Source: Alphaproteobacteria bacterium
Lineage (GTDB): Bacteria; Pseudomonadota; Alphaproteobacteria; Caulobacterales; Maricaulaceae
DNA length: 64,000 nucleotides
Direction of reading: 5' to 3'
NCBI GenBank assembly: GCA_024742735.1
Contig: JANSXV010000003.1
Span: 62,001-126,000, forward strand
The notes under the pieces were generated by a model. It saw nothing but the letters and a program-made list of their open reading frames with translations. It was not told the DNA's origin and ran no database searches. Shown here piece by piece: positions 1 through 64,000 of this stretch; position 1 is the stretch's first letter, and the number at the start of each line of letters is the position of its first letter. A program made the position numbers and the translations under genes.

Positions 1-48
1 GGCGGTGGTCAGTTGTCCGCCCAGGCTTCCGACGATCAGAACGCGCAT
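1..48 (-). CDS. flbD: FlbD flagellar response regulator, N-terminal fragment
   Basis: Only the first 16 codons lie in the window (MRVLIVGSLGGQLTTA). They begin at an ATG with a good ribosome binding site (TAAGGAG) 6 nt upstream. The start resembles Caulobacter FlbD, the sigma-54 transcription activator/repressor of late flagellar genes, and FlbD is the expected gene after fliN in the fliF-fliG-flbE-fliN-flbD operon. The call therefore rests on position plus a short N-terminal match. The rest of the gene lies beyond position 1. The sigma-54 type promoters near 8.5 kb are the expected targets of such a regulator. Confidence 0.75.
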   Translation of the reverse strand, partial: MRVLIVGSLGGQLTTA

Positions 49-80
49 CGTTCAGCTCCTTATCTTGAGCCGGGCGGGGT

Positions 81-458
81 CTACCCGGTGTCCCCGTCCT
101 TGATGATTTCAGTCATGGTCACGCCCAGGCGATCCTCCACGACGACGACTTCGCCGCGGGCGACCAGGCGGTTGTTCACATAGATGTCGATGGCCTCGCC
201 CACCTTGCGGTCGAGCTCCAGCACCGAGCCCGAGGTCAGGCGCAGCAGCGAGTTCACGTCCACATGGGCCTTGCCGAGCACGGCGGAGATGTTGACCGGC
301 ACGTCGTAGACCGGGGCGAGATCCACCGCAGTGCGGATCTCCTCCTCGATCAGGGACTGTCCGGCTCCGGCGCCCGGCTGCGCCGGCGACGCGTCAGCGC
401 CCGGGCCGGGCTGCGCGGCGCCCAGATCGGGCAGGTTAAGATCATCTTCGCTCATCAT
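81..458 (-). CDS. fliN: Flagellar motor switch protein FliN
   Basis: 125 aa. An acidic, Pro/Ala-rich N-terminal tail (about residues 1-40) precedes a SpoA domain (about 45-120) with the typical stretch VPVNISAVLGKAHVDV and a GEAIDIYVNN turn. FliN forms the base of the C-ring and receives FliH and CheY-P. The length fits the family. An internal ATG one codon downstream (455) is an equal start choice. It lies 12 nt behind fliH and 32 nt before flbD in one operon. Confidence 0.95.
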   Translation of the reverse strand: MMSEDDLNLPDLGAAQPGPGADASPAQPGAGAGQSLIEEEIRTAVDLAPVYDVPVNISAVLGKAHVDVNSLLRLTSGSVLELDRKVGEAIDIYVNNRLVARGEVVVVEDRLGVTMTEIIKDGDTG

Positions 459-470
459 TCAGCCTCCTGA

Positions 471-1151
471 TCAGGCCGCTTGTCCGTCGGATTGCCTGCC
501 GCCCTCGCCGTCGGCGAAGCCCTCTCCGGCTCCGTCTTCGGCATGGGGGTCGGCCAGCCATTTGCGCACCGCCTCGGCGATGCGCGCTTCAATTTCGCTT
601 GCGCTGCGTTCGATCGCGCCGGCACGCCATTCGATGACGCAGTCGCCTGCGCTCACCTCCTCGTCGGCGCGCACGACCACGGCGCCCTCAAGGCCCTCCT
701 GGTCGGCGAACGCGTACAGCCGCTCGGCGACAGAGTCGGCCAGATGCGGCGCAACTCGCACCGCTATGCGGGGTTCGGCGCGCAGGTCGCTCAGCGCTTC
801 TGCAACGCAGGCCTCGATCGTCTCGGCGCCATACTGGTCCAGGGCCGCCCCGGCTATGGCGCGCGCAGCAGCCAGCGCCAGCCGGGCTGCGTCCTCGCGA
901 AGGACTTCGCTTTCCTGATCCAGCCGGGCATGGAGCGCCTGCAGCTTGCCCGTGACCTGCCGCAGCGCGTCTGCGGCGGCTCGAGCGGCTTCTGCCTCCT
1001 CGCAGTTGCGTGCATCGCTGGCGGCGGCCTCCGCCAGTGCGCGGGCCTCCTCCTCGGTGAGAATCTTCCTGATCTTTTCCCCGTCGCGCAGGACAGTGCC
1101 GTCCGCCGCGAACTCGCGGTCGAAGGCGAAGGGCTTGAACTGGTCGCTCAT
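471..1151 (-). CDS. fliH: Flagellar assembly protein FliH (FlbE-type)
   Basis: 226 aa, acidic and Ala/Glu-rich, with a long helical, coiled-coil-like segment (about residues 35-110) and a FliH/YscL-type C-terminal half (about 110-200). It corresponds in position to Caulobacter flbE, between fliG and fliN. FliH ties the FliI export ATPase to the C-ring through FliN. Sequence divergence is high, as is usual for FliH, so gene order carries much of the call. It starts 12 nt after the fliG stop. Confidence 0.85.
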   Translation of the reverse strand: MSDQFKPFAFDREFAADGTVLRDGEKIRKILTEEEARALAEAAASDARNCEEAEAARAAADALRQVTGKLQALHARLDQESEVLREDAARLALAAARAIAGAALDQYGAETIEACVAEALSDLRAEPRIAVRVAPHLADSVAERLYAFADQEGLEGAVVVRADEEVSAGDCVIEWRAGAIERSASEIEARIAEAVRKWLADPHAEDGAGEGFADGEGGRQSDGQAA

Positions 1152-1163
1152 GATTTCGCCTCC

Positions 1164-2186
1164 CTAATAAATCAGTTCGTCCTCGCCGCCGCCTTCGGCG
1201 ATGAGGATCTCGCCCTTGGCGGCGAGGTCCTTGGCGAGGTTGACCATGGATTGCTGGGCCTGATCGACGTCCTTGAGACGCACCGGGCCCAGGGCGGCCA
1301 TGTCCTCGCGCAGGATCTTCGCAGCGCGTTCGGACATGTTTGAGAAGAACAGATCGCGCAGGGAGTCCGACGCGCCCTTCAGCGCCAGCCCCAGCTGGTC
1401 CTTGGGCACCTGGCGCAGCAGCGTCTGGACCCCTTGCGGATCCAGCTTGCCGAGGTCCTCGAACACGAACATGAGCGAGCGGATCTTCTCCGCGCTGTCC
1501 CGGTTGCGTTCCTCCAGCGAGGCCAGGAACCGGGGCTCGGTCTGGCGGTCGAAATTGTTGAAGATGTCCGCCATGAGCTCATGGCTGTCCTGCTTGGACG
1601 TGCGCGCCAGATTGCTCATGAACTCGTTGCGCAACGTCTCCTCGATCTTCTCGATGATCTCGCGCTGGACCGGCTCCATGCGCAGCATGCGCATCACGAC
1701 TTCCAGGGCGAAGTCTTCCGGCAGCGCCGCCAGCACGCGCGAGGCGTGATCTGGCTTCACCTTGGAGAGCACGACAGCGACTGTCTGGGGGTATTCGTTC
1801 TTGAGATAGTTGGCGAGGACGACCTCGTTCACATTGGCCAGCTTGTCCCACATGGTCCGACCAGCCGGGCCGCGCAGCTCCTCCATGATCTGCTCGACTT
1901 TTTCCTCGGGCAGGAAGGAGGCGAGGATGCGGTGCGCCTGATCGACCGAGCCCACGATGGCCCCGGTCGAGCTCATTGAGCCGACGAATTCCAGGATCAG
2001 CTTCTCGACCGCTGTAGCGGTGACATTGCCCAGACGCACCATGGCCTGGGAAACGATGCGGATCTCCTCGTCATCCATCTTCTGCCACAGCGCACGCTGC
2101 TCATCGCCGAGCGCAAGCAGGATCACAGCCGCCTTCTCGGCGCCGCTGAGCTGGCTGGAGTCATCGATTCTGCGCGCTGCTGACAT
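1164..2186 (-). CDS. fliG: Flagellar motor switch protein FliG
   Basis: 340 aa, standard length. The N-terminal domain binds FliF. The middle domain carries the EHPQT-type motif as EYPQT near residue 130, and the C-terminal domain has the charged torque helix (region around [17 protein letters not shown]). The ATG overlaps the fliF stop by 1 nt (TGATG), which indicates translational coupling. FliG is the rotor protein that contacts the MotA stator. Confidence 0.97.
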
Positions 2187-3823
2187 CAGGCGTCCTCGTG
2201 CATCCAGGTGCGCAGAATGCTCATGGTCTCATCGGGATGCTGGTCGACGAGCGACGCGACCTTGCGGACGGATGACTTCTTCACCTGACCGTCAATTTGC
2301 GCCACATCGATCCGCTCCTCTTCCCGGAATTCCTCACTTTCGGGCAACAACACCTGCTCGCCACCCGCGCCCCGGGCGGCGATCCGGCCCTGCCCCGCCG
2401 AAGCCCCGGCGAGCGCCGCAGCACCGGCTGGCGCCGGCCCGGCGATCGCGCCGCGCACCAACGGGCGCGCCACGAGGAGAATGATCAGGACCGAGGTGAT
2501 GAACAGGACCGCGATCTCCGCGATCCGCATGAAGTCGAGCCGGGCGAGCGAAAAGCCTTCCGGCGCAGGGGTTCCGGCGGAGAAGTCGGGGCGCGAGAAC
2601 GCCATCTCTTCGACTTCAAGGATCTGGGTCTCCGCTCGGAGTTCGGCGTTCACGGGAAACCCGACCGCAGCGGCGACCAGCCGCTCGATCGTCTCAAGCT
2701 CATCCTGCCGAGACTCAAAGCTGATCGTGCCGTCATCAGCCCGGACCGGACGTTGATCAACCACGACCGAGACCGCCAGACGCTCAAGGTCCCCGGCTTC
2801 GCGCACGGTCGTGGTCTGGGTGGAGGAGTTTTCGTAATTGCGCTCGGTCACTTCGTTCTGGGACGTGGCCATGGCCGGCTGGCCGCCGCCGGTTGTCCCG
2901 GCGGCGTCTGGCTGGTTCTCCGAAACTGACACCGCGCCGTCGTTGAGCGGCTCGGTGGAGGAAGACGCCTCCTCCCGGCGGGAAACCTCAACCTGGGTGT
3001 TGGGATCGTAGACCAGGCTGGTCTGCGTCCGGCTTTCCCGGCTCAGCTCGGCGGTGACCGCCACGCGCGCCGCGCCGGGGCCGACCACGCCTTCCACGAT
3101 GTCCAGGATGCGCCGCCGCAGGCGCTCCTCGATCTGGGAGCGGCGGTCTTCAAGGGCGGCGCTGGTGGCCATATCGCCGTCGGTCGGGCTGGCCAGCAGG
3201 CGGCCGGAATCATCGGCGATGGTGATGCGGCTGGGCGACAGCCCCGCCACAGCGGTGGCGACGAGATTCTGGATGGTCGCGACCTGACCGGCGCGCAACT
3301 CGCCGTTGGTCTGGATCACGACCGAGGCCGACGGCTCCTGCTGATCGCGCGAGAAGAGCCGGCGCTCAGGCAGGACCAGGTGGACCCGGGCCCGCGAAAC
3401 GCCAGCGAGAGTGTTGATGGACCGGGCGAGCTCGCCCTCAAGCGCGCGGCGCGCATTGACGTTCTGGACAAAGCTGGTCGTGCCCAGCGCATCAGTTTCA
3501 TCAAAGATTTCATAGCCGACCGAGCCGAAGCCCAGCGCCCCGCCGGATGCGACGCGAACCCGGGCGGCGTCGACCTGGTCGGTGTCCACATAAACCGCGG
3601 TGCCGCCCTCGCGCAGCTCATAGGCGATGCCGCCCTGGTCCAGGCGTTCGGTGACGGAGGCGGCGTCAGCCGGCTGCAGACCGGAGAACAGCAGGGCCTG
3701 GCCTGACCCGTTCATGGACAGGGTGAAAATCACCAGCGCCGCCGCAGCCCCGGCAGTTAGGCCGAGAATGGCGGCCAGGCGGCCCCAGCCGAAGCGGGCG
3801 AGTTGCTCTAGAAAGGCGTTCAC
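2186..3823 (-). CDS. fliF: Flagellar MS-ring protein FliF
   Basis: 545 aa. Transmembrane segments lie at about residues 15-38 and 430-452. Between them sits a YscJ/FliF ring-building domain, including [20 protein letters not shown]-type sequence and [16 protein letters not shown], followed by the periplasmic FliF C domain. The C-terminal tail ([20 protein letters not shown]) is the FliG-binding peptide. It is the first gene of the operon fliF-fliG-fliH-fliN-flbD. A GTTAAG half-site lies about 90 nt upstream, but I could not find a full CtrA box or a correctly spaced sigma-54 site. Confidence 0.97.
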
Positions 3824-3940
3824 GTCGGGTCAGGTCCTGGAAAGCTTGCCCCTCACAGCCCGGCCGGACGACCGAAGCTAGGCAAGTTTTTCCCACCGCC
3901 CGCGTAAACGAGGACTTAACGGCTTGAATCAAAACGCACT

Positions 3941-3972
3941 GCAGGCGCGCAGCGGGATCCGCGCGCGCCTGC
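3941..3972 (-). terminator. Stem-loop between sciP and fliF
   Basis: A perfect 10-bp inverted repeat (GCAGGCGCGC / GCGCGCCTGC) with a 12-nt loop lies 54 nt after the sciP stop. Read on the minus strand it is followed a few bases later by GTTTTG. It may terminate sciP or act as a structured leader of fliF. The U-tract is short, so termination is not certain. Confidence 0.4.
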
Positions 3973-4025
3973 GGCAATTCATGAGTCTGATCAGCGCCGT
4001 AGCGCAGACACGGCCGTAAAGGAGC

Positions 4026-4307
4026 CTACTGACGATACTGCTGAATGCGTGTGGTCCGCAGTCCGGCCAGGCCATGACGGTCGATCGACCGCTGCCAGGA
4101 GAGAAACTCCTCAACCGTCAGACGGTAGCGATCACACGCCTCATCCAGGCTGAGCAGCCCGCCGCGGACGGCAGCGACCACCTCGGCCTTGCGGCGGATC
4201 ACCCACCGCTTGGTTTCCGGGCTGGGAAGATCGGCGACGGTCAGCGGGCTGCCATCCGGTCCGATCACGTAATTCTCTTTCTTCGCTCGACGTTCCATCC
4301 GACCCAT
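4026..4307 (-). CDS. sciP: SciP, CtrA-inhibiting small transcription factor (DUF1153)
   Basis: 93 aa, nearly all of it a single helix-turn-helix domain. It contains the family hallmarks YVIGPDGSPLT, WVIRRKAEVVAAVRGGLLSL, EEFLSWQR and the C-terminal TRIQQYR. In Caulobacter SciP binds CtrA and blocks activation of CtrA promoters in swarmer cells. There too it sits among flagellar genes next to flgE. An internal ATG at 4298 (MERRAKK) is a possible alternative start. Upstream on the minus strand are a 17-bp palindrome (4368-4384) and a TTTA-N7-TTTA pair at about 4393-4408 that loosely resembles a CtrA box. Confidence 0.93.
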   Translation of the reverse strand: MGRMERRAKKENYVIGPDGSPLTVADLPSPETKRWVIRRKAEVVAAVRGGLLSLDEACDRYRLTVEEFLSWQRSIDRHGLAGLRTTRIQQYRQ

Positions 4308-4367
4308 CCTTTGTATCCGGGCCCGTCTTGTGCGCGCCCTTGATGGGAGGGGTTGTACCGCAATCGT

Positions 4368-4384
4368 CTTAGAAAACTTCTAAG
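4368..4384. promoter_or_regulatory. Palindrome upstream of sciP, candidate operator
   Basis: CTTAGAA-AAC-TTCTAAG is a perfect 7-3-7 inverted repeat about 60 nt before the sciP start, in the short space between sciP and the flgE terminator. Its place suggests an operator or overlapping promoter element. No known consensus is claimed. Confidence 0.4.
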
Positions 4385-4417
4385 CCTGAGGGTAAATCGG
4401 CGATAAATCATATGTTT

Positions 4418-4455
4418 AGAAAAAAATAACCCCGACGCGATGAGTCGCGCCGGGG
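4418..4455 (-). terminator. Rho-independent terminator of flgE
   Basis: On the minus strand, an 11-bp stem with one mismatch (CCCCGGCGCGA / TCGCGTCGGGG) and a 4-nt loop is followed by TTATTTTTTTC. It starts 38 nt after the flgE stop and separates the fliK-flgD-flgE unit from sciP. Confidence 0.88.
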
Positions 4456-4492
4456 CCAGGGACGTCGCCGGTGGGACGGCGGGGTCGAAAAC

Positions 4493-5884
4493 TTACCGCT
4501 TCATCTGGATGGCTTCGTTGAGCATCTCGTCAGCGGTGGTGATGATCCGCGAGCTGGCCGAATAGGCCCGCTGGGTGATGATCAGGTTGGAGAACTCGGT
4601 CGCGATATCAACGTTCGAGTTTTCCAGAGTGGAGGCCGATATGGTGCCCGAAGACCCCACGCCGGGCGCGTTCAGCGTGAAGGCGCCGGAATCATCGGTG
4701 ATCTGGAAGCTGGCGCCTCCGACAACCGCCAGGCCGTTGGGATTGAACACTGTGGCGACGGGGATCTGGTAGATCTGACGCACGACGCCGTTGGTGAAGC
4801 GGGCCGAGACGAAGCCCTCGGCGTCGACTTCCACCCCGGCGAAATCGCCGAAGATTGCTCCGTCCACGACAGTGGAGTTCAGAACCGATGGGCTGTCGAA
4901 CTGGGTGACCCCGCCCGGGCTGCCCGCCGCGCCGAGATCGAAGGAGAGGTCCTGAGATCCCACGCCCGTGGAGGCGGCCCACTGGACATCGGTCGCCCCT
5001 AGCGCCGCAGCGTTGTCGGAGCCCAAAAAGCTCAGGTTGGTAGGCAATGTGGTGTTGCCGGGATCGAGTTCGCCATTGGTGTCGAACGCAATTATGCCAG
5101 TGGCGATCTGACCGTTATTGAGGCCGGCGCCCGTTGTGACGTCTGAGGCCGGCTCCACATGCAGCTCGGCATGCCACTGGTTGGCCGTGGATGACTTCAG
5201 CAGCGACAGGGTCACAGAGCGCACGCCGCCCTGGGTGTCATAGATCTGGATGGTGCGCTGGAAGTCCGGGGTCACCGCGCCCGACGCCATGTTGGAGGCG
5301 GCCGCGGTCGAGTCATAAGTCGCTTCGGCAGGCGAAACCGCCTGGCTGGCCTGGAGGTTGGCGTTGATCCGGACGGAGCCGGTCGCATCAGCGGTGCCCC
5401 CGATATTGGACAGGTTCACCGCCTCCAGCTCATTCAGGTTGGATGGATTCTGGACAACCGTGCCGTCCGGCTGGACCGGCCAGGCGAACAGGTACTGGCC
5501 GGCATCATTGCGCATATAGCCCTGATCATCTGTCTGGAAGCCGCCGGAGCGGGTGAACAGCACCGCATCGGTGCCGGAAGCGTTGTCCGGGCTGGGTCGC
5601 ACCACGAAGAAGCCATTCCCGTCGATCGCCAGATCCGTGGGCGAGCTGCCAGGATTGAGCAGGCCGGCCGAGTTCACGTCGAGGCGCGAATTCGCCGTCA
5701 CGCCCGAGGCGGCATAGCGCGCCTCTCCGCCGCCGCCGATCTTGTAGTTCGGCGTGAAGGTCGTATCCACGCGCTTGTATCCGATCGTGTTCACGTTCGC
5801 GATATTGTCGGAGATCGCAGCCAGCGCGCTGGAATTGGCCAGAAGGCCGGATGCGCCGGCGGCCAGTGCGGAATTGATGCTCAT
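4493..5884 (-). CDS. flgE: Flagellar hook protein FlgE
   Basis: 463 aa. The N-terminal rod/hook domain shows SALAAGASGLLANSSALAAI, DNIANVNTIGYKR and the D0/D1 junction. The central domain (about 90-380) is variable, and the C-terminal rod domain contains LENSNVDIATEFSNLI followed by QRAYSASSRIITTADEML. FlgE polymerises into the hook under the FlgD cap. It is the last gene of the fliK-flgD-flgE unit and is followed by a strong terminator. Confidence 0.96.
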   Translation of the reverse strand: MSINSALAAGASGLLANSSALAAISDNIANVNTIGYKRVDTTFTPNYKIGGGGEARYAASGVTANSRLDVNSAGLLNPGSSPTDLAIDGNGFFVVRPSPDNASGTDAVLFTRSGGFQTDDQGYMRNDAGQYLFAWPVQPDGTVVQNPSNLNELEAVNLSNIGGTADATGSVRINANLQASQAVSPAEATYDSTAAASNMASGAVTPDFQRTIQIYDTQGGVRSVTLSLLKSSTANQWHAELHVEPASDVTTGAGLNNGQIATGIIAFDTNGELDPGNTTLPTNLSFLGSDNAAALGATDVQWAASTGVGSQDLSFDLGAAGSPGGVTQFDSPSVLNSTVVDGAIFGDFAGVEVDAEGFVSARFTNGVVRQIYQIPVATVFNPNGLAVVGGASFQITDDSGAFTLNAPGVGSSGTISASTLENSNVDIATEFSNLIITQRAYSASSRIITTADEMLNEAIQMKR

Positions 5885-6004
5885 TCGTCAGCTCCCGTTG
5901 TCCACTCTTGTTTCTGTTTCGTCAGTTGCGGGATCCGGTCCGGCGCATTCTGGCGCGCCCTCGCCCCGTGCTCGTCTGGCGCCTCTCGCAGCGCCGTCTC
6001 CCCC

Positions 6005-6691
6005 TCAAACGCCGTCCGCTTCGCGGACTGCAATTACAGAGCCGGCGGGCGCGCGCAGCGGGCCCAGCTCGACCATCACCGTATCGCCGGTCATCTCCAC
6101 GCCCGTGGCCCGGCGGGTCACGCGCACCGGCACGTCCAGGCGATCTCCATTGGCGTCCTTGGCCACGACTTCCAGGCTGTACAGTCCGGGCGGCGCGACA
6201 TTTCCGGCGGCGTCCCGGCCGTCCCAGGAGAAGGTCTGTGAGCCCTGGCCGGGTTCACCCGGCAGCGTCGCCACGACCCGCCCGGTCTCATTGGTCACCA
6301 TCAGCTCGGTTGTGGAGGCCTGGCGGGGCATCACGTACTCCCAGCGCGCAGCGCCATCTTCCAGAACGCTCACAGGCGACGAAATCGTGACCTGGCGGCC
6401 GACATAGTCGGTCGCGGACATGCGGGCATTGGCCGCCTGAAGCGCCAATATCGTCTCCAACGACTGGTTCGAAGCGATCTGCTGTTCGACGCTGGAGAAC
6501 TGGACGAGCTGTTCGGTGAACTGCTGGGCGTCCATGGGGTCGAGCGGATCCTGATTCTGCAACTGCTCGGTCAGCAGGGTCAGGAAGGTGTCGAAATTAT
6601 CCGCCAGGCTTGCGGCGGCGCCAGCAGCCTGATCGGCGCTGCCGCGGCCGGCGCCAGGAAGCGCCTGGGCGAGCGGGTTGAGTTCGAACAT
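6005..6691 (-). CDS. flgD: Flagellar hook capping protein FlgD
   Basis: 228 aa. The N-terminal hook-cap signature is present (FLTLLTEQLQNQDPLDPMD, then FSSVEQQ). It is followed by a FlgD Ig-like/Tudor domain with FSWDGRDAAGNVAPPGLYSL. FlgD caps the growing hook and is replaced by the hook-junction proteins FlgK and FlgL. It starts 5 nt after the fliK stop, so it is certainly cotranscribed with it. Confidence 0.95.
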   Translation of the reverse strand: MFELNPLAQALPGAGRGSADQAAGAAASLADNFDTFLTLLTEQLQNQDPLDPMDAQQFTEQLVQFSSVEQQIASNQSLETILALQAANARMSATDYVGRQVTISSPVSVLEDGAARWEYVMPRQASTTELMVTNETGRVVATLPGEPGQGSQTFSWDGRDAAGNVAPPGLYSLEVVAKDANGDRLDVPVRVTRRATGVEMTGDTVMVELGPLRAPAGSVIAVREADGV

Positions 6692-6696
6692 GGACT

Positions 6697-8418
6697 TCAG
6701 GTCCTCACATCAAGGCCGCGTCGTGCGGCGATTTCAAATCCGTAAAGTCGCAGCGGACCGGCAGAATCCGCCGTCTCCGCAAGCACGGTTTCAGTCTGAC
6801 TCCAGGCGGCGCTGGTGAAGCGTGGCTCTGCGCCGTCATCGCGTGATGGCGCACCGTCATCGTTCAGGGAGAAGGACAGGCCGTCCTCTGCGAGATCGAG
6901 TCCAGCTTCGGCCAGGGCCTTCTCGAGATCGCGCGCAGAGCGTTGCAGATCAGCAAGCGTGTCGGCGCGCTCAGCCGATAGAAGGGCGCGCACCGAGTTA
7001 TCCGCGCCCATCTCCAGTCGCACCTCGACCCGGCCCAGCTCCGCCGGGTCCAGGCGAATATCGAATACGCGGCCGCCCTCCACAGCGCGCGCCGCGATCC
7101 GGGCGGCGAGCATCTGGACGGTCTGGGGCTGAAAGCGTGCGGCGGCGTGCGCGTTCGCGGCCTGCGGCATAGCCTGACGCTGGACCTCCGCGCGAGCCTC
7201 ACTGCGGTGCCCAGAGGCTTCAAGACTGAGATCCGCTTCCGCCTCACTGGTCAGACCCGCGCTCCCGGCGAGGTCCAGCGTGGCCAAGAGCGGCTTCGCG
7301 GAAGCCGCGTTCAGCATCGCTGAGGCGAAGGTGGCCGCGCTGTTCGACGGCGCCGGGGCGGCCGGTTTTGACGCGACGGCTTCGGCGCCCGGCGCCGGAG
7401 CGGATTTTCCAGCCGACAAGTCGGTCTTGCCTGCGCCTGACTCCGTCTGATCGAGGCGCGCCGCTGCTTTCACCTGCTCGCCCGGGGCGCGCGCGGCCGC
7501 GATCTCGGAGACGCCCCGTGCATCACGCGGCAGGGCCTCAAGGACCGACTTCGCGGCCGGGGCGGCAAGATCGCCGCCGGAAGCCTTCGCAGAAATGCTC
7601 GCCTTGGCGCCATCAAGCCGCGCAGTGTCGACGCTCGGGGCCCCAGGTGACGCGGCCGCCGGTTCGCCGGTGGCGGAGGTGGGTCCAGGCTGCACCGCCA
7701 CAGCGGCTTGCTTGCCGCCAATAGGCGCGGCGGCGTCGGCGTTCGGGGAAGCAGCGGCCGCCTGTCCGATCACCGCCAGCGGCTGAGCCCCAGCTTGCGG
7801 TCCGGCGCCTGACACCGCCGGGGTCCCACCCACCTTGGCGTCGTTTAGCGGTGACTCATCCTTTGTGGACCGCGCAGCCTGCTTGGCGACCGGCGCCTTC
7901 ACCCCGTCATCCCAGGACCGGCTGACGGCGCCCTGTGCAATAGCGGACGGGCGGACCTGAGCTGTGTCCGACGCAGCCTTGCCGCGGAAAATGCTGAGAG
8001 CCGCCTGCGACGATCCGGGCGCCGACACGTCCGGCTGCAGGCCTGAATCCGCGATCTCGACGAGCGTCTCAGGCCCCGCTTCCGAAGGCGGCTGAGCCGG
8101 CATCCGCGCGGCGGCGGCCATAGGCGCATCCGTCTGTTGCGGCGCATCGGTTGCAGCCTCGTCCAGCCCAAGGCGCGCCGCACGCTGGAGCGCGTCTTGA
8201 TCGACGGCCTGTTCCGGAGCGGCGGCGTTCGGGTGCGCGGGTGCGCGGCCGATCTGGGTATTGGCCGGGCGCTGGACAGGAGGGGCCGATCCGCTGGCGA
8301 TCAACGCCTCGAACTCTGCGCCATCCTGAGGCGCAGACGCAGAGACGCCCGCAGCGCCGGACGCCGATGCCGGCGCCGGAGCGATACCCGTCAGAAAATG
8401 CGCCACGAGGGACGACAT
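6697..8418 (-). CDS. fliK: Flagellar hook-length control protein FliK
   Basis: 573 aa from the ATG at 8418 (MSSLVAHFLTGIAP). The open frame runs further upstream, but that part crosses the promoter region and does not look coding. The long, low-complexity Ala/Pro/Gln-rich N-terminal region is typical of the FliK molecular ruler. The C-terminal Flg_hook domain (about 440-540) holds RLDPAELGRVEVRLEMG. FliK sets hook length and switches export specificity. A sigma-54 type promoter lies about 100 nt upstream. Confidence 0.9.
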   Translation of the reverse strand: MSSLVAHFLTGIAPAPASASGAAGVSASAPQDGAEFEALIASGSAPPVQRPANTQIGRAPAHPNAAAPEQAVDQDALQRAARLGLDEAATDAPQQTDAPMAAAARMPAQPPSEAGPETLVEIADSGLQPDVSAPGSSQAALSIFRGKAASDTAQVRPSAIAQGAVSRSWDDGVKAPVAKQAARSTKDESPLNDAKVGGTPAVSGAGPQAGAQPLAVIGQAAAASPNADAAAPIGGKQAAVAVQPGPTSATGEPAAASPGAPSVDTARLDGAKASISAKASGGDLAAPAAKSVLEALPRDARGVSEIAAARAPGEQVKAAARLDQTESGAGKTDLSAGKSAPAPGAEAVASKPAAPAPSNSAATFASAMLNAASAKPLLATLDLAGSAGLTSEAEADLSLEASGHRSEARAEVQRQAMPQAANAHAAARFQPQTVQMLAARIAARAVEGGRVFDIRLDPAELGRVEVRLEMGADNSVRALLSAERADTLADLQRSARDLEKALAEAGLDLAEDGLSFSLNDDGAPSRDDGAEPRFTSAAWSQTETVLAETADSAGPLRLYGFEIAARRGLDVRT

Positions 8419-8522
8419 GCGCGAGCCTGTCTCTTCCGGTCTGATCGGAAAGCGCGCGTTTTGCCGCCTGGTGATCGGTGCTGCTGCGGACCTTTTGTCC
8501 GAGCGGTGCGGAGTGGAGGCCT

Positions 8523-8537
8523 GCAAGCGGCCTGCCA
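8523..8537 (-). promoter_or_regulatory. Sigma-54 promoter for fliK-flgD-flgE
   Basis: On the minus strand TGGC-AGGCCGC-TTGC matches the -24/-12 consensus, with GG and GC exactly 10 nt apart. Predicted transcription would start about 12 nt downstream, roughly 95 nt before the fliK ATG. Late hook genes in this lineage are sigma-54/FlbD controlled. Confidence 0.72.
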
Positions 8538-8670
8538 GTTTCTTGAATTCATTTTTTATAATGAAAACAGCGGTTAATGCGCGATTAATCATGTTCGAGG
8601 GCAAGCCTGACGGGCAAGGAGTGCCGGTCTCCCGGCGAGAATTTCCCTGCAGCGCCGCCGTACCCGGACT

Positions 8671-8685
8671 TGGCCCGGCGCTTGC
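8671..8685 (+). promoter_or_regulatory. Sigma-54 promoter for flgK-flgL
   Basis: TGGC-CCGGCGC-TTGC on the plus strand has the exact GG-N10-GC spacing. It faces flgK, leaving a leader of about 180 nt, and is divergent to the promoter at 8523-8537. The 461-bp space from 8419 to 8879 holds these two promoters and an AT-rich centre (8545-8600) suited to IHF or activator binding. No gene was seen in it. Confidence 0.7.
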
Positions 8686-8879
8686 GCTTCTGATTCCAGA
8701 GACGCGCGCGGCCAAACGCCGCCGGACTGAGGCAGATACATGAAAAGCCAAATTATATCAGCATGGTATGATGATCGCGGGCTCCCCCTTCACCCACGAT
8801 CTACACCGTTTGAGTCAGGCAGAATCTGCCTGCTGATGGGCAGCTTCATCCCCGCGCGCGCTGGTAAGGGAGGCGGCTC

Positions 8880-11006
8880 ATGGCTCTGAATGGTGTTCTG
8901 GGCAATGCGCTTTCCGGCCTGCAGGCCGCCCAGCTGGGCATGCGCACCACGTCGAACAACGTGGCCAACGTCAACACGCCCGGTTACGCGCGCACCGAGG
9001 TGCAGCAGACCGCCCGTAACTCCGCCGGTCAGGGCATGGGCGTCGAGGTCACCGGTGTCGTGCGGATCGCCGACAAGTATCTGCAGGCCGCCTCCATGCG
9101 GGCTGCCTCCGACGCTTCGGCGGCTGAAGCCGTCAACGCAGTGCTCGACCGTCTCCAGGCCCAGTTTGGCTCCACTGACGATGCCGGCGCCCTGTTCGGG
9201 CGGCTGAACCAGGCGTTCACCTCGCTGGGCTCTGCGGCGGCGGATTCCGCCGAACGCGTCTCGCGCCTGTCGGCGGCAAGCGATCTGCAGAGCTTCTTTG
9301 ATGAAGCCGCCCGCCTGTCGGCCGAAGTGCGCGCCATGCGTGACGAGGCCGATGCACGCGTCGCTGCGGGCGTGACCCGGGTGAATGAAATCCTGTCCGA
9401 GCTCCAGGAGCTCAACGGTCAGGCCCAGAGCCTGGATGCGGCGAGTTCCGACACGACGGGCGCGGCCAACCGCCAGGCTGAACTGCTGGACGAGCTGTCG
9501 TCCTATATCGACGTGCGCACGGAGAAGCAGCCGGACGGCCGCCTGTTCGTCAGCACCGCCAACGGCGTCGGGCTCCTGGATAACTCGTTGCTCCAGCTGC
9601 AATACACGGCCGCGGGAACCGGCGCCTATGGCGTCGACTATGGTCAGATCACCGCCGAGGTCTCCGCGTCCGGCGCCACCATCGACATAACGCCGTCCAT
9701 CAAATCGGGCGAAATTCGCGGCTTCATGGATTTGCGTGATGTGGAGCTGCCGGCCATCGCTGACGGGCTGGCTGAGTTCGCCGCCGGCGCCGCTGATGCG
9801 CTGAACGCCGCCCACAACGATTCCGCCGCCTATCCGCCGCCCGCCACGCTGGAGGGTCGATCCACCGGCCTGATCGCCAGCGACGTGGTCAGCGGGACCG
9901 GGTCGTCACGGCTGGCGCTGGTCCAGTCCACGGGCGAGCTCGTCGCCGCGGTCGATCTGGAAGCGACAGCCGCCGGCTTCACGGTGAACGGCACGGGACC
10001 GCTGTCCATCGGCGCGACAGTCACCCAGATCAACGCCGCTTTCGGCGGCGCAGTCACCGCCAGCTTCGCAGAAGGCCGCCTGACGCTGACCGCCAACACC
10101 GCCGGTCAGGGCCTCGCCATGGTTCAGGACGCTGCGGATCCCATGGATATCGGAGGCCGCGGCTTTTCCCACTTCTTCGGCTTGAACGATCTGGTCGACA
10201 GCGCGCGCCCCGCCTTCTTCGAAACCGGGGTGACATCGGCGTCAAGCCACGGGTTGAACGCCGGCGGCCTGCTCGGCTTCAAGGTCGTCACACCGGACGG
10301 GCGCCGGATCCAGGAGATCGACGTGCCTGTCACCGGCGCCACGATCGCTGACCAGCTCGCCGCCCTCAATGACGTGACCACGGGCCTTGGCCGCTTCGGG
10401 ACGTTCAGCCTGGATGGCGAGGGCAAGATCAGCTTCGCCCCCGCGGCCGGTTACGCCAGCCACGAGGTGGAGGTGATCCGCGACTCCACCCAGCGCGGCG
10501 ACACCGGCCTGTCCTTCACCCAGATCTTCGGCCTGGGCGATGCGGCCCGCATGACCCGGTCGGAAGGCCTTGATGTCCCTGATGCGCTACGCGCCAATCC
10601 CGAACGGCTCTCCTTTGCGAAGCTGGACATCAATGGGGCGAGCGTCGCGGGCGACCTGGTCCTGTCGGAAGGCGATAATCGCGGCGGTCAGGCCCTGTTC
10701 TCCGCACTCGACGCCAAGCGCGGCTTTGCAAGCGCGGGCGGCATGGCCGGCGGCGAGGCTACGCTGGGCGAATACGCCGCGCGCCTGGCCGGCAATATCG
10801 GCTCGCGCGCCGCCAGAGCCGAGCGCGCCGAAGCCGCCGCATTTTCGGTGAAATCGGCGGCCGACCTGAAGCGCTCGGACGTGGAGGGCGTGAACATGGA
10901 CGAGGAGCTGGCCAACATGACGCTGTACCAGCAGGCCTACAACGCCTCGGCCCGCCTCATCCAGGCGGCCAAGGAAATGACCGACACGCTGATGAGCATC
11001 GTCTAG
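8880..11006 (+). CDS. flgK: Flagellar hook-associated protein 1 FlgK
   Basis: 708 aa, starting at MALNGVLGNALSGLQAAQ after a good RBS (GGGAGG). The N-terminal rod domain has TTSNNVANVNTPGYARTEV. A large variable middle follows, then the C-terminal rod domain (GVNMDEELANMTLYQQAYNA, then LIQAAKEMTDTLM). FlgK is the first hook-filament junction protein. It forms an operon with flgL (15-nt gap). Confidence 0.96.
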   Translation: MALNGVLGNALSGLQAAQLGMRTTSNNVANVNTPGYARTEVQQTARNSAGQGMGVEVTGVVRIADKYLQAASMRAASDASAAEAVNAVLDRLQAQFGSTDDAGALFGRLNQAFTSLGSAAADSAERVSRLSAASDLQSFFDEAARLSAEVRAMRDEADARVAAGVTRVNEILSELQELNGQAQSLDAASSDTTGAANRQAELLDELSSYIDVRTEKQPDGRLFVSTANGVGLLDNSLLQLQYTAAGTGAYGVDYGQITAEVSASGATIDITPSIKSGEIRGFMDLRDVELPAIADGLAEFAAGAADALNAAHNDSAAYPPPATLEGRSTGLIASDVVSGTGSSRLALVQSTGELVAAVDLEATAAGFTVNGTGPLSIGATVTQINAAFGGAVTASFAEGRLTLTANTAGQGLAMVQDAADPMDIGGRGFSHFFGLNDLVDSARPAFFETGVTSASSHGLNAGGLLGFKVVTPDGRRIQEIDVPVTGATIADQLAALNDVTTGLGRFGTFSLDGEGKISFAPAAGYASHEVEVIRDSTQRGDTGLSFTQIFGLGDAARMTRSEGLDVPDALRANPERLSFAKLDINGASVAGDLVLSEGDNRGGQALFSALDAKRGFASAGGMAGGEATLGEYAARLAGNIGSRAARAERAEAAAFSVKSAADLKRSDVEGVNMDEELANMTLYQQAYNASARLIQAAKEMTDTLMSIV

Positions 11007-11021
11007 AGGAGGATCCGAGCC

Positions 11022-11936
11022 ATGCGCATTTCGACCGCCGCCGCCTCCCAGTCCGCGCTCATGGACCTGATGAAGTCCCAGCGCGAAGCCTTCGACGCGC
11101 GCGAGCAGCTGTCCTCGGGCAAAAAGGCTGCGGACCTGAAAGGCTACGCCAACTCCGCCGAGACGATCATGACCGCCCGCGCCGCCCAGGTGCGCGCCGA
11201 TGGCTTCATCGACGCCAACAAGCGCCTCACCTCCCGCCTGGAAGTGCAGGACCTGGCCTATCGCGAGCTGTCTGATGCGGCCAGCGAGCTGCGCACGGCG
11301 CTGACCACGACCGAAGGCACGGCGCTGATGAACGATGTTCGGGCGGCGTTCGACAAGGTGGTCAGCGCCCTGTCCACCAAGTTCGCCGGCTCCTTCGTAT
11401 TTTCCGGCGTGCGTACCGATTCTCCGCCGCTGAACGCCTCCACCCTCGCTGAACTGCAGGCCGCTGCGCCGGACGTGTCTGCCGTGTTCGAGAATGCCGA
11501 CCGCCGTCAGACCGCTCAGATCGATGGTGAAACGGTACTGGAAGTGAACCGAACGGCCAGCGAGGTCGCTGGAGGATTGATGGCCGTGTTCGAGCGTCTG
11601 GCCGATTTCGATCAGGGTCCGAACGGCCCCTTTGACGGCCCGATGGATGCGACCCAGCAGGCCTATATTCAGACCGAAATCGCAAACGTCATCGACGCTT
11701 TCGACACGATCAATGACGCCATGGCCGAGAACGGCTCCAAACAGGCCCGCATCGAGGCTTCGATCCGCGGCCACCAGGAGCGCTCCGATTACCTCACTCA
11801 GATGATCGCCGATCTGGAAGACGCCGACATGGCTGAAGCCGCGACCCGCCTGACCCAGGCCCAGACCGCCGTGGAAGTCTCCGCACGGACCTTCGCCTCG
11901 CTCAGCCAGGTCAGCCTGCTGCCGTTTTTGAGGTAG
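11022..11936 (+). CDS. flgL: Flagellar hook-associated protein 3 FlgL
   Basis: 304 aa with the flagellin-type N-terminal helix (MRISTAAASQSALMDL, EQLSSGKKAADL) and the C-terminal helix (AATRLTQAQTAVEVSARTFA). FlgL is the second hook-filament junction protein. The start has a strong RBS (AGGAGG) 9 nt upstream and the gene follows flgK directly. FlgL homologues are flagellin-like, but the position and length favour FlgL over flagellin. Confidence 0.93.
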   Translation: MRISTAAASQSALMDLMKSQREAFDAREQLSSGKKAADLKGYANSAETIMTARAAQVRADGFIDANKRLTSRLEVQDLAYRELSDAASELRTALTTTEGTALMNDVRAAFDKVVSALSTKFAGSFVFSGVRTDSPPLNASTLAELQAAAPDVSAVFENADRRQTAQIDGETVLEVNRTASEVAGGLMAVFERLADFDQGPNGPFDGPMDATQQAYIQTEIANVIDAFDTINDAMAENGSKQARIEASIRGHQERSDYLTQMIADLEDADMAEAATRLTQAQTAVEVSARTFASLSQVSLLPFLR

Positions 11937-11971
11937 GCGCCGGCCTGCGGCGAATTAGACGCGCCTCAGCC

Positions 11972-12000
11972 CTTGTGTGCCTCATATGCAACACCCACAT
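11972..12000 (+). promoter_or_regulatory. Candidate heat-shock (RpoH) promoter of clpB
   Basis: CTTG at 11972 and CCCACAT at 11994, with an 18-nt gap, fit the alphaproteobacterial sigma-32 pattern (CTTG ... CYTATNT/CCCCAT) loosely. It lies 85 nt before clpB, a standard heat-shock gene. The -10 match is imperfect. Confidence 0.4.
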
Positions 12001-12084
12001 CGGTGTATGACCGGGCGGCCGGGATGCTTCCAGTAAGGTCCCTTACCCCGCCCGTCTCGCTGACATTCAGGAGACGAGGAACCG

Positions 12085-14718
12085 ATGAATCTGGACAAGT
12101 ATACTGATCGTGCGCGCACGATCCTGCAGGCGGCCCAGGGGCTCGCGCTGAAGAACAAGAACCAGCATTTCGCGCCGGAACACCTTCTGGCTGCGCTGCT
12201 GGATGACGACGCCGGGCTGTCCGGCAATCTGATCAAGGCTGCGGGCGGCCGACCCGACGCAGCCGCGGACCTGACCAAACGGGCTCTGGACGCCCTGCCG
12301 AAGGTGGAGGGCTCCGGCCAGCTCTACCTCCAGCCCAAGACCGCGGAAGTGTTTTCCACCGCCGAGGAGGCGGCCAAGAAGGCCGGGGACCAGTACGTCA
12401 CCGCCGAGCGGCTGTTGCAGGCGCTGTCCATCGTGAAGGGCACGAAGGCCGAGGAAGCCCTGAAGCAGGCCGGCGTCACGCCGCAAAGCCTGAACACGGC
12501 GGTCAATGATGTCCGTCAGGGCCGCACCGCCGACAGCGCCTCGGCCGAAGACACCTTCGAGGCGCTGAAGAAATATGCCCGCGATCTCACCGAGGTGGCG
12601 CGCGAGGGCAAGCTGGACCCCGTGATCGGGCGGGACGAGGAAATCCGCCGCGCGATCCAGGTTCTGTCCCGGCGCACCAAGAACAATCCCGTCCTGATCG
12701 GGGAGCCCGGCGTGGGCAAGACCGCCATCGCGGAAGGTCTGGCCCTTCGCATCGTCAATGGCGACGTACCTGAAAGCCTTAAGGACAAGAAACTGCTGGC
12801 GCTCGACATTGGCGCGCTGATCGCCGGGGCGAAGTATCGCGGTGAGTTCGAGGAGCGCCTGAAATCGGTCCTGTCGGAGGTGGAGGCCGCCGGCGGGAAA
12901 ATCATCCTGTTCATCGACGAGATGCACACCCTGGTCGGCGCGGGGAAGACCGACGGCGCCATGGACGCCTCCAACCTTTTGAAGCCGGCCCTCGCCCGCG
13001 GCGAGCTGCACTGCGTGGGCGCGACGACGCTGGATGAATACCGCAAGCATGTGGAGAAGGACGCCGCGCTCGCCCGCCGTTTCCAGCCGGTGTTCGTGGA
13101 AGAGCCGACCGTTGAGGACACGGTCTCCATCCTGCGCGGGCTGAAGGAGAAGTACGAGGTGCACCACGGCGTGCGCATCGCCGACGGCGCCATCGTGGCC
13201 GCCGCGACCCTGTCGAACCGCTACATCACCGACCGCTTCCTGCCGGACAAGGCTATCGACCTGATGGATGAGGCCGCTGCGCGCCTGCGCATGCAGGTGG
13301 ATTCAAAGCCTGAGGAGCTCGACGAGCTCGACCGGCGGATCATCCAGCTCAAGATCGAAGCCGAAGCCCTGAAGAAGGAGGGCGACAAGGCCTCCAGGGA
13401 CCGGCTTGAAAGCCTGAAGGAGGAGCTGGCCGGCCTGGAACAGCGCTCGGCCGAACTCACCGCCGCCTGGCGCGCGGAGAAGGACAAGCTGGCCTCCACC
13501 ACCGAGGTGAAGGAGCAGCTCGATCGCCTGCGCGCGGAACTCGCCGACGCCGAACGCCGGGGTGATCTCGCCAAGGCCTCCGAGCTGAAATACGGCCGTA
13601 TCCCGGAACTGGAAAAGCGCCTGTCCGAAGCCGAAGCCGCCGCCGATGAAGCCGCGGACGGCAAGACCAACGGCAAGGCCGCCATGGTCAAGGAAGTCGT
13701 GGACGAGGAGCAGATCGCCTCGGTGGTCAGCCGCTGGACCGGCGTGCCCGTGGACAAGATGCTGGAAGGCGAGCGCGAGAAATTGCTGGGCATGGAGGAC
13801 GGGCTGCGCGACCGCGTGGTCGGTCAGGACGCAGCTCTGGAAGCGGTGTCGGACGCCGTGCGCCGGTCTCGCGCGGGTCTGAAGGACCCCAACCGGCCCA
13901 TCGGCTCCTTCCTGTTCCTCGGCCCCACGGGCGTCGGAAAGACCGAGCTGACCAAGGCATTGGCCGAATTCCTGTTCGACGACGAAACCGCCGTCACGCG
14001 GATGGATATGTCGGAATACATGGAGAAGCACTCGGTCAGCCGGATGATCGGAGCGCCGCCAGGCTATGTCGGCTATGACGAGGGCGGCGCCCTGACCGAA
14101 AGCGTGCGCCGGCGGCCCTATCAGGTCGTGCTGTTCGACGAGGTGGAGAAAGCCCACCCCGACGTGTTCAACGTGCTTCTGCAGGTGCTCGACGATGGCC
14201 GTCTGACCGACGGCCAGGGCCGCACGGTCGATTTCAGGAACACCATCCTGATCATGACGTCGAACCTGGGCTCGGAATTCCTGCTGTCAGGCGATGTCGA
14301 GGCGGCCCGGGAGAATGTCATGGGCGCGGTGCGCTCGGCTTTCCGGCCGGAGTTTTTGAACCGGATCGACGAGATCATCCTGTTCCGCCGTCTGGAAGAA
14401 CAGCACATGGGCGCCATCGTCGATATCCAGCTCAAACGCCTGGAGGCCCTGCTGGCCGACCGGCGCATGACCATCGAACTGGACGAGGCCGCACGCGCCT
14501 GGCTGGCCGAAAAGGGCTACGACCCCGCCTATGGCGCGCGGCCCCTGAAGCGGGTGATCCAGAAGGAGCTGCAGGATCCCCTCGCCCGGCTGATCCTGGA
14601 AGGCGCGCTCAATGACGGCGACACGGTGAAGGTCTCCGCCGAAGCCGGCGCGCTCACCGTCAACGGCAAGGCCGTCAGCCGCAATGCGAGACCGCCGAGT
14701 GAAGCGGTGATCCAGTAA
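12085..14718 (+). CDS. clpB: ATP-dependent disaggregase chaperone ClpB
   Basis: 877 aa, standard length. The N domain spans about 1-145. NBD1 has Walker [10 protein letters not shown] near residue 207 and Walker [10 protein letters not shown] coiled-coil middle domain (about 405-530) is followed by NBD2 with GPTGVGKTE near 613 and [13 protein letters not shown]. The C-terminal D2-small domain ends the protein. With DnaK, ClpB rescues aggregated proteins. The middle domain and lack of a ClpP loop exclude ClpA/ClpC. The start has an upstream GAGACGAGGA ribosome site. Confidence 0.97.
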
Positions 14719-14740
14719 ATAAAGGCGGTTACGTTCAATT

Positions 14741-14772
14741 CGTCGCCCCAAGCGCCACGATCTGGGGCGACG
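14741..14772 (+). terminator. Stem-loop after clpB
   Basis: A perfect 10-bp inverted repeat (CGTCGCCCCA / TGGGGCGACG) with a 12-nt loop lies 23 nt after the clpB stop. No U-tract follows, so it may be a Rho-dependent end or an mRNA-stabilising hairpin. Confidence 0.45.
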
Positions 14773-14807
14773 GATTGGAGAAGGGCGACCATCACGCCGC
14801 GCTAACC

Positions 14808-15020
14808 TCAGCGACGCTTAAAGTAGAGATACCAGTCTAATAGAGTCGTGCCGGTCAAATACAGACCGAAGATCACGGCTCCCAGTGTCCAATGCTCGCC
14901 GCTATCTCTGTCGAACCACAGAAACCCCCAAAAGGCCACACATAGCGGTGTTAAACCGACCGGCCGACGCCAAGATGGCCACCAGCCCTCCCACGGATCT
15001 TTGTCAGGGTCCTCAGACAT
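14808..15020 (-). CDS. Small two-helix membrane protein, unknown
   Basis: 70 aa. A charged N-terminus (MSEDPDKDPWEGWW) is followed by two hydrophobic helices (about 23-35 and 44-62) and a basic end (KRR). No family was recognised. The ribosome binding site is weak. It lies in a patch that is visibly richer in A/T than the flanking genes. The hydrophobic pattern and clean start support a real gene, but it could be a remnant. Confidence 0.5.
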   Translation of the reverse strand: MSEDPDKDPWEGWWPSWRRPVGLTPLCVAFWGFLWFDRDSGEHWTLGAVIFGLYLTGTTLLDWYLYFKRR

Positions 15021-15059
15021 AATTGTTCGCTTATTTTACACAACAATATTTAGGCCGGG

Positions 15060-15494
15060 CTACTCGGATCCGCCAAACTCGTCGTCCAAATCATCGAGTG
15101 AGGTGGCTCCCGCTCCTAACAAAGATCCAATGATCTGGCGCATGACCATTGGCCCATGGCCCGCGTATGCACCACCACCGATAGCGATAAGATCGAGCAA
15201 GACGCCAACCTCATCGATCTGATCTTCATCGATCCCCAGACCCCAGGCGCCGCTTTCAAAATGGCTCTGCCCCACGACAACACCATTTACGATGTAATTT
15301 CCTTACGGCATCTGCTCGACGTCCGCATTTGCGTATGCTTGCAGAAAGACTAGCGGATCGGCGCCGCCTAGTTCCATCTGCGCGCGCTCGTAAACGGAGC
15401 GGAGCTGTCCATCCGGCGCATAGAGGCCGCCGGGCCCGGTATGCGCATCTTTGTGAAACATCGAACCGGGTAGAACCGATAACGTCATTTGCAT
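15060..15494 (-). pseudogene. Unknown protein interrupted by an in-frame TAA
   Basis: Two open frames, 15303-15494 (63 aa, ending VEQMP) and 15060-15275, lie in the same reading frame. Only the TAA at 15303-15305 separates them, and readthrough continues as GNYIVNGVVVGQSHF. Together they give 143 aa plus the internal stop. Both halves have protein-like composition; the end is acidic (SLDDLDDEFGGSE). This suggests one gene with a nonsense mutation. No family was recognised. The segment is AT-richer than its surroundings, as expected for acquired DNA. Two separate small genes are the alternative. Confidence 0.5.
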
Positions 15495-15768
15495 CTTCGC
15501 AGATATTTAAAATTGCTCACTGTACATTGCAATTGACGTCTGATTAATCAATGAAAAATTTTTGGTTGATCTTCAGAGTTTTGTTTGTCGCCAGGATGAA
15601 GCCGGATGGTCCACTAGGGCGAACACCGCTCATTATTATATACGATAGAGGCCGGGTGGCGGTGACGGCCCGGCACGTCCTCACAGCCATGCCAAAACGG
15701 CAACGGCACAGGGACCGGGGCCCGGCGACGCGCGCACCGAAGCCCCGCGCTCCATGGACTGAAAACGG

Positions 15769-16209
15769 TCAGACTGTATGAAGCTCAAGATGCGCACGCC
15801 CGTCAGAGGTCCGCTCGACGGATTCCCCATTAAGGCGAACCGTCGCATTCACCCGCTTGCGCAAGTTCGAGAAGCCCTCGAAGCGGACCACGTCGACCGG
15901 CTCGTCGAAATCGACCGTAACCGCGTAGGCCTTTCCGTCGGACAGACGGCGCACCGCGAGCAGCTCGCCTGCGAACGCCTGTCCAAGATACCGGCCCCGC
16001 ACCCGCGCGCCGACGGTGAACGGATCGCGCGGCCGGTTTCCGGCGGCGGCGTGCAACGTGTTCCAGTCACGATAGCCGCGTTGCCGGGCGATCAGCTCCA
16101 GGGCGTGAGAATGGGTGATGAAATCGCCCTCGGCCTCCAGCGCGGCGCGCAGGCGCCGGGCCTGGTCCTTGAGCGTGGAGAGTTCGGGCAAGTCGGATGA
16201 ATACGTCAT
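15769..16209 (-). CDS. Glyoxalase-superfamily-like small protein
   Basis: 146 aa. The N-terminal segment LPELSTLKDQARRLRAALEAEG followed by ITHSHALELIARQRGYRDWNTLHA is the hallmark of proteins annotated as glyoxalase-superfamily-related (DUF/Glyoxalase_8 type). The C-terminal half is a beta-rich domain (GARVRGRYLGQAFAGE). No metal-binding glyoxalase residues are evident, so enzymatic activity is doubtful. A related N-terminal module occurs near toxin-antitoxin genes, but no partner is seen here. About 200 bp upstream (16210-16406) show no gene. Confidence 0.6.
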   Translation of the reverse strand: MTYSSDLPELSTLKDQARRLRAALEAEGDFITHSHALELIARQRGYRDWNTLHAAAGNRPRDPFTVGARVRGRYLGQAFAGELLAVRRLSDGKAYAVTVDFDEPVDVVRFEGFSNLRKRVNATVRLNGESVERTSDGRAHLELHTV

Positions 16210-16406
16210 GGCGTACGCCTTTCCAGATCGAAGGCGGCCTGTTCGGCGGGGTCCGCATTGCCGCCGCGCCGCCGATCACGGATTGCGCGACATGACATCA
16301 ACTCTTCGAAAACTTCACCAACGGCGTAAGCCGCGCGGACGGCGGGCGCTTCGGGACCCGGAGCGGTCATTACGCCTGGCAGGTTCGAGGGTCAAGCGAT
16401 GCTCGC

Positions 16407-17153
16407 CTAGCCCGGCCGCTTGCGCCCAAACGGCCAACCGCCGGCGAAGTCGATCACGGCGCCTGTGAGAAACCGCGTCCTTGCCGTGGCAAGGAAAGCG
16501 ATCACCTCACCGATCTCCTCCGGTTCGGCGAGGCGCCCAGCTGGGACGCTGGCCTCGATATAGGTCCGCCCCTCCTCGCTCTGCTTGTAGAAGGCGGCCG
16601 GGTAAAATTGTTCCGAATACAGAAAGTTGGGCGCCACGGCGTTCACGGTGATCTGATGCGGCGCCAGATCGACAGCCAGCGAGCGCACCAGCGCGTTCGC
16701 TCCCGCCCGCGCCGAATCGGGGAAGGCCCCGCCATTGAGCGGCAAACGGTCCCGGCTCGACGTGATCATGACGATGTTCGCGCCGCCCTGGTCCTTCAGC
16801 CGCGGCAGCGCGGCTTTGATCAAGGCGAAGGGAAAGGCCATCAAGGCGTCAAAGTTGGCGGTGAATGCTGACAGGTCCGCACTCTCAACGTCCTGGGCGG
16901 GGGCTGGATGGTGGTCATTGCTGACAATGACGTCGAGCCGCCTTGTCTTGGCGAACACCGCCTTGATGATCGCTTCCGGCATGCATTCCGACACCGCCGA
17001 CAGACCGCCGCGCCGCGCGGCGAACTTCCGAAACTCCTCGCCGTCTTCAAACGTGCGGTCATGGGCGAAGACCTGGAAGCCGGCGTCGAGAAGCGTCTCG
17101 ACCGAAGGCGGACCGGCATAGCCGGTGCAGTTCGTGACAAGGGCGGTGGGCAT
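16407..17153 (-). CDS. Halohydrin-dehalogenase-like SDR lacking the catalytic Tyr
   Basis: 248 aa from the ATG at 17153 (MPTALVTNCTGYAG). The open frame extends upstream, but only antisense to the next gene. It shows the nucleophile-site motif T-X4-Y-X-G of halohydrin dehalogenases (T7, Y12, G14) in place of the SDR glycine-rich NAD(P) loop, VSND at 77-80, and a C-terminal FLTGAVIDFAGGWPF. The family triad S132-Y145-R149 (HheC numbering, which matches residue for residue here) reads S132-P145-R149. HHDHs expel halide from vicinal haloalcohols. Activity is uncertain without the Tyr; it may be a non-dehalogenating relative. Confidence 0.75.
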   Translation of the reverse strand: MPTALVTNCTGYAGPPSVETLLDAGFQVFAHDRTFEDGEEFRKFAARRGGLSAVSECMPEAIIKAVFAKTRRLDVIVSNDHHPAPAQDVESADLSAFTANFDALMAFPFALIKAALPRLKDQGGANIVMITSSRDRLPLNGGAFPDSARAGANALVRSLAVDLAPHQITVNAVAPNFLYSEQFYPAAFYKQSEEGRTYIEASVPAGRLAEPEEIGEVIAFLATARTRFLTGAVIDFAGGWPFGRKRPG

Positions 17154-17300
17154 GGGCGGCTCCTTTGTAGGCGGACCAACTGCCGCGCAGCGCGCGGGCC
17201 TGTCAACGTGGCCATGGCAATGCGACGCGAAGCTTGGGGGCTGCAGCGAGGCCGGTTCCGCCCTAGTTTGCGGATTATCTGCTATCCACCGAGTCCCGCC

Positions 17301-18110
17301 ATGTCCCTGCCCTTTACCGACATCCTCCACACCGACGACCGCACGCCGTTTACGGAGAGCTTCGACTTTGAAGCCGGCGGGGCCGAGCACCCGGTGCTCG
17401 CTTCCGGCGCGGGTCCCGGCGTGATCGTGATGCACGAGCTGCCCGGCTTCGTGCCGGAGTTCTGGCGGCTGGCCCGCTGGATTGAAGCCGCCGGTTTCCG
17501 TGTCTATGCGCCCGCCCTCTACGACGGTCCGGGCACGCCGCTGGAGGAGCTGCACCAGATCCATGGCCGCGTGGGCGGCATGGCGCGGGCCTGCATCTCC
17601 CGGGAGATCCGCCTGTTCGCCAAGGAGGGCGGCAGCCCGGTCAGCGACTGGCTGCGCGGGCTGGCCCGCCATGTCCACGGCGAGTGCGGCGGACCAGGCG
17701 CGGCGGCGATCGGGCTGTGCCTGACCGGCAATTTCGCCTGGTCTGTGGCGGTCGAGCCCAGCGTGAAGGCGGCGGTCGCCGGCGAACCGGCCCTGCCGTT
17801 CAACAACGCCGCCTCCATTCACCTCCAGCCGGAGGAGGCTGAGGCGCTGAAAGCCCGCGATGACCTGAAGGTCATGGCCCTGCGCTTTGCTGGCGACCCG
17901 TCCTGCAAGGCGGAGCGCTTCAGCGCGCTGGAAAGCCTGCTCGGCGAGACGCTTGAAACCCGGGTCCTGCCTGACGAGGCCAAGAACCCCAGGGGCAATC
18001 CCTTCCCCCACGCGGTTCTGACCAAGGACCTGATCGCCGAGGACGGTCAGCCGACCTTCGAGGCCGCGCGCGATGTGCTGGGGTTCCTGACCGATCGGTT
18101 GAAAGCTTAG
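17301..18110 (+). CDS. Dienelactone hydrolase family protein
   Basis: 269 aa alpha/beta hydrolase. The nucleophile elbow is G-L-C140-L-T-G, with Cys as in dienelactone hydrolase. It has GVIVMHELPGF near residue 40, FAGDPSCKAERF for the acid region and a C-terminal NPFPHAVLTKD His. It hydrolyses lactone or ester bonds, but the substrate is not evident. The start at 17301 gives the usual N-terminus, although no strong RBS is seen. It is divergent from the SDR gene. Its stop codon interlocks with that of the aminotransferase over 4 nt. Confidence 0.82.
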   Translation: MSLPFTDILHTDDRTPFTESFDFEAGGAEHPVLASGAGPGVIVMHELPGFVPEFWRLARWIEAAGFRVYAPALYDGPGTPLEELHQIHGRVGGMARACISREIRLFAKEGGSPVSDWLRGLARHVHGECGGPGAAAIGLCLTGNFAWSVAVEPSVKAAVAGEPALPFNNAASIHLQPEEAEALKARDDLKVMALRFAGDPSCKAERFSALESLLGETLETRVLPDEAKNPRGNPFPHAVLTKDLIAEDGQPTFEAARDVLGFLTDRLKA

Positions 18111-19291
18111 GCGAAAAAGCCCTTCAGCTTCCGCGCCGCCTGACGGATGCGTTGCTCGTTCTCAACGACGGCGAGCCGGACATGGGTGTCGCCGCGCTCG
18201 CCGAACCCCAGGCCCGGCGCGACGGCGACGTCCGTCTTCTCAAGCAGCAGCTTGGCGAACTCCACCGAACCGAGATCGGCGTACGGGGCCGGGATCGGAG
18301 CCCAGGCGAACATGGTCGCCGGCGGCGCAGGGATGTCAAAGCCGGCACGGGAGAAGCTTTCGACCAGCACGTCACGGCGCTTGCGGTAGATCTCGCGGGC
18401 CTCGGCCACATGGTCCTGGGGACCATCGAGCGCGGCCACAGCCGCGATCTGGATGGGGGTGAAGGCGCCGTAATCGAGATAGGACTTCACGCGCTTCAGC
18501 GCGTCCACGAGCCGCGCCGATCCAGCCGCGAAGCCGATGCGCCAGCCGGGCATGGAATAGGTCTTGGACATGGAGGTGAACTCCACGGCCACGTCCTTCG
18601 CGCCAGGGACCTCAAGAATGGACGGCGGCGGCGTCCCGTCGAAATAGATTTCCGAATAGGCGAGGTCGGAGATCAGGACGAGGTCATTGGCCTTCGCCAG
18701 CGCCACGGCCTCCTTGTAGAAATCCAGATCGACGACCTGCGCGGTCGGGTTGGACGGGAAGTTCAGCACCAGCGCGCCGGGCGCGGGGATGGAGCGCTTG
18801 CAGGCATGAGCCGCCTCCCGCAGGAAATGCTCCGGGCTTTCAAATGGCACCGGGCGCACCGCAGCGCCGGCGATGATGAAGCCGAACATGTGGATCGGAT
18901 AGCTGGGGTCCGGCACCAGAATGACATCGCCCGGCGCGGTGATCGCCTGGGCCAGGTTCGCCAATCCCTCCTTGGAGCCCAGCGTGACGCAGACCTCCCT
19001 GTCCGGATCGAGGGTGACGTTGAAGCGCCGCTCGTAATACCGGGCGAGCGCCTTTCTCAGCGAGGGCACGCCCTGGCTCGCCGAATAGCGATGCGCACGC
19101 GGATCGGAGGCGACCTCGGCCAGCTTGTCGATGATATGTTTCGCCGGCGGGAGGTCGGGATTGCCCATGCCGAAATCGATGACGTCGCGGCCTTCCTTGC
19201 GGTAGGCCAGCTTCATCCGGTTGACCTCCGCGAACACGTAGGGCGGCAAGCGCTTCTCGCGGTAGAACTCTTCGCGGGCGGGGGCGGTCAT
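18107..19291 (-). CDS. Alanine-type class I/II aminotransferase (AlaC-like)
   Basis: 394 aa from the ATG at 19291 (MTAPAREEFYREKRLPPYVF). PLP fold type I: the FGMGNPDLPP motif near residue 40, VPDPSYPIH, NFPSNPTAQ, and the Schiff-base Lys in SMSKTYSMPGWRIGF (about residue 243). The sequence resembles the AlaC/alanine transaminase and LL-DAP-aminotransferase-like group. The probable reaction is pyruvate/glutamate to alanine/2-oxoglutarate. The open frame continues upstream of 19291, but without coding character. Confidence 0.85.
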   Translation of the reverse strand: MTAPAREEFYREKRLPPYVFAEVNRMKLAYRKEGRDVIDFGMGNPDLPPAKHIIDKLAEVASDPRAHRYSASQGVPSLRKALARYYERRFNVTLDPDREVCVTLGSKEGLANLAQAITAPGDVILVPDPSYPIHMFGFIIAGAAVRPVPFESPEHFLREAAHACKRSIPAPGALVLNFPSNPTAQVVDLDFYKEAVALAKANDLVLISDLAYSEIYFDGTPPPSILEVPGAKDVAVEFTSMSKTYSMPGWRIGFAAGSARLVDALKRVKSYLDYGAFTPIQIAAVAALDGPQDHVAEAREIYRKRRDVLVESFSRAGFDIPAPPATMFAWAPIPAPYADLGSVEFAKLLLEKTDVAVAPGLGFGERGDTHVRLAVVENEQRIRQAARKLKGFFA

Positions 19292-19414
19292 GGGCGGATA
19301 TCCTGCTGCACGGCTTGATACGCGTATCGGACGCTTGAGATGCGGCGTCAATGCGGCGCCGGACGCGCCCTGAGGCCGGCCTGCGACATATGCGCTCCGC
19401 CTGCACTCCTTTCT

Positions 19415-19434
19415 GCAAATGCGATTGATTATCG
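19415..19434. promoter_or_regulatory. Candidate Fur-type iron box
   Basis: GCAAATGCGATTGATTATCG, about 60 nt before the TonB receptor, has the AAT/ATT/GAT triplet pattern of alphaproteobacterial Fur boxes. It is placed where a Fur operator would repress a siderophore receptor. Match by eye only. Confidence 0.38.
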
Positions 19435-19492
19435 TTTTTAGGGCGTCTATGCCCCGCATCACAGTTTTCTATGTGAATGCAAGGTATTCTCA

Positions 19493-21598
19493 ATGTCCGC
19501 ACCGCTCCGCACTCTGGCCGCCGCCGCGTCCGTCGCCGCCCTGTCCGCCGGGCTCGCCCAGGCTCAGTCCGAGACTCAGGACGAAGACCGGATCGTGGTC
19601 ACCGGCCGGTATCTGTCGCTGGACCAGATCAATTCGGTGAAGACCCCGACCCCGCTGATCGACGTGCCGCAATCACTGTCCATCGTGTCGGCCGAGCAGC
19701 TTGCCGATCAGGCCATGGGCGGGCTGGACGACGTGCTGCGCTACACGCCGGGCCTGGCGGTCAGCCAGGGCGAAGGTCACCGCGACGCCATCGTCATTCG
19801 CGGCAACCAGACCACGGCGGACTTCTTCCTGAACGGCGTGCGCGACGACGTTCAGTATTACCGCCCGCTCTATAATCTGGAGCAGATCGAGATCCTGCGC
19901 GGCGCCAATGCGCTGTTGTTCGGCCGGGGCGGCGGCGGCGGCGTCATCAATCGTGTCACCAAGAGCCCTGAATTCGGCGAGGCCTTCGCGGAAGTCACTG
20001 CGGGCGTGGACACGTTCGGCGCGTTTCAGATCAGCGGCGACGGCAATGTCGCCGTATCCGACACCACGGCCGCCCGCCTGAACCTGCTCTACGAGGAATT
20101 CGCCAATCATCGCGACGTGTTCGAAGGTGAGCGCTACGCCATCAACCCGGCGCTGAGCTTTGATCTGTCGTCGGACACCAATCTGGAGTTGTTCTACGAG
20201 CATGTGAACGATGACCGCGTCGTCGATCGCGGCGTGCCGTCCGTGTCCGTCGCCAATGGTCCGGATGTGCCGCTGGAGGGCTTTGACGAGACCTTCTTCG
20301 GATCGGCGGACGGCAACTACACCACGCTGCAGGCGGACATCTTCAGCGCCCGGCTCGATCACACCTTCAGCGACAGCCTGCGCGGCAACGTGACGGCTCA
20401 GTATGCGGTGTATGACAAATACTATCAGAACATCTACGCGGCCGGGTTCGACGCCTCGGTCACGCCGAACCGGTTGACGCTGGACGGCTACTCGGACTCC
20501 ACCGAGCGCGAGAACTTCATCGTCCAGGGCAACCTGATCGGCGAGTTCCAGACCGGCGCCCTGACGCACACCGTGCTGGTGGGCCTGGAGTATGGCGATC
20601 AGTCCACCGACAACAGCCGGATCGACAACCGGTTCGCCGCCAGCAATGACGACCAGATCGTCATCGACTTCTCCGATCCGGTGCAGGTCCCGGCCTTCGA
20701 CTTCAACACCCCGCTGCGTGACCGCAGTTCCGAGGTTCAGTTCACCTCGCTCTACGTCCAGGACCAGATCGACCTGACCGACCAGCTCAAGCTGGTGCTC
20801 GGCGCGCGGTTCGACCGCTTCGACGTCAGCGTTCTGGACCGCGAGGCGGTCAGCGCGACCGATGACGGGCGGCGTTCACGGGTGGACGAGGAAGTCTCGC
20901 CCCGCCTGGGGCTCATCTACAAGCCGGCCGGAAACGTCTCGATCTACGCCAGCTATGCAGAATCCTTCCTTCCCAGCGCCGGGGACCAGTTCCTGACCCT
21001 GACGCGCACCACCGAGGACGTGCAGCCCCAGCGCTTTGAGAACAGCGAAATCGGCCTGAAGTGGGACCTCAGTGACGCGCTCAGCCTGACCACGGCGGTG
21101 TTCCGCGTGGAGCGCGGCCTGTTCACCTCGGTCGATCCCAACAACATGGCCCAGATCATCACGATCCCAGGCAGCGTCACCGACGGGATGGAGATCCAGC
21201 TGGTCGGAGCGCTCACCGAGCGCTGGACGGTGAACGCCGGCTACAGCTATCTCGACAGCACGATCAACGGCGGAACATTCGACGGGAATCGGACGCTCCA
21301 GACGCCGGAACACATGGCTTCGCTCTGGAACCGGTTCGACCTCACCAGCCGCCTCGATCTGGCGCTGGGCGTGACCTATCAGGACAGGTATTTCGTGCGC
21401 GAAGACAACGCGGTGGAAGTCCCCGGCTACACCCGCGTCGATGCGGCGGCCTACTATGATGTGAGCGACCAAACCCGGCTTCAGCTCAATGTCGAGAACC
21501 TGTTCAACACCGACTACTTCCCAGACGCCCACTCCAACGACAACATCACCACCGGAGCGGGAACCAACGCCCGGCTGACGGTGCGGCATCGCTTCTAG
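19493..21598 (+). CDS. TonB-dependent siderophore receptor
   Basis: 701 aa outer-membrane protein. A signal peptide with an AQAQ cleavage site lies near residue 25 and a TonB-box-like DRIVVTGRY at about 32-40. The plug domain (PTPLIDVPQSLSIVSAEQL, IVIRGNQTTADFFLNGVRDD, LFGRGGGGGVINRVTK) is followed by a 22-strand barrel with the terminal ...RLTVRHRF. The family imports ferric siderophores such as catecholates or hydroxamates. The ligand cannot be read. No ExbBD/TonB or siderophore gene is adjacent. Confidence 0.93.
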   Translation: MSAPLRTLAAAASVAALSAGLAQAQSETQDEDRIVVTGRYLSLDQINSVKTPTPLIDVPQSLSIVSAEQLADQAMGGLDDVLRYTPGLAVSQGEGHRDAIVIRGNQTTADFFLNGVRDDVQYYRPLYNLEQIEILRGANALLFGRGGGGGVINRVTKSPEFGEAFAEVTAGVDTFGAFQISGDGNVAVSDTTAARLNLLYEEFANHRDVFEGERYAINPALSFDLSSDTNLELFYEHVNDDRVVDRGVPSVSVANGPDVPLEGFDETFFGSADGNYTTLQADIFSARLDHTFSDSLRGNVTAQYAVYDKYYQNIYAAGFDASVTPNRLTLDGYSDSTERENFIVQGNLIGEFQTGALTHTVLVGLEYGDQSTDNSRIDNRFAASNDDQIVIDFSDPVQVPAFDFNTPLRDRSSEVQFTSLYVQDQIDLTDQLKLVLGARFDRFDVSVLDREAVSATDDGRRSRVDEEVSPRLGLIYKPAGNVSIYASYAESFLPSAGDQFLTLTRTTEDVQPQRFENSEIGLKWDLSDALSLTTAVFRVERGLFTSVDPNNMAQIITIPGSVTDGMEIQLVGALTERWTVNAGYSYLDSTINGGTFDGNRTLQTPEHMASLWNRFDLTSRLDLALGVTYQDRYFVREDNAVEVPGYTRVDAAAYYDVSDQTRLQLNVENLFNTDYFPDAHSNDNITTGAGTNARLTVRHRF

Positions 21599-21622
21599 GG
21601 ATCAACGCCGGCGCCCGGTCCG

Positions 21623-22729
21623 TCAGGGGCGGGGCGCCGGCAGGACAGGGTCGAGCATGACCTCGATATCGCGCTCGATCCCGTCGCGCACCACGGTCAA
21701 GGTCAGGCGGTCCGTGTCCGTGGAACTGACACAACCGCGCTCGGCGATGGCCACGCCGTCGTAGTGGGTCACCAGATCGCCCGCCAGCACGCCGGCCGCC
21801 TGGGCGGGCGTAGCGGGGAAGACCTCGAACACCTCGAGGCCCTCCGGAACCGGGCGCAGGCCCGCGCCGAGCTCGACATGGTCGGTCGCCGCAATCGGGC
21901 CCTCGACGGCGGGTTCGAAGCGAACGCGCTTGCGGGCCTGATCCAGCGTGATCACGAAATGGCGCAGGATTTCCCCGCCGAGCAGTTCTGAACGCGGAAC
22001 CTCCTCCAGCACCGGCGCCTGAACCTGCAGGCCCGCCACCATCGCGTCGCCGTCGAGCCGCGCGATGCGCCGGCGCTCGATACGGTTGAAGCGCACCGCC
22101 GAGGTGAGCACGCGCGGCTCGTCCATCAGGTCGAAGCGATCAATATGGTTGACGGCGAAAGTCACGCCGCCGGCCCCGGAATCGATCAGCAGAGGACGTT
22201 CGCGGCCGGCCAGATCGACCCGCAGCCAGGGCCGCCCGTCCGGGCCGCGCGTGGAGAACACCGTGCGTCCGTCCGGGCGCGGCAGGCGTCCCTCGCGGAT
22301 GCGCATCTCACCGGCCGGGTAGTCCAGCGTCAGCAGGAAATCCTGCAGCGCATAGACCGACATTATCCCGTCGATGGGCCGGCCGAGGCCAATGGCCAAA
22401 TGATCCAGCTCGGCGGTGCGGGCCGTAAGGCTGTTGATGGTCAACGGTCCCGAGCTCGCATCCGCAAGGCGGACCCGCACGCCGGTCTCCACGCGCTGAC
22501 CTGAGACGCGCTCGATGGAGTCCGGGTCCACATAGGTCGCCGAAGCGCCGGTGTCGTGCAGGAACCAGAGCGTATGGCGCACCCCGCTGGGACCCGGCTC
22601 CAGCTCCACCGGCAGCAGCCAGAAGCCCCGGCACAGCTCAGCAGGCAGGACGCGCTCGCCGCGGTCCGCATCGGCCGCCGGCGAAGCCTGGGCGGCGAGC
22701 AGCGCAAGCGCGGACAGGATGGCGATCAT
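21623..22729 (-). CDS. Retropepsin-like aspartyl protease with PDZ domain
   Basis: 368 aa, secreted (MIAILSALALLAAQASPA signal). There are two retropepsin-type active-site motifs, HDTGAS (D59-T-G) and LIDSGAGG (D183-S-G), as in pepsin-like bacterial aspartyl proteases. A C-terminal PDZ domain (about 285-345) contains VFPATPAQAAGVLAGDLVTHYDG. Likely a periplasmic protease; the second site has Ser for Thr, which is common. The start at 22729 is chosen for the signal peptide. Confidence 0.8.
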   Translation of the reverse strand: MIAILSALALLAAQASPAADADRGERVLPAELCRGFWLLPVELEPGPSGVRHTLWFLHDTGASATYVDPDSIERVSGQRVETGVRVRLADASSGPLTINSLTARTAELDHLAIGLGRPIDGIMSVYALQDFLLTLDYPAGEMRIREGRLPRPDGRTVFSTRGPDGRPWLRVDLAGRERPLLIDSGAGGVTFAVNHIDRFDLMDEPRVLTSAVRFNRIERRRIARLDGDAMVAGLQVQAPVLEEVPRSELLGGEILRHFVITLDQARKRVRFEPAVEGPIAATDHVELGAGLRPVPEGLEVFEVFPATPAQAAGVLAGDLVTHYDGVAIAERGCVSSTDTDRLTLTVVRDGIERDIEVMLDPVLPAPRP

Positions 22730-22822
22730 GGCGGTCTCCGGAAGGTCCTGAAGACAAGATGATCGCGGGAGGGCGCATGGATGCAAGCGCGCCGCCCCTG
22801 CCGGGGCGGTCTCACCTCGAAG

Positions 22823-22950
22823 CAGTCCCCCGGACTGTTTCGCTCGCCTTTGGCGGACCGGCTTGGCGTCCGCCTTCGCAAACGCTACGGCGAGACAGCC
22901 TTCGCTACGGCATGGCTCGCCGAGCCGAAGCTCGCGAGGCGAGCGAAGGC
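22823..22950. repeat. Palindromic intergenic element next to tRNA-Leu
   Basis: Nested inverted repeats: CAGTCC-CCC-GGACTG (22823-22837), GGCGGAC/GTCCGCC (22852-22874) and AGCCTTCGCT/AGCGAAGGCT (22897-22951). The last arm touches the CCA end of the tRNA. Such mosaic palindromes are common between genes in alphaproteobacteria. It contains no believable ORF. Confidence 0.5.
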
Positions 22951-23037
22951 TGGTACGGGTGGCCGGACTCGAACCGGCAAGGTCGTGAAACCGGGGGATT
23001 TTGAATCCCCTGCGTCTACCAATTCCGCCACACCCGC
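22951..23037 (-). tRNA. tRNA-Leu (anticodon CAA)
   Basis: 87-nt tRNA on the minus strand. The acceptor stem is GCGGGTG/CACCCGT (first pair G-U) and CCA is encoded. The D-arm contains GGTAGACGC, the anticodon stem GGGGATT-CAA-AATCCCC (anticodon at 23001-23003), a long variable arm typical of Leu, and the T-arm GGTTCGAGTCC. It reads UUG codons. Confidence 0.95.
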
Positions 23038-23136
23038 ATGTACGCGACAGCGCCTGTGTCTATGCCGCGAAAGCGGCTCAGAGTGAAGTGGTCAGACGCA
23101 ATTGTTCTTCAGTCCGGCGCGGTCTAGCGTCCCGCC

Positions 23137-23796
23137 ATGACCGCCGATCCCGCCTCCGATCCATCGCAGACTGCGCAAGGCTCCAACGCCGGCCTCATAG
23201 CCGCGCTGGAAGTGATCGCCGCTGGCGCGCCGGAGGAAGGCCTGACGCTGGCGGCCTTCTCCGAAGCGCTGGGAGAGCGGGTGTTCGGGGTGTTGCTGTT
23301 CGCCCTGGCGATTCCGGTGTGCATGCCGTTCCTGTATGGCGTGCCCCAGGTGGTCGCCCTTCCCATGATGGCCATCGCCGCCCAGATGGCGGCCGGTCGC
23401 GAGACGCCCTGGATGCCGCAACGCTTTTCCGAACGGGTCATCTCCAAGGTCGGGCTGGAACGCATGGCCAGAGGCGCGCGCAAATGGTTCGGCTGGGTCG
23501 AAGCCCTGGCCCGGCCGCGTCTGACCCTTCTGTCCGGACCGACGGCGGAGCGCCTTGTGGGCGGCGTCTTCGTCCTGTTCTGCGCTTCGATCCTGGTGCC
23601 GCTGCCCGCCACCAACACCACGCCCGGGATCGGCATCGCGCTGGCCTCCATGGGCCTGATCACCCGCGACGGCCTGCTGGTGCTGGCGGGCCTGGTTCTG
23701 GGAACAGCCTGGATAGCGCTTCTGATCATCGGGTTCGCCGTCTTCGGGACGGCCTTCATCAGCGTGCTGAAGGACTTTCTGACCTCGCTTTTTTGA
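23137..23796 (+). CDS. ExoD family membrane protein
   Basis: 219 aa. The N-terminal soluble stretch LTLAAFSEALGERVFGVLLF leads into four to five hydrophobic helices. The ExoD pattern VCMPFLYGVPQVVALPMM and a central LVPLPATNTTPGIGIALASMG are both present. ExoD is linked to exopolysaccharide production and alkaline tolerance in rhizobia; its biochemical role is unknown. The downstream gene dsbB starts 58 nt later. Confidence 0.85.
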   Translation: MTADPASDPSQTAQGSNAGLIAALEVIAAGAPEEGLTLAAFSEALGERVFGVLLFALAIPVCMPFLYGVPQVVALPMMAIAAQMAAGRETPWMPQRFSERVISKVGLERMARGARKWFGWVEALARPRLTLLSGPTAERLVGGVFVLFCASILVPLPATNTTPGIGIALASMGLITRDGLLVLAGLVLGTAWIALLIIGFAVFGTAFISVLKDFLTSLF

Positions 23797-23854
23797 CAGA
23801 TCGAGGCGCGGCGGACGCTCGCGCTTTGCCCCAAGCCCGGTTAGTCTGCCCTCC

Positions 23855-24487
23855 ATGAGCGAGCGCAATCTGATCGATGTCTGGACCCGGCCCGACCGGT
23901 GGCCCCTGGCCGGCGGCGCAGCCGCACTCGCGCTGCTGGGCGGGGCCTACGCCTTCGAGATAACCGGGAACTACCCGCCCTGCCCGCTGTGCATCGAGCA
24001 GCGCTGGATCCATATCTGGGCGACGCTTGCCGGCGTGATCGGCTTCGCCCTGGCCCAGACCCTGCGCCGCTCCCACGCGAAGATCATTCAGGTGTCCGCC
24101 ACCACCCTGCGCGAATCCCTGCGCGGCTGGTTCAGAAGCCGGCTGCAGGCCGCCTATGCGCTCTATCAGGCGCCCGGCGCGCTCTCCCGGGTCGCCAGCG
24201 GCGTCGTGGGCGCGATCTTCGCCTGGAGCGCCTGGACCGCCGGGCGCCATGCCGGAATGGAATATGGCTGGTGGACCATCGATTGCCAGGCGACCGACGT
24301 ATCCAGCGTCAGCGTGGACAGCGTTCTGGAGAGCCTCAACACGGCGGCCAATGTCGTGCCCTGCGATGAGGCGGCCTGGACGATGCTCGGGATATCCATG
24401 GCAGGATACAACGCCCTGTTCAGCGCAACTCTTTGCCTTATCTCGATCATCAGCCTGTTCCGGTCACCCTCCTGGAGGACGCTATGA
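23855..24487 (+). CDS. dsbB: Disulfide bond formation protein DsbB family
   Basis: 210 aa inner-membrane quinone reductase family. The first redox pair is C43-P-L-C46 after TM1 and the second is C144 with C170 in the second periplasmic loop. A segment of about 45 residues (71-115, amphipathic, R-rich) between TM2 and TM3 is longer than in E. coli DsbB. DsbB reoxidises DsbA with ubiquinone. The stop overlaps the coq7 ATG (ATGA), so the two genes are translationally coupled. Coq7 makes the quinone precursor that DsbB uses. Confidence 0.85.
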   Translation: MSERNLIDVWTRPDRWPLAGGAAALALLGGAYAFEITGNYPPCPLCIEQRWIHIWATLAGVIGFALAQTLRRSHAKIIQVSATTLRESLRGWFRSRLQAAYALYQAPGALSRVASGVVGAIFAWSAWTAGRHAGMEYGWWTIDCQATDVSSVSVDSVLESLNTAANVVPCDEAAWTMLGISMAGYNALFSATLCLISIISLFRSPSWRTL

Positions 24488-25053
24488 GCTTTCAACGCAA
24501 GACCGTGCGCCGCCCGGGTCGGGTGCGCGACGAAAAGCGCATCGAGCAGATGGTCCGCGTCGACCATGCCGGCGAGTATGGCGCGGTGCGCATCTATCGC
24601 GGCCAGCGCGCGGTGTTCGCCGATCGCGCCGGCAAGTCGCGCATCGCCGGCCAGCTTCAGCGCATGGAAGCTGATGAGCAGCATCACCTGGACGCGTTCG
24701 ACGATCATATCCGCTCAGGGCTCGCCCGCCCCACCGCCATGGGCCCGCTTTGGGACGCCGCCGGCTTCGCCCTGGGCGCGGTCACGGCGATCATCGGCGA
24801 GCGCGCAGCCCATGCCTGCACCGAGGCCGTCGAAAACGTCATCGAGGGCCATTACGGCCGCCAGGTCGAGGAGCTGCGCCTCATGGGCGAAACCGGGCTC
24901 GCCGACCAGTTCGCCCAGTTCCAGGCCGAAGAAGTCGCCCACAGGGACTTGGCCGTCGACGAAGGCGCGCAGGACGCGCTGGGCTATCCCATCCTGTCCG
25001 CCATGATCACAGCGGGCTGCCATACCGCGATCGCGGTGACGGAGCGGGTTTAG
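24484..25053 (+). CDS. coq7: 3-demethoxyubiquinol 3-hydroxylase Coq7
   Basis: 189 aa, starting at the ATG that overlaps the dsbB stop. A di-iron four-helix bundle with two EXXH-type repeats: MVRVDHAGEYGAVRIYRGQ, MEADEQHHLDAF, CTEAVENVIEGHYGRQVEEL and AEEVAHRDLAVD. It hydroxylates C6 of the demethoxyubiquinol ring in ubiquinone synthesis, at the membrane. Length and motifs fit the alphaproteobacterial Coq7/UbiF-replacing enzyme. Confidence 0.95.
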   Translation: MSFQRKTVRRPGRVRDEKRIEQMVRVDHAGEYGAVRIYRGQRAVFADRAGKSRIAGQLQRMEADEQHHLDAFDDHIRSGLARPTAMGPLWDAAGFALGAVTAIIGERAAHACTEAVENVIEGHYGRQVEELRLMGETGLADQFAQFQAEEVAHRDLAVDEGAQDALGYPILSAMITAGCHTAIAVTERV

Positions 25054-25188
25054 CCGGGTCTCAACAGGTCTGTGACGGATCAGCTTAATCCAGAGTGCGA
25101 TCGGATCTTCTGCTTAGAGGTGGGCGACCGGGTCTGAAATTCGCCTTAAGGTGAAAGTCCCGTCCGCGCACCGCTCTGGAGACCTCCC

Positions 25189-26142
25189 CTGCTCGCCGCT
25201 CTTTCCGGGTACCCCGCACCGCTGCTGGCGGCCTATGCCGGGCTGCTGACCCTGCTCGCGGCCGGTTCGCTGAGCGCAGGCCTGTTTCCCGAAACCACGC
25301 ACCGGGCCTGGCCGCGCCTGCCGGAGAAGGTGCTGGCCTGGTGGCTGGTCAGCCTGTTCGTGGGCGGGGCGCTGCTGATGGGCTGGGTGGCGACGGTGCT
25401 GGTCTTCGCCGCCGTCAGCTTCATCGCACTGCGCGAATACGCGACCCTGGTTCCCACCCGGCGCGAGGACCGGCCGGTAGTGCTGTTCGTCTACGCCGCC
25501 ATCCCCATCAGCTATGGCGCCATCGCCCTGGATCTCTACGGCTACTTCCTGGTGATCGTGCCGATCTACATCTTTGTGGGGACCGCTTCGCTCATGGCTC
25601 TGATCGGGCGCACCGACGGGTTTCTGGCGACGGCAGGCGTGCTGACCTGGGGCATGCTGATCTGCGTGTTCAATATCGGCCACGCCGCCTTCCTGATCCG
25701 CACGCCCGCCGCTGAAGCCGGACCGGCCGGGCCGGCGGGTCTGGTCTTCTTCCTCATCGCCATGACGATCCTGGCCGACGCCGCCGAAGCCGCCGGAACC
25801 CGCTTCTTCGGGCGCACGCCCCTGAGCGCCCGGCTGGGACCTGGACGCACCGTGGAGGGCCTGGCCGTCAGCATCGCCGCGACCGGGACGGCCTTCACCG
25901 CCCTGTCGGCCTTCTACACGCCGCTGACGCTCGCCCCGGCGGCCTTCATCGGCTTCCTCCTGCCGGTCTGGGCGGTGATGGGGTCTCTGGTCATGGCCGC
26001 GGTCAAGCGGGAGCTTGGGGTCGCCACATCCTCGGACCTTCTGCCGGGCTATGGCGGCGCGCTCGACAGGATCGCGAGCCTGTCCTTCACCGCGCCGTGG
26101 GTATTCCACATGCTCGCCATCTTCGCCCTGGATCATTTCTGA
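25189..26142 (+). CDS. Phosphatidate cytidylyltransferase (CdsA/YnbB type), possible CTG start
   Basis: Polytopic membrane enzyme making CDP-diacylglycerol from phosphatidate and CTP. The C-terminal signature region includes LGPGRTVEGL, MAAVKRELGV and LLPGYGGALDRIASL. The first canonical start in frame is GTG at 25330 (270 aa). That start would remove a membrane helix and the LPEKVLAWW link that align with the N-terminus of E. coli YnbB. The open frame extends to 25150, and a CTG at 25189 with GGAG 7 nt upstream would give 317 aa. The coordinates use that start with reserve. It is followed by the acyltransferase after 1 nt. Confidence 0.8.
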   Translation: MLAALSGYPAPLLAAYAGLLTLLAAGSLSAGLFPETTHRAWPRLPEKVLAWWLVSLFVGGALLMGWVATVLVFAAVSFIALREYATLVPTRREDRPVVLFVYAAIPISYGAIALDLYGYFLVIVPIYIFVGTASLMALIGRTDGFLATAGVLTWGMLICVFNIGHAAFLIRTPAAEAGPAGPAGLVFFLIAMTILADAAEAAGTRFFGRTPLSARLGPGRTVEGLAVSIAATGTAFTALSAFYTPLTLAPAAFIGFLLPVWAVMGSLVMAAVKRELGVATSSDLLPGYGGALDRIASLSFTAPWVFHMLAIFALDHF

Positions 26143-26143
26143 C

Positions 26144-26785
26144 ATGCTGCTGCTTCTTCGACAGATCATCCTGTGGACGCTGGTCCGCCCCTTCGCGCTT
26201 CTGGTGCTGGGGTTCGAAACCCGCGGGCGCGTTCACCTGCCCAGGACCGGCCCGGCCATCGTGGCGGCGAACCATAACTCTCACCTGGACACGCTGCTTC
26301 TGATCAGCCTGTTTCCCGCTGCGGCCCTGTCGCGACTGCGCCCGGTGGCGGCGGCTGACACCTTCACCGCGACGCCGCTGGTCAGCTGGTTCTCGCGCCG
26401 GATCATCGGGGTGCTGCCGGTGGACCGGGGGCGGCCTGAACGCGGCGCCGATCCGCTGGCCGGCTGCCGCGAGGCGCTGGCGCGCAAGGAGATCCTGATC
26501 ATCTTTCCCGAAGGCACGCGCGGCGATCCTGAGGAGCTCGGCCGGTTCAAGTCCGGCATCGCCCGCCTGGCCGAGGCCGAGCCTGACGCGCCCATCGTGC
26601 CGGTCTATCTCCAGGGGGCCGGCCGGGTCCTGCCGCGCGGATCAATGCTGCTGGTTCCGTTCAACTGCTTCGCCGTGATCGGCGCGCCGATCCGTTTCGC
26701 AGGCAAGAGGCCGGAATTCATGGCGCGGCTGAAAGACGCCATCGAAGCGCTGCGCGCCGACGCCCCGCCCTTGCGCTGGCTTTAG
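26144..26785 (+). CDS. 1-acyl-glycerol-3-phosphate acyltransferase (PlsC family)
   Basis: 213 aa. An N-terminal membrane helix is followed by the HX4D motif NHNSHLD (about residue 44), a GVLPVDRG block and FPEGTRGD (block III, about 121-128). PlsC-family enzymes acylate lysophosphatidate. It starts 1 nt after the cytidylyltransferase stop, so the two consecutive steps of phospholipid synthesis are encoded as one unit. Confidence 0.9.
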   Translation: MLLLLRQIILWTLVRPFALLVLGFETRGRVHLPRTGPAIVAANHNSHLDTLLLISLFPAAALSRLRPVAAADTFTATPLVSWFSRRIIGVLPVDRGRPERGADPLAGCREALARKEILIIFPEGTRGDPEELGRFKSGIARLAEAEPDAPIVPVYLQGAGRVLPRGSMLLVPFNCFAVIGAPIRFAGKRPEFMARLKDAIEALRADAPPLRWL

Positions 26786-26792
26786 GGCGGGG

Positions 26793-27974
26793 ATGGCCAT
26801 GCATCCGCGTCTGACCCTCGATATCAGCTGGAGCGAGCTTATCTCAGCCGCGCTCGCGCCTGGCGGGCCTGCGCCGGGCGAGGCCGACTGGCGGCGTGTG
26901 TTTTCCGATGGCGAGCTTGTCGAAGCGCTATCCGTGCGCACCCTATTCGACGCGATCCTGACCGTGCTGGATCGAAACGACAGCGCGCCGATCCTGATGA
27001 CCGGCGTCACCATCGCCAACATGGCAGAGATCGCCAGCGCCCATGGCCGCACGATCATCGCTGTGGATCTCGACCCTCACACCCTGTTGCCCCCGCCTGG
27101 CGCGCTTCTCGACGCTCAGGCGCAGTCGGGTGCGAAAATCTGCGTCATCGCCCACCTTTATGGCGCAGTCAGCGTATGCCCCGACGTCGAAGCCCTGCGC
27201 GCGCGCGGCGTCACCGTGATTGAGGACGAGGCCCAGGCCTTCGCCGGGGCGGGGTTCAACAGCGGTGATCCGAGCGCGTCGGCCAGCCTGTTCAGCTTCG
27301 GCCCGATCAAGCGCGCGACAGCCTTGGGCGGGGCCCTGGGCGTCTTCCGCGATGCTAAACTGGCTGAAGACGTGGCCGCCGTTCTGGCTGAGCATCCGAG
27401 GAAATCAGATGTCTGGTTCCGCCAGCGCGCGGTGAAGTATCTGGCGCTCAAGGCGCTTAACACGCCGGCGCTCTATGGCGCCCTCATCGGTCTGATCCAG
27501 GCGCGCGGCAAGGATCCCGATACGGTCATCGGCGCGGCCGCGCGGGGCTTTTCCGGCGACGACCTGCTGACCGCCATCCGCCACGCCCCGCCCGATCGCC
27601 TTCTGGCGTTGGCCGCGAGACAGGCGAACGCCTGCCCCGATCCGTCAGAACGCCGCGCGGCCGTCGCCCGGTTTCTGGATCAACTGCCCCAGGGCGTCCG
27701 GCCGCCGGGGACGGGCGCAGATCGTCACGCCTGGTGGCTGCTTGCGCTGCTGCATGGCGAGCCGGCGTCGGCCGTCGCAGCGTTGCGCCAGGCCGGGTTC
27801 GACGCCACGCGCGGCGCGACCAGCCTGCGCGCCATCGATCCGGATGCGACGCCGAATGCAGCCCGCCTGATCAAGCACGCCGTCTACCTGCCCCACCCGG
27901 CGCATATGAGCCAAGCGGCGGCCGAGCGCATGGCGCAGGCCGTGACGGAGATCGAGGGCTGGCTATCGCCCTAG
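26793..27974 (+). CDS. DegT/DnrJ/EryC1/StrS-like PLP protein
   Basis: 393 aa. The large-domain pattern IVIEDEAQAFAGAGF-like (TVIEDEAQAF) precedes LFSFGPIKRATALGGALGVF, whose Lys is the likely PLP anchor. The N-terminal region has VFSDGELVEALSVRTLFDAIL. DegT-family proteins aminate keto-sugars, but sequence drift is considerable here and no sugar pathway genes are near. It starts 7 nt after the acyltransferase, probably in the same operon. Its stop interlocks with the opposing HAD gene over CTAG. Confidence 0.7.
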   Translation: MAMHPRLTLDISWSELISAALAPGGPAPGEADWRRVFSDGELVEALSVRTLFDAILTVLDRNDSAPILMTGVTIANMAEIASAHGRTIIAVDLDPHTLLPPPGALLDAQAQSGAKICVIAHLYGAVSVCPDVEALRARGVTVIEDEAQAFAGAGFNSGDPSASASLFSFGPIKRATALGGALGVFRDAKLAEDVAAVLAEHPRKSDVWFRQRAVKYLALKALNTPALYGALIGLIQARGKDPDTVIGAAARGFSGDDLLTAIRHAPPDRLLALAARQANACPDPSERRAAVARFLDQLPQGVRPPGTGADRHAWWLLALLHGEPASAVAALRQAGFDATRGATSLRAIDPDATPNAARLIKHAVYLPHPAHMSQAAAERMAQAVTEIEGWLSP

Positions 27975-28807
27975 CCTTTCTCCAGCGCCTTCAGCCGCTC
28001 CACCGCAGCCATCTTGTCGATAGCGGCTCTTACGTAGGCGTCCAGCGCCGAGCCGTCGGAATAATCAGCGTCGGCGGTGAAGTGGACCCGGCGTTCCGCC
28101 TTCAGGCCAGCGGTCTTGGCCGCGCCGTCCGCGTCGCCGGCCGGATGGACGGCGATGGACACGCCGCCCTGCTCCTTGACCGTGCGCATGCACGGCACGT
28201 CGGTGTCGCCGTCGCCGATATAGATCATGTTGCGGAAGGGAACCGGGCGTTCGTCTTCAGGGATGTAGCGGTTGACCGCCGAGTGGTCGGCGAGGTCCAG
28301 GGCGCCCTTGTTGATGCGGAACAGGAACTGGGTCTTGTTGGTGTAATTCACCGCCGAGGCCGCCCAGACCGGCACATCGTCGGCGTTGTACTTGAATTCG
28401 CTGGCGAAGATGGCGTCGAACTCGTGGCCGATCCTGCTGGCCCGCACCATCTCCTTCAGGCCTGAGGAGATGATGAAGTGCTGGACGTTTACGCCCAGCC
28501 CATCGCCATGGTCGCGCAGGCGCTTAAACCATCCGTCGGCGACGCCGGGAAAGAAGCCGATGCGCTGGCCGTGGCGCTCGATATCCTCACGGCGGAAACG
28601 CTTCTCCTCGCGCTGCGCCGCTTTCACCATCTCATGCATGTAGATGAGGATATTGTCGGCCCCAAGCCGCGCCGCCTCGCCGTTCACCCGCGCCCAGAAC
28701 GCCGCCTTCTCCTCCCCGATCTCGGGAATGAAGGAATGCTCCTGCATGGAGCCGGGGCTCAGCGTGCCGTCGAAATCATAGGCGATGGCGAGGGTGGGTC
28801 GGGTCAT
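27971..28807 (-). CDS. HAD-family phosphatase
   Basis: 278 aa. Motif I DFDGTLS (D11, D13), motif II around FIISSGLKEM, motif III Lys in the FKYNADD region and motif IV YIGDGDTDVPCM. The long helical cap (about 30-95) is typical of the HAD-IB group. It is a small-molecule phosphatase by family. The substrate is unknown. It converges on the DegT-like gene with a 4-nt palindromic stop overlap. Confidence 0.82.
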   Translation of the reverse strand: MTRPTLAIAYDFDGTLSPGSMQEHSFIPEIGEEKAAFWARVNGEAARLGADNILIYMHEMVKAAQREEKRFRREDIERHGQRIGFFPGVADGWFKRLRDHGDGLGVNVQHFIISSGLKEMVRASRIGHEFDAIFASEFKYNADDVPVWAASAVNYTNKTQFLFRINKGALDLADHSAVNRYIPEDERPVPFRNMIYIGDGDTDVPCMRTVKEQGGVSIAVHPAGDADGAAKTAGLKAERRVHFTADADYSDGSALDAYVRAAIDKMAAVERLKALEKG

Positions 28808-28836
28808 GGGGTTTTGATACCACGAAAGCTGAGATT

Positions 28837-29022
28837 TCCTCCCCCGCCTGCGGGGGAGGTGTCCGCGAAGCGGACGGATGGGGGGGGCGGCGATGTTCTG
28901 CGCAGCCGATCAAGCGAACCGGCGAAGCGATTGAAATCCGGCGAACGGGCCGGAAGGCCCAAGACTAGCGCACGCCCCCCTCGACCCTTCGGGCCACTCC
29001 CCCTGCTCGCGGGGGGAGAAAC
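28837..29022. repeat. Intergenic repeat bounded by C5/G5 hairpins
   Basis: The left end is the hairpin CTCCCCCGC-CT-GCGGGGGAG followed by GTCCGCGAAGCGGAC. The right end reads CCCTTCGGGCCACTCCCCC then GCGGGGGGAG. The middle has no ORF. This architecture matches a dispersed repeat type common in alphaproteobacterial genomes. It fills most of the 234-bp space between the HAD and HNH genes. Confidence 0.55.
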
Positions 29023-29041
29023 CGCCCTGACCGCAATGAGC

Positions 29042-29644
29042 TCACGCCTCCAGCGTGGTGTCCCAGTAGAGATAGTCCAGCCAGCTTTCGTGGAGGTATT
29101 TCGGCGGGAAGCGGCGGCCCTGGGCCTGCAGCTGGTGCATGTTGGGGCGCTCGGCTTCGCGCAGCAGCGGCATCTTGGCTTCACGCGGCGTGCGCCCGCC
29201 CTTTTTGAGGTTACACGGGGCGCAGGCGGCCACGATATTGTCCCAGGTCGTCCGGCCGCCATAGGCGCGCGGCACGACGTGGTCGAAGGTCAGCTGGTCG
29301 AGCTTGTTGGTGCCGCAATACTGACAGCGGAAGCCGTCGCGCAGGAAGACGTTGAAGCGCGTGAAGGCCGGCGGGCGGTCCTGGTTGATGTAGTCGCGCA
29401 GGGCCACGACCGAGGGCGCGGCCATGGAGAAGCTGGGACTGCGGATCTGGGTCTCATACTCCGCGATGATGTCCACGCGCTCCAGGAACACGGCCTTGAC
29501 CGCCTCCTGCCAGGGCCAGGTCGACAGCGGATAGTAGGACAGCGGCTGGTAATCGGCGTTCAGCACCAGGCAGCGCAGATCGGCGGGCGCGCTGGCGGAG
29601 ATGTTCACAGGCGCCTGGGGTGGAGTTTGGGGACTAAAGTGCAC
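29042..29644 (-). CDS. HNH endonuclease family protein
   Basis: 200 aa. The N-terminal half includes CLVLNADYQPLSYYPLSTWPWQ. The C-terminal HNH core holds CQYCG, LTFDHVVPRAYGGRT (D-H-V), ACAPCNLKKG and KMPLLREAERP, with two CXXC pairs for zinc. This stand-alone HNH protein is widely conserved in alphaproteobacteria. No restriction partner is adjacent, so a housekeeping nucleic-acid role is more likely than defence. The 222 bp behind its start (29645-29866) show no gene. Confidence 0.85.
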   Translation of the reverse strand: MHFSPQTPPQAPVNISASAPADLRCLVLNADYQPLSYYPLSTWPWQEAVKAVFLERVDIIAEYETQIRSPSFSMAAPSVVALRDYINQDRPPAFTRFNVFLRDGFRCQYCGTNKLDQLTFDHVVPRAYGGRTTWDNIVAACAPCNLKKGGRTPREAKMPLLREAERPNMHQLQAQGRRFPPKYLHESWLDYLYWDTTLEA

Positions 29645-29866
29645 TGCGCGCCCTCCCGACTGAAAAGCCGGCGGCGGGCCGCCTGTTGGCCGGGCGCAGA
29701 GCCCTGTATGCGATGGCCGTCCTGAAGACGCGCCTCCCTCAAGTCCTGCTGGAAGCGAAACGAATCACTTTCAGCCCCTCAGGTGTGAGCGCACTTTAAC
29801 GCAACTCGCATGACGCTCCCATGACACAAACGCCACACCTGTTTGACATGTCAGGAGGTGGGGCGG

Positions 29867-30526
29867 TCAGGCCAGTTTTCCAGCCAGGGCGTTGGCGATG
29901 AAACGCTGGCCCAGCTCCAGCCCGTCCGGGCCGATCGAGTGGGGAATGCCTTGGGAGATGTGAAATTCCGCGCCGTGCCCGGCCGCGCAAAGGCCCTGAG
30001 CCGCCATGAGCGTCATGCCCACAGGCAGCACGTCATCCTGATCGCCATGGATCAGCATGACCGGCGGCTTGGCGGTCATTTCCTGTTTCAGGCGCTCAGG
30101 CCCCGCGAGCGCGCCGGAATAGCCCAGCACGCCGGCCGGGGCGGTCTCGCGGCGCAGGGCTGTGTGCAGCGCCATCATCGTGCCCTGGCTGAAGCCCACC
30201 AGCACGACGTCGCCATCCTCAAGACCCCAGCGCTTGAGCTCGGACTTCACGAACTGCTCCGCGCTGGCGTGGGCCGAGCGCACGCCCTGCTCCATCAGGT
30301 CAGGATCGAGGCGGGAGATGGGGAACCACTGATAGCCTTGCGGATAGCCCGGCACCTGCTCCGGCGCATTGGGCGAGGCCCAGGCCACGTCGGGAAAATT
30401 CGGCGCCCAGGCCTGGGCGAGCCCGGCCAGATCCTGCCCGTTCGAGCCATAACCGTGGAACAGGATGACCAGCTTTTTCGCGGTCCCGGACCTGGGCGGA
30501 ATTCTTGGTCCGTCGATGAGGATCAT
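29867..30526 (-). CDS. Phospholipase/carboxylesterase (alpha/beta hydrolase)
   Basis: 219 aa of the PF02230 type: oxyanion loop ILFHGYGSNG near residue 22, nucleophile elbow GFSQG with S113, acid in HGDQDDVLP and His in GIPHSIGPDG. It cleaves carboxyl esters such as lysophospholipids. The protein is cytoplasmic, with no signal peptide. Confidence 0.88.
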   Translation of the reverse strand: MILIDGPRIPPRSGTAKKLVILFHGYGSNGQDLAGLAQAWAPNFPDVAWASPNAPEQVPGYPQGYQWFPISRLDPDLMEQGVRSAHASAEQFVKSELKRWGLEDGDVVLVGFSQGTMMALHTALRRETAPAGVLGYSGALAGPERLKQEMTAKPPVMLIHGDQDDVLPVGMTLMAAQGLCAAGHGAEFHISQGIPHSIGPDGLELGQRFIANALAGKLA

Positions 30527-30630
30527 GGCGGCGCTCTCACTATCGCTTCGAGCCGGATCATAGGCGGGCGCGAGCGCCGTTCAATCAGCGCGCTGTGACC
30601 GGCGGGCGCCGGATTGCTACAAAAGTCGCC

Positions 30631-31503
30631 ATGAGCCGATTCCTCACCCGCTTCGCCCCCTCGCCCACGGGGCGCCTGCATCTGGGCCACGCCTTCTCGG
30701 CCCTGACCGCGTTCGATGCCGCGCGCGACGCCGGCGGGACGTGCCTGTTGCGCATCGAGGATATCGACACCACCCGCTGCCGGCCGGAGTTTGAAGAGGC
30801 GATCTTTGAGGACCTCGCCTGGCTCGGCTGCGACTGGCCGAAGCCGGTGCGCCGCCAGAGCGCGCACTTTCCTGAATACGCCCGCGTGCTGGACAGGCTG
30901 GCGGACAAGGGGCTGGTCTATCGCTGCTTCAAGACCCGCAAGGAGATCGCCGAGGAGATCGCCCGCGCGCCCCATCAGGTCGGCGAAGGTCCGGACGGCG
31001 CCATCTATCCCGGCCCGGCCGAGCCCTTGAGCGCCGGCGAAGAGGCGGCGCGGATGGAGGCCGGCGAAGCCTTCTCCTGGCGGCTATCCGTCAAAGCCTG
31101 CCGCGATCATCTGGGCGAGGGGTTCGACGGCCTGAATTTCGTCGAAGAAGGCTCGGGACCGGACGGCGAAACCGGCCTCGTCAAAGCGCGCCCGGAGACG
31201 CTGGGCGATGTGATCCTGGGGCGTAAGGATGTGGGGACGAGCTATCATCTGGCCTGCGTCCATGATGACGGACTGCAGGGCGTGACCCATGTGATCCGGG
31301 GCCAGGATCTGTTCTTCGCCACCCACCTGCATGTTCTGCTTCAAGCGCTGCTCGGCCTGCCGCGCCCCGTCTACCGCCACCACCGCCTGTTGGTGGGCGA
31401 GGACGGCAAGCGCTTCGCCAAGCGTGACAAGTCCCTGACGCTGCAGGCCCTGCGCGAAGCGGGCAGGACCGCCGCCGAGGTGCGGGCGATGGCGGGGCTT
31501 TAG
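30631..31503 (+). CDS. gluQ: Glutamyl-Q tRNA(Asp) synthetase
   Basis: 290 aa, a class I synthetase catalytic core without anticodon-binding domain, as for GluQ-RS. It has RFAPSPTGRLHLGH (HIGH motif), LRIEDIDTTR, HVIRGQDLFFATHLH and a KMSKS equivalent KRFAKRDK. The enzyme attaches glutamate to queuosine in tRNA(Asp). The E. coli enzyme binds zinc through a C-X-C pair; here only one Cys is present (YRCFKTRKE). Its stop interlocks with the GNAT gene over 4 nt. Confidence 0.9.
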   Translation: MSRFLTRFAPSPTGRLHLGHAFSALTAFDAARDAGGTCLLRIEDIDTTRCRPEFEEAIFEDLAWLGCDWPKPVRRQSAHFPEYARVLDRLADKGLVYRCFKTRKEIAEEIARAPHQVGEGPDGAIYPGPAEPLSAGEEAARMEAGEAFSWRLSVKACRDHLGEGFDGLNFVEEGSGPDGETGLVKARPETLGDVILGRKDVGTSYHLACVHDDGLQGVTHVIRGQDLFFATHLHVLLQALLGLPRPVYRHHRLLVGEDGKRFAKRDKSLTLQALREAGRTAAEVRAMAGL

Positions 31504-32042
31504 CCGCCGCGCGGACGCCAGAACACCAGCGTGTCCGCCTTGCCCGACAGCATGGCTTTCGCCGGGTCGCCATAGCCGAGCTTCTCGGCGACCCGGATGG
31601 ACGCAGCGTTTTCGGGATCGATCAGGCAGCAGGAGCGCGGCGCATCAATCGTCCCGTCCAGCCAGGCCAGCGCTGCGGTCATGGCCTCGGTGGCGTAGCC
31701 CCGGCCATGGACATGGGGGCTCAGCACCCATCCCGCTTCGGGCACGCCGGAGATGTCCACGGTCAGCTCACGCTTGAAGTCTGCGAAGCCCACCTGACCG
31801 CAGAAGCGGTCATCCGCCTTGTCCTCCAGCGTCCAGTAGCCATAGCCGAGAAGCGCCCACAGCCCCGGGAAGCGCAGCATGCGAGCCCAGCTCTCCGTCG
31901 GCGTGGACGGCGTACCGCCAATATGGCGGGTGACGCGGTGATCGCCCCACAGCTGCGCGCAAGGCTCGAAGTCATCTGCTCGCGTCGCCCGCAGGATCAG
32001 GCGCTCAGTCTCAAGGCGCGGGGCCTCGCGCCCCTCGCTCAT
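31500..32042 (-). CDS. GNAT family N-acetyltransferase (RimJ/RimL-like)
   Basis: 180 aa. It starts LETERLILRATRADDFEP and has a CoA-binding stretch VHGRGYATEAMTAALAW followed by PENAASIRVAEKLGY, the RimJ/RimL layout. Substrate unknown. The ATG overlaps the stop of the upstream DUF1330 gene (4 nt), so the two are coupled. Confidence 0.85.
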   Translation of the reverse strand: MSEGREAPRLETERLILRATRADDFEPCAQLWGDHRVTRHIGGTPSTPTESWARMLRFPGLWALLGYGYWTLEDKADDRFCGQVGFADFKRELTVDISGVPEAGWVLSPHVHGRGYATEAMTAALAWLDGTIDAPRSCCLIDPENAASIRVAEKLGYGDPAKAMLSGKADTLVFWRPRGG

Positions 32043-32491
32043 TGCGCGTCTTCAGTGCGCTGGGGCAGCGCGTCGACCAGCACCACGTTGAAATCGCCCC
32101 ATTCATTCTGGATGCGCAGATCGGCCAGGGCGCGGTAGTCCGGGTCGTTCCAGAAGGCCCGCGCGCTGTCCCGGTCCGGCCAGCGGCTCATGACCACGCT
32201 TTCGAAGGGCGTGTCGCCCTCCAGCGTCTCCACGTCGCCCGTGACCGCCACATACGACCCGCCGTGGCGCTCATAGAGCGGGGCGAGCTGGGAGGCGTAT
32301 TGGGACATGAAGGCCTGGCGGTCATAGACCGTGCCCATGACGATCATGTAGGCGCCGGTCTCAGGCGCTTCGTCCTGCATCCCGGAGGCCTGGGCGGCGC
32401 TGGCCGCGCCGGCGTCTCCCAGGATCAGGCCCAGGGAAAGCCCGGCGATGCCGGCGCCGGCGGCGATGAACAGGCTGCGCGGAAGGCTCAT
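32039..32491 (-). CDS. DUF1330 family secreted protein
   Basis: 150 aa. An N-terminal hydrophobic segment (about 7-33) looks like a signal or anchor. A dimeric ferredoxin-like DUF1330 domain follows (YMIVMGTVYDRQAF, LAPLYERHGGSYVAVTGDVE, FESVVMSRWPDRDSARAFWNDPDY). The function of the family is unknown. It starts 12 nt after the SSS transporter, in one unit with it and the GNAT gene. Confidence 0.82.
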   Translation of the reverse strand: MSLPRSLFIAAGAGIAGLSLGLILGDAGAASAAQASGMQDEAPETGAYMIVMGTVYDRQAFMSQYASQLAPLYERHGGSYVAVTGDVETLEGDTPFESVVMSRWPDRDSARAFWNDPDYRALADLRIQNEWGDFNVVLVDALPQRTEDAQ

Positions 32492-32503
32492 GATCAGTCT
32501 CCT

Positions 32504-34012
32504 TCAGGAGGGTTCGGCGGGCGCAGGGTGACCTGCGCGCGCCGTCTGGCGAAAAGCAAAAAGCAGGAGGAGCGGTGCGAACCACGGAACGATCCGCTCG
32601 AACGGGTCGCCGGGAATGGCCGCAAGATTGGCGAACAGGGCCGGCAGGCCGGACAGGTCTGCGTCAGCGCCGGCCTGGCCGAAAATGTAGAACAGCACCG
32701 TGGTGAAGAAGCCGGCCAGAATGCTGGCGAAGATCGCCCAGCCCTGCGGCTCCACACCGGCTACACGCGCCACGATCACCGGGCCGAACGCGGCGCCGAG
32801 CGCTGACCAGGAGAACAGGACCCGGTCGAAGATCGTCGCAGGCAGAGAGAGGGTCAGCACCACGGCGAGTGCGCAGATGGCGGCCATGACCGAGCGGCTG
32901 ATCAGCACCTCGCGGCCCTTGAACAGGCGCACCAGGCGCAGGTCGTGGGCGGCGGCGGCGGACGCGGCGATCAGCAGGGAGTCCACCGTGCTCATCACCG
33001 CCGACAGGATCGCCGCGATGACGATGCCGGCCAGAACCGCCGGCAGCAGCGCGGCGGCGAGCTCGTAGAACAGCGCTTCGCCATCGGCGACATCAGGCAG
33101 CAGGGCCCGTCCGGCCAGCGCCAGGGCGGCCATGCCGATATAGACGATGACGCCCCAGCCCATGGCCACGATGAAGCCCTGGCGGCGGGCCTTCTCATCC
33201 TTCACCGCCATGAGGCGCGCCAGAAGATGGGGCTGGCCATAGGTCCCAAGCCCGATGGAGGCGATTCCGATGGCGAAGCCCAGGAAAGCAAAGCCGGCCC
33301 GTCCGCCCCAGGGGTCCAGATAGGCCGCCGGCTGGCTCGCGCTCAGGGCCTCCATGATCCCCGACGGTCCGCCCGCGGCGATCACGGCGAGCGCCGGCAG
33401 CAGCACGGCGATGATCGCCATGATCGCGCCCTGCAGCGTGTCCGTCAGCGACACCGCCCAGAACCCGCCGAGCAGGCCGTAGATCAGGATCACGCCCGCC
33501 CCGATGGCCACGCTCTCCCAGCGCGCCAGATCGAACTGGCTTTCAAACGCGATGGCCGCCGCGCCGAACTGGGCGGCGATGTAGAAGACGAAGGTGAACA
33601 GCACCAGGAAGCCGGCGAGCGCGCTGATGGCCGGGCGCCAGGCAGGCCCGGCGCGCGCGGCCATGAAGTCGCTGGCGGTCACATGACCTTCCGCCTCGGT
33701 TTCCGCTCTCAGGCGCGGGCCGAACCAGCACCAGACCAGGACGTATCCCAGCCAGATGCCCGGCACCATCCACAGCGCCGAGACGCCGACGGCATACACG
33801 AAGCCGGAAAAGCCCAGCAGCACCCAGGCCGAGCTGGTCGACGCGGCGTAGGACAGTCCCGCCACCCAGGCGCCCAAGCCGCGCCCGCCGAGGAAGAAAT
33901 CGGACTCGTTGCGGTTCAACCGGGCGGCCCAGACACCGATCCCGATCAGTACGATCTTGTAGAGGATAAGCGTCGCCAGCACGACGCCGGCGGCCGGTTC
34001 AGCGGACCCCAT
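32504..34012 (-). CDS. Sodium:solute symporter (PutP-like SSS family)
   Basis: 502 aa, about 13 membrane helices. The SSS features are FFLGGRGLGAWVAGLSYAAS near the N-terminus, the sodium-site region SAVMSTVDSLLIAASAA and a GLGTYGQPHLLARLMAVKD block as in proline permease. PutP-type carriers take up proline or related amino compounds with sodium. It is divergent from the 34-43 kb cluster and may supply its substrate, which is inference from position only. The 198-bp spacer 34013-34210 would hold both promoters. Confidence 0.88.
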   Translation of the reverse strand: MGSAEPAAGVVLATLILYKIVLIGIGVWAARLNRNESDFFLGGRGLGAWVAGLSYAASTSSAWVLLGFSGFVYAVGVSALWMVPGIWLGYVLVWCWFGPRLRAETEAEGHVTASDFMAARAGPAWRPAISALAGFLVLFTFVFYIAAQFGAAAIAFESQFDLARWESVAIGAGVILIYGLLGGFWAVSLTDTLQGAIMAIIAVLLPALAVIAAGGPSGIMEALSASQPAAYLDPWGGRAGFAFLGFAIGIASIGLGTYGQPHLLARLMAVKDEKARRQGFIVAMGWGVIVYIGMAALALAGRALLPDVADGEALFYELAAALLPAVLAGIVIAAILSAVMSTVDSLLIAASAAAAHDLRLVRLFKGREVLISRSVMAAICALAVVLTLSLPATIFDRVLFSWSALGAAFGPVIVARVAGVEPQGWAIFASILAGFFTTVLFYIFGQAGADADLSGLPALFANLAAIPGDPFERIVPWFAPLLLLFAFRQTARAGHPAPAEPS

Positions 34013-34210
34013 GGTGCTGCGCGTTCCCTCGTCTCAGTCTCCCCGATGACCGGCATTAGAGACACGAAACCGTCACCGAGGCAAAGCGCGGCGGGCGCCG
34101 CAGCGCCATCTCCGCTAAGGGTGTGGCGCAAATGATATATCTTTTCCGTTTTCACCGGCGCTCAACGCGTTATCGTAGGGGCGATGCGTACGATCAGGGA
34201 GATGACGTCC

Positions 34211-34999
34211 ATGCTCAAAGGCCTTGTCGCCGGCTTCGCCGCCCTCGCCTTCACCGCCTCCGCCGCCGCTCAGGCGCCGAGCGTTTCAGAGCCCTTCACC
34301 CAGGAGGTCTTCCAGACCTGGATCGACGCCCGGGCCGGAACCGGCGCCCCGGCCTACTGGTACTCGGTCGGCACGGTTCGCGATTATCCCTCCGGCGAGG
34401 TGCTCTACATCATGGAAGGCTATGACGCCTCCACCGCCTACTGGCCCGAAGGCCGCGAAGGCGCGGTCGCGCACCAGTATAACCGCAAGATCTACATCTT
34501 CCGGGACCCGGAAACCGGAGAGGTCGTACCGGAGAGCGTGCCGGTCGCCTATCCCTATCAGTTCATCACCTACACGCTGGCCGACGGCGCGATCGACACC
34601 GTGGTCGAGCAAGGGTCCGGCGATCGGATCCAGTCCATCGAGGGCGACGGGATGAGCTATCGCGCCTTGGGCGACACCCATGTCTTCACCGCGCCGGTCT
34701 TCATCGACTTTCCGATCCCCGGGACCGACCGGCGCATCCAGGCCTGGGAGAATTATGACTTCTTCATCCATCCCGACGGCGCGGTGGACGAACCGCACCA
34801 GCTCAGCTGGGCGCGGGTCGGTCAGCTGCCGCCCTGGGCCGGCGGCGGTCAGGCCGTCATGCACCTGATCACCTGGCGCATCGACGACTATGCGCAGGTG
34901 CCGGAGAGCCTTCGAACCTATATCGAGGCCGAGGCGCCGCTGTGGATGAACCCGCCCGCCGATCTTGACGAGATCCGGGCGTTGCAAGCCGGGGAGTGA
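34211..34999 (+). CDS. DUF1838-like secreted protein
   Basis: 262 aa from the ATG at 34211, which has AGGGAG about 9 nt upstream; ATGs at 34184 and 34202 are also in frame. The signal peptide is MLKGLVAGFAALAFTASAAAQA. The mature part resembles DUF1838 proteins: PAYWYSVGTVRDYPSGEVLY, RDPETGEVV, WENYDFFIHPDG. Function unknown. First gene of the co-directional cluster; the nitrilase-like gene follows after 4 nt. Confidence 0.68.
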   Translation: MLKGLVAGFAALAFTASAAAQAPSVSEPFTQEVFQTWIDARAGTGAPAYWYSVGTVRDYPSGEVLYIMEGYDASTAYWPEGREGAVAHQYNRKIYIFRDPETGEVVPESVPVAYPYQFITYTLADGAIDTVVEQGSGDRIQSIEGDGMSYRALGDTHVFTAPVFIDFPIPGTDRRIQAWENYDFFIHPDGAVDEPHQLSWARVGQLPPWAGGGQAVMHLITWRIDDYAQVPESLRTYIEAEAPLWMNPPADLDEIRALQAGE

Positions 35000-35003
35000 G
35001 GCC

Positions 35004-36188
35004 TTGAGCACCGATCTTGATCGCCGCCGGCTGTTCCATGCCGCCATCGCCATGAGCGCCCTGGGCGCGTTGTCGGGAACCGCGAAAGCGCAGGAGGACG
35101 CCGCGAATGGCCCGCGCCCTCTGCCCGATCGGGGCCTGGATCCCGCCGTGCCCTGGAACGGCGACTACGCCAAGGTCGCCCTGGCGAGCCCGGTGGTTCG
35201 CCTGGGCGTGTTGCAAAGCCGGGTGCGCGGCGTGGACGTCAGCTCCTCGCGCACCCTGGCGCGCACGCGCCAGGCCAATCTCGACCACATGAAGGATCTG
35301 ATCGACGCCGCCCAGGGCTGGGGCGGGCGCAAGGACATCCTGTTCTTCCACGAATTCCCCATCACCGGCTATCAGGCCGTGTGGGGCCGCGCCGAAACCC
35401 TGCGCGCCGCCATCGAAATTCCAGGCGAGGAAACCGAGCAGATCGCCGCGAAAGCGCGCGAACACGGTTGCTATATCGTGTTCGGTTCCTACGCCCGCGA
35501 CGCCGACTGGCCGGACCATGTTCTGTCGATCACCACGATCATGGGACCGGACGGAGAGATCGTGGACACCCACTGGAAGGCCCGCAACATCAAGGGCGTG
35601 TTCGGACCGGGCTTCGAGCTGTTCACCACGACGATCTATGACGTGCTCGACCAGTATATCGAGATGTACGGTCTGGACCACGTCATGCCCGTCACCCGCA
35701 CGCCGGTGGGCAATATCGTGACGAGCTCGGTCCAGCGCGAGCCCGAGCTGTTCCGCGCCTTCGCCATGAAGGGCGGGGAGATTTTCCTGCGCACCGCCAC
35801 GGGCGGGTTCACCCCGCTCGATATCCAGGCGACCAGCCTCTACAACGGGGTCTACACCGCCATCGTGAATAACGCGGTCAGCCCCGGAAATCCGAACTTC
35901 CTGGAGGATAACGGCGGAGCGGGCGGCTCGGCGATCTACGGCCCGGACGGAGTCATGATCGACGAGGCCAATTCCGAGCATGAGACGATCATCACCGCGA
36001 CCTTGCCCATGGCCGCCTTCCGCCAGCGCCATACGCTGCCCTACGTGCACATGGACCTCTACCGGCCGATCTTCGACGCCTACCGCAACCGCTTCCCGCC
36101 GAATCTGTTTGAAGACTATCAGCCCACCGATACCCGCGACGCCGCGCGGTATCTGGCCGACAAGGGCATCTGGGTTATGGATCGCTAG
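35004..36188 (+). CDS. Tat-exported nitrilase-fold protein, Cys replaced by Ser
   Basis: 394 aa from a TTG at 35004 with GGGGAG 7 nt upstream; this start yields a clean Tat signal (DRRRLFHAA...GTAKA). The nitrilase/carbon-nitrogen hydrolase fold shows the catalytic Glu (FFHE117FPITGY) and Lys (HWK192ARNIKG). The nucleophile position, six residues before PE(L)FR, is S241 rather than Cys. It shares DVLDQYIEMYGLDHV with the second nitrilase-like protein at 39989, so the two are paralogues. Predicted periplasmic. Whether Ser can serve as nucleophile is unknown. Confidence 0.82.
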   Translation: MSTDLDRRRLFHAAIAMSALGALSGTAKAQEDAANGPRPLPDRGLDPAVPWNGDYAKVALASPVVRLGVLQSRVRGVDVSSSRTLARTRQANLDHMKDLIDAAQGWGGRKDILFFHEFPITGYQAVWGRAETLRAAIEIPGEETEQIAAKAREHGCYIVFGSYARDADWPDHVLSITTIMGPDGEIVDTHWKARNIKGVFGPGFELFTTTIYDVLDQYIEMYGLDHVMPVTRTPVGNIVTSSVQREPELFRAFAMKGGEIFLRTATGGFTPLDIQATSLYNGVYTAIVNNAVSPGNPNFLEDNGGAGGSAIYGPDGVMIDEANSEHETIITATLPMAAFRQRHTLPYVHMDLYRPIFDAYRNRFPPNLFEDYQPTDTRDAARYLADKGIWVMDR

Positions 36189-36191
36189 ACC

Positions 36192-36812
36192 ATGCTGACG
36201 CCGCTGCTGATTTCGCTCACGCTCGCCCACCCCGATGTCCCGCCGCCCCATCCCGGCGATCTCGCCGAAATGCTGGCCGGGGCCTGGGACAACGCCGCCC
36301 AGATCGAGGCGGAAGGCGATCCCGACCGCCCGCATCTGCATGTGCGCCATGAAATCCTATCCACGGCGGCGCTCGAGGGCGTCCCGCTCTATGCCGAGCT
36401 GCGCGTGGGCGGACCGGACGGCGACGTCTATCGCCAGCGCGTGTATGTCATCAGCCCCGCGCCCGGCGGACGCGATATGGACATGGCGGTCTATGAGTTG
36501 GCCGACCCGGCGGCTTTCGCCGGCGCCGATGCAGCCGCATTCAGCGACCTGACGGAGGCCGACCTCATCCGCTTTGATCCGGGCTGCGACTTCCGCTGGG
36601 TTCAGACCGGCTGGGGCTGGGGCGGCGAGATCGAAGACGGGGCGTGCGTGCGCACCTCCCGGCGTTCGGGCCGCGAGATGATCATCGGCGCGGAGTTCAC
36701 CATCCGCCCCGATCAGTTCACCCATACCGAGACCGGACGCTACGCCGATGACGGCGAGACCGTGTTCGGGCCGCCTGACGGCGTGCCGAACATCTATGAC
36801 CGGGTGGAATGA
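36192..36812 (+). CDS. CpeT/CpcT-like protein
   Basis: 206 aa with an N-terminal signal-like segment. The CpeT/CpcT (DUF1001) pattern is clear: LAGAWDNAAQIEAEGD, YRQRVYVISP, a CD motif in FDPGCDFRWVQT, then GGEIEDGACVRTSRRSGR and a C-terminal VFGPPDGVPNIYD. In cyanobacteria CpcT attaches bilins to phycobiliproteins. No phycobiliproteins exist here, so a different lipocalin-type binding role is likely. It starts 3 nt after the nitrilase-like gene. Confidence 0.72.
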   Translation: MLTPLLISLTLAHPDVPPPHPGDLAEMLAGAWDNAAQIEAEGDPDRPHLHVRHEILSTAALEGVPLYAELRVGGPDGDVYRQRVYVISPAPGGRDMDMAVYELADPAAFAGADAAAFSDLTEADLIRFDPGCDFRWVQTGWGWGGEIEDGACVRTSRRSGREMIIGAEFTIRPDQFTHTETGRYADDGETVFGPPDGVPNIYDRVE

Positions 36813-36840
36813 CGACCCAATTGAGTTTGAAGGACCTTCC

Positions 36841-37548
36841 ATGACCGACACGCCCAAGCTCGAACCGACCATGATCCGTTCGGACAAGACAGCCAGGGAA
36901 ATCTTCGAGGAGGTGCGCGCCAATCCCTCGCGCGCCCGCTTCGGCTTCGGGGAGCGGCTCGCCATCGTCAATGTGGACCCGCAAAAGTCCTACACCCGGC
37001 CCGACCTGTTCCCGAAGACCGGCTATGTCACCGATCCTGATCAGCTCAACCACATCAACGAGATTTCAAAACTGGCCCGCGCCAAGGGCCTGCCGGTGGT
37101 CTGGACCCATGTCGCCTACATGGACAACGCCGCCGACGCCGGGATCTGGGGCACGCGCACCGACACGCCGGACTCCTTGCAGAACATCAAGTACGGCTCG
37201 ACCCGTCATGAGTTCGACGACCGGGTGGAGATCGATGAGACGGTGGACGCGGTCTACACCAAGCGCATGCCGTCGGCCTTCTTCGAAACCCCGCTGGCGA
37301 GCTTTCTGACCTGGCACAAGGTGGACACGGTGGTGGTCACCGGCGGCTCCACATCGGGCTGCGTGCGCGCCACCGCCGTGGACGCCCTGTCCCACGGCTA
37401 CCGCACCATCGTTCCCATGGAGTGCGTGGCCGACAAGCATGAGAGCTATCACTTCGCCAACCTGACCGACCTGCAGCTCAAATACGCAGACGTCGTGGAG
37501 GTGCAGGAGGTGTATGACTGGCTGAGCGCGTACACGGCGGCGGCGTAG
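36841..37548 (+). CDS. Isochorismatase-family cysteine amidohydrolase
   Basis: 235 aa from the ATG at 36841. The triad is intact: D46 (IVNVDPQKSY), K141 (VYTKRMPSAFFET) and C174 (GSTSGCVRATAVDA), with the non-proline cis-peptide region before the Cys. It resembles N-carbamoylsarcosine amidase and other ureide/amide hydrolases more than true isochorismatase. No signal peptide is present, so it should act in the cytoplasm. It is the one hydrolase of the cluster with an unmistakably complete active site. Confidence 0.88.
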   Translation: MTDTPKLEPTMIRSDKTAREIFEEVRANPSRARFGFGERLAIVNVDPQKSYTRPDLFPKTGYVTDPDQLNHINEISKLARAKGLPVVWTHVAYMDNAADAGIWGTRTDTPDSLQNIKYGSTRHEFDDRVEIDETVDAVYTKRMPSAFFETPLASFLTWHKVDTVVVTGGSTSGCVRATAVDALSHGYRTIVPMECVADKHESYHFANLTDLQLKYADVVEVQEVYDWLSAYTAAA

Positions 37549-37563
37549 CGGCCTTCGCAATCT

Positions 37564-37604
37564 TGAATTCCCGGCCAAGTGCGAAGCGCGCCGAGCCGGG
37601 ACCT
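37564..37604. repeat. Palindromic repeat, copy 1
   Basis: TGAATTCCCGGCCAAG...GAGCCGGGACCT, 41 nt, can fold through CCCGGC/GCCGGG. A second copy lies at 39919-39960 in the same cluster. It sits in the 143-bp gap between two cluster genes. Confidence 0.6.
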
Positions 37605-37635
37605 CCGCAGGATGATCCGATAGTCTTGAAGGAGG

Positions 37636-37664
37636 CCCCGGATCTTCGCTGCGCTCGTCCGGGG
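37636..37664. repeat. Hairpin CCCCGGA/TCCGGGG
   Basis: A 7-bp perfect stem with a 15-nt loop (37636-37642 / 37658-37664), followed by TTTC on the plus strand. It lies 32 nt after repeat copy 1 and 28 nt before the next start. It may be part of the same element or a weak attenuator. Confidence 0.45.
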
Positions 37665-37691
37665 TTTCAGATAAACGATTGAAATCAAACC

Positions 37692-38636
37692 ATGACCCAC
37701 CCCAATCTCTACGATTACAACCCCTACCAGTCCCGTCCGAAGATCGAGTGGCCGGGCGGCAAGAAGCTCGCCTTCTGGGTCGCGCCGAATATCGAGTTCT
37801 ACGAGTTCGATCCGCCGAAAAACCCCAGGCGCCCCGGCTGGCCGCGCCCGGCCCCGGATGTCACGGGCTATTCCCAGCGCGACTACGGCAACCGGGTGGG
37901 CCACTGGCGGCTCATGGAGCTGATGGACAAGTACGCAATCCGAGGCTCGGTCAGCCTGAACGTGGCCATGTGCGACCACTGCCCGGAGATCATCGAGGCG
38001 TGCAATGAGAGGGGCTGGGAGTTCTTCAGCCACGGCATCTACAACACCCGCTTCTCCTACGAGATGGATGAGGCGCAGGAGCGCGCGGTCCTGAAGGACT
38101 CCATCGAGACCGTCGAGAGAGCCACCGGCCAGCGCATTCGCGGCTATCTGGCGCCGGCCCTGACCCATACGGAGCGAACGCTCGACCTGATCGCCGAGCA
38201 TGACTTCTGGTATACGTGCGACCTGTTCCAGGATGACCAGCCCCAGCCGGTGAAGACAAAGACCGGGCGCCTGTGTTCCATGCCCTACTCCCTGGAGGTC
38301 AACGACGTCATCACCTATGGCGCGCTGGCCATGGATCCCTGGCGCTATGCCGACGTGCTGAAACGCCAGTTCGACCGGCTTCTGGAGGAGGGCGAGGAGA
38401 GCGGCACGGTCATGTGCATCCCGCTCCACGCCTATCTGGTCAGCCAGCCGCATCGTCTGAAGGCCTTCGAAGAGGCCTTCAAGCATGTTGAAGCCCACGC
38501 CGACGATGTCTGGATCACACGGGCGGTCGACATCGCCGAGCACTGGCGCACGCACTATTGGGACACGGTTCAGGATGATCTGGAGGAGAAGGGCCTGAAG
38601 ACTGGCGGTACGGCGTTCGAGGGAGCGGCGTCATGA
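37692..38636 (+). CDS. Polysaccharide-deacetylase-fold hydrolase (PuuE allantoinase-like)
   Basis: 314 aa. A NodB-fold protein of the allantoinase/imidase branch: LAFWVAPNIEFYEF in place of the TFDDG motif, RDYGNRVGHWRLMELMDKY, WEFFSHGIYN (SHG His retained), RGYLAPALTHTERTLDL and MPYSLEVNDV. PuuE-type enzymes open hydantoin rings, and cyclic imide hydrolases also belong to this fold. The substrate here is thus plausibly a cyclic amide or ureide. The next gene overlaps the end by 4 nt (ATGA). Confidence 0.82.
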   Translation: MTHPNLYDYNPYQSRPKIEWPGGKKLAFWVAPNIEFYEFDPPKNPRRPGWPRPAPDVTGYSQRDYGNRVGHWRLMELMDKYAIRGSVSLNVAMCDHCPEIIEACNERGWEFFSHGIYNTRFSYEMDEAQERAVLKDSIETVERATGQRIRGYLAPALTHTERTLDLIAEHDFWYTCDLFQDDQPQPVKTKTGRLCSMPYSLEVNDVITYGALAMDPWRYADVLKRQFDRLLEEGEESGTVMCIPLHAYLVSQPHRLKAFEEAFKHVEAHADDVWITRAVDIAEHWRTHYWDTVQDDLEEKGLKTGGTAFEGAAS

Positions 38637-38995
38637 TGCTTACTGCACTCGCCGCCCTCGCCCTTCAAGCTACGCCCGGAGGTCTGGCCGGAACCTGGGA
38701 CGTGGCGCTGTATTTCAGCGCCGACGCCCCGCCCAGCGCGACGGTCATGGTGCTGGCGCCCGGCGATGGCGGCGTGCTGGCGGGACGCTTCTACGGCTCG
38801 CCCTTCGGCGCGGCGCGCTTCGCTGAGCGTAATGGCGTCGTGGCCTTCACCGCCATGACCGAGGACGGCTCAGGACCCTATTTCCATTCCGGCCGTCTGA
38901 CCGAACCCGGCCGGATTGAGGGCCAGACCCTGTCGATGGGCCGTGACTTTCTGATGCTCTGGACCGCCGAGCGGCGCGAGGAGGGCGCGCAATGA
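38633..38995 (+). CDS. Small secreted protein, unknown
   Basis: 120 aa with a short signal-like start (MMLTALAALALQATPG). The mature part is a beta-rich domain (LAGTWDVALYFSADAPPSATVMV, FTAMTEDGSGPYFHSGRL), reminiscent of small lipocalin-like folds. No family was recognised. It overlaps the preceding and following deacetylase genes by 4 nt each, which strongly supports translation as part of the cluster. Confidence 0.68.
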   Translation: MMLTALAALALQATPGGLAGTWDVALYFSADAPPSATVMVLAPGDGGVLAGRFYGSPFGAARFAERNGVVAFTAMTEDGSGPYFHSGRLTEPGRIEGQTLSMGRDFLMLWTAERREEGAQ

Positions 38996-39921
38996 CCCTG
39001 GACCCCAGCTATCTCGACTACCCCAACCGCCGCCACGGCCAGGACATGGACCGCCATGACTGGCGCCTGGCCAAGGACCGGCCGCGCGTGGATCTGCCGG
39101 ATGGACAACAGGCCGCGGTCATGCCGGTGGTGGTCTGCGAGCATCACCCCATCAACCCGAAGAAGGCGCCCTTCGGCCATCCCCATGGCATGGTCACGCC
39201 CTATCCGGACCTGCGCCATTACACCACGCGCGATTACGGCAATCGCGTCGGCGTGTTCCGCATCCTGAAGGCCTTCCGGGAGGCCGGCCTGACCGCGACC
39301 TTCGCCCTGTCCGCCGATCTGCTGGAGCGCGCCCGGCCATTGGTGGACGCGATTCTCAATGACGGCCACGAGATCGCCGCGGCGGGCTTGAACGGCGATA
39401 CGATCCACCATTCCGGGATGGGCGAGGCCGACGAGCGCGCGCTGATAGGTCGGGTCCGCGACGCCTTCACGGCGGCGGGTCTGGAACCGAAAGCCTGGAT
39501 GTCGCCGGCGCGGCAGGAGAGCTTCAACACGCCGGATCTGCTGACCGAGGCCGGATTTACGACCGTACTGGACTGGGAGACCGACCAGGTCCCGGTCTTC
39601 ATGCGCACCAAGCACGGCGCCCTCGCCGCGCCGCCGGTGTTCAACGAGCTGGATGACTACAAGCTGCTGACCGAGCGCAAGCAGACCGAGGACCTCTGGG
39701 CGCGCCAGATTCTGGACAGCGTCGACTTGCTGAAATCCGAGCACGCCGCCCGGGGCGCCCAGGCGCTGGGCTTCACGCTGACACCTTTCGTGATCGGTCA
39801 ACCTTTCCGGATCGGCGCGCTGGAGGAGGTCTGCGAAAAGCTGGCGGGCGATGACACGGTCTGGTGCGCCGGCGCCAGCGCGGTGAGCGAGGCGTTCAGA
39901 AAATTGGAAGCCGCATCCTGA
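38992..39921 (+). CDS. Second NodB-fold protein, SHG His absent
   Basis: 309 aa, paralogous to the deacetylase at 37692: shared RDYGNRVG then FRILKAFREAGLTATFALSADL, and PARQESFNTPDLLTEAGF. The SHG motif is replaced by AAG (HEIAAAGLNGD), though a His pair follows (TIHHSG). Activity may be changed or lost. The two NodB-fold proteins could form a heteromer. Its stop codon is the first base triplet of repeat copy 2. Confidence 0.72.
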   Translation: MTLDPSYLDYPNRRHGQDMDRHDWRLAKDRPRVDLPDGQQAAVMPVVVCEHHPINPKKAPFGHPHGMVTPYPDLRHYTTRDYGNRVGVFRILKAFREAGLTATFALSADLLERARPLVDAILNDGHEIAAAGLNGDTIHHSGMGEADERALIGRVRDAFTAAGLEPKAWMSPARQESFNTPDLLTEAGFTTVLDWETDQVPVFMRTKHGALAAPPVFNELDDYKLLTERKQTEDLWARQILDSVDLLKSEHAARGAQALGFTLTPFVIGQPFRIGALEEVCEKLAGDDTVWCAGASAVSEAFRKLEAAS

Positions 39922-39960
39922 ATTCCCGGCCAAGCGCTTGAGCGCGCAGAGCCGGGACCT
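39919..39960. repeat. Palindromic repeat, copy 2
   Basis: 42 nt beginning with the TGA stop of the preceding gene: TGAATTCCCGGCCAAG...GAGCCGGGACCT. It matches copy 1 (37564-37604) at both ends and differs mainly in the loop. Confidence 0.6.
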
Positions 39961-39988
39961 TCGGTCAGAATGGATGAGGAGAATCGCC

Positions 39989-41119
39989 ATGACCACACGC
40001 CGTGACGTGTTCACCGGGGCTGCGGCGCTGGCCGGCGTCTCCGCCCTGCCCGGTGCGGCGCCGGCGCAGACGCCTGATCCGCGCTACTCGGCCTGCGCCC
40101 TTCAGGTGGTTTGCGATGCAGTCAATCAAGACAGCACCGTGGAGGCCGCCCGGGCGCGCATGATGGCCTCCATCCAGCGCATCGGCCGTCAGATCGCGAC
40201 CACCAAGGCTTTCCTGCGCACCTTCAACGGCACCGAGCTGAAGCTCGTGTGCCTGCCGGAATACTTCCTGACCGGCTTTCCCCTGCGCGAGAGCCGGGAG
40301 GAATGGAAGGCCAAGGCGAGCATCGATATCGGCGGGCCGGAGTATGAGGCGCTGTCCGCCCTCGCCCAGCGCTTCGGCGTTTTCATCGGCGGCAATCTCT
40401 ATGAGAACGACCCGAACTTCCCCGAGCTGTACTTCCAGGCCAATACGCTGATCAGCCCGTCCGGCGACACGGTGCTGCGCTATCGGCGAATGATCTCGCT
40501 TTACACCCCCACGCCATTCGATGTCTGGGACCAGTATCTGGACATCTACGGATACGACGCGGTCTTCCCCGTGGCCGACACCGAGATCGGAGTGATCGGA
40601 ACCATCGCCAGCGAGGAGATCCTGTATCCCGAGATCGCGCGCATGCACGCCCTGAAGGGTGCGGAGATCCTGCTTCACCCCACCAGCGAGGTCGGCTCGC
40701 CCAATATGACCGTGAAGGACATCGCCAAACGGGCCCGGGCGATCGAGTCCATGGCCTATATCGTCTCGGCGAACTCCGCAGAGATCATCGGCACGCCGGT
40801 TCCGGCGGCCTCCACGGACGCCATGAGCAAGATCGTGGACTGGAACGGGCGGGTGCTGGCTGAAGCGGAAAGCGGAGAAAGCCTGAACGCCAACGCCGTC
40901 ATCGACCTGCCCGAGCTGCGCGCGACGCGTAACCGTACCGGCATGGCCAATCTGTTGACCCGCCTGCCGCTCGCCGCCTTCACGCCCGGCTATGAGGCGG
41001 GTGTGGGCGCCGAGCCTGATTCCATGGCCGGGCGCGGCATGCTCAGCCAGGACGAAGCCCTCGCCCGCCAGCGCGGCGTCATCGACCGGCTGCGCGAGCG
41101 CGGCGTGTTTCAGGACTAG
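39989..41119 (+). CDS. Second Tat-exported nitrilase-fold protein, Cys replaced by Ser
   Basis: 376 aa from the ATG at 39989 (AGGAG upstream). The N-terminus TTRRDVFTGAAALAGVSAL...APAQ is a Tat signal. Nitrilase fold with catalytic Glu E91 (CLPEYFLTGF). The Lys position reads R167 (YRRMISL) and the Cys position reads S208 (IASEEILYPEIAR). It shares DVWDQYLDIYGYD with the paralogue at 35004. Two of three catalytic residues are changed, so this may be a binding protein rather than an amidase. Confidence 0.8.
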   Translation: MTTRRDVFTGAAALAGVSALPGAAPAQTPDPRYSACALQVVCDAVNQDSTVEAARARMMASIQRIGRQIATTKAFLRTFNGTELKLVCLPEYFLTGFPLRESREEWKAKASIDIGGPEYEALSALAQRFGVFIGGNLYENDPNFPELYFQANTLISPSGDTVLRYRRMISLYTPTPFDVWDQYLDIYGYDAVFPVADTEIGVIGTIASEEILYPEIARMHALKGAEILLHPTSEVGSPNMTVKDIAKRARAIESMAYIVSANSAEIIGTPVPAASTDAMSKIVDWNGRVLAEAESGESLNANAVIDLPELRATRNRTGMANLLTRLPLAAFTPGYEAGVGAEPDSMAGRGMLSQDEALARQRGVIDRLRERGVFQD

Positions 41120-41198
41120 GCTCTTGTCCCGGCCCGCACCTTGATCTAACCGCCGGATAAACCGCTTTGACAATGCGGATATCCGGGAGACGGCAGCC

Positions 41199-42155
41199 AT
41201 GGCCCAGGCGCAGATCAGTCAGGACGGCGACACATCCGGTCAGCTGACCGGCGTGGTCGTGCTGTTCTGCGCGGCCTGCCTGCTCGGATTTGCGCCGATT
41301 CTGGTGAAGACCTCCGAGCTGGGCCCGCAAGCCATCGCTTTCTGGCGTTTGACCCTGTCCCTACCCGTGCTCGCGGTCTGGCTCTGGTTCGAGAAGCGCC
41401 GCGCCCAGCGGCGGGAGCGGGACGCGGGCGTGGCGAAACCGCTGAGCTGGAAGCCCATCGTGCTGGCCGGACTGTTCTTCGCGGGCGATCTCGCCTTCTG
41501 GCATACCGGGATCAAGATCACCACGGCGGCCAATGCGACCCTGCTGGCGAACCTGACCCCCATCATCGTCGCGGTCGCAGCGTTCTTTCTGTTCGGCGAA
41601 CGCATCACCCGCACCTTCCTGGCCGCCGGCGCGCTGGCCCTGGCCGGCGCGGTGCTGCTGAGCGCAGCGAATGTGCAGTTCGCGCCCGAACGCCTGCCCG
41701 GCGACATCCTGTCGGTGCTGACCTCGTTCTGGTACGCCTCCTACCTGCTGGCGGTGCGCGCAGCGCGCCGCGCCGGGGCGGCCACGGTGGAGGTCATGTT
41801 CTGGTCCACGGCGACCGCCGCGCCCATCCTGCTGCTGGTCACGCTGGCCTTCGGCGAACCGATCCTGCCGCCTACCGCGCTGGGCTGGATGCCGCTGCTG
41901 GCGCTGGGGATCATCGTCCACGCTGGCGGACAGGGCGGCATCGCCTTCGGGCTGGGGCGAACGCCGGCGGCGCTCGCCACGCTGATCATCCTGATCCAGC
42001 CGGTGGTGGCGGCCTGTGCAGGCTGGATTCTCTTCGACGAGGCGCTGGTCCCGGTCCAGTGGCTGGGCACCGCGCTGGTGCTGGCCGGCGTCTACGCCGC
42101 GCAGCGGGTTCGCGCCCCGGTCTCGACCGCAGGACCGGGCCCGGCTAAACCCTGA
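41199..42155 (+). CDS. EamA/DMT family transporter
   Basis: 318 aa, ten hydrophobic helices in two EamA repeats (about 20-150 and 170-300). Typical blocks are LGPQAIAFWRLTLSLPVLA, TTAANATLLANLTPIIVAVAAF and AALATLIILIQPVVAACAGW. EamA proteins export or exchange amino acids and metabolites. It has the same direction as the cluster; the gap to the Rieske gene is 4 nt. Confidence 0.86.
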   Translation: MAQAQISQDGDTSGQLTGVVVLFCAACLLGFAPILVKTSELGPQAIAFWRLTLSLPVLAVWLWFEKRRAQRRERDAGVAKPLSWKPIVLAGLFFAGDLAFWHTGIKITTAANATLLANLTPIIVAVAAFFLFGERITRTFLAAGALALAGAVLLSAANVQFAPERLPGDILSVLTSFWYASYLLAVRAARRAGAATVEVMFWSTATAAPILLLVTLAFGEPILPPTALGWMPLLALGIIVHAGGQGGIAFGLGRTPAALATLIILIQPVVAACAGWILFDEALVPVQWLGTALVLAGVYAAQRVRAPVSTAGPGPAKP

Positions 42156-42159
42156 ACCC

Positions 42160-43287
42160 ATGATGGACGACCAGCCCGCTCGCCCGAACGCCGACGCCGA
42201 GACCGCCTTCAAGGCCTCCGGCGGCGCCCTGCTGCGCGATATCTGGTATGTCGCCATGACCGCCGGCGAACTTAGAGCCGGCAAGCTTCACAAGCGCATG
42301 TATCTGGGCGAGCCGGTCGTCATGGGCCGTAACCCGGATGGATCACCCTTCGCCCTGCGCGACATCTGCCCCCATCGCGCCGTGCCCTTGTCCGCAGGTC
42401 AGCTTCTGGACGGGTCCGGCGGCGGCCAGACGGTGGAATGCCCCTATCACGGCTGGCGCTTCGGCACGGCGGATGGAGTTTGCAAGCACATTCCCTCTCT
42501 GGTGGAAGGCCAGCCCTTCGACCTGGAGAAGATCACCGTGCGCCGCTACGCCGTGGCCGAGCAGGATGATCTCATCTGGATCTACATGCCGTCCGAGCCT
42601 GGCGCCGAGCCCTCCGGTCCGCCGCCGCGTTTTGAACGCATGGTTCATCACCAGGGCGCCAGTGAAGGCCGGGTGAAGTTCGTCGAGACCGCCGAGCTCG
42701 CCTGCCAGATGGACCACGCGGTCATCGGCCTGCTCGACCCCGCCCACACGCCCTTCGTGCACAAGAGCCCCCTCTGGCGCAGCTCAAAGACGCTGAAGGA
42801 AAAGGAAAAGCATTACGCGCCCAGCGAGATGGGCTTCACCATGCTCTCCCACGAGCCGGTGAACTCGCCGCTCTACACCTGGGTTCTGGGGCCCGGCGTG
42901 AAGGTGGAGATCCAGTTCCTGCTACCCGGGCTTCGCGCAGAGAGCATCACGACCGAGCGCCATTCCTTCCTGGGGCTCGCCGCCATCACGCCGATCCGGG
43001 ACGATTTGTGCGAGATTCGCGAGATCATGTACTGGAACGCGCCGAGCCTGGATCTGATCAGGCCGTTCGCCCGGCCCTTCACCCACACCTTCCTGCAGCA
43101 GGATGCGCGCATCATGAAGCTGCAGGGCGAAGGCCTGTCTCATGACCCGCCGCTCATGCAGATCCCGGACGCGGACACGCTGATGGTCTGGTACCGGCGC
43201 CTGAAGCGCGAATGGATCAAGGCGGGCGCAGAGGGGCGCGAATTCGAAAACCCTGTGAAGCCCGCGACGCTGCGCTGGCGGACCTGA
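42160..43287 (+). CDS. Rieske non-heme iron oxygenase, alpha subunit
   Basis: 375 aa. The Rieske [2Fe-2S] site is C70-P-H72 and C94-P-Y-H97-G-W. The mononuclear iron motif is D193-xx-H196-xxxx-H201 (LLDPAHTPFVH). The layout resembles vanillate demethylase-like and other aromatic or N-heterocycle monooxygenases. The needed reductase is not in the window. It would hydroxylate or dealkylate the cluster substrate, in the cytoplasm. Confidence 0.88.
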   Translation: MMDDQPARPNADAETAFKASGGALLRDIWYVAMTAGELRAGKLHKRMYLGEPVVMGRNPDGSPFALRDICPHRAVPLSAGQLLDGSGGGQTVECPYHGWRFGTADGVCKHIPSLVEGQPFDLEKITVRRYAVAEQDDLIWIYMPSEPGAEPSGPPPRFERMVHHQGASEGRVKFVETAELACQMDHAVIGLLDPAHTPFVHKSPLWRSSKTLKEKEKHYAPSEMGFTMLSHEPVNSPLYTWVLGPGVKVEIQFLLPGLRAESITTERHSFLGLAAITPIRDDLCEIREIMYWNAPSLDLIRPFARPFTHTFLQQDARIMKLQGEGLSHDPPLMQIPDADTLMVWYRRLKREWIKAGAEGREFENPVKPATLRWRT

Positions 43288-43291
43288 CGCG

Positions 43292-43909
43292 TCAGGCCTT
43301 CAGGCCGCCGATCACGACATTCATACGATGGGTCAAAGCTGCGCGCGGATCGGCGCCGTCATCACGCGAAGCTTCGCGTACTGCGCTGTAGAAGACTTCG
43401 CGGACCGCATGCAGGGCGGCGTCCGCGTCGAGATCACTGCGGAACTCGCCGCTCTCCAGCGCGCTGGTCAGCACGCGGCGCACAGGCGCCCAGACGAAGC
43501 TCAACTCTTCGAAAGCGGACTGAAAATCTGTGCTGGCGTCCAGCCACCGATAGCCGAGTGCGGCCGCGAACAGCTCAGTGTGCCGCAAATGCCCGTCCAG
43601 CATGAGTTGAAGCAGCGCGCCCAGCCGATCGACCGCCGCCCCGGACAGGGCGCTTTCCAGCTGCTCCGCACTCTCTGCGATCTGCTCGCACTCGCCGTTG
43701 AGGATCGCCACCAGGAGCGCGGCCTTGGTCGGCTCAGCGTTCAGGACCGTGCCTGGCGACACGCCCGCCTGATCAGCGATCGCCTTGATTGTCGCCCCTT
43801 CAAAGCCCTGCGCCAGAAAGACATGTTGCGCGGCTTCGAGCACGGCCGCCTTGGTGGCTTCGCGCCGCATGTCGCGCCGAGTCGCACGCTTGTTCGCCAT
43901 ATCACGCAT
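43292..43909 (-). CDS. TetR family transcriptional regulator
   Basis: 205 aa. The N-terminal TetR HTH (VLEAAQHVFLAQGFEGATIKAIADQAGVSPGTVL) is followed by an all-helical ligand domain. TetR proteins are usually repressors released by a pathway compound. It ends 4 nt after the Rieske gene stop and is convergent to it, so it is the natural candidate regulator of the cluster. The HTH has NAEPTKAALL where most TetRs have YHFxxKExLL. Confidence 0.86.
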   Translation of the reverse strand: MRDMANKRATRRDMRREATKAAVLEAAQHVFLAQGFEGATIKAIADQAGVSPGTVLNAEPTKAALLVAILNGECEQIAESAEQLESALSGAAVDRLGALLQLMLDGHLRHTELFAAALGYRWLDASTDFQSAFEELSFVWAPVRRVLTSALESGEFRSDLDADAALHAVREVFYSAVREASRDDGADPRAALTHRMNVVIGGLKA

Positions 43910-43968
43910 AGCTCCGCCCGGCGTAAGCCGTCCCCATGATTAAGTCTAAGGGGCTATCCGATATCGCA

Positions 43969-43982
43969 ATTCGGCTGCGAAT
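43969..43982. promoter_or_regulatory. Candidate TetR operator
   Basis: ATTCG-GCTG-CGAAT, a perfect 5-4-5 inverted repeat 60 nt upstream of the tetR start, flanked by further partial symmetry (TCGCA...TGCGA). It is in the 203-bp spacer before the HIG1 gene and could be autoregulatory. Confidence 0.3.
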
Positions 43983-44112
43983 CAATGAATGGATTTACCC
44001 CATGCATCGACCTTCTAAGCACGCTTCACCCACTGAAATGCACCCCCTCATTTTGGGGAGTGACAGCCGGTGCACATTGTCGCTACGCTCGGTCTGAACT
44101 ACATGCCTGCGC

Positions 44113-44319
44113 ATGTCCGGTTTTCTCCAAATTCTGCTTTATGCGGTTATCGGCGTGGTGACCCTCGTGCTCGGCGCCGGGATCTATGCCCTGTTCCGAG
44201 GCGGCGAGTTTGGCCGCTCCTGGTCGAACAAGCTGATGCGCGCCCGCGTCCTGTTCCAGTTCATCGCCGTGCTGCTGGTGGTGGCCATCGTCTGGCTGCA
44301 GCGTTCCGGCGGCGCTTAA
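44113..44319 (+). CDS. HIG1-domain twin-transmembrane protein
   Basis: 68 aa with two helices (about 5-26 and 47-63) and the loop FRGGEFGRSWSNKLMRARVLFQF, typical of bacterial HIG_1_N proteins. Such proteins usually precede cobO and etfBA in alphaproteobacteria. The mitochondrial relatives support respiratory supercomplexes. Here a serine hydrolase gene on the other strand separates it from cobO. Its TAA interlocks with the hydrolase stop over TTAA. Confidence 0.85.
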   Translation: MSGFLQILLYAVIGVVTLVLGAGIYALFRGGEFGRSWSNKLMRARVLFQFIAVLLVVAIVWLQRSGGA

Positions 44320-45389
44320 CGCTCGGCACGTCCGGCAAGAGATTCCAACGCATCATTGACGGGTCCCGACACGATGTCGCTGCGTCCGTCATTGACCGCC
44401 GCCGCCAGCGCACAGCCGCTTTCTGCATCGACGCGCATGCGGGCGAACCACATGGTGTTCGAGCCTGCGTGCAATAGCGATCCGTCCTGCGTGACGCCCC
44501 AACCCAGCGCGTAGTTTCCGCCTTCAGGCGGCGTGTGCAGCCGCGCCCAGCTATGTGCGCCGAGATAGCTCTCGGGCTGGTCGCGGTGGGCGATCAGGAA
44601 ATCGAGCAGGTCGACGAGCGGCAAGTGCGCCCGCCCGGCCGGGTTCATCGCCGGAGGATTATCCGCACCGCCGCCAGGCTCGCGCGGGCCGAACCCGCCG
44701 AACAGCCCTGAGCGGTGCCCGCGCGGCTGATCGGCCTCACCGCGCACGCCCGGCGGGCCCCACCCCGCACCATCCATGCCGAGCGGCGCAAAGACCTCGC
44801 GCGCCATCAACGCCTCGTAACCAAGGCCTGCGGCCTGCTCCAGCATCATGGCTGCGATCACATAGCCGGCATTGGAGTAAAGGAACTCGCCGCGAGGCCC
44901 GCCCGGTTCGGCAAGCACCGCGCGGGCATAGACGAGCCTGTCGGCCCGCACATCCCTGTCCGCATCTGCTCCAGACAGTCGGACCGCAGTGACGGGCCCT
45001 GCGTTGGCCATCATCCCGGAGCGGTGAGACAGCAACGCTTCAAGCGTCGCATCCCGCAGCGACTCTGCAATGTCCAGGTCCAGACCGGCCAGGCTTTCAC
45101 CGAGGGTCGTCGACCAGTCGATGGCGCCCTGCTCCACCAGGCGTGCGGCGAGCGTCGCCGTCATGGCCTTGGTGTTCGAGCCCATATGCCAGAGGTCGCC
45201 GGGCTCAACCGGCGCCTCGCGCCCTGCGATGCGCACGCCCGCCACGCCCTCCTCCAATCGCCCGCCGCACAGGCGCGCCACCGCCGCTCCCGGAGAGCCG
45301 GTCGCGTCCAGCAGGTCCTGAGCGATCGCATCAACGCCTGCATCCGGGTCGGCGGCGAGCAGGGCGACGGCGGCGATTAGCGTAATCAT
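44316..45389 (-). CDS. Beta-lactamase-family serine hydrolase
   Basis: 357 aa with a signal peptide (MITLIAAVALLAADPDAG). The class C/PBP4* type active site is S-N-T-K (WHMGSNTKAMTATL), the Y-S-N motif FLYSNAGYV, and an H-A-G triad late in the protein (LLHAGSNTMW). A periplasmic esterase/peptidase is more likely than a true beta-lactamase. It is embedded in reverse orientation in the HIG1-cobO neighbourhood, which suggests later insertion. Confidence 0.86.
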   Translation of the reverse strand: MITLIAAVALLAADPDAGVDAIAQDLLDATGSPGAAVARLCGGRLEEGVAGVRIAGREAPVEPGDLWHMGSNTKAMTATLAARLVEQGAIDWSTTLGESLAGLDLDIAESLRDATLEALLSHRSGMMANAGPVTAVRLSGADADRDVRADRLVYARAVLAEPGGPRGEFLYSNAGYVIAAMMLEQAAGLGYEALMAREVFAPLGMDGAGWGPPGVRGEADQPRGHRSGLFGGFGPREPGGGADNPPAMNPAGRAHLPLVDLLDFLIAHRDQPESYLGAHSWARLHTPPEGGNYALGWGVTQDGSLLHAGSNTMWFARMRVDAESGCALAAAVNDGRSDIVSGPVNDALESLAGRAER

Positions 45390-45557
45390 GGCGGAGCTCC
45401 GGTCAGCAAGTCGGCGGCGATGTCACCTTGAGGTGACTTATTGCGATCCATGCCGCATGTTCTGCAGCCCGTCAAGCGTAACCTTCGCGTTACATGTCGA
45501 AGCGTTTGCCCACCGCCCCGACGGCCTATAGCCTTCGCCGGGCGCATGGAGGCAGCC

Positions 45558-46133
45558 TTGGTCCGTTTGACGAAAATCTACACAAAGGCCGGCGATGGCG
45601 GCCGCACCCGGCTCGGCGACATGAGCGAAGCCGACAAGCACGATCCGCGGGTCGAAGCCTATGGCACGGTCGATGAAGCCAACGCCACCATCGGCATGGC
45701 TGTCGCGGCCCTGCCAGCGGGCCATGAGCTTCAGGGTCTGTTGACCTCAATTCAAAACGACCTTTTCGACGCCGGCGCCGATCTGTGCGTGCCCGACCGG
45801 GGCGAGGCTCTGGAGTGGGAGCCCCTTCGCATGCGCGCTGACCAGACCGAGCGCCTGGAGGCCGAGATCGACCGGCTCAACGCGCGCCTGGAGCCGCTGG
45901 ACAGCTTCGTCCTGCCCGGCGGGTCGGCCGCATCGGCCGCCCTGCACCTGGCGCGCACGATCACCCGGCGCGCCGAGCGCCGCGTCGTCGCCCTGCGTTC
46001 GACCGGCGAACCGGTCAGCGAAGCGGTCGTGACCTACCTGAACCGGCTGTCGGACTTGCTGTTCGTAGCGGCGCGCATCGCCAATGACGACGGCCGCGCC
46101 GACGTCAAATGGGTCCCGGGCGGTCAGCGCTGA
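45558..46133 (+). CDS. Cob(I)alamin adenosyltransferase (PduO/CobO type)
   Basis: 191 aa from a TTG at 45558 with GGAGG 5 nt upstream; an ATG at 45546 is in frame but lacks a ribosome site. Motifs: LTKIYTKAGDGGRTRLGD (ATP binding), AYGTVDEANATIGM, FVLPGGSAASAALHLARTITRRAERRVV and YLNRLSDLLFVAAR. It transfers adenosyl from ATP to cob(I)alamin. Found upstream of etfBA in many alphaproteobacteria. No cobalamin riboswitch was seen. Confidence 0.93.
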   Translation: MVRLTKIYTKAGDGGRTRLGDMSEADKHDPRVEAYGTVDEANATIGMAVAALPAGHELQGLLTSIQNDLFDAGADLCVPDRGEALEWEPLRMRADQTERLEAEIDRLNARLEPLDSFVLPGGSAASAALHLARTITRRAERRVVALRSTGEPVSEAVVTYLNRLSDLLFVAARIANDDGRADVKWVPGGQR

Positions 46134-46268
46134 GCCAAGTTTTTCCGCGCCGGAAATTCCGATTTTTCCCCGCGGAGGGTGGCGAAGGCGGGGGCTGAGT
46201 CCCTATCTCTCCCGCTGCGACGCCGCGTCGCACATGTTCAGTCCGACAGCAGACAAGGGACCTACGCC

Positions 46269-46895
46269 ATGAAGACCGCCTACGCCGCCGCCTCGCTGGC
46301 GGCCTTCCTCGCCGCCCCCGCCCTGACCTCCGCCGCGTCCGCAGGTCCGGCCGCCTACGAGTTCGACAAGACCCACACCACCATCACCGCGACGTGGAAC
46401 CATCTGGGCTATTCCGAACAGGCCATCCACTTCACCGACTATGACGGCGTGCTGCTCCTCGACTTTGAAGAGCCCGCGAACTCGACCGTGGACGTCACCT
46501 TCAACATCGCAGGCGGCTTCTGGGTCGGCGCGAACCAGGAACGCTTTGAAAATCACCTGAATTCCGGCGACCTGTTCAACACCGGCGAGTTCCCGACCGC
46601 GCGCTTCGTCGCCACCGAGTTCGTCACCGAAGATGGCGAGACCGGCACGATGACCGGTGACCTGACCCTGCTGGGCCAGACCCATCCGGTCACCCTGGAC
46701 GTGACGCTGCGCCAGCGCGCCCCGCACCCGTTCAGTGGAAATGAAGTCGCCGGCTTCTCCGCCAGCGGTGAAATCCTGCGTTCGGAATGGGGCCTGGGCT
46801 ATGCGGTCCCGAACGTCTCCGACGAGATCCGGATCGAGATCGAGACCGAACTGGCCCTCGTCACTGACGAAGAAGGCGGCGAGAGCGAAGACTAG
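46269..46895 (+). CDS. YceI family periplasmic protein
   Basis: 208 aa with a signal peptide (to about residue 25). The YceI lipocalin-like barrel reads YEFDKTHTTITATWNHLGY, FNTGEFPTARFVATEF, GDLTLLGQTHPVTLDV and SEWGLGYAVPNVSDEIRI. The family binds polyisoprenoid or quinone-like lipids. An acidic tail (EEGGESED) follows. It lies between cobO and etfBA, where it is not usual, and is followed by its own terminator. Confidence 0.9.
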   Translation: MKTAYAAASLAAFLAAPALTSAASAGPAAYEFDKTHTTITATWNHLGYSEQAIHFTDYDGVLLLDFEEPANSTVDVTFNIAGGFWVGANQERFENHLNSGDLFNTGEFPTARFVATEFVTEDGETGTMTGDLTLLGQTHPVTLDVTLRQRAPHPFSGNEVAGFSASGEILRSEWGLGYAVPNVSDEIRIEIETELALVTDEEGGESED

Positions 46896-46918
46896 GCCCG
46901 CATCGCACACTTAGGCTG

Positions 46919-46955
46919 GGCCCGCCGCGTTCCGCGCGGCGGGCCTTGTCGTTTT
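46919..46955 (+). terminator. Terminator after yceI
   Basis: An 11-bp perfect stem GGCCCGCCGCG/CGCGGCGGGCC with loop TTCCG, followed by TTGTCGTTTTC, 23 nt after the stop. Confidence 0.8.
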
Positions 46956-47129
46956 CGGCCTGGCTCAAGGCATTCGATGATTTGTCCGGACATTTATTGT
47001 GCGACGCGTTGACTTACCCCGGTGGCGCGGGCAGGTTCCGCGCCTAGATTTCAGCCTCGATGGTGCGGCGTCCGCCCGCCTGTTGGGGCGCGCCTGCACT
47101 CACGCAACGTCAACAAACCGGAGCCGTCG

Positions 47130-47879
47130 ATGAAGATCCTCGTCCCCGTCAAACGGGTGGTCGATTATAACGTCAAGGTCCGGGTCAAACCCGACCAGAC
47201 CGGCGTTGACCTGGCCAATGTAAAAATGAGCATGAACCCCTTCTGCGAAATCGCCGTGGAAGAGGCGATCCGCATGAAGGAGAAGGGCGTCGCCGAAGAG
47301 ATCGTCGCGGTCTCCATCGGCCCGGCCCAGGCTCAGGAAACGATCCGCACCGCGCTCGCCATGGGCGCTGATCGCGGCATCCACGTGACCACCGACCAGA
47401 CGGTCGAGCCGCTGGCCGTGGCCAAGATCCTGGCCAAGGTCGTCGAGGAGGAGAGCCCCGAGCTCGTCATCCTCGGCAAGCAGGCCATCGACGACGATTC
47501 CAACGCCACCGGACAGATGCTGGCCGCGCTGCTGGGCTGGCCCCAGGCGACCTTCGCTTCGGAAGTCGAGAAGGACGGCGACGGCTTCAAGGTCACCCGC
47601 GAGATCGACGGCGGCCTGCAGACCATCAAGGTCTCCAGCCCGGCGATCATCACCACCGACCTGCGCCTGAATGAGCCGCGCTACGCCTCCCTGCCGAACA
47701 TCATGAAGGCCAAGCGCAAGCCCATCGACGCCAAGACACCGGAGGATTTCGGCGTGGACATCGCGCCGCGCCTTGAGGTCCTGAAGGTCACCGAGCCGCC
47801 CAAGCGCGAAGCCGGCGTCAAGGTGGAGAGCGTGGCTGAACTGGTCGACAAGCTGAAGAACGAAGCGGGGGTGATCTAA
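47130..47879 (+). CDS. etfB: Electron transfer flavoprotein subunit beta
   Basis: 249 aa, starting [20 protein letters not shown]. The ETF-beta AMP-binding fold includes [40 protein letters not shown] and the signature [28 protein letters not shown] passes electrons from acyl-CoA and other dehydrogenases to ETF-ubiquinone oxidoreductase. The stop overlaps the etfA start (TAATG). The earlier in-frame extension is not used, because this start is the family start. Confidence 0.96.
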
Positions 47880-48820
47880 TGGCTGTTCTCGTCATCGCCG
47901 AACACGACAATGCGTCCCTGAACGACGCCACGCGCGCCGCCGTCACCGCGGGCAAGGCTCTGGGCGGGGACATTCACGTCCTGGTCGCCGGCAAGAACGC
48001 CGGCCCGGCCGCCGAGGCCGCCTCCAAGCTGGACGGCGTCGCCAAGGTGCTCCACGCCGAAAGCGATCATCTGGAAAAGCGCCTGGCCGAAGCCATGGAG
48101 ACGCTCGTCCTGTCCATCGCCGACGGGTATGACGCGATCCTGACCCCGGCCACGACCGGCGGGAAAAACTTCATGCCCCGCATCGCGGCCAAGCTGGATG
48201 TCGCGCAGATCTCCGACATCACCGCGGTTGAAAGCGCGGACACGTTTGTGCGTCCGATCTACGCCGGCAACGCCATGATGACGGTGAAGTCTTCCGACGC
48301 GAAGAAAGTCATCACCGTGCGTCCGACCACGTTCGAGAAAGTCGGCGACGGCGGCTCGGCGTCCGTGGAAACCATCGACGCCCCGGCGCCGGCGGCCTCG
48401 TCGCAATTCGTCGGCGAGGAGCTGTCCAAGTCCGATCGTCCCGAATTGGCGAGCGCGAAGATCGTCATCTCCGGCGGTCGCGGCATGGGCAATGGCGAGA
48501 ACTTCGCCATCATCGAGAAGGTCGCCGACAAGCTGAACGCCGCCGTGGGCGCCTCGCGCGCCGCGGTCGACGCCGGCTTCGTGCCGAACGACTACCAGGT
48601 GGGCCAGACCGGCAAGGTCGTCGCGCCTGAGCTGTACATCGCGGTGGGCATCTCCGGCGCCATCCAGCACCTGGCCGGCATGAAGGACTCCAAGGTGATC
48701 GTCGCGATCAACAAGGACGAGGAAGCCCCGATCTTCTCGGTGGCCGATTACGGCCTGGTCGCCGACCTCTTCACCGCCGTTCCCGAGCTGGAAGCGGAGC
48801 TGGGCAAGGTCGGCTACTAA
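47879..48820 (+). CDS. etfA: Electron transfer flavoprotein subunit alpha
   Basis: 313 aa. The N-terminal domain is followed by the FAD-binding C-terminal domain with [65 protein letters not shown] and the terminal [14 protein letters not shown]. It forms the heterodimer with EtfB and carries FAD. A strong terminator follows. Confidence 0.97.
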
Positions 48821-48845
48821 GCCTGCCGGACGCCATTGAATGAAG

Positions 48846-48873
48846 ACCCCGGGCGTCACCGCCCGGGGTTTTT
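48846..48873 (+). terminator. Rho-independent terminator of etfBA
   Basis: Stem ACCCCGGGCG/CGCCCGGGGT (10 bp) with loop TCAC, followed by TTTTTC, 26 nt after the etfA stop. Confidence 0.92.
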
Positions 48874-48874
48874 C

Positions 48875-49369
48875 TTATTCCGCCGCCTCGAACCCGGCCT
48901 CCACAGGCCAGGCCTCATCGGCCGGGCGCCAGGCGATGGAGACGATCTTCCAGGCTCCGTCCTGTTCAACCAGCACAAGCGTGTTGATGCCGACCGCGAT
49001 GGTCTCGCCAGTGTCGGTGCGCACGCCTTCATAGCCCGACAGGATGGTGGCCATCTCGCCGTACTGATAGGTCCGGCGGCGCGTCTCGGTCTCGGTGAAG
49101 CCGATGCGGACCAGGTTAGGCCCGGCCCGTTCGATGTAATCCTCAGGACTGAGGCTCGCGATGCGAACGCCCTCCTCGCCAGGGGTCACCACCGTCATTC
49201 GGGCATGCTCGGTGAACAGTGTGCGGAACCGGTCCCAGTCGCGCGCTTCGCCGACGGGACCGGAGATGACCTCGTAAAGCGCTTCAACAGCGGCGCCGGG
49301 CGCATCTTGCGCAATGGCCGACGCGGCGCTGAGCGCGGCGGCTCCGGCGGCGAGCAGTGTCCGGATCAT
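48875..49369 (-). CDS. Secreted SnoaL/NTF2-like protein
   Basis: 164 aa. Signal peptide (MIRTLLAAGAAALSAASAIAQ) followed by an NTF2-like cone fold: AAVEALYEVISGPVGEARDWDRF, an ARMTVV strand, SPEDYIERAG and a terminal NTLVLVEQDGAWKIVSIAW. Function unknown; the fold binds small ligands or acts as an isomerase. It converges on etfA with the terminator between them. Confidence 0.78.
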   Translation of the reverse strand: MIRTLLAAGAAALSAASAIAQDAPGAAVEALYEVISGPVGEARDWDRFRTLFTEHARMTVVTPGEEGVRIASLSPEDYIERAGPNLVRIGFTETETRRRTYQYGEMATILSGYEGVRTDTGETIAVGINTLVLVEQDGAWKIVSIAWRPADEAWPVEAGFEAAE

Positions 49370-49443
49370 GGCGTCCTCCCGTGATGATCACGGGCTGATC
49401 AGAGCGCGTTCCCAGCGCCTGCGCAAATGAACAGGTGGAAAGC

Positions 49444-50028
49444 TCAATACCGCTCCAGCGCCGCCTCGATCAGGGCGAAGGCCTCTTCGCTGGCCCACTC
49501 CGCATCGCCGTCGAGGCGGCCGATCTCGGCGCCCTGGCGATCATAAAGCACCGTCAGCGGCAGGCCGCGCGCGCCCGCCGCGAAGGCCGAGCGGAAGGAC
49601 TGGTCGTGATAGAGGGCCAGGTTCTCCAGCCCGTTGCGCTCATAGAATTCGGCGGCGTCCTCGATGCGCTGGTCCATGGAGATGGCGACCACCTCGAAAT
49701 CTTCAGACCCATAGCGAGCCTGAAGCGCGTCCAGATAGGGCATTTCCACCACGCAGGGCGCGCACCAGGTGGCCCAGAAATTGACCAGCAGCACCTTGCC
49801 GCGCTTGTCGGCGAGCGTGATCTCTGCGCCCTCGCCGGTCAGCAGGGTTGCGCGGGGTTGTTCAGGGGCTTCGGACACGGAGCGGAAATCGCTCATGGTT
49901 CCGCGCGCGAACGTATCCAGCGGGCCGGGCGTGGAGCTGATGAGCGCGGAGAACAGCGTGACGATCACCGCTATTGCGCCAAGGGCCAGCATGGCCATGA
50001 TCGCGTGCTTCACTTTAAGCTCCGGCAT
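49444..50028 (-). CDS. TlpA-like thiol:disulfide oxidoreductase
   Basis: 194 aa with an N-terminal membrane anchor (about 10-33) and a periplasmic thioredoxin fold carrying NFWATWCAPCVVEMP (CAPC active site) and cis-Pro in ARGLPLTVLYDRQG. TlpA reduces copper chaperones and apocytochromes in oxidase assembly. It is divergent from argH, the same neighbourhood seen in rhizobia. Confidence 0.9.
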   Translation of the reverse strand: MPELKVKHAIMAMLALGAIAVIVTLFSALISSTPGPLDTFARGTMSDFRSVSEAPEQPRATLLTGEGAEITLADKRGKVLLVNFWATWCAPCVVEMPYLDALQARYGSEDFEVVAISMDQRIEDAAEFYERNGLENLALYHDQSFRSAFAAGARGLPLTVLYDRQGAEIGRLDGDAEWASEEAFALIEAALERY

Positions 50029-50090
50029 GGCCCTGAGCGCTCCTCTTGTTTCACTCTCTGCACTGAATTCAGTGCGCTGCGGACTGACCC

Positions 50091-51494
50091 ATGACCGACG
50101 ACACCAAAACCGCCGCCAGCGGCATGTGGGGCGGACGCTTCACCGCCGGACCGTCAGAAATCATGACGGCGATCAACGCCAGCGTCGACGTGGATCAGCG
50201 CCTGTTCGAACAGGATATCGCCGGGTCCCTCGCCCACGCTGCGATGTTGTCCGCCTGCGGCGTGATTTCAAGTGACGACGAGGCGCAGATCCGGTCCGGG
50301 CTGGAGGCGATCCGCGAGGACATCCGCGCAGGGCGCTTCACCTGGGACCCCGCCCTGGAAGACGTGCACATGAATATCGAGGCGGCCCTGCGCGAAAGGA
50401 TCGGCGCGGCTGCGGGCCGTCTGCACACGGCGCGCTCGCGCAACGACCAGGTGGCGACCGATTTCAGGCTCTGGCTGCGCGAGGCGATCGACGGCGCGAT
50501 GGAAGGCCTGACCGCCTATCAGCGCGCGCTTGTCGCGCAGGCCGAGAACCACGCCGACACCGTCATGCCCGGTTTCACCCATCTGCAGACCGCCCAGCCG
50601 GTAAGCCTGGCCCATCACCTTCTGTGCTGGGTGGAGGCGGCCGAGCGCGACAAGCAGCGCTTTGCCGACTGCCGCAAGCGTCTGAATGAAAGCCCGCTGG
50701 GCGCGGCGGCGCTCGCTGGTACGGCCTTCCCCATCGACCGGGACAGAACCGCGAAGGCGCTGGGCTTTGACCGGCCCATGGCGAACTCGCTGGACGCGGT
50801 GAGTTCGCGCGATTTCGCGCTGGAAGCCCTGAGCTGTGCGGCGATCACAGCGGTGAACCTGTCGCGTTTCGCCGAAGAGATCGTCTTGTGGACCTCGCGC
50901 CGCTTCGGCTTCGCCACCCTGACCGACGCCTTCTCCACCGGCTCCTCCATCATGCCGCAAAAGCGCAATCCGGACGCCGCTGAACTGGTCCGGGCCAAGC
51001 CGGGCCGGATCGCCGGGGCGCTGCAGGGCCTGATCCTGGTGTGCAAGGGTTTGCCGCTGGCCTATTCGAAAGACCTGCAGGAGGACAAGGCGCTGGTCTT
51101 CACCGCCTTCGATGACCTGGCGCTCGCTGTCTCCGCCATGGCCGGCATGGCCGCAGACCTGTCCTTTGACGCGGAGACGATGGAGCTCGCCGCCGGCGAA
51201 GCCTATTCCGACGCCACCGATCTCGCCGATTGGTGCGTGCGCGAGCTGAACATGCCCTTCCGCGACGCCCACCACGTGGCCGGCTCGGCCGTGAAGGCTG
51301 CGGAGGCGAAGGGCCTGCCCCTGAAAGACCTCCCGCTGGCGGACTACCAGGCCATCGAGCCCCGCATCGACGCGCGCGTTTTCGACGTGCTCTCGGCTCG
51401 CGCCAGCATGGAGAGCCGGGTAAGCTATGGCGGAACCGCGCCGGTGCGCGTGCGCGAACAGCTCGCCGCCTGGAAGACCCGCCTGAACGCCTGA
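50091..51494 (+). CDS. argH: Argininosuccinate lyase
   Basis: 467 aa, family length. [20 protein letters not shown], the [17 protein letters not shown] block, [18 protein letters not shown] and the fumarase-superfamily signature [12 protein letters not shown]. It splits argininosuccinate to arginine and fumarate, the last step of arginine synthesis. The start has no strong Shine-Dalgarno but matches the family N-terminus. Confidence 0.97.
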
Positions 51495-51519
51495 CCTGAA
51501 CTTAAAGACGGAGCCCGCC

Positions 51520-51684
51520 ATGCGCCGCCTCACCCTCGCCCTCTCCGGCCTCGCCGCCGTCCTTCTGATTTCCGGCTGCGGTATTCGCGGCGACCTCGAA
51601 CGCCCGCCTCCCGTCTGGGGCCCGGACGAGCGCACCGACGAAGAACGCGCGCACGAGACGGAAGCGGAGGATCGCGAGGGATAG
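51520..51684 (+). CDS. lptM: LptM-like small lipoprotein
   Basis: 54 aa, too short for most ORF filters. The signal peptide ends in the lipobox LISGC (C20), followed by GIRGDLERPPPVWGPDE, the typical LptM/YifL start (GLKGPL-like, then PP). RBS GGAG at 51510-51513. LptM stabilises the LptDE lipopolysaccharide translocon. It follows argH by 25 nt, as in most alphaproteobacteria. Confidence 0.82.
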   Translation: MRRLTLALSGLAAVLLISGCGIRGDLERPPPVWGPDERTDEERAHETEAEDREG

Positions 51685-51774
51685 CGGCCACCTATCGGAA
51701 GCCCGCCACCGCCGCTTGATTTTAAATAAAACTTAAATTATTTTGCCTCTAACATAATTTTTGAGGCGAAACCC

Positions 51775-52224
51775 ATGTCCTTGCTCCGAACCCTGTTTCC
51801 CAATCTGCTTTCGCTCCTCGCGCCGGGTCTGGCGGCGGGCGTGTTTATGGCGGACCTGGCCCTGACCGCCGGCTCCGCCTCGCCTGCAGCTCTGGCGGCC
51901 AAGCTGATCGCGCCTGCGCTGTTCGTCTGGGCGCTTTACGAGGGGGCGCGCCTGATCGGGAGCACGAGCGCCGCGAAACAGTTCGGCCCTGCGACCATAG
52001 CCGGCCTGCACCGGGCCGCCGCCGCGGTGTTGCTGGGCGTTTTCGCCAGCGTCATCCTCGCGCCGAGCCTCCTGCACCTCCAATCCAACGGCTTCACGGC
52101 GATGTCCGGGGTTGAATTCGCCTACTCGATCGAAGCCCTGACGCTCGTGATCGTGGGCGTCCTGCTGCATTACCTCGCGCGCGCAGGGGCAGCGCTTCAC
52201 GCCGACCTTGAGAGCATCCTCTAG
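51775..52224 (+). CDS. DUF2975-like four-helix membrane protein
   Basis: 149 aa with four hydrophobic helices (about 12-34, 45-62, 85-105, 118-140). It resembles DUF2975 proteins, which are nearly always paired with a YozG-like HTH gene as seen directly downstream (TAGTG overlap). The role of the pair is unknown. The upstream 90 bp is AT-rich (poly-T/A) and likely holds a promoter. It sits where lysA is expected in related genomes. Confidence 0.72.
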   Translation: MSLLRTLFPNLLSLLAPGLAAGVFMADLALTAGSASPAALAAKLIAPALFVWALYEGARLIGSTSAAKQFGPATIAGLHRAAAAVLLGVFASVILAPSLLHLQSNGFTAMSGVEFAYSIEALTLVIVGVLLHYLARAGAALHADLESIL

Positions 52225-52466
52225 TGCCGATCCGGTTGACCCTTGATGTGATGCTGGCGCAGCGCAAGATGCGCGCCCGCGATCTCGCTGAGCGCATTGG
52301 TCTGTCGGAGACACAGCTGAGCCTTTTGCGTACAGGCAAGGTGAAGGGCGTCAGGTTCGATACCCTCGCAAAGATCTGCTTCGTTCTGGAATGCCGGCCC
52401 GCCGACCTGATCGACTATGATCGCGATCCTGCCGATCTGTATGCGCCGGACGGCGGCCCGACCTGA
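52224..52466 (+). CDS. YozG-like Cro/C1 HTH regulator
   Basis: 80 aa from a GTG at 52224 that overlaps the DUF2975 stop. XRE helix-turn-helix: LDVMLAQRKMRARDLAERIGLSETQLSLLRTGKVKGVRF, then LAKICFVLECRPADLIDYD, typical of YozG-type small regulators. The pair probably autoregulates; the target is unknown. Confidence 0.88.
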   Translation: MPIRLTLDVMLAQRKMRARDLAERIGLSETQLSLLRTGKVKGVRFDTLAKICFVLECRPADLIDYDRDPADLYAPDGGPT

Positions 52467-52512
52467 ATCCACCCGTGCCATCTCGGCGGATGGAGACTAT
52501 CTTGGTCTCCAG

Positions 52513-55125
52513 ATGACAACGCGCACCTTGATCAAACGCACGCCGGTATACGCCGCCTGGACCGCCCTGCTTTGGGAGCGGGCTGCGCCCGTGCTCGCGG
52601 GGCCGCTGGCCATGGCGGCGGTCTATCTGACGCTGGCGCTGTTCGGCGTGTTCGAGCGGCTGGGCGATCCGGTGCGGGCGCTCGCTCTGCTGGCCGCGAT
52701 CATCGCCGGGGCGGTCTGGGCGCGCTTCGCCATCCTGCACTTCTCGCCACCACGCCTTGAAGACGCAGAGCGTCGGGTCGAGGCGGACTCCCGGCTCGCC
52801 GGGCGCCCCTATGAGGCGCTGCGCGATGCGCCGGCCGCCGGGGATGAACCCATGTGGGCCGCGCACCGCGCGCGCATGGCTGAGCGTTTGAAGCAGGCTC
52901 GCGCACGTCGTCCGCTGGCGGCCTGGGCGCGGCTTGATCCCTATGGCGTTCGCATCTCTCTGGTTCTGCTGATCGCCTGCGCGGCGTTTCTGGCGGGCGA
53001 ACGCGCCGGCGACCGGCTCGGCGATGCCTTCGCACCGCGCCTCATGGCCGGCGGCGGCGCTGGAGCCGAGGCGGAGTTCTGGATCGAACCGCCGGCCTAT
53101 ACCGGCCGCCCTGTCCAGTATCTGCGCAGCGCGCGCGAGGCGGACATTCTTGAAGGTTCCGTCCTGGCGGCGCGCATCACAGGATTGCGCCGGGACCCGC
53201 GCGTGGACGGCGCCCCGGCCGAGATTGAACCCCTGTCCGAAGATGTGCGCCAGGTCACCGCCCGGCCCGAAGCCAGCGGCGAGATCGTGATCCGCGCCGG
53301 CGCCCTGCGCGAAAGCCTCACGCTGACGCTGATCCCGGACGAAGCGCCTCGCGTGCGTCTGGCCGCCGAACCGGAAGGCGACGCACAAGGACGCCTGGAG
53401 CTGGAATTCACCGTCGAGGATGATTTCGGCGTGGAGGATTTCGCCCTGCACCTGGCCGCCGCGCCCGAAGATACGGACGCCGCGCCGGGCGAGGTCGAGA
53501 TCATCGCGTTGGCGCCCGGCGATGTGGGACCGGCCGATGGCGAGGGCGTGCGGACCGCCACCATCGACATCGCCCGCCATCCCCTCGCCGGTCAGCGCGC
53601 CGTTATTCGCCTGGCCGCAACCGATGGCGCCGGCCAGACCGGCGTGTCCGGTCCGTTGGAGCTGACCCTGCCGTCGCGGGTGTTTCTTGATCCGCTTGCC
53701 CGGGCGGTGGCCTCGGAGCGTCGCGGTTTCATCGCGGTCGAGGGCGATTACCTCGCAATGCCGGAAGGGCCCGTTGAGAACTCCGGCTTTCTGACCGATG
53801 AACCCGAGCGTCGCATCGAACGGGCGCCGGGCGAAATCCAGCGGCTTGCGCGGGCGCTCGACGCCGTGAGCGACGCGCCTGCGCGCTATTTCGACGATCC
53901 GATCGTGTGGATGGGCCTGCGCACCGCCATGCGCGAGGTGCGCCGGGCGCGCGAGCTCGATCAGCTCTCCCATCTTGATGAAGACCTGTGGCAGATCGCT
54001 CTGCGCGCCGAGCTGGGGAGCCTCGCTGACGCTGAAGCCGCTCTGCGCGCCGCCGAGCAGGCGCTGATGGATGCGCTGGCGCGCGGCGCGGATCCGATCG
54101 AGCTGTCAGCCCTGTTCGACGCGTTCGAGCAGGCCATGGCCAACTATCTCCAGGCGCTCGCCCGCGAAGCTGCCGAGGAGGGCCGCTTCGCCGAGGCCGG
54201 CGGGGGCGGCGGCGGCATGAATGGCGACCGCCTGCAGGCCCTGCTCGACGCCCTGCGCGACGCCGCAGAGCTTGGCGATACCGAAGGCTCGCGCCGGGCC
54301 CTGGCCCAACTGGCGGAGATGCTGCGCAACATGCAGGTCACCCTGTCCCAGGGCGGACAAGGCGGCGAAGGCCAGGAAAGCGCCATGTCCCGAGCACTGC
54401 GCGAAGCCCTTGAGGAGCTCGGTGAGACCCTGGGCGACCAGCGCGACGTGACCGGCGACACCTTTGAGGAAGCGCAGCGCGGAAACGAGCAAGGCGGTCA
54501 ACGCTCCGGCGAGGGCTCCTCCGGACAGAGCGCGGCAGGTCAGGGTGAGCCCCTTCCCGCTCCCGGCGAACGGCCCGGTGAGGGCTTCGGCGCGCCACAA
54601 GAGGGCGGCCAGGGCGCTGGCGCAGGGTCGCAAGAGGGTCAGACAGGCGGCCGCGCCTTTGAAGAAGGCAGCGAAGGAACCAGCGCGCTGGCCCAGCGGC
54701 AGGGCGAGATCGCAGGGGCCCTGCCCGGCCTCGCCGGACGCATCCCGGAGGCTGGCGAAGATGCCGAAGCGGCGCGCGAGGCCCTCGGCGCGGCGCGTGA
54801 CGCCATGGAAGCGGCCCGCCGCGCGCTGGAGGCCGGGGACGCCGACGGAGCCCTCGCAGCCCAGGAGCGCGCCATCGACGCTCTGCGCGAAGCCGCGCGC
54901 GCGGCGTCTGAAGCCTATGAAGCCGCCGAAGGCGGCGAACCCGGTCAGGACGGCCCGCTGGGCCGGGGCGGCCAGCAGGGAACCGGTTCGGAGACCGGCG
55001 TGCCCAGCGAAGCTGAACGCCAGCGCGCCCGGGAAATCCTGGAAGAGCTGCGCCGCCGGGCGGCCGAGCGCGGGCGCCCCCAGGAAGAGCTGGACTATAT
55101 CGACCGGCTGCTTGAACGCTTCTAG
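52513..55125 (+). CDS. TIGR02302/DUF4175 membrane protein
   Basis: 870 aa from the ATG at 52513. Two to three membrane helices lie at the N-terminus (about 25-80 and 150-172). A large periplasmic-type part includes EAEFWIEPPAYTGRPVQYLR and LELEFTVEDDFGVEDFAL. A long Gln/Gly/Glu/Ala-rich stretch (about 600-800) follows, and the conserved end is ILEELRRRAAERGRPQEELDYIDRLLERF. The family is conserved after lysA in alphaproteobacteria; function unknown. Ribosome site weak, so the start is tentative. Confidence 0.88.
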   Translation: MTTRTLIKRTPVYAAWTALLWERAAPVLAGPLAMAAVYLTLALFGVFERLGDPVRALALLAAIIAGAVWARFAILHFSPPRLEDAERRVEADSRLAGRPYEALRDAPAAGDEPMWAAHRARMAERLKQARARRPLAAWARLDPYGVRISLVLLIACAAFLAGERAGDRLGDAFAPRLMAGGGAGAEAEFWIEPPAYTGRPVQYLRSAREADILEGSVLAARITGLRRDPRVDGAPAEIEPLSEDVRQVTARPEASGEIVIRAGALRESLTLTLIPDEAPRVRLAAEPEGDAQGRLELEFTVEDDFGVEDFALHLAAAPEDTDAAPGEVEIIALAPGDVGPADGEGVRTATIDIARHPLAGQRAVIRLAATDGAGQTGVSGPLELTLPSRVFLDPLARAVASERRGFIAVEGDYLAMPEGPVENSGFLTDEPERRIERAPGEIQRLARALDAVSDAPARYFDDPIVWMGLRTAMREVRRARELDQLSHLDEDLWQIALRAELGSLADAEAALRAAEQALMDALARGADPIELSALFDAFEQAMANYLQALAREAAEEGRFAEAGGGGGGMNGDRLQALLDALRDAAELGDTEGSRRALAQLAEMLRNMQVTLSQGGQGGEGQESAMSRALREALEELGETLGDQRDVTGDTFEEAQRGNEQGGQRSGEGSSGQSAAGQGEPLPAPGERPGEGFGAPQEGGQGAGAGSQEGQTGGRAFEEGSEGTSALAQRQGEIAGALPGLAGRIPEAGEDAEAAREALGAARDAMEAARRALEAGDADGALAAQERAIDALREAARAASEAYEAAEGGEPGQDGPLGRGGQQGTGSETGVPSEAERQRAREILEELRRRAAERGRPQEELDYIDRLLERF

Positions 55126-55144
55126 AGGCGGCTGGTAAACGCGC

Positions 55145-55249
55145 GCCTTTTCGAACCGCAAAACCGGTTCCCACTTTGCTGAAAAGGCTCGTCTGGTTCC
55201 GTCGCCTTTTCGAACCGCAAAACCGGTTCCCACTTTTGCTGAAAAGGCT
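55145..55249. repeat. Tandem hairpin repeat, two copies
   Basis: Copy 1 is 55145-55189 (45 nt) and copy 2 is 55204-55249 (46 nt), separated by 15 nt or less of unique sequence. Each has 8-bp terminal inverted repeats GCCTTTTC/GAAAAGGC around CGAACCGCAAAACCGGTTCC. They differ by a single T. Copy 2 ends at the stop codon of the next gene. The core resembles a dispersed alphaproteobacterial repeat. Confidence 0.8.
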
Positions 55250-55480
55250 TCAGTGCACCAGGATCGGCGCTTCCCGCTCGATCCGGCCGTCCAGGGCGTC
55301 CTGAATCTCCCAACGCAGGGCGCGCCAGGCATCAGCACTTTCCGATTCGCCCTTGCCTTCGAGCTCACAGACGGCCTGGTCGGCGTAGCCCAGCGCCTGC
55401 GCGCCATGGCGGTCGACCAGGGTGAAGGCGATAATGCGAATATCGGCAGGGGTGATGCGCGAAGCGCGGGCGGCGGGCAT
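55250..55480 (-). CDS. Small conserved-type hypothetical protein
   Basis: 76 aa, probably one helical domain: ITPADIRIIAFTLVDRHGAQALGYADQAVCELEGKGE..ADAWRALRWEIQDAL. No named family recognised. Similar short proteins with a D-x-W-R-x-L-x-x-E/A-I motif occur in alphaproteobacteria. The stop abuts the tandem repeat. Upstream 55481-55597 shows no gene. Confidence 0.65.
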   Translation of the reverse strand: MPAARASRITPADIRIIAFTLVDRHGAQALGYADQAVCELEGKGESESADAWRALRWEIQDALDGRIEREAPILVH

Positions 55481-55597
55481 GGGGAACGGCTCCTGGTCAG
55501 GTCAACGTTTCCTGCAAGGCAAGAAGCTTGCCGCCTACGCCCCGATAAATATCAGATACTTAAGCCTCAATAGCCGAAGCGGGGCTTGCCTGCAGGC

Positions 55598-56185
55598 TTA
55601 TTTTGCCGGGCGTTTTGCGCCGGGCGCGTAGCCGCCGCCAGCCAGGAACTCCGATTCCGCCGCCGTTGAGGTCCGGCCCAGCGCGGCGTTGCGATGGGGG
55701 AAGCGTCCGAACCGGGCGATCAGGTCCCGGTGAGCGCGGGCATGGCGCGCCGAGCCGGCGTCATCAGGCAGGCGATCTTCGAACAAGGCGACGCACAGGG
55801 CCTGATCCTCGATGTCTTCTGAATGCATGAAAGGCATGTAGACGAAGCTGCGCCGGGAGCGATCAAGCGCCCAGTCAAAGCCGGCCGTCAGCATGGCGTC
55901 GGCCGCAGCGCGCGCCCTGGCGTCCAGATCGAACGCCGCGTTGGAGCCGCGCCAGATATTGCGCGGCATCTGGTCGAGCAGGATGACCAGCGCCAGCGCG
56001 CTGTCCGGCTCCACCAGCCACGGATGGCCGTCGATCGTCCCACCGTCTCGCAAGGCGTGGCAGGCCGGGCCGAAGCGCCGGCGCACCTCGGCGTCGAAGG
56101 CGGCACTGGACGCGAACCAGCGTTTCGGACCGGCCGTCTTGAACCAGAAGTCCAGAACGTCTTCAGGCTGGAGCGGCGGCCTCAC
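55598..56185 (-). CDS. DUF924 family protein
   Basis: 195 aa, TPR-like helical protein with family marks VLDFWF, ALALVILLDQMPRNIWRGSNAAF, FVYMPFMHSEDI and FGRFPHRNAALGR. Function unknown. Its ATG overlaps the upstream acyl-CoA synthetase stop by 4 nt, so the two are cotranscribed. Confidence 0.9.
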   Translation of the reverse strand: MRPPLQPEDVLDFWFKTAGPKRWFASSAAFDAEVRRRFGPACHALRDGGTIDGHPWLVEPDSALALVILLDQMPRNIWRGSNAAFDLDARARAAADAMLTAGFDWALDRSRRSFVYMPFMHSEDIEDQALCVALFEDRLPDDAGSARHARAHRDLIARFGRFPHRNAALGRTSTAAESEFLAGGGYAPGAKRPAK

Positions 56186-57996
56186 ACCCGCTTCTCGCCG
56201 GACAGGATCGCCGCGCGAATCTCCGGCGTCAGCTCCACATAGGCCCCGGCCTCATCGTCATCGACATAGAGCGGCTCGTCGACCGCCTCGGGGTCCCAGC
56301 CCTGTCTGACCAGGTCGGTCTTCTTAAGCTTGAAGGTTCCTGTCGTATGCTCGGACGGGGCCTCGGTATGCAGGCGCAGGAAGAGCGGCCGGGCGTAGTG
56401 GGGCAGCTCCTGGTGCACGTGGGCGCGCAGGGCCTGCAGGTCGAAGTCCTTGTCAACAATCAGGGCCGCCATGCCCGCCTTGCCGGAATAGTCGCCGACT
56501 TCCACGCCATAGACATTGGCCTGGATCACGCCGGGATGAACGCCCAGCGCTTCAGCGACCTCGTTGGTGGACACGTTTTCCGACTTCCAGCGGAAGGTGT
56601 CCCCGATCCGGTCCACGAAGTAGAAATAGCCCAGCTTGTCGCGCTTCATCAGATCGCCGGTTCGGAAATACACGTCGCCCTTTGTGAAGACATCGCGCAG
56701 GATCTTCTTCTTGGTGGCTTCCTCATCCTGATAGCCGTCAAAGCGGTATCGGGCGTCATCGGGGCGGATTTCGCCGATGGCCTCTCCAACCTCGCCGGGC
56801 TCGCAGGCGATGGCGCGCCCTTGGGCGTTGCGGATCACCTCTTCCTTCTCGGTGTCGAACCGGACCAGCTTGATGTTGAAGCGCTTGGCCAGATGCGGCG
56901 GGACACGGCCGATGGCGCCGGGTTTTGAGTCCAGATTGATAAGACCGACATTGCCTTCCGTCGCGCCGTAGAACTCCATGACGCGCGGGATACCGGAGCG
57001 CTCCACGAAGCGCGGCCATACATCGGGGCGCAGCCCGTTGCCGATGGCGACGCGGATCTTGTGCTGCTTTTCAGCCGGAACCGGATCGGCCGCGACCAGG
57101 AAGCGGCACAGCTCGCCCACATACATGAACATGGTCGCGCCGGTTTCCACGGCGTCGTCCCAGAACTTCGTGGCGGAGAATTTGCGCCGCACGATCACCG
57201 CCCCGCCATAGGACAGCGCCGCGCCGACACCGCACAGCCCGCCGGTGGCGTGGTACATGGGCAGGACCATCATCATGCGATCGTCCTTGTGCGCGTGAGC
57301 CGCAGCGCCAAACACGTGGAGATAATAGAGCGTGCGGGTATGGGCGACGATCGCGGCCTTGGGCAGGCCGGTCGTGCCGGAGGTGTACATCTTCATGCAC
57401 GGATCGGAGGCTTTCAGATGCGCCCGCCGTGACCGGTCGGGGCGCCGCGACGTCACCTCGCCCAGCGCGGAATCAAAGTCGCGCGCATGGTCCAGGTCGC
57501 ATTCCACGCCATCGGTGACCCAGGCGGTCAGATCGCAATTGATCAGCTTGCAGGCGGTCTTGTACTGACCGGCCAGCTCGCCCTCCACGATGATATGGCT
57601 GGTCTCCGCGATGGACACGCCATGGGCGAGCGGCTGGCCGGTGACCTGATTGTTCAGCAGCGCGGCCAGAACCCCGACCTTGGACAGGCCGTACCAGACC
57701 GCCACATATTCCCAGCGATTGCCCATGTAGAGCGCGACCGTCGAGCCCGGCTCCAGACCTTGCGCCACCGCCCAGTTGGCCACCCGGTTGGCGTAGGCGT
57801 CAAAGGCCGCGTAGGTGACGATCTCGCCCTTCTCGGTGAAGAAGGCGGGCCGATCAGCATGGGCGTCCACGCTGTCTTCCAGCGCATCGGGCGTCAGGCG
57901 CTCGCTATCCGGCGTAATCCATTTGAGCTGGCCCAGAAGGCCCGCGAGCTCCCTAGTGTAAAACAGCTCGCGCTTGATCGCCGTAAACAGGCCCAT
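56182..57996 (-). CDS. Long-chain acyl-CoA synthetase (FATP-like)
   Basis: 604 aa of the ANL superfamily. AMP-binding P-loop MYTSGTTGLPKAA (about 200), VMEFYGATEGNVGL, the YFRTGDLM..DKLGYFYFVDRIGDTFRWKSENVST hinge and a C-terminal GTFKLKKTDL Lys. The VEVGDYSGKAGMAALI block is typical of the very-long-chain/FATP branch. It activates fatty acids with ATP and CoA. The start at 57996 (MGLFTAIKREL) fits the family. The 402 bp upstream (57997-58398) hold no convincing gene; the right half is the promoter region of the HTH gene. Confidence 0.92.
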   Translation of the reverse strand: MGLFTAIKRELFYTRELAGLLGQLKWITPDSERLTPDALEDSVDAHADRPAFFTEKGEIVTYAAFDAYANRVANWAVAQGLEPGSTVALYMGNRWEYVAVWYGLSKVGVLAALLNNQVTGQPLAHGVSIAETSHIIVEGELAGQYKTACKLINCDLTAWVTDGVECDLDHARDFDSALGEVTSRRPDRSRRAHLKASDPCMKMYTSGTTGLPKAAIVAHTRTLYYLHVFGAAAHAHKDDRMMMVLPMYHATGGLCGVGAALSYGGAVIVRRKFSATKFWDDAVETGATMFMYVGELCRFLVAADPVPAEKQHKIRVAIGNGLRPDVWPRFVERSGIPRVMEFYGATEGNVGLINLDSKPGAIGRVPPHLAKRFNIKLVRFDTEKEEVIRNAQGRAIACEPGEVGEAIGEIRPDDARYRFDGYQDEEATKKKILRDVFTKGDVYFRTGDLMKRDKLGYFYFVDRIGDTFRWKSENVSTNEVAEALGVHPGVIQANVYGVEVGDYSGKAGMAALIVDKDFDLQALRAHVHQELPHYARPLFLRLHTEAPSEHTTGTFKLKKTDLVRQGWDPEAVDEPLYVDDDEAGAYVELTPEIRAAILSGEKRV

Positions 57997-58293
57997 GCCC
58001 CTCGTCTCCTCCCTCGCTGCGTCATGATTTGACGCTTGAGCGCGAGACTACGGACAGGGCGGCGCCGGTCAAGAAAAGGCGGTCGCGGCGATGCAGCTGA
58101 AGCGCCCGGAAGCGAAGCGGGCGGGGTTCAGGCGCGGCGGCCATCTTGAAAAGGCGCCTCGCTGGTCGACAACATGCCCCGGGAAGGTCGCACTCGAGAC
58201 GTCGACGGCGCGGACAAATTCCGGGGCGGATCGCTAAGAGTGCTCGGCCAGCGCGAAGAGCGCACCTACCCCAGACCAGGAATGAGCAAAACC

Positions 58294-58309
58294 ATTGAAT
58301 TGTTTCAAT
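58294..58309. promoter_or_regulatory. Candidate operator before the first HTH paralogue
   Basis: ATTGAA-TTGT-TTCAAT, a perfect 6-4-6 inverted repeat about 90 nt upstream of the GTG start, inside an AT-rich patch. It could be an autoregulatory site. Confidence 0.35.
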
Positions 58310-58398
58310 ACACGCGACTGGAGTTAATAAATTCATGCATGCCGTTTTCTGGCGAACGCACGTATTCATAACCAATATCGTATAAGGAGAATCGAACT

Positions 58399-59055
58399 GT
58401 GGACGGGGTCAATCCCTTGACCGACTGGGCGGCGGAGCTCCGCGCTTTCCGGCAACGAAATGGCTTCAAACAGGAAGCCGCCGCCAGCCTGCTCGGCGTC
58501 AGTCAGGCCAATATTTCAAGGGTCGAAAACGGCACGGTCACGCCATCGGACGCGTTGATCCACCGGCTTACGGTGCTGTCGCAGCGGCCCGAGCACCGGC
58601 CGATCCTCGACTTGATGAGAACAGCGATCCGGCATTCGCCAGCCTGGTGCACACTATTCTCCCTTGAGGGCGGCGACCTGACCAGTTCCGAGGTCAGCCG
58701 CGCCTTCTACCAAGCAGGCCATCCTTTCGACGAGCATAAGCGCGGCTCGCGCTTCCTTTGGGAGCATATCGGCGAGGAAGCTCGTGGCGTAATGCAGGCG
58801 TTGATCAAGGCGGGCGCTTTCGACGGCCGCTTCGGCGTCATGGAAGCCGTCTGGAAAACCGCGCCGAAGGATAGCCATGCTCTGCGTTGCTTCAAGACGA
58901 CCTTCACTCCGTTCAGATCTGACGAGGGCGAGTGGTTGCTGCACGCCTGTCTTGTGGAAATCGAAGAGTCGATGTGGGCTGCCGCCCGGCAGGCCTGGGG
59001 CGGCCCGGTGCGGTTCTTCGACCATGATGAAGAGCCGCCCTATTCCTGGCCGTGA
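58399..59055 (+). CDS. HTH (Cro/C1) regulator with sensor-like domain, paralogue 1
   Basis: 218 aa from a GTG with AAGGAG 9 nt upstream. The XRE HTH (about 12-60) contains FRQRNGFKQEAAASLLGVSQANISRVENG. The C-terminal part (about 70-218) has SRAFYQAGHPFDEHKRGSRFLW and ends RFFDHDEEPPYSWP; its layout suggests a PAS-like sensor fold, though no known family was assigned. A close paralogue lies 147 nt downstream. Probably a regulator of nearby genes or of itself. Confidence 0.82.
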   Translation: MDGVNPLTDWAAELRAFRQRNGFKQEAAASLLGVSQANISRVENGTVTPSDALIHRLTVLSQRPEHRPILDLMRTAIRHSPAWCTLFSLEGGDLTSSEVSRAFYQAGHPFDEHKRGSRFLWEHIGEEARGVMQALIKAGAFDGRFGVMEAVWKTAPKDSHALRCFKTTFTPFRSDEGEWLLHACLVEIEESMWAAARQAWGGPVRFFDHDEEPPYSWP

Positions 59056-59202
59056 GTACGCGCGGGCGTTGGCGCGCATCCGACTGGACGGGTGGAATAA
59101 ATGTATTCATCCGGCAAGCAGGATTCTATTAGGCGAATGCCCCCTTAGCGATTAGGGTTATTCAATGCGGTCGGTTCAGGTTGTGACTGCCGCCCGGACT
59201 GA

Positions 59203-59859
59203 ATGGATGGAGTGGACCGGCTTGTGGAATGGGGTCAGAAGCCGCGCGCGTTCAGGCGTCGCAACGGGCTGAAGCAGGAAGCCGCTGCGTCGCTCCTCGG
59301 CGTCAGCCAGGCCTATGTGTCGCGAATGGAGAACGGTGAAGCCGGGCCGTCACCGACTGTCCGCCGGCGCCTCCAGCTCCTCTCAGCACTGCCGGAACAC
59401 AGATCCATCATCGAGATGGTCAAGTCGGGCATCAGGCATAGTCCGGCCCTGACCAGCCTGGTGCGCCGGGACGGAAGCAGGATCATCGTCGAAGAACACA
59501 GCCGCGCCTTCTACGGAGCCGGGCATCCCTTCGACCTGCACAAACGTGGAGGTCCGATACAATGGGACATCGTCGAGCGTGAGGCCGTGCAAGGCGTTCT
59601 GCAACTCAGCGAGATGGGCGCGTTTCGCGGAAAGATCGGCTATTGCGAGGTCGTCTGGAGTTCGACCCCGCATCCAGAGCGCGCCCAGCGGCATTTCCGC
59701 ACCATCCTTACGCCCGTCAAGGGTGAAGACGGCGAATGGCGCATGCAGGTCACGCTGGCCGAGATCGATGCCAGGGCGAAGGAGGCCGCGCGCCAGGCCT
59801 GGGGCGGTCTGATCCGCTATTTTGATTACGATGAGGAGCCTCCCTACGACTGGCCATGA
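59203..59859 (+). CDS. HTH (Cro/C1) regulator with sensor-like domain, paralogue 2
   Basis: 218 aa, the same length as paralogue 1. Roughly half of the residues look identical, most clearly in the HTH (RRNGLKQEAAASLLGVSQAYVSRMENG), the SRAFYGAGHPFDLHKRG centre and the end YFDYDEEPPYDWP. It starts at the ATG at 59203 (MDGVDRL, matching MDGVNPL of paralogue 1); ribosome site poor. It stands just upstream of the chemoreceptor operon. The tandem arrangement indicates local duplication. Confidence 0.82.
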   Translation: MDGVDRLVEWGQKPRAFRRRNGLKQEAAASLLGVSQAYVSRMENGEAGPSPTVRRRLQLLSALPEHRSIIEMVKSGIRHSPALTSLVRRDGSRIIVEEHSRAFYGAGHPFDLHKRGGPIQWDIVEREAVQGVLQLSEMGAFRGKIGYCEVVWSSTPHPERAQRHFRTILTPVKGEDGEWRMQVTLAEIDARAKEAARQAWGGLIRYFDYDEEPPYDWP

Positions 59860-60037
59860 GCGCCAGCGTTAACCGCATTCAATATATCTAACCAATTGAT
59901 TTGCGTAATTATATTATACCGCACAGCCCGTGTGGAAATTAAGCGTCAGTTTACTTTAGCGCACTTTCAGTAGGGATATTCAGCGCGCGCTTCTCTTCTG
60001 GCGAGCAGGCGCCGCTCCTTGCTGGGGGAGAAGACCC

Positions 60038-61384
60038 GTGGACACGACACAGATCAATCAACGCCTGAGCTTTATCGGGGTCGACAAGGGCGTGCGAACG
60101 GCGCTTGCCGAGGTCAAACCGGTCGTCACCGCCGCGCTGCCCGGCGCATTGACGGCATTCTACAACCTGATCGCCGACACGCCGGACACCGACGAAATGT
60201 TCCAGAGCCAGGCGGTAAAAGACCATGCGCGCAGCGCCCAGGAGAAGCACTGGGAGCGCCTGCTCGACGGCAATATCGACCTTGAATACGCCGAGAACGT
60301 CAAACGCATCGGCCTCGCTCACGCCAAGCTGGGACTGGAGCCGCGCTATTTCGTGGCGGGATATGCAAACGTCGCCGCCGACCTTCTCAAGGACGTCATC
60401 ACCCGCCAGCTCGGAGGCGCCGTCCTGCCGGCGCGACGGGACAAAGCCGTGCGCGGCGTGGATGCGCTCATCCGGGTCTTGATGCTGGACATGGAGATGG
60501 CGATCACCGCCTATCTGGAACAGACCGAACAGCGCGCGCGGGAGCTGCGTGAGCAGATCGCCGCACAGATCGAGGAGACGGTGGAAGAGACCGTGGGCGC
60601 GCTTCTGCAAGCCGCCGAGACGCTGGACACGGCGTCCGGCGCCCTGGCCCAGGCCATTGAAGCGACGACCACCGCCGTGGCGAGCGCTGCGGCCGGGTCT
60701 GAAGAGTCCGCCGCCAACGTCCGCTCCGTCGCAGCCGCCTCCACCCAGCTGGGCGCGGCGAGCAAGGAGATCGCAGGCCAGGCGACCAACCAGTCCGGCG
60801 GCCTGCGTGAGGCGGTAGACTACGCCAACAACGCCGCCACGACGATCGGCGAGCTCGGCGACGCGTCATCGGAGATCGGCAGCGTGATCGGCCTGATCGA
60901 GGAGATTGCCGAGAAGACCAACCTGCTGGCCCTCAACGCCACCATCGAAGCGGCGCGCGCCGGGGAAGCCGGCAAGGGATTCGCGGTGGTGGCCAGCGAG
61001 GTGAAGGATCTGGCGAGCCAGACCGCCAAGGCCACCGACAACATCACCGGCCAGGTCCGCGCCATGCAGTCGGCCACCGAAGCCGCTGTCAGGGCCGTCC
61101 AGGCCATTACCGAGACGGTGGAAACCGTCTCTCAAGCCGCCGTGGCGATCGAAGCGGCGGTCGAGGAGCAGTCCGCCTCCATCAGCGAAATCTCGCGCAA
61201 CTCCGAAGAGGCGGCATCCGGCAACCAGGCCGCGGCGGAGGCCGTCGCCGGGGTGGAGGCGCGCGCGAGGGAAAGCGCGGAAGCCTCCCAAAGCGTCGGC
61301 TCCTCCGCTGCGGCCGTTCGCTCGAGCTCGGATGCCCTCAAGTCCCGCCTGTCCGAGCTCATCGGTCAGATCCGGGCGGCGTGA
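60038..61384 (+). CDS. Globin-coupled chemoreceptor (HemAT-like)
   Basis: 448 aa from a GTG with GGGGGAG 8 nt upstream. The N-terminal protoglobin domain (about 5-165) has [19 protein letters not shown] and the proximal heme His H95 in [16 protein letters not shown]. The C-terminal methyl-accepting signalling domain carries the hairpin tip [32 protein letters not shown]. No membrane helices, so it is a soluble oxygen sensor. It would feed CheA for aerotaxis in this flagellated organism. The BLUF gene follows after 10 nt. Confidence 0.93.
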
Positions 61385-61394
61385 GGGCGAAGCG

Positions 61395-61832
61395 ATGTTC
61401 CTGACTCGCGCCATCTATGTCAGCACGCCCACCGTTCCCATGGGACCGAAGGAGCGCGAGACGGTCATGAACCAGATCTCCGAGGCCGGCCTACGCCATA
61501 ACCCGGATAACGGCATCAGCGGACTGCTGGCCCATGACAGCGACCGTTTTGTTCAGGTGCTTGAAGGGGAACGTACGATGCTGACGGAGACGCTTATCCG
61601 CATCGCCGCGGACCCGCGACACACCGATTTCCAGCTCTTCTCCATGCAGGAGATCAGCCAGCGGATGTTCGAGGGTTGGGCGGCTGTGCTGATCAGTCCG
61701 GGCGACTGGCCGGCCAGCCAGCCGCGGCGGGTGGCGTTCGAGTGCCTGACCAGCGAGGGGTTGCTGGAGCGCCTGTTGCATATACGCCGTTATGGCGTCG
61801 TCGCCGCGAGAGCGATCACGGACGCAGCCTGA
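61395..61832 (+). CDS. BLUF-domain blue-light receptor
   Basis: 145 aa, a single BLUF domain. The flavin-switch residues are Y8 (AIYVS), N36 (HNPDNGISGLL) and Q54 (RFVQVLEGE). The later block IAADPRHTDFQLFSMQEISQRMFEGWAA is also typical. The Tyr-Asn spacing is four residues longer than in YcgF/AppA. No output domain is present, so it must act through a partner; the chemoreceptor encoded just upstream is the obvious candidate. Confidence 0.9.
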   Translation: MFLTRAIYVSTPTVPMGPKERETVMNQISEAGLRHNPDNGISGLLAHDSDRFVQVLEGERTMLTETLIRIAADPRHTDFQLFSMQEISQRMFEGWAAVLISPGDWPASQPRRVAFECLTSEGLLERLLHIRRYGVVAARAITDAA

Positions 61833-61867
61833 GGCAGGTTTTTTGCAATCAATGACCCGGCCCTGAC

Positions 61868-61899
61868 GGGCGGCGCCTGACAAGCGCCGCCCGGCTTTT
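61868..61899 (+). terminator. Terminator of the receptor-BLUF operon
   Basis: A 9-bp perfect stem GGGCGGCGC/GCGCCGCCC with a 7-nt loop, followed by GGCTTTTC, 36 nt after the BLUF stop. It also lies between the converging cyd genes. Confidence 0.8.
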
Positions 61900-61905
61900 C
61901 ATAGC

Positions 61906-62031
61906 TCAGTACGCCTCGTGGGAGCTGCCCCGGTCGCCGTCTTCGGACAGTTTCAGCTCGTGCCACATGGCGTTGAGGATGGCGAAGGCGCAGGCCAGGC
62001 CGACACCGAGGATCCAGGCGAAATACCACAT
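61906..62031 (-). CDS. cydX: Cytochrome bd oxidase small subunit CydX
   Basis: 41 aa: MWYFAWILGVGLACAFAILN, then AMWHELKLSEDGDR. A single membrane helix with the MWYFxWILG start and E/D-rich tail is diagnostic for CydX/YbgT. RBS AAGGAG about 11 nt upstream. It lies 23 nt after cydB and is needed for stability of the bd oxidase. Confidence 0.92.
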   Translation of the reverse strand: MWYFAWILGVGLACAFAILNAMWHELKLSEDGDRGSSHEAY

Positions 62032-62054
62032 CGGTTCAAGCGCTCCTTTCGCGC

Positions 62055-63197
62055 CTAGTACATGTCGCCGCTGGTGACCTGCTCGCTCGTGACCCGGCCC
62101 CACATCACCTTGAAGGCCCAGGCGGTGTAGAGCAGCACGATGGGCAGCAGGACCGCCGTCACGATCAGCATGATGAACAGGGTCACATGGCTGGACGAGC
62201 TGTTCCACACCGTCAGGCTGGAGGCCGGATCAATGCTGGACGGCAGGATGAAGGGGAACATGGACACGCCCACCGTGGCGATGATCCCGAACACCGACAG
62301 CTTGGATCCGGTGAAGGCGAGCCATTCGGAACTGATCCGCACGGCGATCAACGCCAGCAACGCGCCGCCGAAGCCCAGCACCGGCGCCAGCACCGTCCAG
62401 GGGTGGGCGGCGTAATTGTTCAGCCAGGCGCCGGCCTCAGCCGTCGTTTCGGTCAGCAGCGGATTGGACGGGCCGTTCGGATCCACCGCGCTGGCCGAGT
62501 AGCCCAGATCGCCGAAGGCGACCCACAGCCCGGCGCCGGCGAACAGAAGAATCGAGCCGACGGCGAAGATCGGGGCGAGTGCGCGAGCGCGGTCCCGCAC
62601 CGGGCCATACTCGGCCTTCATGGACAACCAGGTCGCGCCGTGCAGGAACAGCATGGTCACAGACAACAGCCCGCAGACCAGGGCGAAGGGGTTGAGCAGG
62701 CCGAAGAAGCTGCCCTCCCAGAAGATCCGCATGGTGTCGTCCAGCCGGAAGGGCGCGCCGACCAGCACATTGCCCACCGCCACGCCGAAGATCAGCGCCG
62801 GCACGAAACCGCCGGTAAACAGCGCCCAGTCCCAGAAGGTCCGCCAGCGCGGATCGTTGCGCTTGGACCGGTACTTGAAGCCCACAGGTCTGAGGATCAG
62901 CGCTGCGAGCACCACAAACATGGCGAGATAGAAGGCTGAGAAGCTGACCGCGTAGACCAGAGGCCAGGCGGCGAAGATCGCCCCGCCGCCGAGGATCAGC
63001 CAGACCTGATTGCCTTCCCAGGTCGGACCGACCGTGTTGATCGCCACCCGGCGCTCGGTGTCGGTCTTGGCCACGAAGGGCAGAAGGCCCGCGACCCCAA
63101 GGTCGAACCCGTCCGTGGCGGCGAAGCCGATCAGCAAGACGCCCAGAAGCCCCCACCACAGGACCCGGAGCAGCTCGTAAGAGAGAGGAATTTCCAT
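62055..63197 (-). CDS. cydB: Cytochrome bd ubiquinol oxidase subunit II
   Basis: 380 aa, about eight to nine membrane helices. Family blocks: LLIGFAATDGFDLGVAGLLPFV, NTVGPTWEGNQVWLILGGGAIFAAWP, and C-terminal FPFILPSSIDPASSLTVWNSSSS. CydB scaffolds CydA in the quinol oxidase that works at low oxygen. The ATG lies 9 nt after cydA. Confidence 0.96.
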   Translation of the reverse strand: MEIPLSYELLRVLWWGLLGVLLIGFAATDGFDLGVAGLLPFVAKTDTERRVAINTVGPTWEGNQVWLILGGGAIFAAWPLVYAVSFSAFYLAMFVVLAALILRPVGFKYRSKRNDPRWRTFWDWALFTGGFVPALIFGVAVGNVLVGAPFRLDDTMRIFWEGSFFGLLNPFALVCGLLSVTMLFLHGATWLSMKAEYGPVRDRARALAPIFAVGSILLFAGAGLWVAFGDLGYSASAVDPNGPSNPLLTETTAEAGAWLNNYAAHPWTVLAPVLGFGGALLALIAVRISSEWLAFTGSKLSVFGIIATVGVSMFPFILPSSIDPASSLTVWNSSSSHVTLFIMLIVTAVLLPIVLLYTAWAFKVMWGRVTSEQVTSGDMY

Positions 63198-63206
63198 GGT
63201 TAGCTC

Positions 63207-64000
63207 CTATTCGGCCGGCAGGGGATCAGCCCCGGCGCCGGGCCTGGGCTCATAGACGGGACGGCCGTTCTCCTCCGGGTAGGGTCCTTTGCGGATGAAG
63301 TGGATCATCAGCATGACCTCCACGACGGCGAGCACGCCGTACAAGGCGGTGAAGCCGATGATGGTGGTCCAAAGCTGGCCCACGGTCAGGCTGGATACGC
63401 CCAGGAATGTCGGCAGCACGCCCTCGATGATCCAGGGCTGGCGGCCATATTCGGCCAGCAGCCAGCCCAGCTCCGCGGCGATCCACGGCAACGGAAGGGA
63501 CACCAGCGCCAGCTTCAGGAACCAGCGGGTCTGATGGCGGTTCGTGGAGGACAGGAAGAAGGCGATCCCGAACAAGGCGATGAAGTAGAAGCCCAGCCCC
63601 GCCATGGCGCGGAAACTCCAGAACATCACCGACACGTCCGGCACCGTATCGAAGGCGGCCCGACGGATATCCTCGGCCGTCGCATCCCTTGGGTCCTCCA
63701 TGTAGCGCGTCAGCAGCATGGCGTAGCCCAGATCGTATTTGGCTTCCTCAAACTCCGCCCACGCCTGAAGATCGTCAGGGTCGGCGCGCAGTCGCTGGAG
63801 CGCGTCATAGGCGCCGATCCCGTTTTCGACGCGCACTTCAGCATGGGCGACCAGCGGCAGGATGCCCTCCACCTCCTGATCGAAGGAGCGCGTGGCGATC
63901 AGGCCCAGAACCCAGGGCACGTTGATGGCGTGCTCGGTCTCGTGGGTCTCCTCGTTCGGGAAGCCGATCAGGGTCAGCGGCGCAGGCGGTTCGTGGGTCT
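63207..64000 (-). CDS. cydA: Cytochrome bd ubiquinol oxidase subunit I, 5' end outside window
   Basis: The frame is open to the window edge; about 264 C-terminal residues are present. Recognisable: GFPNEETHETEHAINVPWVLG just inside the edge, FWSFRAMAGLGFYFIALFGIAFF (with the heme b558 Met-region FMxMR-like WSFRAMAG) and the late block ELGWLLAEYGRQPWIIEGVLPT typical of the GRQPW motif. CydA carries the hemes and the quinol site. First gene of cydAB-cydX. Confidence 0.95.
   Translation of the reverse strand, partial: THEPPAPLTLIGFPNEETHETEHAINVPWVLGLIATRSFDQEVEGILPLVAHAEVRVENGIGAYDALQRLRADPDDLQAWAEFEEAKYDLGYAMLLTRYMEDPRDATAEDIRRAAFDTVPDVSVMFWSFRAMAGLGFYFIALFGIAFFLSSTNRHQTRWFLKLALVSLPLPWIAAELGWLLAEYGRQPWIIEGVLPTFLGVSSLTVGQLWTTIIGFTALYGVLAVVEVMLMIHFIRKGPYPEENGRPVYEPRPGAGADPLPAE

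Follow-up and report, generated by a model that had tools for sequence, protein, structure and literature searches.

A NodB-isochorismatase gene cluster predicted to act in the first steps of substituted-maleimide catabolism, with hematinic acid as a candidate substrate

Open reading frames and profile searches place ten genes in one direction on the + strand of the window, the 64-kb stretch of DNA analysed here, between positions 34,211 and 43,287. In order, these encode a DUF1838-like secreted protein (34211..34999), nitrilase-fold protein A (35004..36188; Pfam PF00795), a secreted protein of the CpeT/CpcT phycobilin-lyase family (36192..36812), an isochorismatase-family amidase (36841..37548; PF00857), the PuuE-related NodB-fold hydrolase NodB1 (37692..38636), a small secreted protein (38633..38995), another PuuE relative whose active-site positions are degenerate, NodB2 (38992..39921), nitrilase-fold protein B (39974..41119), an EamA transporter (41199..42155; PF00892) and a VanA_C-type Rieske oxygenase (42160..43287). 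Spacing depends on the start codons that we chose; with these, successive genes are separated by 4, 3, 28 and 143 nt, overlap by 4 nt twice, and are then separated by 52, 79 and 4 nt, in agreement with the overlapping and abutting genes of the first-pass annotation. Its description of a block without strand change applies only to these ten genes, since the TetR regulator that follows (43292..43909; PF00440) lies on the - strand. The sodium:solute symporter that it placed at the flank is there, divergent from the cluster (32504..34012, - strand; PF00474), and is a candidate inner-membrane importer; it lies near the isochorismatase-NodB1-NodB2 core also at loci L021, L026, L029, L030 and L037. 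Next to it is a divergent DUF1330 gene (32039..32491, - strand; PF07045), found near the core in many relatives.

The 143-nt gap 5' of NodB1 holds a palindrome-like element (37562..37664). Its first 15 bases are repeated 5' of nitrilase B in a second copy (39920..39961), which overlaps the NodB2 stop and reaches nitrilase B; neither copy is assigned a strand. A scan returned 0 promoter-like sites where 1.5 were expected, and 4 terminator-like sites where 5.0 were expected, counts that are uninformative.

Isochorismatase-like amidohydrolases share an Asp-Lys-Cys catalytic triad. All three residues that the first-pass annotation had called intact are present in the cluster's protein (D46, K141 and C174, the Cys aligning with that of its PDB relatives), placing it with these amidohydrolases; among its PDB relatives are N-carbamoylsarcosine amidohydrolases (105 and 95 bits). 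We predict that it is a substituted-maleamate amidohydrolase. Both NodB proteins score below the cut-off of the PuuE allantoinase family TIGR03212 (129.9 bits for NodB1 and 71.8 for NodB2, against 424.6), and PuuE itself (PDB 3cl6) is a relative of NodB1 (E 2e-30). In an alignment with PuuE, H114 and H246 are kept in 79/79 NodB1 rows, the latter aligning with a PuuE His, while NodB2 rows have His at the H114 position in 32 of 69 cases and at the H246 position in 7 of 69. With both His in NodB1 and most of them lost in NodB2, only NodB1 has the residues of a NodB-fold cyclic imidase, and NodB2 is no ordinary enzyme of its family. NodB1 is predicted to be a cyclic imide hydrolase, with NodB2 as its partner subunit. 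NodB enzymes related to PuuE include HxnM, for which PMC9304392 gives genetic support as a cyclic imidase.

The nitrilase superfamily uses a Glu-Lys-Cys triad. When 23 sequences were aligned, leaving out the L049 member, Glu was kept and Ser occupied the Cys position in all 18 B-type and all 5 A-type proteins (23/23); the B-type members also have Arg at the Lys position. This Ser sets both proteins apart from ordinary enzymes of the family, and we dropped ordinary amide hydrolysis by both as the default assumption. The two had been described as Tat-exported nitrilase-fold proteins; the fold and the RR (Tat-like) leaders, seen by eye, stand, but the usual catalytic Cys does not.

Among the secreted proteins, the CpeT/CpcT assignment is clear, at 75.5 bits to PF06206 (gathering score 21) with a match to CpcT (PDB 4o4o, E 6e-6). 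We know of no tested function for the CpeT proteins of these bacteria. The earlier label DUF1838-like survives, but only marginally (PF08894, 28 bits, cut-off 25). A predicted model of that protein consists mostly of beta strands (mean pLDDT 83.8), and Foldseek returned weak, low-TM matches only (LolA, LmcA, nitrobindin, nitrophorin and others), leaving a bilin-binding fold unsupported. Its gene occurs in 6 of 90 genomes of the order, all six NodB1-positive. The small secreted protein, whose gene overlaps both neighbours, had no Pfam or NCBIfam match and has relatives near NodB1 at 8 loci.

Conservation separates the core from the rest of the cluster. The isochorismatase-NodB1-NodB2 core is widespread, appearing in Alpha-, Beta- and Gammaproteobacteria records and on plasmids from bacteria that live in soil or with plants, and an isochorismatase gene is linked in 65 of 70 related loci. 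Nitrilase B, DUF1330 and CpeT are less widely kept, and among loci L021-L090 and L121-L129, EamA and TetR are found in L021 and L123 only and the Rieske gene in L021 only. The expectation of conservation past close strains is thus borne out for the core but not for the full set, and we dismissed a single conserved ten-gene operon on the grounds that EamA, Rieske and TetR are limited to the nearest relatives. At two loci, L049 and L090, genes for an amine oxidase, CpeT, a TonB receptor, the isochorismatase, NodB1, NodB2, nitrilase B, a lyase and a hydratase lie inside 16 kb, with CpeT adjoining the TonB receptor; the L090 record stops within the hydratase genes. Separately, two plasmid copies carry hydantoinase/oxoprolinase genes near the core, and large islands in two genomes (G021 and G040) hold genes for a third NodB, a mesaconyl-CoA-hydratase-like protein, an HpcH/HpaI lyase and an acyl-CoA dehydrogenase.

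The core is also linked to genes for later steps of a possible pathway. Across the 70 loci we found a hydratase large subunit in 37, its small subunit in 40, a methylisocitrate-lyase-like enzyme (hereafter lyase) in 33, an HMG-CoA-lyase-like enzyme (HMGL) in 8 and glutaryl-CoA dehydrogenase (GCDH) in 14. Hydratase, lyase, NodB1 and NodB2 stand in a single row at many loci; at 13 of 40 loci with full flanks, hydratase, lyase and HMGL are all absent within 10 kb. Lyase and HMGL never occur together (0/70), an exclusion that is not absolute outside these loci: on two sphingomonad plasmids HMGL is accompanied by a lower-scoring relative of the lyase (39% identity, 186 bits; limit 230 bits). In the window's own genome, hydratase, lyase and GCDH lie on the same contig as the cluster, ~163 kb away (lyase C24:268155, hydratase C24:269560, GCDH divergent from the hydratase).

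This hydratase belongs to the homoaconitase family (TIGR01343, 479.3 bits against 385.7) and scores below the HacA equivalog (NF040615, 441.2 against 550). A basic residue is present in the hydratase's substrate-recognition region in 52/52 distinct sequences (50 Lys, 2 Arg); homoaconitase has an Arg, and four presumed LeuD proteins have Thr, by eye. Specificity is set by this small-subunit region (PMC7308503). The lyase scores below the methylisocitrate lyase (PrpB) cut-off of TIGR02317 (298 bits against 354.4); it shares a KRCGH segment with PrpB, scores nearer the methylisocitrate lyases and keeps their Arg (Arg238 in 42/42 distinct sequences). Also related is 2,3-dimethylmalate lyase (PDB 3fa3, 161.8 bits). 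The GCDH groups with solved GCDHs (599 and 543 bits) over butyryl- (199) and short-chain (187) types, with only 171.6 bits to PDB 3mpi, also named GCDH, and 206.2 bits to NCBIfam GlutCoADH_Des (cut-off 470). GCDH also acts in lysine and tryptophan breakdown. Taken together, the basic residue, Arg238 and the linked GCDH favor a substrate with a third carboxylate, on a side chain. A CoA-transferase was considered as a candidate glutarate transferase; for one same-genus homologue, the third-ranked PDB match was a succinate-hydroxymethylglutarate CoA-transferase.

Among 90 genomes of the order, 21 have NodB1, 11 the lyase and 10 HMGL, and in raw counts that ignore shared ancestry, with ortholog limits (e.g. 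230 bits for the lyase) fixed after scores were seen, lyase or HMGL is present in 21/21 NodB1-positive and 0/69 NodB1-negative genomes. With the 1e-60 limit of the searches themselves, NodB1-negative genomes show two matches to the lyase and five to HMGL, and NodB1 has a match in G105. A same-genus draft in 420 contigs (G013), searched for NodB1 and the lyase, breaks the rule, with NodB1 and no lyase match. The FAD oxidase follows NodB1 in 17/21 positive and 0/69 negative genomes, nitrilase B in 16/21 and 0/69, and CpeT in 14/21 and 4/69, with 7/21 lacking CpeT.

From the observed gene content, linkage, co-occurrence and residues we infer every reaction, the step order and the substrate of the following scheme. 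We lean modestly toward a cluster that would perform the first two steps of substituted-maleimide catabolism, with hematinic acid as the maleimide and pigment fragments as its source. Substituted-maleimide chemistry is likely, and the chances of hematinic acid being the substrate are somewhat better than even. NodB1 would open the cyclic imide to a maleamate, NodB2 probably assisting it without catalytic activity of its own. The isochorismatase would release the amide of the maleamate as ammonia, leaving a disubstituted maleate. The heterodimeric homoaconitase-family hydratase may then form a malate, which the methylisocitrate-lyase-like enzyme could split into a 2-oxoacid and a carboxylate, the latter to be consumed by GCDH after activation. 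Overall, a substituted maleimide would pass through maleamate, maleate and malate to pyruvate and glutarate. With glutarate as the carboxylate and pyruvate as the oxoacid, the maleimide would be 3-(2-carboxyethyl)-4-methylmaleimide, that is, hematinic acid. Binding or uptake of the pigment, or of pieces of it, may fall to two of the secreted proteins, CpeT and the DUF1838-like one, and to TonB receptors encoded next to their relatives. The first-pass annotation had proposed a cyclic amide or imide as substrate, with ring opening by a NodB-fold enzyme and amide removal by the isochorismatase. That class is supported, and the linked hydratase, lyase and GCDH allow it to be narrowed to a substituted maleimide. 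Weighing against the scheme are the 13 full-flank loci without hydratase, lyase or HMGL close by, the ~163-kb distance in the window's own genome, the G013 draft, and the imperfect match of CpeT with NodB1 across the order.

The same enzyme order could instead act on a dialkyl maleimide (methylethyl-, methylvinyl- or dimethylmaleimide) to give pyruvate and butyrate or propionate. The same enzymes would serve as far as the lyase, itself a relative of 2,3-dimethylmalate lyase, and the island genes of G021 and G040 could serve a second maleimide; but the small-subunit basic residue, Arg238 and the linked GCDH point to a third carboxylate, and we consider this substrate unlikely. Somewhat less probable still is that the maleimide pathway is right and its source is no tetrapyrrole but, for instance, a secondary metabolite, a compound made by plants or a dicarboximide xenobiotic, with CpeT and DUF1838 as coincidental binders of something else. 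The plasmids of soil and plant-associated bacteria would suit such a source, and the proteins scanned included neither heme oxygenase nor any other unmistakable tetrapyrrole enzyme; against it stand the enrichment of CpeT in NodB1 genomes, its adjacency to a TonB receptor in the core neighbourhoods of L049 and L090, and the methyl and carboxyethyl pattern, the one seen in hematinic acid.

In the reading toward which the first-pass annotation leaned, NodB1 would open a hydantoin, a ureide or another cyclic carbamoyl compound, and the isochorismatase would cut the carbamoyl product. Kinship of NodB1 to PuuE, the N-carbamoylsarcosine amidohydrolases among the isochorismatase's relatives and the hydantoinase/oxoprolinase genes by two plasmid copies speak for it, but NodB1 falls far short of the PuuE cut-off and the linkage to a hydratase, a C-C lyase and GCDH is left unexplained, making this the case to which we give very little weight. 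Returning to hematinic acid, we tentatively extend the scheme, with rather more doubt than belief, to a dedicated pathway by which numerous Alphaproteobacteria, and other bacteria here and there, would feed on tetrapyrrole pigments. Linear tetrapyrroles or pieces of them would be captured by TonB receptors together with CpeT and DUF1838 proteins, then cut to maleimides by flavin oxidases and VOC proteins. From hematinic acid the NodB-isochorismatase-hydratase-lyase core would produce ammonia, pyruvate and glutarate, beside a parallel branch for methylvinyl- or methylethylmaleimide.

Chlorophyll, made and degraded at a scale of 10^12 kg per year (PMC7318184), yields hematinic acid and other maleimides on oxidation, as does heme (PMC7318184, PMC10343206). 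Hematinic acid is reported from leaves and lake sediments (PMC7318184); the authors of that paper detected it themselves but not the other maleimides. The bacterial protein ChuS forms hematinic acid from heme (cited in PMC10343206; reference list of PMC8669743), and bacteria break porphyrins down to pyrrole compounds (PMC8669743). That bacteria can form hematinic acid is already published; the new part would be a bacterial maleimide-consuming pathway, as neither this gene set nor bacterial consumption of hematinic acid is described among the open-access literature matches listed. Should the prediction prove right, it would fill in last steps that are missing from the recycling of heme, chlorophyll and bilin pigments and make isochorismatase-NodB1-NodB2 with hydratase and lyase marker genes for pigment recycling in metagenomes. 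It would also hint at what DUF1838, the CpeT proteins outside cyanobacteria and a nitrilase clade lacking its catalytic Cys do.

Several known systems resemble parts of this scheme. In the Aspergillus nidulans nicotinate pathway (HxnM/HxnN), and with a Pseudomonas putida imidase (AAY98498), a PuuE-related NodB-fold imidase is likewise followed by an amidase; that system takes a six-membered imide to alpha-hydroxyglutarate, and its described part includes no step by a hydratase, C-C lyase or GCDH (PMC9304392). PuuE allantoinase shares sequence and two His positions with NodB1, but NodB1 lies far under its equivalog cut-off and is paired with a tandem NodB2 mostly lacking one His. Cyanobacterial CpcT/CpeT phycobilin lyases share a family with the CpeT protein by Pfam and PDB matches, whereas the protein here is secreted, comes from a non-cyanobacterial host and has no known ligand. 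In the methylcitrate cycle, PrpB cleaves a 2-methyl tricarboxylate to yield pyruvate, a reaction in which its Arg has a role; the lyase here shares its KRCGH segment but scores below its family cut-off and is linked to imide enzymes. Nicotinate fermentation, which is anaerobic and has no imide step, uses dimethylmaleate hydratase (DmdAB) and then 2,3-dimethylmalate lyase (Dml). As here, an aconitase-type hydratase precedes a PEP-mutase/ICL-family lyase on a disubstituted maleate, but the lyase of our scheme is nearer the methylisocitrate lyases, carries their Arg and is accompanied by a linked GCDH.

The cluster comprises ten genes on the plus strand (34,211-43,287), encoding a DUF1838-like secreted protein, nitrilase-fold protein A, a CpeT protein, an isochorismatase, the PuuE-related NodB-fold protein NodB1, a small secreted protein, a second such NodB-fold protein (NodB2), nitrilase-fold protein B, an EamA protein and a Rieske oxygenase. 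A TetR gene lies downstream on the minus strand, and divergent genes for a sodium:solute symporter and a DUF1330 protein lie upstream. The window spans positions 62001-126000 of contig C24, in a genome of 3.2 Mb and 34 contigs, and the named records that match NodB1 best come from Oceanicaulis, Alkalicaulis and Glycocaulis. We also noted a palindrome-like intergenic element at 37562-37664 and 39920-39961, both copies inside the cluster; allowing as many as two mismatches, the window contains its first 15 bases at these two places only.

Searches with the window's proteins (tblastn) show that the widely conserved core consists of isochorismatase, NodB1 and NodB2. Nearer relatives also retain nitrilase B, DUF1330, the DUF1838-like protein and CpeT, while EamA, Rieske and TetR are local only. 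The first-pass annotation had taken the ten genes plus TetR (34211-43909) as one cluster for a nitrogenous or cyclic-amide substrate. That cluster is real and unusual, but the relevant unit combines the three core genes with a tail of hydratase and lyase genes beyond the window; we judge the proposed class of chemistry to be right, all functions being predictions. NodB1 is present in 8 of 14 other genomes of the window's genus, and a single pattern-seeded scan of an 84,980-species collection, which detects close relatives only, yielded 70 NodB1 loci. Cultured environmental bacteria that carry the core include Glycocaulis albus and Alkalicaulis satelles. In some relatives (L022:10986-11677 and L125:10833-11518), two small genes resembling, by eye, an antitoxin and a PIN-domain toxin lie between NodB1 and NodB2. 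In marine loci, three to six copies of a VOC-like (by eye) protein of ~300-330 residues follow the core (L075:11832-17283, and similarly L072 and L077-L080), with one copy in L073; the one copy scanned had no Pfam match.

We aligned the active sites. Both histidines aligning with PuuE are present in all 79 NodB1 rows, and the second is retained in 7 of 69 NodB2 rows; NodB2 is thus degenerate, and we infer that it is a partner subunit. The nitrilase-fold pair does not carry the catalytic cysteine: serine replaces it in all 23 aligned RR-leader sequences (18/18 B-type, 5/5 A-type). The catalytic glutamate is retained in both types, and the lysine position is arginine in the B type, the phmmer alignment to PDB 1f89 running without gaps there. 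Because the serine substitution is uniform, it argues for a changed function of these proteins rather than decay.

In the window's own genome, genes for a methylisocitrate-lyase-like protein (hereafter lyase) and the hydratase subunits lie at C24:268-271 kb, ~163 kb past the cluster end, with a glutaryl-CoA dehydrogenase (GCDH) gene divergent from the hydratase. GCDH adjoins the hydratase in all five regions compared, that of this genome and four of the genus (L121, L124, L127, L128, L129). A nitrilase B paralogue, a GntR gene, an FAD oxidase and an aldehyde dehydrogenase follow at C24:277-283 kb. On two other contigs, one CpeT gene is grouped with a TonB receptor gene and a relative of a strong DUF1838 protein at C23:356-361 kb, and another lies with an amine-oxidase relative at C19:558-560 kb.

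In other genomes such genes lie beside the core itself. Annotated 3-isopropylmalate dehydratase subunits are found within ~5 kb of it on Sphingomonas, Sphingobium, Acidiphilium and Burkholderia plasmids. CoA-transferase and hydroxymethylglutaryl-CoA lyase (HMGL) genes accompany it on all but the Burkholderia plasmid, and an isocitrate lyase/PEP mutase family gene on all but the Acidiphilium plasmid, so that the two sphingomonad plasmids carry both kinds of cleaving enzyme; their PEP-mutase-family gene, however, shares only 39% identity with the lyase of the window's genome and scores below our set limit. Comamonas and Salipiger core copies lack dehydratase, CoA-transferase/HMG-CoA lyase and PEP-mutase-family neighbors, and the Salipiger region contains amidase and hydantoinase/oxoprolinase genes. 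Family scans of selected neighbors across the 70 loci identified aconitase-type hydratase, PEP-mutase/ICL lyase, acyl-CoA dehydrogenase, FAD_binding_4 oxidase, aldehyde dehydrogenase, crotonase, TonB receptors and others. By score limits set in this analysis, 65 loci encode isochorismatase, 37 the hydratase large subunit, 40 the small subunit, 33 the lyase, 8 HMGL and 14 GCDH; none has lyase and HMGL together, and the eight HMGL loci lack a lyase match even at E 1e-5. Forty loci span 20.5 kb or more; of these, 24 have the hydratase large subunit, 26 the lyase or HMGL, and 13 none of these genes. The most telling linkage is in L049 and L090, where amine oxidase, CpeT, TonB receptor, core, nitrilase B, lyase and hydratase genes lie within at most 16 kb (the L090 sequence stops inside the hydratase genes).

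Co-occurrence was counted across one set of 90 genomes of the order, with Fisher values that carry no correction for phylogeny. With E limits picked after a score gap was seen, NodB1 occurs in 21 genomes (E < 1e-129; 9 of 26 genera), the lyase in 11 (E < 1e-110) and HMGL in 10 (E < 1e-119); the lyase and HMGL sets are disjoint, and their union is the NodB1 set (21/21 versus 0/69). At E 1e-60 the counts become 22, 13 and 15, with matches at 1e-78 to 1e-60 in NodB1-negative genomes (lyase in G025 and G076; HMGL in G065, G055, G028, G049 and G032). At the limit given to each search, NodB1-positive and -negative genomes differ in FAD oxidase (17/21 versus 0/69), nitrilase B (16/21 versus 0/69), the DUF1838-like protein (6/21 versus 0/69) and CpeT (14/21 versus 4/69). 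Within the window's genus, 7 of 14 other genomes have the lyase, every one NodB1-positive; G013 has NodB1 and no lyase match.

All gene functions here are predictions. A NodB-fold PuuE relative can act as a cyclic imidase. In Aspergillus nidulans such a protein, HxnM, which shares 64% identity with a cyclic imide hydrolase homologue of Pseudomonas putida, is reported to be required for cyclic imide opening, with an amidase acting next (PMC9304392). The imide would most simply be a maleimide, because an aconitase-type hydratase needs a cis-dicarboxylate with a double bond. The small-subunit recognition region is reported to determine hydratase specificity (PMC7308503); there, all 52 distinct sequences have a basic residue (50 Lys, 2 Arg), whereas by eye threonine stands at this place in four presumed LeuD proteins from the genus. 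The lyase is related in sequence to methylisocitrate lyase and dimethylmalate lyase, which convert 2-methyl malates to pyruvate. Its Arg238, present in 42 of 42 distinct sequences, aligns with arginine of solved methylisocitrate lyases and tyrosine of petal death protein. An HMGL-type lyase with CoA-transferase would be the CoA-dependent equivalent of this step; two unrelated enzymes serving one cleavage would explain why lyase and HMGL replace each other. Sequence scores identify the linked acyl-CoA dehydrogenase as GCDH (599 bits with solved GCDHs, against 187 with short-chain enzymes). Catabolism of a substituted maleimide is likely. An imide bearing a methyl and a carboxyethyl group corresponds to hematinic acid, from which the route would give pyruvate and glutarate, and we consider it somewhat more probable than otherwise that this is the substrate.

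Several neighbors may point toward tetrapyrrole pigments. The CpeT of the window has a sequence match to CpcT, a phycocyanobilin lyase of known structure, and the cyanobacterium is the sole one of 14 control genomes in which the family occurs. Three CpeT genes lie in a 48-kb stretch of genome G021, and two in a 40-kb stretch of G040, each with NodB1, HMGL, FAD oxidase and nitrilase B; such association does not prove bilin binding, which is putative for CpeT. Strong DUF1838 proteins (236 bits for the one in L135, the others assigned by similarity) lie beside CpeT at L135:14002-15987, beside CpeT and a TonB receptor at L136:9287-14211, and beside an amine oxidase and a TonB receptor at L083:7954-12941, which suggests uptake or processing of one ligand. 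Two islands, in G040 (L130-L132) and G021 (L133-L135), have much of the gene content surrounding the core in common, including a third NodB, SDR, HapK-like protein, MaoC/mesaconyl-CoA hydratase, HpcH/HpaI lyase, amidase, AMP-binding and MmgE/PrpD genes and multiple CpeT genes; the G021 island also has TonB receptors. They may hold a second maleimide branch. Heme oxygenase was not found among the proteins scanned. A larger system for consuming pigments is possible. Heme oxidation is reported to end in hematinic acid and methylvinylmaleimide, senescent leaves and lake sediments are reported to contain maleimides and hematinic acid, and E. coli ChuS is reported to convert heme to hematinic acid (PMC7318184, PMC10343206).
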